A stretch of DNA of 21,762 bases from positions 1-21,762 of the IMG/VR virus record IMGVR_UViG_3300033273_000130, one strand, 5' to 3'. The notes under the pieces were generated by a model, which saw only the letters and a program-made list of their open reading frames with translations, had not been told where the DNA came from and did no database searches. Of the stretch, positions 1-21,762 are shown piece after piece. Position numbers and translations under genes: made by a program. Position 1 is the first letter of the stretch, and the number at the start of each line of letters is the position of its first letter. Source of the DNA: a virus.

Positions 1-1
1 A

Positions 2-28
2 CAACCCCCCGCTCAACCCCCTAGCTAG
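2..28 (+). CDS. Possible 3' end of the portal (head-tail connector) gene
   Basis: The window opens inside a gene. Frame 2 reads nine codons, giving a Gln/Pro-rich tail QPPAQPPS and a TAG stop, six bases before the scaffold start. In T7-like phages the gene just before the scaffold is the portal, so this is the natural assignment. Frame 1 also reaches a stop nearby (positions 22-24), so the frame choice is not certain. The identity rests on gene order only. Confidence 0.3.
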   Translation, partial: QPPAQPPS

Positions 29-33
29 CACCT

Positions 34-912
34 ATGGCTATTAACCTTTCTTACGATCCATCTGACGATCCCGAAGCTATTGCAGCCCGCGAAGCCGAAG
101 AGCAAGACAGCCTTGAAGTTGGTGAGAAGATGCTCCAAGAGCAGGAAGAACTTCTTGCTGGTAAGTACAAGAATGCTGAAGAGTTGGAGAAAGCCTACAT
201 GGAACTCCAGCAGCGCTTAGGACGTGGGGACGAAGATGATGATGGTGGAGAAGCAGAAGAATACGAAGAAGACGATACAGAATACACGGAAGGCGATTAC
301 GAACGCTACGATGAGGAAGGCTACGTTAATTTTGACGCAGTTGCTGAGGCATACGGTGATGGCCTTGCCGAAGCGTTCCAAGAAAACGGAATTGATCCGT
401 GGGCTATGAACGATCACTTCTATGAGAACGACGGTACTCTCACTGATGAGATGTACGATCAACTCAATGAAGCTGGCTTCTCCGACGAAACTATTGATGC
501 TTATCTTGGTGGCCTTCGCAACCAGCTAGGCTACGATGATGCAGAGGCTACCCTTTCTGAAAGCACAATCTCTGACATCAAAGACATTGCTGGTGGCGAG
601 CAAGGCTACGCTGACGTTGTGCAGTGGGCAAGTGAGAACCTGCCTGAGGCTGACATCGAAGCTTTCGATGAAGTCATCAACACCGCCAACGAAGCAGCCG
701 TCCGGTTTGCTGTAAAGGCACTGGTCGGTCAGTACGAGGACGCAGTAGGTCGTACCCCTGACCTCGTTACTGGTAAGCAATCCTCTACTGGACAGGCTTA
801 CCGCAGCATGGCTGAGGTTGTCCGCGACATGTCGGACCCTCGCTATGATTCTGATGACGCATATCGTATGGACGTTATGCGTAAACTTGAACGCTCTAAC
901 CTCAAAGTATGA
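34..912 (+). CDS. Capsid assembly scaffolding protein (T7 gp9-like)
   Basis: This 292-residue protein would form the internal scaffold around which the major capsid protein assembles; it leaves before or during DNA packaging. It is very acidic, with an almost unbroken Asp/Glu run at about residues 66-96, and it has a Glu-rich, probably helical N-terminal third and a more basic C-terminus ending MRKLERSNLKV. An acidic, helical body with a basic C-terminal capsid-binding tail is typical of scaffolds. T7 gp9 is 307 residues, so the length fits. It lies two genes groups ahead of the capsid gene, with only the photosynthesis block between, as in other cyanopodoviruses. Its last codon overlaps the hli start (ATGA), which suggests translational coupling. 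The call rests on composition, length and gene order rather than on a sharp motif. Confidence 0.85.
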   Translation: MAINLSYDPSDDPEAIAAREAEEQDSLEVGEKMLQEQEELLAGKYKNAEELEKAYMELQQRLGRGDEDDDGGEAEEYEEDDTEYTEGDYERYDEEGYVNFDAVAEAYGDGLAEAFQENGIDPWAMNDHFYENDGTLTDEMYDQLNEAGFSDETIDAYLGGLRNQLGYDDAEATLSESTISDIKDIAGGEQGYADVVQWASENLPEADIEAFDEVINTANEAAVRFAVKALVGQYEDAVGRTPDLVTGKQSSTGQAYRSMAEVVRDMSDPRYDSDDAYRMDVMRKLERSNLKV

Positions 913-1037
913 ACAACGTCTACGAAACCCACTGGGAAAAGGCAGAACGCCTCAACGGACGCCTGGCTATGCTAGGCTTCGTTGCAGCCGTTGGCGCATA
1001 CTTCACCACTGGTCAAATCATTCCCGGTATTTGGTAA
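909..1037 (+). CDS. hli: High-light-inducible protein (Hli), single-helix chlorophyll-binding protein
   Basis: The product has 42 residues and carries the chlorophyll a/b-binding (LHC/ELIP/Hli) signature ERLNGRLAMLGF at residues 13-24, followed by one hydrophobic helix (residues about 20-36). In this family the Glu, Asn and Arg of the motif bind chlorophyll and hold two helices together. Hli proteins sit in the thylakoid membrane, where they protect photosystem II assembly and dissipate excess energy. Phage copies are thought to protect host photosynthesis during infection. The start codon overlaps the scaffold stop (ATGA) and the stop overlaps the next start (TAATG), so it is probably translated by coupling. 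It is shorter than many host Hlips, as is usual in phages. The signature is intact, so function is likely. Confidence 0.93.
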   Translation: MNNVYETHWEKAERLNGRLAMLGFVAAVGAYFTTGQIIPGIW

Positions 1038-1165
1038 TGCGTAAGTACGCTGGTAAACCTAAAAACAAAAAAGGTAAGATCAAAGGCGTCGACGGCAAAG
1101 CTTGCTGGAAAGGGTACAAGTACGCTGGTACCAAGAACGGCAAGGACAAATGTGTCAAAGCTTAA
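1037..1165 (+). CDS. Small lysine-rich protein of unknown function, 42 residues
   Basis: Its start codon shares one base with the hli stop (TAATG), which fixes the start; a longer reading of the same frame would run back into scaffold and hli. Fourteen of the 42 residues are lysine, giving a strong positive charge. There are two cysteines (C23 and C39) and several aromatic residues in the middle (W24, Y27, Y29). There is no hydrophobic segment or signal peptide, so it is probably soluble. Such charge would suit nucleic-acid or membrane-surface binding, and the two cysteines could form a disulfide or half a metal site, but this is inference. Similar lysine-rich mini-proteins seem familiar from cyanophage genomes, without a known role. 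Its place inside the coupled hli-to-psbA block suggests expression with the photosynthesis genes. Confidence 0.75.
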   Translation: MRKYAGKPKNKKGKIKGVDGKACWKGYKYAGTKNGKDKCVKA

Positions 1166-1178
1166 TTCACTTCTAACT

Positions 1179-1520
1179 ATGAAATCTTTTATTATTGCAA
1201 GTCTTCTGCTCGGCACCGCTGGTGCTGCACAAGCAGGTCCCTACGTCAACGTGGAAGCTAACTCTGGCTTCGCTGGCTCTGACTATGTCGGTACCGCTAT
1301 GGACGTTCACGTGGGTTACGAAGGTGCCAACTGGTATGTCCAGGGTGGCCCTGTCCTCCTGGCTCCTGACGCTGGTGACGGTGACGTTGAGTTGTCTGGT
1401 AAAGCAGGCGGTTCTTACAGTCTGACCGAAGCTCTGTCTGTCTATGGCGAAGTCTCCTTCGTCACTGGCGAGTATGTGAATGGCTACGGAACCAAAGTCG
1501 GAGCCAAGTACAACTTCTGA
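1179..1520 (+). CDS. Small exported outer-membrane-like (porin-like) protein
   Basis: The 113-residue product starts with a clear Sec signal peptide: MKS, a hydrophobic stretch IIASLLLGTAGA, and a likely cleavage after AQA (residue 19). An upstream in-frame ATG at 1152 would put nine residues ahead of the signal and overlap the previous gene, so 1179 is preferred. The mature part, about 94 residues, alternates Gly and aromatic residues in short beta-strand-like pieces (HVGYEGANWYVQGG, YGEVSFVTGEY). It ends in VGAKYNF, the aromatic C-terminus typical of outer membrane beta-barrel proteins recognised by the Bam machinery. It is too short for a full porin and could make a very small barrel, an oligomer, or a periplasmic beta protein. 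Related short porin-like proteins occur in cyanophages, but their role is not established. The 3' end overlaps the HNH gene by 41 bases. Confidence 0.75.
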   Translation: MKSFIIASLLLGTAGAAQAGPYVNVEANSGFAGSDYVGTAMDVHVGYEGANWYVQGGPVLLAPDAGDGDVELSGKAGGSYSLTEALSVYGEVSFVTGEYVNGYGTKVGAKYNF

Positions 1521-1803
1521 TCGGAAGGAGTACTGGGCAAAACGTTACCGCGAACGGCGGGAATACATAACTAAATATAAGATGGGCCGTGGGTGTGAGC
1601 TTTGTGGATATAAGGCTCACCCTGCGGCTTTGACGTTTGATCACTTAGACCCTGCAGATAAGGCATTCAATTTAAGTGATCATACGAATCGCAGTTGGCA
1701 AAAGATTATGGATGAGATAGATAAGTGCAGGGTAATCTGCGCCAACTGTCACAACATACATACTCATGACAGCGATTACTTCTCTGAGAGGGAAGACGAC
1801 TAA
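1480..1803 (+). CDS. HNH endonuclease, probably a homing-type nuclease next to psbA
   Basis: The 107-residue product has a zinc-ribbon HNH core. It has a first Cys pair at C39 and C42 (GCELCGYK), the FDHLDP motif with the candidate general-base pair D54-H55, and a second Cys pair at C87 and C90 in [10 protein letters not shown] with N89 and H91. The basic N-terminal helix ([15 protein letters not shown]) is typical of small phage HNH nucleases. The start at 1480 is chosen because the only other in-frame ATG (1582, residue 35) would lose that helix; no convincing ribosome-binding site is seen. It overlaps the previous gene by 41 bases and psbA by 38, in different frames. Such enzymes cut DNA at or near their own locus and so spread themselves and flanking genes. 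Free-standing nucleases beside psbA are known in cyanophages, so psbA is a plausible target region, though this is inference. Confidence 0.85.
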
Positions 1804-2845
1804 CTGGGAGCAGTTCTGCTCTTGGGTTACCTCTACAAACAATCGTCTATACGTAGGCTGGTTTGGTATCCTGATGATTCCTACCTTACTGGCAGCCACA
1901 ACCTGTTTTATTATCGCCTTTATTGGCGCACCGCCTGTTGACATTGATGGAATCCGTGAACCCGTTGCAGGCTCCCTCCTCTATGGAAACAACATCATAT
2001 CGGGAGCCGTCGTTCCGAGCAGCAATGCCATCGGACTACACTTCTACCCAATTTGGGAAGCTGCTACACTTGATGAATGGCTCTACAACGGGGGTCCATT
2101 CCAGCTTGTCGTTTTCCACTTCCTCATTGGTATCTATTCTTACATGGGACGAGAGTGGGAACTTAGCTATCGACTAGGTATGCGTCCTTGGATCTTTGTG
2201 GCATACTCTGCACCTGTTGCAGCTGCCTCTGCCGTGTTCCTGGTTTATCCCTTCGGACAAGGATCTTTTTCTGATGCAATGCCCCTCGGAATCTCAGGTA
2301 CTTTCAACTACATGCTTGTCTTCCAAGCGGAGCACAACATTCTCATGCACCCTTTCCATATGCTTGGTGTTGCTGGGGTATTTGGTGGTGCTCTCTTTTC
2401 AGCTATGCACGGATCTCTCGTCACATCGTCCCTCATTAGGGAGACTACCGAAAAGGTCTCGCAGAGTTATGGATACAAGTTTGGGCAGGAAGAAGAGACA
2501 TATAACATTGTCGCTGCCCACGGTTACTTCGGACGTTTGATCTTCCAATATGCTTCGTTTAATAACAGCCGCTCGCTGCATTTCTTCCTTGCAGCATGGC
2601 CCGTCGTGGGTATCTGGTTTGCCGCCCTCGGCGTCAGCACCATGGCTTTCAACCTCAACGGGTTCAACTTCAATCAATCCATTACTGAGAGTCAAGGTCA
2701 TGTGATTAACACATGGGCTGATATTCTCAACCGTGCTAACCTCGGCTTTGAGGTTATGCATGAGCGTAATGCTCACAACTTCCCGCTGGATCTTGCAGCA
2801 GCTGAGACAACTCCTGTTGCTCTGACTGCACCAGCAATCGGCTAA
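1766..2845 (+). CDS. psbA: Photosystem II D1 reaction-centre protein
   Basis: This is an uninterrupted 359-residue D1. Key residues fall at standard D1 numbers: Y161 (redox tyrosine), D170, E189, H332, E333, H337, D342 and A344 (manganese cluster; mature end after A344), H190 (partner of Y161), H198 (P680 chlorophyll), H215 and H272 (non-heme iron), H252 and S264 (QB site). D1 turns over quickly in light, and phage psbA supplies fresh D1 to the host thylakoid during infection. Residue 130 is Glu, the form found in high-light D1 isoforms. The N-terminus ([18 protein letters not shown]) is unlike the usual host start, as is common in phages. The start overlaps the HNH gene by 38 bases and no clear Shine-Dalgarno precedes it, so translation may depend on coupling. 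No intron interrupts the frame. Confidence 0.98.
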
Positions 2846-2849
2846 TTAT

Positions 2850-2921
2850 TTCGTACGTTCATCCCATTGGGACGCATGTTACCTAAGCATGGAACGGGGC
2901 TTAGGTTTAATTTTGTACGAA
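2850..2921 (+). promoter_or_regulatory. Glutamine riboswitch candidate (Downstream-peptide class)
   Basis: Four bases after psbA there is a compact pseudoknot. P1 is CGTTC (2856-2860) with GAACG (2892-2896). P2 is TCCC (2862-2865) with GGGA (2869-2872) and an ATT loop. The pseudoknot is ACCTAAGC (2881-2888) with GCTTAGGT (2899-2906), eight perfect pairs crossing P1. The conserved-looking pieces CGTTCATCC, GGACG and GGAACG match, from memory, the glnA/Downstream-peptide glutamine aptamers of cyanobacteria and marine phages. An outer perfect inverted repeat, TTCGTAC (2850-2856) with GTACGAA (2915-2921), encloses everything. Without P1 the eight-pair stem would be a hairpin followed by TTTAATTTT, like a terminator. 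A short peptide gene begins four bases later, as the class name implies. A covariance-model search would settle it. Confidence 0.8.
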
Positions 2922-2924
2922 CTC

Positions 2925-3032
2925 ATGTCCATCAATCTTATTCGTTTCCTTGCATCACAGAAAAAACGCGCAGAGCGTTATCATACTGATGCCCTGCGCT
3001 ACCGTGGTGTAGTGTATAAAGAGATCGACTGA
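2925..3032 (+). CDS. Riboswitch-associated small peptide, 35 residues
   Basis: An ATG four bases past the outer riboswitch arm opens a 35-codon frame ending in TGA. The peptide begins MSINLIRFLASQKKRAER and ends LRYRGVVYKEID, with a basic, probably helical first half. Short peptides follow Downstream-peptide RNAs by definition of that class, so position and size support a real gene. The YRG-x2-Y ending recalls the short YRG motif of DUF4278-type cyanobacterial proteins, a family that includes the PII-binding regulator PirA. Small basic proteins also inhibit glutamine synthetase in cyanobacteria (the IF7 and IF17 factors). A role in host nitrogen control is therefore plausible, but it is inference. 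There is no strong Shine-Dalgarno; the leader just before the ATG is the riboswitch outer arm. Its last two codons lie inside the tRNA-like fold. Confidence 0.7.
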   Translation: MSINLIRFLASQKKRAERYHTDALRYRGVVYKEID

Positions 3033-3066
3033 CGGTGTAGGGGAGGTTCGATTCCTCCCCCAGTCA
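3027..3066 (+). ncRNA. tRNA-like minihelix: acceptor stem plus T-arm without D and anticodon arms
   Basis: The sequence holds an exact B-box, GGTTCGATTCC (3045-3055), the most conserved part of tRNA genes. Stem GGGGAGG (3040-3046) pairs perfectly with CCTCCCC (3054-3060) around the seven-base loop TTCGATT. Directly after it, CAGTC (3061-3065) pairs with GACTG (3027-3031), so an acceptor-like stem stacks on the T-arm, with A3066 where the discriminator base would be. Only eight bases (3032-3039) replace the D and anticodon arms, and no CCA follows, so it cannot decode. It may be a tRNA gene relic, an RNase P or RNase Z processing mark between the peptide and capsid messages, or a stability element. 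GACTG overlaps the end and stop codon of the 35-residue peptide gene. Confidence 0.6.
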
Positions 3067-3189
3067 TTGGCTTTGGCCCCTTACGAGGGACACCCTTAGC
3101 CGCAGCTGTGGCCTGAGACGCCCTAAGTTCTCAAAACTTTTTTATCTGAACGTTCGGAGTCTGTTACAAATTACTAACTCCTTAAATAA
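3067..3189 (+). other. Structured leader of the major capsid gene
   Basis: No gene is seen here. Three hairpins can be drawn: CCCT/AGGG with loop TACG (3078-3089), GCCGC/GTGGC with loop AGCT (3099-3112), and an A/T-rich AAGTT/AACTT stem (3125-3139) followed by six T's (3138-3143). The last one looks like a weak terminator but its stem has only one G:C pair. An outer CTTA/TAAG pairing (3095-3098 with 3124-3127) could enclose the middle hairpin. No convincing promoter or strong ribosome-binding site is visible before the capsid start at 3190, although this is expected to be the most strongly translated gene of the window. Confidence 0.35.
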
Positions 3190-4284
3190 ATGGCTAACGC
3201 AACTCAGACTGCGCTAGGCCGCTCTAATCTCAGTACTGGTACTGGTTATGGTGGTTCTGGCGACAAGTATGAACTTTATCTGAAGCTCTTCTCTGGTGAG
3301 ATGTTCAAGGGCTTCCAGCATAATACCATCGCTCGTGACCTCGTCATGAAGCGCACGCTGAAGAACGGTAAGTCTCTTCAGTTCATCTACACTGGACGCA
3401 TGGACGCTAGTTTCCATACGCCTGGTACTCCGATCCTGGGATCTGGTGATCCCCCGGTGGCAGAGAAGACCATCGTGGTCGATGACCTGCTGGTCAGCTC
3501 CGCTTTCGTGTATGATCTCGATGAGACCCTGGCTCACTACGAACTGCGTGGTGAGATCTCCAAGAAGATCGGCTATGCTCTGGCTGAGCACTATGACCGT
3601 CGCATCTTCCGTGCTATTGTGCGTGGCGCTCGCGCTGCTCACCCCGTGTCTGCAACCGGCAAGGTTGAGCCCGGTGGTACCCAGATCCAGGTTGGCTCGG
3701 GTGCTGGTACCAACGCTGACGCTCTCGACTCCACCAAGATCGTGGCTGCTTTCTTTGAAGCTGCCTCTGTCCTGGATGAGAAGGGTGTGTCTCAGGATGG
3801 TCGTGTGGCTGTTCTGTCCCCACGTCAGTACTATGCACTCGTGGAGAACGTATCCAGCAACGCTCTGATCAACCGTGACGAGCAGGGCACCGCTCTGCAG
3901 TCCGGTCAAGGCATCCTGTCGATTGCTGGTATCAAGATCTACAAGTCCATGAACATTCCGTTCCTGGGTAAGTATGGTACCAACTCTACCATCGACAACG
4001 CTGGCTCCTTTGTGGGTGTTGATGTCGAAGCTACCGTGACTGGCGAAAACAACGCCTACGGCGCTGCCGACGACTTCGATACCTCCTGCGGCCTTATCTT
4101 CCAACGCGAAGCCGCTGGTGTCGTTGAGACCATTGGACCCCAGGTCCAGGTCACCTCTGGCGACGTGTCCGTTATCTACCAAGGTGACGTGATTCTGGGT
4201 CGCCTCAGCATGGGTACTGACTACCTGAACCCTGCTGCTTGTGTCGAACTGCACGCTACCAGCACCGCTGGTTCTGCATTCTGA
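3190..4284 (+). CDS. Major capsid protein (T7 gp10-like, HK97 fold)
   Basis: The product has 364 residues (T7 gp10A has 345) and forms the icosahedral shell. The N-terminus is Gly/Ser/Thr-rich and flexible (residues 1-25). It is followed by the capsid pattern of T7-like phages: KYELYLKLFSGEMFKGF, then SFHTPGTPILG, then VVDDLLVSSAFVYDLDE and a helix EISKKIGYALAEHYDRRI that suits the spine region of the HK97 fold. Later come a beta-rich part with VAVLSPRQYYALV (about residues 206-218) and a C-terminal strand VSVIYQGDVILGRLSMG. Codon use is strikingly biased, with C-ending codons for Ile, Phe, Asn and Tyr and CGT/CGC for Arg, as expected of a highly expressed gene. It is followed by an intrinsic terminator. 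No frameshift extension of the T7 gp10B kind was seen. Confidence 0.95.
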   Translation: MANATQTALGRSNLSTGTGYGGSGDKYELYLKLFSGEMFKGFQHNTIARDLVMKRTLKNGKSLQFIYTGRMDASFHTPGTPILGSGDPPVAEKTIVVDDLLVSSAFVYDLDETLAHYELRGEISKKIGYALAEHYDRRIFRAIVRGARAAHPVSATGKVEPGGTQIQVGSGAGTNADALDSTKIVAAFFEAASVLDEKGVSQDGRVAVLSPRQYYALVENVSSNALINRDEQGTALQSGQGILSIAGIKIYKSMNIPFLGKYGTNSTIDNAGSFVGVDVEATVTGENNAYGAADDFDTSCGLIFQREAAGVVETIGPQVQVTSGDVSVIYQGDVILGRLSMGTDYLNPAACVELHATSTAGSAF

Positions 4285-4303
4285 TCCATTCTTGTTTTAT
4301 ACT

Positions 4304-4329
4304 GGGACTCCTTCGGGGGTCCCTTTTTT
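4304..4329 (+). terminator. Rho-independent terminator between capsid and tail tube A genes
   Basis: GGGACTCC (4304-4311) pairs with GGGGTCCC (4316-4323), eight pairs including one G:T, around a TTCG tetraloop (4312-4315). Six T's follow (4324-4329). This is a textbook intrinsic terminator. It lies 19 bases after the capsid stop and 5 bases before the next start codon. T7 has its late terminator T-phi between genes 10 and 11 as well, so this should cap capsid mRNA and let a fraction of transcripts read on into the tail genes. Confidence 0.93.
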
Positions 4330-4334
4330 ATATC

Positions 4335-4955
4335 ATGACAACTAATTCGTACGCATCGTCCACCGAACTGGATGCTGTTAACCACGTTCTTATGAGCGTG
4401 GGTGAGTCTCCTGTCAATACACTAACCACCCAAAGTCCTGAAGTTGCTATTGCTCAGAACACTCTCCGACAAGTCTGTCGTGAAGTTCAGTCTGAGGGCT
4501 GGGTGTACAATACTGAATACGAGTTCCCGTTTGTGGTAGACACCAACGACGAGGTACTGATTCCACCCACTGTCCTCCAGCTGGACGTGAACAAGTTCAA
4601 GCATCGTGATGACTATGATGTGGTTAAGAGGGATGGTAAGCTGTATGATCGTTATTCTCACTCCTATAAATTTAAGGATATCGATACTCTCTACTGTGAT
4701 GTGGTGTGGTTCTTCGAGTTTGATGACATCCCTCAAGTCTTCCGTGACTACATCGCTTCACGCGCTTCCCGCATTGCTGTGACCCGTATGGTCAACGATG
4801 AGAAAGCTGTCAAACTCCTCACAGCAGACGAGGCACAGCTCCGTGCTCTAGCTGTTGAGTATGACACCCAGCAGGCTGAGTACAACGTGTTCCAAGGCAC
4901 CGACTTCCGCAACCCATACCCCTCCTTCAAACCCTTTAACGCAGTTGCTCGATAG
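4335..4955 (+). CDS. Tail tubular protein A (T7 gp11-like, gatekeeper/adaptor)
   Basis: The 206-residue product is close to T7 gp11 (196). Tail tube A forms a 12-mer ring between portal and nozzle. The N-terminus SSTELDAVNHVLMSVGESPV matches the family's opening helix (a run on LDAVNxxLxxIGExPV), followed by a helix with RQVCREVQSEGW and NTEYEFPF, and later IPQVFRDYIASRASRI and a C-terminal helical stretch with RALAVEYDTQQAEYNVF. The frame is open further upstream, to 4239, but that would overlap the capsid gene and cross the terminator, so the ATG at 4335 is taken. No Shine-Dalgarno fits between terminator and start; the purine-rich bases lie inside the terminator stem. Confidence 0.92.
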   Translation: MTTNSYASSTELDAVNHVLMSVGESPVNTLTTQSPEVAIAQNTLRQVCREVQSEGWVYNTEYEFPFVVDTNDEVLIPPTVLQLDVNKFKHRDDYDVVKRDGKLYDRYSHSYKFKDIDTLYCDVVWFFEFDDIPQVFRDYIASRASRIAVTRMVNDEKAVKLLTADEAQLRALAVEYDTQQAEYNVFQGTDFRNPYPSFKPFNAVAR

Positions 4956-4957
4956 CT

Positions 4958-7705
4958 ATGGTAGCAGTTAATCAACGGATTCAAAACTTTCTTGGAGGCG
5001 TCTCACAGCAGCCAGACTTTATTAAGTTCCCTGGTCAAGTCAGGAAATGTGACAACGCATATCCTGATGTAACCTTTGGCTTGTCTAAGCGACCTCCTGG
5101 TGAGTTCGTTGGTCAGCTAGCAGGCGCTACCTCTGGTGGTCAATGGTTTGAGATCATCAGAGATTCTGACGAAAAATTTATTGGGCAAATTACAACCAGT
5201 GGTATTAAAGTCTGGGATCTCGAGACAGGTGCTGCCCAGACTTTTCCTGGTAACACCGACTTTAGCTACTTGTCTGGTGCTACCCAACCCTACGGTCTTC
5301 AAACCATCGGTGACTACACGCTTATTACCAACCCTCAAAAAACTGTAGGTACAGCGGGGACCACTGATAGATTTACATTGGGCAGCGGTGATGTAGTAAA
5401 TAATTACGCCTTTGTCTCAATCAACACAGTGGCGTACAACGCAGAGTACGTAGTTGCCATTAATAGTTCTAACCTAACCCCTACAACTAAATATCGTGCT
5501 GGTGCTTTAAGTGTTAACAAGACTGGAACAAGCTCTCCCAGCTGGAATGACAACGATGGGAGAGTTAAGTACGCAGGTAAACAAGAGGTTTTTAAAGAAA
5601 ACAAAGGCTTGAAGTTTACAGTACTGGTTAATGGTACTGCTTATGTTGATAATTACAACAACTCGAGTGAAGCAGACTATGATGTTCAGTATAACGCAGA
5701 AGTAGTCCTGCAAGACCCTGGCTTTGACGTTACTCAAGGTCAGACATTTACTGTAGGTGTGGCAGGCATTAGCTACACAGTTACTGTGGACTCTGTTGAG
5801 GCTTACGAAACTTACTCTGACTCTGGTGTAGGATTTTACCAAACACCTAAAAACCCTGACAAGGGTACTCTCAGTATCAACACCATTCTTGGTTCACTGA
5901 AGGATAGTTTAGAATCTACCTATTCAGGCGTAACTGTAGAGATTATTGGTGACGGCTTGTTTATTAGATCTAGCTCTAGCTTTACAATCGAAGCCAGAGG
6001 TGGCACGGTAAACAATTCACTGGAAGTTATTCAAGACTCTGTTCCTAACGTCAGTAAACTGCCGCAGCAATGTAAAAATAACTACATTGTCAAGGTGTCT
6101 AACACTGAGAACTCTGACTCTGATGATTATTACGTCAGGTTTGAGGCTGACAGTGGTAATAAAGGTACAGGTTCATGGGTAGAAACTGCGGCTCCTGGCA
6201 TTACGGCTGGGCTTAACCCTTCTACTATGCCCCATGCTTTGGTTAACAACCGCGACGGTACCTTTAGTTTCCGTGAATTGAGTGAGACTGCTGATCCTAA
6301 TAACTACTGGATTGACAGGCAGGCAGGTGATTTGACTAGCAACCCTAATCCTACTTTTGTTGGTAAGGGCATCAAAGACATCTTTTTCTATCGTAACCGC
6401 TTAGGATTTATTTCTGGTGAAAACGTCATCCTTAGTCAGCCTGCTGATTACTTTAACTTTTTCATCGTTTCTGCAATTACTACTAGCGATGCAGATCCCA
6501 TCGACATCGCAGCATCTGACATCAAGCCTGCTTTTCTGAACCATGTCCTGCCTATTCAAAAGGGTCTGGTCCTGTTCAGTGAGTCAGCACAGTTTATGCT
6601 GTTTACTGATGCAGATCGGTTTAGTGCTGAAACTGCACAGCTGAAGAAGCTATCCTCCTACGAGTGTAGTCCCACGGTTCGCCCTGTAGACATGGGTACC
6701 TCTGTAATGTTCAGCACTGGCAATTCAGCACACACCCGTGTGTTTGAGATGGTGATTCAAGATGAAACTGTTCCTCCCAAGGTTCTGGAGCAGACCCGTG
6801 TAATCCCTGAGTTGATACCTAAGGACATTGATCATTCGTCTAACTCTTCACAGGTTGGACTGGTGACCTATGGTAAAAAGGGTGACTCACAGATCTACTT
6901 CTACAAGTACTACGACTCTGGCACTGAACGTCAGCAGTCTGCATGGTACACTTGGACCCTGACTGGTAGCTTTGTGCACAGCACCTACACTGCTGGTAAC
7001 CAGTTTGTAGTCAGTAATCAGAACGGTAACTACGTCCTGAACCGTCACGAGATGGTCACTGACACCATCAACAACAGGAGCTATCAGGTAGGTACTGGCT
7101 CTATTGGACGCAGGTTTGAGGCTACCCTGGACAACATGACCATTGCGTCATCCTCTTACGATTCTGCGACAAAAATTTCTACGGTAACTTTACCTTACAC
7201 TTATGATGGCAGCACCGCTATGGCGGCTGTATTCCTCAGCGGTACTGATGCTGGTGTTGTCAGAGTTCCTGATAACGTTAGCGGTACTACTGCTACTTTT
7301 AACAACATTGATCTGACTACAGGCAACGTTGCTATTGGATACAAGTATATTACAGAGATTGAACTTCCTCACTTTTATTATGCTATTGACAGCGGTAAAT
7401 ACGATATTGATGGTGAGCTACGTATTAACCGTATCAACTTTGAACTAGGCATCTCTGGTCCTATGGAGTTCCACCTTGTGTCTCCACAGGTAGATGACTA
7501 CATCCAGTATGAGTCTGGTATGGAGGCTGATCTGGGTTCATTCAACGCTACACCCACTGCTCCTTACAAGTCTGTCAAAGTTCCTATCTACAGGAAGAAC
7601 GAGAAATACACCCTTACTGTTAAAATCCCTGACCCCTTTACCGCAACTTTAGTCTCAGCCAGCTGGGACGGACGCTATGACAACAAACGACACATACGTC
7701 GGTAA
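4958..7705 (+). CDS. Tail tubular protein B (T7 gp12-like, tail nozzle)
   Basis: The product has 915 residues; T7 gp12 has 794. Six copies of the family protein form the tail nozzle that holds the fibres and channels DNA. The start VNQRIQNFLGGVSQQPDFIKF is close to the family opening, in which the phage lists no bad conditions: ...GGVSQQP. Other family pieces are GQWFEIIRDSDEKFI, KGIKDIFFYRNRLGFISGENVILSQPADYFNFF (split across residues about 470-500) and the following IDIAASD with LVLFSESAQFMLF. The C-terminus ends WDGRYDNKRHIRR, typical of the family. The extra length seems to sit in the N-terminal half (roughly 5340-6130), where the sequence is also more A/T-rich. It starts two bases after gene 11 and overlaps the next gene by 29 bases. 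Confidence 0.95.
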   Translation: MVAVNQRIQNFLGGVSQQPDFIKFPGQVRKCDNAYPDVTFGLSKRPPGEFVGQLAGATSGGQWFEIIRDSDEKFIGQITTSGIKVWDLETGAAQTFPGNTDFSYLSGATQPYGLQTIGDYTLITNPQKTVGTAGTTDRFTLGSGDVVNNYAFVSINTVAYNAEYVVAINSSNLTPTTKYRAGALSVNKTGTSSPSWNDNDGRVKYAGKQEVFKENKGLKFTVLVNGTAYVDNYNNSSEADYDVQYNAEVVLQDPGFDVTQGQTFTVGVAGISYTVTVDSVEAYETYSDSGVGFYQTPKNPDKGTLSINTILGSLKDSLESTYSGVTVEIIGDGLFIRSSSSFTIEARGGTVNNSLEVIQDSVPNVSKLPQQCKNNYIVKVSNTENSDSDDYYVRFEADSGNKGTGSWVETAAPGITAGLNPSTMPHALVNNRDGTFSFRELSETADPNNYWIDRQAGDLTSNPNPTFVGKGIKDIFFYRNRLGFISGENVILSQPADYFNFFIVSAITTSDADPIDIAASDIKPAFLNHVLPIQKGLVLFSESAQFMLFTDADRFSAETAQLKKLSSYECSPTVRPVDMGTSVMFSTGNSAHTRVFEMVIQDETVPPKVLEQTRVIPELIPKDIDHSSNSSQVGLVTYGKKGDSQIYFYKYYDSGTERQQSAWYTWTLTGSFVHSTYTAGNQFVVSNQNGNYVLNRHEMVTDTINNRSYQVGTGSIGRRFEATLDNMTIASSSYDSATKISTVTLPYTYDGSTAMAAVFLSGTDAGVVRVPDNVSGTTATFNNIDLTTGNVAIGYKYITEIELPHFYYAIDSGKYDIDGELRINRINFELGISGPMEFHLVSPQVDDYIQYESGMEADLGSFNATPTAPYKSVKVPIYRKNEKYTLTVKIPDPFTATLVSASWDGRYDNKRHIRR

Positions 7706-8138
7706 GTACATTCAACCATGCACCCCTCAGCTAGCTTTAGAAGTTGGCGAGAATCTGCGTTGGGAAGACATCAGAGAAGTAGAAGAGACCACAGGGCTGA
7801 CTGCTCCGGCAGCAGTCCTGGAGTCTTACTATCGTTCTGCTTTCTCTGTCTATTTCACTGTGCCCAACGGCAAGGCTGCCGGTGTGGCAGGCGTAACACC
7901 AGACAATAAGATCTGGATGTTATGTACTAAAGCCAGTGAAGAATATCCGCATACATTTGTAAGAGAAGCTAAAAGGTGGCTTGACAGTCTTCATAACCCG
8001 TACCTGTGGAATCACGCAGACATGAGGAATGAGAGTCATATCAAGCTCCTCAAGCTTCTTAAGTTTACATTCATTAACTATCACGTTCACAACGGTGTCC
8101 CCCTAATTCAATTTGTTAAACTATGTGTGAACCAATAA
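7677..8138 (+). CDS. Small internal virion protein (T7 gp13-like, acetyltransferase-like fold)
   Basis: The product has 153 residues (T7 gp13 has 138). The part AAGVAGVTPDNKIWMLCT, followed by FVREAKRWLDSL and SHIKLLKLLKFTFIN, follows the pattern of the gp13 family: a strand pair, then a helix, and near the end a conserved HIxxLKxLxF helix-turn. That layout resembles the GNAT acetyltransferase fold, but no catalytic role is established in phages. In T7, gp13 is needed for proper assembly of the internal core. The gene lies between nozzle and gp14-like genes as in T7. The start overlaps gene 12 by 29 bases and the end overlaps the next gene by 16, so coupling is likely. The assignment rests on these short patterns and gene order. 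Confidence 0.8.
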   Translation: MTTNDTYVGKYIQPCTPQLALEVGENLRWEDIREVEETTGLTAPAAVLESYYRSAFSVYFTVPNGKAAGVAGVTPDNKIWMLCTKASEEYPHTFVREAKRWLDSLHNPYLWNHADMRNESHIKLLKLLKFTFINYHVHNGVPLIQFVKLCVNQ

Positions 8139-8836
8139 CAGCCGTATCTATTGCTATGGGCGCTGCTAGTGCAATAGGTAGCGGTATGCAAGCTATCGGG
8201 GCGCATCAACAGCAGCAAGCTGCGGTTGCTCGCTCTAATGCTATTGCACAGCAACAATATCAACGAGAGATGCAGATCGCAGCTCAACGTGACCGTGTTA
8301 AACAGCAGACGTATCAAGCAGAACTAAAAGCAGACACTGCTGCTAAGAACGCTTACTACGCTCAGCTGACTGCTAACCAGGCTGAAGCCACAAGAGCACT
8401 GGCATCAGTTAACAACAAACTAGAAGAAAAAAGAACAGCCTCAGCGTTTAACGTGCAACGTAATATGGCTGCAGCTATCCAAGCACAGGGTCAAGTGTTG
8501 TCTACGGGCAAAGCTGGTCAATCCACCCTGCTTGCAGCATTGGATGCTGAGCGCACGCTAGGCTTTGAGATGGCTGAGATTGAGCAAACTTTGTATGATG
8601 CTCGTCGTGCTTCTGGTATTGAAAAAGAAGGTGTTCTTTTGGATCAACACTCTGCCAATACTGCAGCTTGGAATGGACTTCCTGCTGCTCCCCTTGCCCC
8701 TGAGGCTTCGTTCCTTCCTGTCAAGCCTATCAAGGCTTCTGGACCTTCTGGTCTGGCGCTTGCAGGTAGTCTTATTGGTGCTGCAGCTGATGGCGCAAGC
8801 ACTGGCATCGGCACTTACAAAACACTTAAACCTTAA
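8123..8836 (+). CDS. Internal virion protein B (T7 gp14-like)
   Basis: The product has 237 residues (T7 gp14 has 196). In T7, gp14 is ejected first and makes the pore in the outer membrane. The N-terminus has a small-residue hydrophobic helix AVSIAMGAASAIGSGMQAIG (residues 6-25) that could insert in a membrane. It is followed by a long Gln/Ala-rich helical region (about residues 28-130) with coiled-coil character, and a C-terminal Gly/Ala-rich hydrophobic stretch LALAGSLIGAAADGA. This arrangement is that of gp14 proteins. It overlaps the previous gene by 16 bases and ends two bases before the next start. Confidence 0.88.
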   Translation: MCEPITAVSIAMGAASAIGSGMQAIGAHQQQQAAVARSNAIAQQQYQREMQIAAQRDRVKQQTYQAELKADTAAKNAYYAQLTANQAEATRALASVNNKLEEKRTASAFNVQRNMAAAIQAQGQVLSTGKAGQSTLLAALDAERTLGFEMAEIEQTLYDARRASGIEKEGVLLDQHSANTAAWNGLPAAPLAPEASFLPVKPIKASGPSGLALAGSLIGAAADGASTGIGTYKTLKP

Positions 8837-8838
8837 TT

Positions 8839-11403
8839 ATGGCATATCAAGGTAGCGCACAGTCAGTGGGCTTCCGTAACCGTACCGTGTCTGATCCCTC
8901 AAAGCGTATGCGCCAAGAGGCTGCTCAAGTAGAGCAACGCGGTAAAGAACGGACCTACTCGATGGAGAGGCAAGCTTCTCAAGAGATTCGTGAGATGGAG
9001 CGTGTTAGCAGTATTCAAGCTAGCAACGCTGATTACGAACTAAAAGCACTATCCAAGTTTAGTAATTCAATCACTCGCTTACTAGAAGACGACATCGTTG
9101 ACTTAGAAAAGCGTCGGATTGAAAAAGAGATTGAAGAAGGAAAGAGGATCTATGCAGAACAAGGTCCAGCTTTCCAGCAACAAAGAGATGAGGTTCAAGA
9201 CGCAGCTAATCGCAGCTACGACTTGGATATCAAAACCACACAGATGGCTGACAAAGTCCCTGATGAAGAGGGGGCAGACCGTGTTCGCAAACTTTCTCGG
9301 TGGAAAGAACACGGCTATCAGCTAGCTGCTATGAAAGAAGCCGGTCAGAACTTCGGTGTCTATCTAGACAACGAGTTAGTCAGTAACGAGACTCTGATTG
9401 AAGATCCTTCTGGCGGTCCTTCATTTAGAATCAAAGACTACAAAGGTAAGGATCAGTATGAAGCTGCTGTCAACTACCTACAGAACAATTACATTAAAAA
9501 TCACAACCCTGCTGGTCTCAGCGCCAAGGTTGTCAATACTGTTCTTGTTCCTGGGGTTGACAATGCTACTACTATCCACCGTAAGCAATACTACAGGCAG
9601 CAAAAAATTGAGTCTGCTACCCTGGACCTTGAGGTTGCTAACGTTACCCTTGCTGAATCTCTAAACGGTACTGCTGGTTTTCCTTCTCCTGATGTTGCTA
9701 TCAATGGTTTCTTAGTACAGGCACAGGATGCATACAAACGTCAAGGCGTTGCTAATCCTAGACAAGCTGCTAAGGATCAACTGATCAGCAGTCTGAAATC
9801 TCGGGCTGTTGCTTACCCTCAAAACGTTGATGAGTTAATCGCAATGATAGAAGGTGTCACTATTAAAGGACACCCTGCTGGCGAGAAGAACTTGTTTGAT
9901 TTGTACCCTTCGCAAATTAGTGCTAACGCTCTTACAGCCGCTGCCATCAATCAAGAGTATGAAGATCATAATCTTCGTAAAAGAGACAGCCTAGTTGACG
10001 CTGAGCAAGCTGTAGAAGCTTATAAAAATTCTGTCAATGATGGTTTGTCAGGTAGTGAACAGGTACTAGCTTTACAAGAACTTCAAGAAAAATATGGAGT
10101 TCTGCATCCTAAACTGGTAGCTGATGCTATTAGTCATGTAAACTTGCGTATGGGTGAAGAAGAATCCCGTGCTTATGCCAACGCTCTTGTTCAAGCACAA
10201 GGCGGAGAAATTACCCGTGACCAGCTGCTGAACCTTGACGCTAACGTTGTACAGGAGTTTGACAAGTACGTGGTTGATAGTCTGTTTAGTGATGGTCAGG
10301 AAGACAACATCAAAGAACAGTTTAAAAAGATTGATGGTGAGATTCGTAATGCAGTTAAGGCTGCAGACACGAACACCGCTCTTCGTTATGACGCTATTGC
10401 TGCACGCAGTGCTGCTCAAAGAAGCCTTATAGCTGAAGCTCAACTGCTGTATAAAGCAGCTCAACAAGCTAACAAACCTATTTCTAAATCAGAAGCTATC
10501 AGGCTTGCTGGTGATAGAATTGCTCAGTACATTAAAGAAGGTGAAAAGAACGAAGATAGTCAATACTACTATACCAGTAACGAAGGTTTTAAAAAGTTCT
10601 TTGCACACAACAACCCTACAATTAGTAAGGCGTACGCAGAAACTCAAAACATTGTTGACAGATACAAGTCAAAATCTAATCAAACTAGCAGAGCTGCTGT
10701 CAACATTGACCTTCAAATCCCCGTTAAACGTCTTGAACTTACTTCTAATGGTAAACCTGATTCTTTGTTTTTTGCCCTGGCTCGCCTAGACGGCGAGTCT
10801 GATGCATTTGAAATTCTTAATGCCCAACGTGCTAAGCAAGGACTGGCAGCTGTCAAGCTTCCTTCAGAAGCAGATCTTGTTCAAGATACTCTTAGGCAGT
10901 TCCCTGAACTTAAACCCCTGTTCTTAAACCACCAAAGCTATAACCGTATCAACCGTGGTATGGAACAGATTAGCGGAAGTGTGCCTAACCTGATGAAGGC
11001 TATTGGTTTCCAAGAATCTTCTGGTAACTATAAAGCTGACAACCCTGATGCTTACGGTAAAGATAATCCTGCTTTAGGTAAGTACCAGATTCTCTGGTCT
11101 AATGTCAAAGCATGGGCTAGGCAGTACGGAATGCCTCATCCTGGCACAAAAGAGGATTTTAAAAACAATCCACAGTACCAAGAAACCCTAGCAAGAAAAG
11201 CTTTTGAAGGTTACTTCAAGACTGCTGCTAGCAAAACCGATAATCGTGATGATATGATTCGCATGGTTGCAGCTGCTTGGTATGGTGGTGCTGGTGCTAT
11301 GGATGAATACGATAACCCTAACTACAGTGGTGGCCCTGGCTACCCTAATATGCAAGAGTACACAATGTCTGTTCTTCGTAAATACAAAGGAGGTATGCCC
11401 TGA
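8839..11403 (+). CDS. Internal core protein (T7 gp15-like) with C-terminal lytic transglycosylase domain
   Basis: The product has 854 residues. Residues 1 to about 714 are long, helical and charged, with an N-terminus rich in basic and Gln residues, as in T7 gp15 (747 residues), which lines the periplasmic ejection tube. Residues 715-854 form an SLT-type transglycosylase-like domain. The catalytic Glu is probably E726 in GFQESSGNY, followed by GKYQI (747-751), AAAWYGGAGAM (about 812-822) and a final helix YTMSVLRKYKGG. Such domains cut peptidoglycan during DNA entry. In T7 this domain sits at the N-terminus of gp16, the next gene, not here. The 3' end carries a strong Shine-Dalgarno for that next gene. 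The gp15 assignment is from order, length and composition; the SLT call is from motifs. Confidence 0.85.
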   Translation: MAYQGSAQSVGFRNRTVSDPSKRMRQEAAQVEQRGKERTYSMERQASQEIREMERVSSIQASNADYELKALSKFSNSITRLLEDDIVDLEKRRIEKEIEEGKRIYAEQGPAFQQQRDEVQDAANRSYDLDIKTTQMADKVPDEEGADRVRKLSRWKEHGYQLAAMKEAGQNFGVYLDNELVSNETLIEDPSGGPSFRIKDYKGKDQYEAAVNYLQNNYIKNHNPAGLSAKVVNTVLVPGVDNATTIHRKQYYRQQKIESATLDLEVANVTLAESLNGTAGFPSPDVAINGFLVQAQDAYKRQGVANPRQAAKDQLISSLKSRAVAYPQNVDELIAMIEGVTIKGHPAGEKNLFDLYPSQISANALTAAAINQEYEDHNLRKRDSLVDAEQAVEAYKNSVNDGLSGSEQVLALQELQEKYGVLHPKLVADAISHVNLRMGEEESRAYANALVQAQGGEITRDQLLNLDANVVQEFDKYVVDSLFSDGQEDNIKEQFKKIDGEIRNAVKAADTNTALRYDAIAARSAAQRSLIAEAQLLYKAAQQANKPISKSEAIRLAGDRIAQYIKEGEKNEDSQYYYTSNEGFKKFFAHNNPTISKAYAETQNIVDRYKSKSNQTSRAAVNIDLQIPVKRLELTSNGKPDSLFFALARLDGESDAFEILNAQRAKQGLAAVKLPSEADLVQDTLRQFPELKPLFLNHQSYNRINRGMEQISGSVPNLMKAIGFQESSGNYKADNPDAYGKDNPALGKYQILWSNVKAWARQYGMPHPGTKEDFKNNPQYQETLARKAFEGYFKTAASKTDNRDDMIRMVAAAWYGGAGAMDEYDNPNYSGGPGYPNMQEYTMSVLRKYKGGMP
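11386..11394 (+). promoter_or_regulatory. Strong Shine-Dalgarno for the gp16-like gene
   Basis: AAAGGAGGT at 11386-11394 is a near-perfect match to the 16S anti-Shine-Dalgarno and lies eight bases before the ATG at 11403. It is inside the last codons of the gp15-like gene. It settles the start of the 1271-residue protein and stands out because most other starts in the window have weak or no such site. Confidence 0.85.
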
Positions 11404-14400
11404 TGGAACAAGAGCATAACATTCCTCAATATGGACTGACAGACGCAGATAGAGCAAGTATTGGCAGTCTAATTAATCAAGCTGCTGGTTTTCCTGACCC
11501 TTCACCAGAGGAAGAGGAAGTCAAACCTGTTGAACAAAAGGAACCCGATCCTACATTCCTGTCTGAAGCTGGCGCTGCTATTGCAGGCGGCGCAGCTGAT
11601 GCTGTAGAGAGTGTTGGCGGATTTGCTGAGCTGATAGGTGACACGTTTAAAACTGGTATTAGCCAGCTTTTTGGAGATCCTGTTGACGAAACACAGAACC
11701 CATTTAGTTCTGAGTACGAGTCTGGTGATGCAAACTGGCTCGATATTCCTGATGACTGGGTCCCTGAAAACAAGACTGGACTGGGTAAACTTGCCCGTGG
11801 TCTGGTTGAATTTGGTGCCCTGACTGCTGTTACTGGTGGTATTGGTGGTGCCGTAGGTGGCGGTCTCCGTGTAGGTGCCCGCCTTGGTGGGGCAGCCCGT
11901 GCCGCTGGTATTGGTCTAGACACCCGTCGTCGCCTTAACTTTATTGGTAAGGCTGCTAAAATTGGTGCAGAAGGTGGTGTTGCTGACCTTGTGTCTAGTA
12001 GCTCTGAGACTGAAAACCTTGCTAACCTTCTCAATGAACACACCCCATGGCTTGCCCCTTGGGTCACTGATGCACTTGCAAATGATCCTGAAGATAACCC
12101 TTGGCTTGCCCGTATCAAGACTGTCACTGCTGGTGCTGGTCTGAACTGGGTTGGCTGGGGTATCAGTGCCTTTGCTAAAGGATCTTGGGCAGCAGCCAAA
12201 GCTCGCAAAGCAGGTAAGAGTGTAGATGAAGCTAATGAGATTGGAAACAAAGTCCATGATCAAGAGCTGCAAAAGCAGCAGGATGCTCATACTGCATCGT
12301 CTGACGAGCTTGCTAAGAAGCATGAAGCAGAAGGTCGTGGACAATCTGACAAAACTGACCCTGACAGCCCGCCTGAAGCTTTTGTCAACCCCAATAAGTT
12401 TGACAACACCGAGCGTGCTACTGTAGACAATACAGTGAGTGCTACTCAGGTTGCACGTGAGTCTATTACTGACGCTAAAAACGGAGGTAAAGGCAGGTCC
12501 CACAGCCAGATGCTTACTGATTCTATGATTGAGCAGATTGCACGTGGTGATAAAACCATCAAAGAGACGGTCCTAAAGACCGCCAAAGAGCTAGCAGAGA
12601 AAGCTTTCCAGAAAGGTGGTGATTTAGAAGGCATCGCTGAGATGAACTATGACGATCTTGTCATGCTGTTTGTTAAGCAAACCAGCGAGATGACCTCCAT
12701 GATTGATGAAGGTGGTGACATTGCAGCACGTTTTAAGGAATACTTTGTCGATAAGACTAAGGACGCCCGTGTCTACATCACTGATGGTGACAAAATTGTC
12801 ACAGCTTCTCCTACCCAGAAAGCTGCTCTGACCATGACTATCCGTAGTCTGGCTCTGCGTGCACAGGCTATTGCTAACGGCACCCTCTTTATTGCTGACG
12901 AGCTACCTATCCAGCGTCAGGTCGAGATGACCCTTGATGCCATGAAGGTGGCTATGACTGAGCATAAGAAGATGGGCTTTATGTGGGGTCTTGATGGTAA
13001 ACTTCAGCAGCTGGGTATGGTTCCTAAATCAGTCAAGGAATCTACTCAAAAGCAGATTGAGAAGCTAACCAAAGAACAGGATGAGTATTTCAGTGCTCTC
13101 CACGAGATGAACAAGCAGGGTAAGTATCAGCAGATGCGTGACCTGATGGAGCTGCATAACCTCTCTGATGGCAACATCCGTACTATGGAGCACATCCATG
13201 ACTACCTGCGGGCTAATCTTATGGGTGGTAAGGTCAATGGCAAAGCAATCAAAGGTCGCCTCCGTACAGAACTTCAAAGTGTGTTCTACAACTCTGTCTT
13301 GAGTGGTCCACGGACTATTGTCAAGGCTGTGTTTGGTACTAACCTGATTGGTATCATGCGCCCTTTCCAGTCTTACCTTGGTGCTAGCATCATGCGTAAC
13401 CATAAAGAGGCTGCTATTGCTGCGGCTCAGATTGATGCCCTTGGACAAGCGTTTGCCGAAGGCTTCCGTATGTTTAAATACAACTACGATCTGGGAGCAA
13501 ACCGTAAGACCATGAGTTACGAAGGCAAGTTTGACCTTGAGTCTGACCTTGCTGAGTGGAATAACATGGCTGAGTTCTACCAACGTTATGGCTCAGATGG
13601 ACAAAAACGTGCCTATGATGCCCTGAACGTTGTTGTACAAATTAATACTTCTCCTTGGATGAAGTACAGTCAAAACGCTATGGGTGCTGGTGACTCTCTT
13701 GCTCGTACGATTATTGGTCGTTATGAGATGAGAATGCGTGCAGCACGTCAAGTTATTGATGAGGGTGCTGACCTAAAAGATGTAACTAAACTCGCAAGAG
13801 ATATTGAAGAGAAGTTTAGGACAGGTCCAGATGGTATCTTTAAAAAAGATGCTAATGGTCGTTTTGTGGTGAGTGATAAAGCAGCACGCCTTGCTGGTAA
13901 TGAAGCTGCTATGACTACTGCTCTTGAAGAAAACTTCAAAGGTTTTGAGTTGATCTCAAACATTCCTTTTATGAAGGCATTCTTCCCGTTTGTCCGTACT
14001 GGTTTTAATGCTCTTGAGCTAACCTTTGCTCACACAGATCTTATTAGATTCCGTGATAAATACAAGGATATTATGTCTGGTCAAAACCTAGACAAATATG
14101 GTATCCGTGAACAAGACCTTGCTCAGGCACAGGCTTTGATGAACGGTAGGATCTATATGGGTCGTGGTATTATTGGTATGGCTACTATCGCTGCTTTAGC
14201 AGGTAACCTGACTGGTGACTATCCAGTTAACCAAGAAGACCGTGAAGCTTGGCAGAGAGCTGGTAAAAAGCCAAACTCTTTTAAGGTTGGTAATACCTAT
14301 ATCTCTTATGCTGATCTTGAACCATTCAATACTCTGTTCTCTGCTACAGCAAACTTAATCCAAAACGCACATGTTCTTGGAGAAGCTTACACTGAAAAAT

Positions 14401-15218
14401 GGCTGCAGAAACTAACCTTTATGGTTAGTGCTGTTCTTGTTGACAAGTCAATGCTTTCTGGTGTAGACGATTTGGCACGTTTGATGAACTCAGAAACTTC
14501 TGCTGAACTTCTGACTCAAACTGGTAGCCGGTATATCCGCTCTCACCTCCCTTACGCTGGATTGTTAGGCCAGGTTGGTGATTTAATGGATGCCAATCGA
14601 CGTGAAGCAGACAAACTGACTGAACACTTGGTTAAAAGAGACGCGCTTCTTAAGTCTGTTCTCCCTCCCCAATACGACTACCTGTCTAAAGATCGTACAG
14701 GCAAACCTCTTAGCTATGCAGCAGAGAATCCTTTGGTGCGTTTGTTTAATATGGTTATGCCAATCTCTATTCACAACGCAGAAGGTGATCCAATCAAGGA
14801 GACCCTGGTAGAAATGAGGTTTAACATCCCTCAAGTCACATCTACCTACCAAGGTGAGCCTCTTAATGCTTACGAGCGTTCTGAGCTACAGAAGTACATG
14901 GCAAAAGGTGATATACGGAAAGAGCTTGAAAAGCTTATTTTGAAAGATCCTAAGTTCCGCAAAGACCTTGATGCATACAAAAAAGGTGCTGGTCCCTTCC
15001 AGCCTTTTAGTGCTGAAGCAGGCGAAGCTTTGTATGATCAACAGTTCTACATAAGTGTTAACAAGATTTTCCAAAGAGCTAAGGACAAAGCAATGATTGA
15101 AGTCCTTAGAAACAACCCAGACCTTCAAAGGCGTATTGACGACCGTAATGCTAAGAAAGCAGCAGGTAAGTCTGGTAACATGGAAAGACTTAAAGAACTC
15201 AAAAAACACGGCTACTAA
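11403..15218 (+). CDS. Large internal core/ejection protein (T7 gp16-like)
   Basis: The product has 1271 residues (T7 gp16 has 1318). In T7, gp16 is ejected into the cell envelope and helps pull DNA in across the inner membrane. The N-terminus here is acidic and Pro-rich, with no transglycosylase motif; that domain is on the preceding protein instead. A Gly/Ala-rich stretch (about residues 126-172: GLGKLARGLVEFG, AVTGGIGGAVGGGLRVGARL) and further apolar helices later (GRGIIGMATIAALAGN) could enter a membrane. The remainder is helical and charged. It starts on the last base of the upstream stop (TGATG) behind a strong Shine-Dalgarno. Size, position and helical character support the call; no catalytic motif was seen. 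Confidence 0.88.
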   Translation: MEQEHNIPQYGLTDADRASIGSLINQAAGFPDPSPEEEEVKPVEQKEPDPTFLSEAGAAIAGGAADAVESVGGFAELIGDTFKTGISQLFGDPVDETQNPFSSEYESGDANWLDIPDDWVPENKTGLGKLARGLVEFGALTAVTGGIGGAVGGGLRVGARLGGAARAAGIGLDTRRRLNFIGKAAKIGAEGGVADLVSSSSETENLANLLNEHTPWLAPWVTDALANDPEDNPWLARIKTVTAGAGLNWVGWGISAFAKGSWAAAKARKAGKSVDEANEIGNKVHDQELQKQQDAHTASSDELAKKHEAEGRGQSDKTDPDSPPEAFVNPNKFDNTERATVDNTVSATQVARESITDAKNGGKGRSHSQMLTDSMIEQIARGDKTIKETVLKTAKELAEKAFQKGGDLEGIAEMNYDDLVMLFVKQTSEMTSMIDEGGDIAARFKEYFVDKTKDARVYITDGDKIVTASPTQKAALTMTIRSLALRAQAIANGTLFIADELPIQRQVEMTLDAMKVAMTEHKKMGFMWGLDGKLQQLGMVPKSVKESTQKQIEKLTKEQDEYFSALHEMNKQGKYQQMRDLMELHNLSDGNIRTMEHIHDYLRANLMGGKVNGKAIKGRLRTELQSVFYNSVLSGPRTIVKAVFGTNLIGIMRPFQSYLGASIMRNHKEAAIAAAQIDALGQAFAEGFRMFKYNYDLGANRKTMSYEGKFDLESDLAEWNNMAEFYQRYGSDGQKRAYDALNVVVQINTSPWMKYSQNAMGAGDSLARTIIGRYEMRMRAARQVIDEGADLKDVTKLARDIEEKFRTGPDGIFKKDANGRFVVSDKAARLAGNEAAMTTALEENFKGFELISNIPFMKAFFPFVRTGFNALELTFAHTDLIRFRDKYKDIMSGQNLDKYGIREQDLAQAQALMNGRIYMGRGIIGMATIAALAGNLTGDYPVNQEDREAWQRAGKKPNSFKVGNTYISYADLEPFNTLFSATANLIQNAHVLGEAYTEKWLQKLTFMVSAVLVDKSMLSGVDDLARLMNSETSAELLTQTGSRYIRSHLPYAGLLGQVGDLMDANRREADKLTEHLVKRDALLKSVLPPQYDYLSKDRTGKPLSYAAENPLVRLFNMVMPISIHNAEGDPIKETLVEMRFNIPQVTSTYQGEPLNAYERSELQKYMAKGDIRKELEKLILKDPKFRKDLDAYKKGAGPFQPFSAEAGEALYDQQFYISVNKIFQRAKDKAMIEVLRNNPDLQRRIDDRNAKKAAGKSGNMERLKELKKHGY

Positions 15219-15251
15219 TTCCACTCAACCAGCTCTTAATTACCATGAGTA

Positions 15252-18200
15252 ATGGCAGTTACAAAACAAACTTACACGGCGAACGGGACACAAACCCAGT
15301 TCACCATTCCATTTGAATACATTGCGAAAGCAGATGTAGATGTTTACATCGACACTGTTCTTCAACTCCAACAAAATACTACTTCTACTGCCGATCCGAC
15401 TCACCCACAAGTTATCTCTGGTGACATTACTCAGGGCACAGCTCTGATTAACCACACCTTTGTTAACGATACAACCATTGAGTTCAACAGCGCCCCAGCC
15501 AATGGGGCGTTTATTTTTATTGAGCGTACTACTGACGACACGTCTATTGTTACCTTCACTCCTGGCTCTACGATTCGTGCCCAGGAACTGAACAGTGCAC
15601 TGGAGCAAGTCCGTTTTATTGCCCAAGAAGGTACCAACACTGCACAAAATGGTGCAACTCCTTCCCGTGAAAACGATCAGTCTATTGATGCACGGGGTCT
15701 TCGTATTGAAAACCTTGCTGATGCTAACTCGGATGACGATGCAGTCAACCGTGGACAGCTGGGCAAAGTTATTACTCAAGACTTATTAGAAGGTGAGGCT
15801 ATTGACCTTACTGACTCTACTGGAGGCAGTAACTCAAACAAACAAGTTACCATTTCTGTTGAGGACAGTTCTAAGACTAACAAAGGTGCTGTTACAATTA
15901 ACGAAGGTGAGGGTATTGATGTAACCTATACCAACGGTAACGCTGTTATCGCTGGTGAAGACAGCTCTAAGACCAACAAAGGTGTGGTCTCCATTAACGA
16001 AGGTCACGCTGTTGGTGTGACTTACACTGCTGGTGATGCTGTTATTGCTGCTGATAAGAGTACTGCATCCCAGCAAGGTGTTATTCAACTTAGCTCTACT
16101 ACTCCTATTGCCATCACCCGCCCTGCAGACGGTGAGGTAGAGCTTTCTATCCCTGATAATACAGTCGACCTTGCTAAAATTAAGGCTGATGACATCAGGA
16201 CTCTTGCAGAACAGAACGCTACCCCTAACGCAACGGGTACTGACGATGAGATTGGTACTACCGCTGCTAATGACAAGCGGTATGATACCATTTATCAGTC
16301 TGGTACGCCATCTGGCACGGATTGGCCTGTTGGTAAGTTCTGGTATGACCACGCTAATGACCAGACCCTTTCTGTTTGGAGTGGTTCAAACTGGTTAGGT
16401 ATTTCGTCTGGCGGTACGTTTGTCACTCAACCAACTGTGATCTGGGTTGACCAGGCAAACGGTGATGACACTAATGATGGTCACCGAATCATCGACTCAA
16501 TGAAGACCATCAAAGCTGCTGTTACCTCAGCAGATCATGGTGATATTGTTCTCGTTGCTCCTGGTGTCTATAGGGAAATCCTTCCTATTGACGTTACTAA
16601 AAACAACGTTTCTATTGTTGGTCAGTCACTTCGTAGTTGTTTTATTCACCCGACTCCAGCGACTGAAGAGAACATTATGTTCCGCGTTAATAGCGGCACA
16701 CAGATTGCTAACTTCTCTTTTTGTGGTCTTAAGGCTAGCGGTACTCGCGGTGGTCACGCTATTGACAGTGACAGTACTTACGGTCTTCCTACTAACCAGG
16801 GGTTTGTAGCAGCGTTCTATCCCAACGCAGTTATCTACAAGTCTCCGTACATTCAAAACTGTACGAACTTTGCTGACTCTGGGATCTACAACCACACAGA
16901 AGCTGAATACAACGCTAATAACAGCCTTGGTGGTTTCTTTGACCCTAACAACGTAAACCAAGGTGGTTTTGGTGGTGACCTGACTTCCGGTCCTACTGGT
17001 GGTGGTCTCTTGGTTGACGGCTCTGCTGTTGCAACTAATTCACCACTCCGTTCAATGGTGGTGGACTCGTTCACTCAGATTGCTCTCGACGGTCCAGGCA
17101 TCCTTTGCTGTAACAACGGTTATGCACAGCTTGTGTCGTTCTTTGGCACCTTCTGTCACTACCACGCTAAGTCACTTAATGGTGGTCAGCTCAACCTGAG
17201 TAACTGTACGACTGACTACGGTCGATACGGTTTGATTGCTGATGGTAAGTCTACAACTGCAATTTTCACTGCTTCAGCAACTGCTGCTGCGTCTACGGGA
17301 GACCTGTTCTTCACTATTGGTGCTCCAACAGCAGACTCCAGTTGGCACGGTTCAGCAACGCGTCCACAAGACAACATGCTTGTGACGATTGGTTCTAACA
17401 CCTACCCAGTCAAGTCTGCTACTGCAAACGGCTCTGGATGGGATGTTTACATTGAAAACCCTGATCCAACAGCACTTGCTACCAACCTTGGTCTTGCTGC
17501 TGCTATTTCTAGCGGTGACAGTGTAAGTTTCTTCTATCGCTCTTACATCTCAACTGGTGGTCACACCTTTGAATATGTAGGCGCTGGTACTGACTACCGT
17601 GCTGACCCGGCTAATGGTGGTGTACCTGTTGAAGCTAATCAAGTTAAGAACCTGAACGACGGTAAGGTTTGGCAGTCTAGTACTGACCACAACGGTAAAT
17701 TTAAAGTTGGTGATACGTTCTCTGTTGACCAACGAACTGGTCAGGTAAACATCAGTCTTGATGCTTATCGTCCTGAAGTTGTAAATGACCTGTCACCACA
17801 ACTAGGCGGAGATCTGGATGTCTCTACATATGACATCGTCTCTACCTCTAACCGTGACATCAACCTCCTTCCACACGGAACGGGTAAGGTAAACATGACT
17901 GGTGGTCTTACAGCCACTGGTGCAATCTCTCTTGCAGGTCTGACTTATCCGTCATCTGACGGTGCTACTGATCAGGTCCTTAAGACTGACGGTAACGGTA
18001 ACCTTAGCTTTGTTGGTATTTCAGCATTACAAGGCGCTGGGATGCAAGACCTTAGCGACGACACCACACCTCAATTAGGCGGTGATCTGGATGTCAACAA
18101 CTTCACAATTACTGGTCTTCCGTCTACACCTACTTCTAACACAGAAGCTGCTTCTAAAGCTTATGTCGATAATTCAATCGGCAACATTGATGCAGCCTTT

Positions 18201-18338
18201 ATTGAAACTGCTCAAACCCTTTCTGCTAACAAAACTATCGGTGCAAATGTAAATGCCGCTTGCGTCGGACCTATGGCGCTTGCTTCTGGTGTCACGTTGA
18301 CTGTTGGTGCAAACTCTAAACTTGTCGTTCTTAACTAA
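15252..18338 (+). CDS. Tail fibre protein with T7 gp17-type N-terminus and beta-helix body
   Basis: The product has 1028 residues; T7 gp17 has 553. Residues 1 to about 150 are the T7 fibre attachment domain (TYTANGTQTQFTIPFEYI, later STIRAQELNSALEQVRFIAQE). It is followed by a short DARGLRIENLADA linker and two 32-residue repeats (204-235 and 236-267). From about residue 395 there is a pectate-lyase-like beta-helix start (WVDQANGDDTNDG, then APGVYREILPI). Two PQLGGDLDV motifs (849-857, 940-948) lie near the end, which closes with a beta-rich tip. Trimers of such fibres bind the host surface. An ATG at 15245 is out of frame, so the start is 15252; no clear Shine-Dalgarno is seen. A terminator-like hairpin lies inside the early part. 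Confidence 0.92.
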   Translation: MAVTKQTYTANGTQTQFTIPFEYIAKADVDVYIDTVLQLQQNTTSTADPTHPQVISGDITQGTALINHTFVNDTTIEFNSAPANGAFIFIERTTDDTSIVTFTPGSTIRAQELNSALEQVRFIAQEGTNTAQNGATPSRENDQSIDARGLRIENLADANSDDDAVNRGQLGKVITQDLLEGEAIDLTDSTGGSNSNKQVTISVEDSSKTNKGAVTINEGEGIDVTYTNGNAVIAGEDSSKTNKGVVSINEGHAVGVTYTAGDAVIAADKSTASQQGVIQLSSTTPIAITRPADGEVELSIPDNTVDLAKIKADDIRTLAEQNATPNATGTDDEIGTTAANDKRYDTIYQSGTPSGTDWPVGKFWYDHANDQTLSVWSGSNWLGISSGGTFVTQPTVIWVDQANGDDTNDGHRIIDSMKTIKAAVTSADHGDIVLVAPGVYREILPIDVTKNNVSIVGQSLRSCFIHPTPATEENIMFRVNSGTQIANFSFCGLKASGTRGGHAIDSDSTYGLPTNQGFVAAFYPNAVIYKSPYIQNCTNFADSGIYNHTEAEYNANNSLGGFFDPNNVNQGGFGGDLTSGPTGGGLLVDGSAVATNSPLRSMVVDSFTQIALDGPGILCCNNGYAQLVSFFGTFCHYHAKSLNGGQLNLSNCTTDYGRYGLIADGKSTTAIFTASATAAASTGDLFFTIGAPTADSSWHGSATRPQDNMLVTIGSNTYPVKSATANGSGWDVYIENPDPTALATNLGLAAAISSGDSVSFFYRSYISTGGHTFEYVGAGTDYRADPANGGVPVEANQVKNLNDGKVWQSSTDHNGKFKVGDTFSVDQRTGQVNISLDAYRPEVVNDLSPQLGGDLDVSTYDIVSTSNRDINLLPHGTGKVNMTGGLTATGAISLAGLTYPSSDGATDQVLKTDGNGNLSFVGISALQGAGMQDLSDDTTPQLGGDLDVNNFTITGLPSTPTSNTEAASKAYVDNSIGNIDAAFIETAQTLSANKTIGANVNAACVGPMALASGVTLTVGANSKLVVLN
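15491..15520 (+). terminator. Terminator-like hairpin inside the tail fibre gene
   Basis: CGCCCC (15491-15496) pairs perfectly with GGGGCG (15504-15509) around a seven-base loop, followed by TTTATTTTTAT (15510-15520). The shape is that of an intrinsic terminator, about 240 bases into the coding frame. The T tract is broken by A's, so termination would be partial. The hairpin codes for PANGA using GGG and GCG codons, which are less common in neighbouring genes (GGT and GCT dominate). This fits selection for structure, but it can also be chance. Confidence 0.4.
15861..16052 (+). repeat. Two 96-base tandem repeats in the tail fibre gene
   Basis: Unit 1 (15861-15956) and unit 2 (15957-16052) each code for 32 residues. 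Both begin EDSSKTNKG, then carry a V-x-INEG core and VTYT-x-G-x-AVIA. A third, decayed copy may follow (DKSTASQQGVIQL). The units are degenerate at DNA level, so the duplication is not fresh. They probably form repeated beta elements of the fibre shaft and could vary in number between relatives. Confidence 0.85.
17796..18095 (+). repeat. Paired PQLGGDLDV motifs in the tail fibre C-terminal region
   Basis: The nine-residue motif PQLGGDLDV occurs at 17796-17822 and 18069-18095 (residues 849-857 and 940-948), each time followed by a short strand such as STYDI or NNFTITG. This motif is common in phage fibre ends ahead of beta-structured modules, so it marks two related modules here rather than an exact repeat of DNA. 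Confidence 0.7.
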
Positions 18339-18340
18339 TC

Positions 18341-18832
18341 ATGGCTTACGGAAAAATTAAATCAGATACTCTTGTTTATGACAATAGTGGTACTGATGTA
18401 GAAATTGCAATTAGTGGAATTCCTACCGCTGCACAGCTTGCAGCAAAACAAGATGCTGACGCTGCAACTGCAAAGACTGACGAAGTCCAAAACTTTACAG
18501 CAGCACAGCGGCTTGCAGTTGTTCCTCTTACCTCTGCAGCCAGCATTCAGATTGACTTCAGTACGGGTAATAACTTTAAGCTGACTACTGGTCACTCAGC
18601 TATTGCCTTTACTAACCCCACAACTGAAGTAGCAGGTCAATCTGGCTCTATCTTTATTGTCCAAGGGTCTACTACTTGTGCGGCTCCTACCTGGGGTGAT
18701 CAGTATCTCTTCGCAGGTGGTACTCCTCCGTCGCTGACTGGAACCACAGGAGTTATTTCACGTATTGATTACATCGTCCAGGAAGCTGGCAAAATCCATT
18801 GCGTTACTACTGACAACCTTACTGCAACTTGA
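18341..18832 (+). CDS. Small tail-fibre-associated structural protein
   Basis: The product has 163 residues and no hydrophobic segment. The N-terminus MAYGKIKSDTLVYDNSGTDVE resembles short phage structural proteins that follow fibres. A brief Ala/Gln-rich helix (AAQLAAKQDADAATAKTDE, residues about 30-48) could act as a small coiled coil. The rest is beta-rich and ends in an apolar core with SGSIFIVQG and YIVQEAGKIHCVTTDN. It starts two bases after the fibre stop and ends three bases before the next start, so it is probably made together with them. A role as fibre tip, adaptor or capping protein is possible, but no specific function can be read from the sequence. Confidence 0.75.
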   Translation: MAYGKIKSDTLVYDNSGTDVEIAISGIPTAAQLAAKQDADAATAKTDEVQNFTAAQRLAVVPLTSAASIQIDFSTGNNFKLTTGHSAIAFTNPTTEVAGQSGSIFIVQGSTTCAAPTWGDQYLFAGGTPPSLTGTTGVISRIDYIVQEAGKIHCVTTDNLTAT

Positions 18833-18835
18833 TAT

Positions 18836-21565
18836 ATGCCAGTATTTAATAACATTTTAGCAGGTGCCGCCGGTTCTGGCGGCGCTGCTGCTGATTACAC
18901 GATTGATCGCAGCTTGCGGTTCAATAGTGCTGATGGTGCCTACTTAGGTGCCGCTTTCGGCACCCCAACAGATCAAGATGTTTTTACTTTGTCGATGTGG
19001 GTAAAACGTTCTGCGCTTGGCAGTACGCAGCATTTGTTTGGTGTTTCAACAAACCATAGTTTTGGATTCACCTCTGGCGATGCACTTAATTTAACTTTTG
19101 GCGGAAGTAGCGCATTAACGACAACCGCATTATTTCGTGATCCTAGTGCTTGGTATCATATTGTTTGGACGCAGAGCGGAACATCGCACACGATCTACGT
19201 CAATAACGTCAGTGTTGGTACTGCAACGGCAACATCAAGTGTATTTAACACTGCAGTTGCTCATCAGCTTGGTGCAGGTAACACTACAAACTTCTTTAAT
19301 GGGTATTTTGCAGACGTTCACTTCATCGACGGTCAAGCACTTGCTGCGACTGACTTCGGTAAACTTGACGACAACAATGTCTGGCAGCCGAAAGCATATT
19401 CTGGAACGTATGGCACCAATGGTTTCCACCTCGATTTCAGCGACAACAGCAGCAAAGATGCGCTTGGATACGATGCAGCGGGAAGTAATGATTGGACGGT
19501 TAATAACCTGACAGCATCAGCAACAAAATGGAGTTCTTATCTTATTCCACAGTCTCCAGCCAGCTTTGATAGCTCTTATCCAGCTTCAGAGGCTTTTGAT
19601 GGAAGCATCGCTGCAAATCAAGAGGCTAGATTAAATGGTGGTTCATACGCTGATAGGTATATTGATTTTATACCTACTGGCGGGATTGCTTTTAGTAATC
19701 AGATTGAAATGTATGTTGGCGCAAGCGACTTTGAATACAGCTACAACGGTGGTAGTAATGTTGCTGTTACTGCTGACGCTTGGCATACAGTTGCTAGCGG
19801 TGGCGGTACACTTACATCCATTCGTATTCAGCGAACTCAGTCCCTTACTCATACTTGGCGGGCGTTGAGGGTTGATGGCACTATTCTTGTAGACGGTGAT
19901 CCCGCTGGCACTGACAGCCTGATCGACACGCCGACTAATTACACGGCAAGTTCTGGAAATAATGGCGGGAACTATGCGACGTTGAACCCTTTACTTACAC
20001 AATCAGCATATCTAAGCAACGGCAACCTAGAACTAGATTCTGCTGGCTGGGGTCATATTGATGCTTACGCAACAATTGGATTAACATCTTCCAAATGGTA
20101 TTGGGAAGTTACGTTTACTGGCGATACAAATGCCGAACCCTACATGGGAATATCCTCTGTTCCGCCAGAGGGCGCCGCTATTGGTCAGGTGTCGGGTTCT
20201 TATGGTCGTAGCAAGGCTACAAAGACCTATATAGGCGGAACTGTAAATAATTCAGGTGGCAACATTTCGATTGGCACGGGTGATACCATCGGCTTTGCTT
20301 TGGATTTAGATAATGGAACTTTGCAGGTTTATGTCAACGGCACAGCGGAATCTTCTCAACTTGCAAGTTCGTTAGATTTGACTAAAACTTGGTTCCCGGC
20401 TGGCTCTATTTATGGGCCTAATTGTCAGTTGAAATTTAACTTCGGCCAACGCCCATTTTCGATCTCTTCTGTACCAACAGGCCACAAGTCACTCTGCACG
20501 CAGAACCTTGACGACCCGCTGATTGACGATGGTTCGACGGCGTTTGATGCGGTAAAAATAGACAATGCGTCTACAACAGGCTCAATAACTGGCTTGTCGT
20601 TTGCCCCAGATTTTGCATGGTTCAAGTCACGGGGAGATGCAGGCAATCATTTCTTGCTTGACTTTATTAGAGACGATGGCATTTTGCGTGTAAACCTTGC
20701 CAACGATGAAGTTACGGGTACAGATTATATTGACTGGAATAGCGATGGTGTCGGCTACAAAAATGGCTTAGTTGATTCCGGCAGCAGCAACATTGTTTGG
20801 CTTTGGGACGCCGGAACAACAACAGACACAAACAACACTGCTGGTAGCATCACGCCAACAGGTGTCCGCGCCAATCCGTCTGCTGGGTTCTCGATTGTTA
20901 GTTATACGGGTGATGGTAATGCATCTGCAACTATCGGACACGGATTGAATGCTGCTCCTGAAATGATCATGGTGAAAAACCGTGATGTAGCAGATGACGG
21001 TAGTGTTTATCACGTCGGAACGGATGCCACAAACCCACAAAATTATTTCCTAAAATTATTTGCAACAAGTGCAACTGGATCGGCTGCACGTTCAGACGCG
21101 GGTGCAATGTGGAATGACACTGCGCCTACTAGCTCTGTGTTTAGTGTTGGTACTGAGGATAATGTAAACGCTAGTGGTGAAAATTACATCGCCTACTGCT
21201 TCGCACCTGTCGCAGGTTACAGCGCGTTTGGTTCGTATGAAGGCAACGGTTCAACTGATGGTCCGTTCGCGTACACTGGATTTAGGCCAAAATGGATATT
21301 GCTCAAGCGTTCTGACGGCGGTGCGGAAAACTGGGTAGTTTACGACACTGCGAGAAATACCCAAAACGTCATGGGTGAACAACTTTATCCAAACTTAAGT
21401 AGTGCTAAAGCCGATGCTGGTACTAACCCCTCTTATGCAATTTTGGATAGCGTTTCAAATGGATTTAAAATACGCGGCTCTCATACTTCGTTTAATTTAA
21501 GCGGTGGCACCTTCATCTACGCCGCATTTGCTGAGAACCCCTTCAAATACGCACGCGCACGCTAA
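18836..21565 (+). CDS. Lectin-like tail adhesin (LamG-like, SPRY-like and DUF7483-like modules)
   Basis: The product has 909 residues. Residues about 20-200 look like a LamG/concanavalin-type sandwich (FTLSMWVKRS, AWYHIVWTQSG, NNVSVG, GYFADVHFIDGQAL). Residues about 395-545 resemble a SPRY domain (KWYWEVTF, YMGISS, GDTIGFALDLDNGTLQVYVNG). The last 350 residues repeat a module with G[LF]-x-P-x-[FMI]-x-[WVL]-x-K-x-R at about 587, 735 and 840, as in DUF7483 proteins of marine phages. A segment at about 228-355 separates NDWTVNNLTA from DSLIDTPTNY, which lie next to each other in many relatives known to me, so it may be an inserted domain. Codons are less GCT/GGT-biased than upstream, suggesting acquisition from another phage. 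It probably binds the host surface. Confidence 0.82.
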   Translation: MPVFNNILAGAAGSGGAAADYTIDRSLRFNSADGAYLGAAFGTPTDQDVFTLSMWVKRSALGSTQHLFGVSTNHSFGFTSGDALNLTFGGSSALTTTALFRDPSAWYHIVWTQSGTSHTIYVNNVSVGTATATSSVFNTAVAHQLGAGNTTNFFNGYFADVHFIDGQALAATDFGKLDDNNVWQPKAYSGTYGTNGFHLDFSDNSSKDALGYDAAGSNDWTVNNLTASATKWSSYLIPQSPASFDSSYPASEAFDGSIAANQEARLNGGSYADRYIDFIPTGGIAFSNQIEMYVGASDFEYSYNGGSNVAVTADAWHTVASGGGTLTSIRIQRTQSLTHTWRALRVDGTILVDGDPAGTDSLIDTPTNYTASSGNNGGNYATLNPLLTQSAYLSNGNLELDSAGWGHIDAYATIGLTSSKWYWEVTFTGDTNAEPYMGISSVPPEGAAIGQVSGSYGRSKATKTYIGGTVNNSGGNISIGTGDTIGFALDLDNGTLQVYVNGTAESSQLASSLDLTKTWFPAGSIYGPNCQLKFNFGQRPFSISSVPTGHKSLCTQNLDDPLIDDGSTAFDAVKIDNASTTGSITGLSFAPDFAWFKSRGDAGNHFLLDFIRDDGILRVNLANDEVTGTDYIDWNSDGVGYKNGLVDSGSSNIVWLWDAGTTTDTNNTAGSITPTGVRANPSAGFSIVSYTGDGNASATIGHGLNAAPEMIMVKNRDVADDGSVYHVGTDATNPQNYFLKLFATSATGSAARSDAGAMWNDTAPTSSVFSVGTEDNVNASGENYIAYCFAPVAGYSAFGSYEGNGSTDGPFAYTGFRPKWILLKRSDGGAENWVVYDTARNTQNVMGEQLYPNLSSAKADAGTNPSYAILDSVSNGFKIRGSHTSFNLSGGTFIYAAFAENPFKYARAR

Positions 21566-21583
21566 TTAAAAAAACATTTAACT

Positions 21584-21762
21584 ATGCTTCAACTTAATGG
21601 TAAGACCTTGCAATATGACAAGGCATTTGTTCACGACGGGATGCAATATCCCGCTAATTGGCTGCGCTTGACCTCTTTGGAGGAGAAGCAAGCCATTGGC
21701 ATCGTTGAAGTCCCCGATCAGCCACAGGCTGTGTGGGATCAACGTTTCTACTGGGGTGTTGA
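21584..21762 (+). CDS. Partial tail-associated protein, cut by the window end
   Basis: Fifty-nine codons are visible before the window ends. The product begins MLQLNGKTLQYDKAFVHDG, followed by MQYPANWLRLTSLEEKQAIG and an end with VWDQRFYWGV. This pattern (NGK, then a QYP-x-NWLR-x2-[ST] box, then a DQRFYWG box) is familiar from short proteins that follow tail-fibre genes in marine phages, some annotated as DUF4376-like or fibre assembly proteins. The call as tail-associated rests on this memory and on position. No Shine-Dalgarno is seen in the A/T-rich 18-base gap before it. Confidence 0.7.
   Translation, partial: MLQLNGKTLQYDKAFVHDGMQYPANWLRLTSLEEKQAIGIVEVPDQPQAVWDQRFYWGV

Follow-up and report, generated by a model that had tools for sequence, protein, structure and literature searches.

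A transglycosylase-like C-terminal module on the gp15-like protein of a T7-like marine cyanophage and its probable origin by recombination

How the short-tailed phages of marine picocyanobacteria pass the cell wall is little known, and the locus described here raises the question of which ejected protein carries the wall-cutting domain in such viruses and how the domain came to be there. In T7, the transglycosylase comprises residues 1-156 of gp16 according to a published review (PMC8954989), and Pfam SLT is indeed found at residues 15-127 of that protein with E 1.7e-31. The window (the whole stretch of DNA that was analysed, 21,762 bases) is a record of a marine cyanobacterial virus with a T7-like cyanophage structural block, in which scaffold, psbA, capsid, tail tube, nozzle, gp13-like, gp14-like, gp15-like, gp16-like and T7-type fibre genes are present. 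A preliminary description of this DNA had proposed that the domain which opens gp16 in T7 lies here at the end of the gp15-like protein, and that the gene boundary appears to have shifted across it. The first part of this proposal stood up to analysis, and the second did not.

The gp15-like open reading frame (8839-11403) encodes 854 amino acids and sits between the gp14-like and gp16-like genes, as do the genes of phiKMV gp36, SP6 gp36 and the PhiM1 OEP (Table 1). A PHROG search with the window protein gave no match at E<=0.1. An HMM of the body of the protein, with matches listed to E 1.8, found gp15 of S-SRP01, NATL2A-133 and Tangaroavirus isolates, among others. Elsewhere in the window, a small outer-membrane-like beta barrel (Pfam Phage_OMP, a cyanophage family, E 2.7e-38) is encoded at 1152-1520, an HNH endonuclease-like open reading frame (E 1.1e-4) at 1480-1803 immediately precedes psbA and overlaps both of its neighbours, and a psbA-type photosystem D1 gene (Photo_RC, E 6.2e-88) lies at 1766-2845 between the scaffold and capsid genes.

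Table 1. Features of the gp14-gp16 region, with positions in the window
Feature	Position	Strand	Evidence
gp14-like internal virion protein, 237 aa	8123..8836	+	PHROG 15746 internal virion protein, E 7.7e-40; Pfam T7_gp14, E 1.7e-4
Body of gp15-like protein, residues 1-712, helical, presumed periplasmic tunnel part	8839..10974	+	Synteny between gp14 and gp16; model mostly helical
Lytic-transglycosylase-like domain, gp15-like residues 713-854	10975..11400	+	Pfam SLT, E 0.017; structure match, Z up to 12.8; motif residues invariant in 24/24
E726 codon, presumed catalytic acid	11014..11016	+	Invariant in 24/24
GKYQ motif, residues 747-750	11077..11088	+	G747, K748, Y749 and Q750 invariant in 24/24
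WYGG motif, residues 814-817	11278..11289	+	W814, Y815 and G817 invariant in 24/24; G816 nearly so
AAGGAGG, probable gp16 ribosome binding site, within the last gp15 codons (K-G-G)	11387..11393	+	Sequence; distance from the ATG at 11403
gp16-like internal virion protein (1271 aa), in which no transglycosylase domain was detected	11403..15218	+	PHROG 6651 internal virion protein, E 6.2e-287

The SLT-type motifs named in the preliminary description, E726 (within ESSGN), GKYQI at 747-751 and AWYGGAGAM at 813-821, are placed at the C-terminus of the gp15-like protein as it claimed, and position 10981, from which it had counted the feature, falls in residue 715. Pfam SLT (PF01464) aligns with residues 709-824 at 15.1 bits, which is less than the gathering score of 21.3 bits; at E<=0.1, the family is matched by 8 of the 13 sequences of alignment A1, the best with E 9.1e-4. 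Since the score of the window protein lies below the gathering cut-off, while fold and motifs agree, the domain is called SLT-like in this study and not a member of Pfam SLT.

Relatives of the window were gathered as 28 loci by means of domain-derived patterns (PALGKYQI and one near the C-terminus), and some of their contigs are shared with a second set of 12 loci fetched through gp16. Because the 28 loci were found through the domain itself, they cannot show how frequently it is absent, for which only the 12 gp16-fetched loci can be used. Alignment A4 contains 24 rows, namely the window and 23 of the 28 loci (the near-duplicates L039, L041, L045, L048 and L063 being left out), and its relatives are 31-94% identical to the window overall. 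E726, S727, A745, G747, Y749, Q750, W814, Y815 and G817 are identical in all 24 sequences, and both E726 and W-Y-x-G are present in every alignment row used; the residue before the glutamate is K instead of Q in L055, L056 and L058, and L043-L045 vary at WYGG. Mean pairwise identity in the 24-row alignment is 52% for residues 713-854, compared to 64% for residues 1-100, 37% for 101-400 and 31% for 401-700, and the C-terminal part is better conserved within the window clade than residues 101-700. A sequence search of solved structures with the gp15-like protein and alignment A1 returned chance-level matches only, and a scan of genome contigs with A1 gave nine pattern matches with no relative among them.

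Structure prediction, which the preliminary description had singled out as a way of overturning its reading, instead gave a lysozyme-like fold for the gp15 C-terminus. The AlphaFold2 model of the protein, built from the 24-row alignment, has a mean pLDDT of 77, with 10-residue blocks of 80-92 over residues 721-850. By VIA-align, residues 709-854 were placed on Slt, MltC, MltE, Cj0843, MltF and phiKZ gp144, Z being about 12-12.8 and rmsd 2.4-2.8 over 119-129 residues for Slt, MltC, MltE and Cj0843; most of the top rows have 119-127 residues aligned at rmsd 2.5-2.8. Against Slt, MltC and Cj0843, Z reached 12.8 with rmsd of 2.5-2.8 over 121-127 residues, and every one of the best 50 matches listed is an enzyme of lysozyme fold, although rmsd is large for four. 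Foldseek against PDB also ranked lytic transglycosylases first (best E 7.8e-3), with no match at E<=0.001. E726 is found 12 residues past the aligned start at 714, as is E64 from 52 in MltE (by the range ends only), and would fall on MltE E64 if the first twelve positions are gapless; E64 is the residue altered in mutants named among the structure matches. An invariant E726 (24/24) at an offset equal to that of MltE E64 is the pattern of a conserved catalytic glutamate. T7 gp15 and the PhiM1 protein are not among the PDB matches listed for the gp15 model, which is uninformative on the body because the C-terminal domain fills these lists.

The gp16-like protein was examined for a second SLT domain, and none was detected by Pfam or by the domain HMM, including at the N-terminus, where SLT lies in T7 gp16. 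With the gp15-like protein bearing the domain and gp16 showing none, the carrier differs from that of T7, as had been proposed, and the accompanying length comparison is also fair, the gp15-like protein without the domain having 712 residues and T7 gp15 having 747. The domain HMM did not match any of 23 window-clade gp16 proteins (best 4.1 bits, with the top of 1080 shuffled proteins at 8.7). Among 32 gp16 sequences or parts (set A3), Pfam SLT was found in one, that of T7, and M23 peptidase in one, a piece of S-CBP2 gp16. The AlphaFold2 model of window gp16 residues 1-600 has a mean pLDDT of 48.8, too poor for a fold search, and given such a model gp16 may still hide a very divergent transglycosylase domain. 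In each of the 12 loci fetched via gp16, the gp15 immediately preceding it carries the domain, is 854-870 amino acids long and has the invariant glutamate. As a separate observation, S-CBP2 gp16 (L034:3001-6156) seems to be split into two open reading frames, the first of which has the M23 peptidase at 736-807, and S-CBP3 gp16 is also split.

A gp15-like protein with a wall enzyme is not new among T7-like phages, having been published for K1E, K1-5, SP6, phiKMV and PhiM1. The K1E and K1-5 gp15-like proteins are described as holding the lysozyme activity 'found on gp16 in the T7 system', in a review that also mentions the swapping of functional domains (PMC8954989), and SP6 gp36 and phiKMV gp36 (C-terminal) are counted among the virion lysozymes, with activity reported for phiKMV gp36 (PMC5380687). 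In all of these, as in the window, the lysozyme domain is on a gp15-like protein between gp14-like and gp16-like genes. The C-terminal lysozyme domain of phiKMV gp36 ends a protein of 898 amino acids compared to 854 in the window; the two share no sequence match (no blastp match at 1e-3; domain HMM 1.7 bits), and phiKMV gp36 has reported activity whereas the window domain is an enzyme by prediction. In the ejectosome core of the Pectobacterium phage PhiM1, a lysozyme-like domain spans Gly718-Ser903 of the gp15-position protein, the gp15- and gp16-position proteins are octameric and tetrameric (8:4), and the gp16-position protein also contains an endolysin-like domain (PMC11440229). The OEP, which is likened to the window protein by description and not by sequence, thus has its domain at 718-903 compared to 713-854, both after about 700 residues, whereas no endolysin-like domain was detected in window gp16. 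The T7 gp16 N-terminal transglycosylase is the same kind of enzyme domain with the same presumed job, but it is on another protein, at the other protein end, and has no detectable sequence relationship to that of the window. Outside cyanophages, the closest relatives of the domain are, among the matches listed, in Streptomyces phage FlowerPower gp12 (34% identical over about 135 residues; domain HMM 47 bits) and the tape-measure lysozyme of Thermus phage MN1 (30% over about 135 residues; 42 bits), both tail proteins of phages unrelated to the window virus.

Attention is thereby moved from gp16 to gp15 for wall cutting in these phages, and a survey of cyanopodovirus gp15 was carried out, as the preliminary description had suggested. 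It comprised 19 cyanopodoviruses with one record each, chosen from 53 gp16-matched records: NATL2A-133, 9515-10a, P-SSP10, P-SCSP-R27W, S-TIP28, S-TIP37, P-GSP1, P-SSP7, P60, NATL1A-7, SS120-1, Syn5, S-RIP2, S-CBP42, S-CBP4, DSL-LC07, S-SRP01, S-CBP3 and S-CBP2 (CRP-114, ProddE, T7 and phiKMV were also fetched and stand outside this count). Some evidence of a wall domain on gp15 was obtained in 15 of the 19. Pfam wall families above the cut-off were present in the gp15 C-terminal part of six: SLT and M23 in S-CBP4, SLT_3 and SLT in S-CBP3, Glucosaminidase in DSL-LC07, Glucosaminidase and M23 in S-SRP01, Phage_lysozyme2 in S-CBP2, and Hydrolase_2 in S-RIP2. Phage_lysozyme2 was found below the cut-off in P60 and Syn5, and S-CBP42, S-TIP28 and SS120-1 align with P60 across the C-terminal part. 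NATL2A-133 carries the domain of the window, spread over two annotated open reading frames, and a weak remnant of the domain is present in 9515-10a, P-SSP10 and P-SCSP-R27W. No wall domain was seen on gp15 in S-TIP37, P-GSP1, P-SSP7 and NATL1A-7 (4/19), nor by Pfam in CRP-114 and ProddE; silence of Pfam does not amount to absence, since phiKMV gp36, a reported active lysozyme, has no Pfam match at E<=0.1.

Several of these proteins have features of their own. In the single record of NATL2A-133 (L001:5596-8583), the gp15 counterpart consists of four annotated open reading frames with the halves of the wall domain in separate ones, either through an error in the sequencing or because the gene is genuinely interrupted. 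The gp15 C-termini of 9515-10a, P-SSP10 and P-SCSP-R27W (L015:3376-6270, L016:3370-6270 and L035:3367-6270) retain a glutamate and G-x-F-Q. Because these cultured relatives have lost WYGG and the stretch before it, the domain may be dispensable or altered in them, and judging from the sequences it may be decaying. DSL-LC07 (L030:189-3182; residues 875-994) and P60 (L021:693-3695; residues 869-995) have in common a C-terminal stretch of some 120 residues with 39% identity, behind enzymes that differ; this is perhaps a second exchanged module.

Taking these data together, the gp15-like protein very probably consists of a helical body of about 712 residues and a transglycosylase-like C-terminal module of about 140 residues that were joined by recombination and not by a shift of the gene border. 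A swappable C-terminal module fits better because gp15 proteins carry other Pfam wall families at this place, some of them on detectably related bodies. The window-clade body HMM matches S-SRP01 gp15 with 60.8 bits up to its residue 694 (the top of 1080 shuffles being 5.8), and the glucosaminidase match of that protein begins at 774. Likewise, S-CBP3 and DSL-LC07 gp15 align with each other over residues 1-797 and 1-757 (E 2e-37), and the enzymes beyond differ. The body HMM gave 13.7 bits for S-CBP3 (bias 18.1) and 12.2 bits for DSL-LC07 (bias 10.8), matches with strong composition bias, and 4.1 bits for S-CBP4 gp15, which is within the shuffles. On balance, we favour the broader view that related tunnel proteins of cyanopodoviruses exchange wall-cutting modules at the gp15 C-terminus, which would act as a standing slot for at least five Pfam families: SLT-like, SLT_3, Phage_lysozyme2, Glucosaminidase and Hydrolase_2, in some cases with an M23 peptidase in addition. 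If so, wall cutting at entry would evolve as a plug-in, independently of the tunnel and of gp16, and gp15 would be a site of wall-enzyme exchange, possibly matched to the wall type of the host.

The main rival to such exchange is divergence in place: a single ancestral lysozyme-fold domain on the gp15 of cyanopodoviruses would have drifted apart until Pfam splits it into several families, without any swapping. SLT, SLT_3, Glucosaminidase and Phage_lysozyme2 probably belong to one lysozyme superfamily, which speaks for this reading, but M23 and Hydrolase_2 have other folds. For most of its length, the C-terminal part can be aligned among the gp15 proteins of P60, Syn5, S-CBP42, S-TIP28 and SS120-1, and within this group the domain was therefore inherited with the body. 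However, in the window clade most of the body has diverged faster than the domain (31-37% compared to 52% identity), whereas between clades some bodies can still be matched and the enzymes cannot; moreover, S-CBP2 and P60 gp15 have only the C-terminal part in common at E<=1e-3. Divergence in place is thus the weaker rival and unlikely, and exchange of the C-terminus is the best reading because related bodies carry differing enzymes. This also fits a report, which does not name the domain, of phylogenetic incongruence between an internal core protein gene of cyanopodoviruses and their other core genes (PMC4646655). In a literature search that covered few subscription papers, no published account of the variety of wall enzymes carried by cyanopodovirus gp15 was found. 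Such a range within one phage group is less expected than the gp15 position itself, and module exchange in cyanopodoviruses is the part worth following.

Observation covers the domain, the match of its fold, the invariance of its active-site-like residues and the absence of a detectable counterpart on gp16; for the gp15-like protein, we infer ejection, tube formation, enzymatic activity and their timing. On adsorption, gp14, gp15 and gp16 would exit the head, gp15, as the presumed tunnel subunit, would form a tube in the periplasm, and its C-terminal domains would cut the glycan strands around this tube with E726 as the acid, which would let gp16 and the DNA pass. If gp15 and gp16 are present at 8:4, as in the PhiM1 core, each particle would have double the number of cutting domains that a gp16-borne domain would give. 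A purely structural remnant with no enzymatic activity is quite improbable as an account of the domain: the window has GKYQ where the aligned T7 gp16 has GMMQ, and WYGG has been lost in Tangaroavirus isolates, but active-site-like residues are invariant in 24/24 aligned sequences, the relatives being 31-94% identical to the window overall. The compact domain at 713-854 and the named residue E726 offer targets for testing.

The movement of the gp15/gp16 border across an ancestral T7-like gp16 N-terminal domain, as first proposed, is highly improbable and was rejected: the domain does end exactly at the gp16 start and gp15 without it approaches T7 gp15 in length, but the two genes are in different reading frames with a stop-start overlap, the nearest sequence relatives of the domain beyond the cyanophages are tail lysozymes of unrelated phages, and other wall enzymes are found at the same place in other cyanopodoviruses. 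When 50,697 phage records were searched by tblastn with the domain, 35 of them matched at E<=0.01, with no T7-like gp16 among them; the matches came from Streptomyces, Thermus and Tenacibaculum phages, in tail proteins, and from cyanophage NATL2A-133. The domain HMM gave 47 bits to the Streptomyces phage tail protein noted above, and T7 gp16 was absent among the matches listed, which run to E 1.5. Alignment with the T7 gp16 N-terminus by hhalign has the glutamates in register, but with a probability of 0.2%; comparisons of the domain profile with single sequences by this program were weak for T7 gp16 and for most other gp15 C-termini. In the window, the overlap reads TGATG, and the frame offset is identical in 22/22 relatives examined (n=23 with the window; in some relatives, the start taken for the gp16 open reading frame is a TTG or GTG lying slightly ahead of the probable ATG). 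The tail of gp15 is overprinted, since the probable gp16 ribosome binding site sits in the last gp15 codons, and a probable ribosome site inside the gp15 end is also present in part of the relatives.
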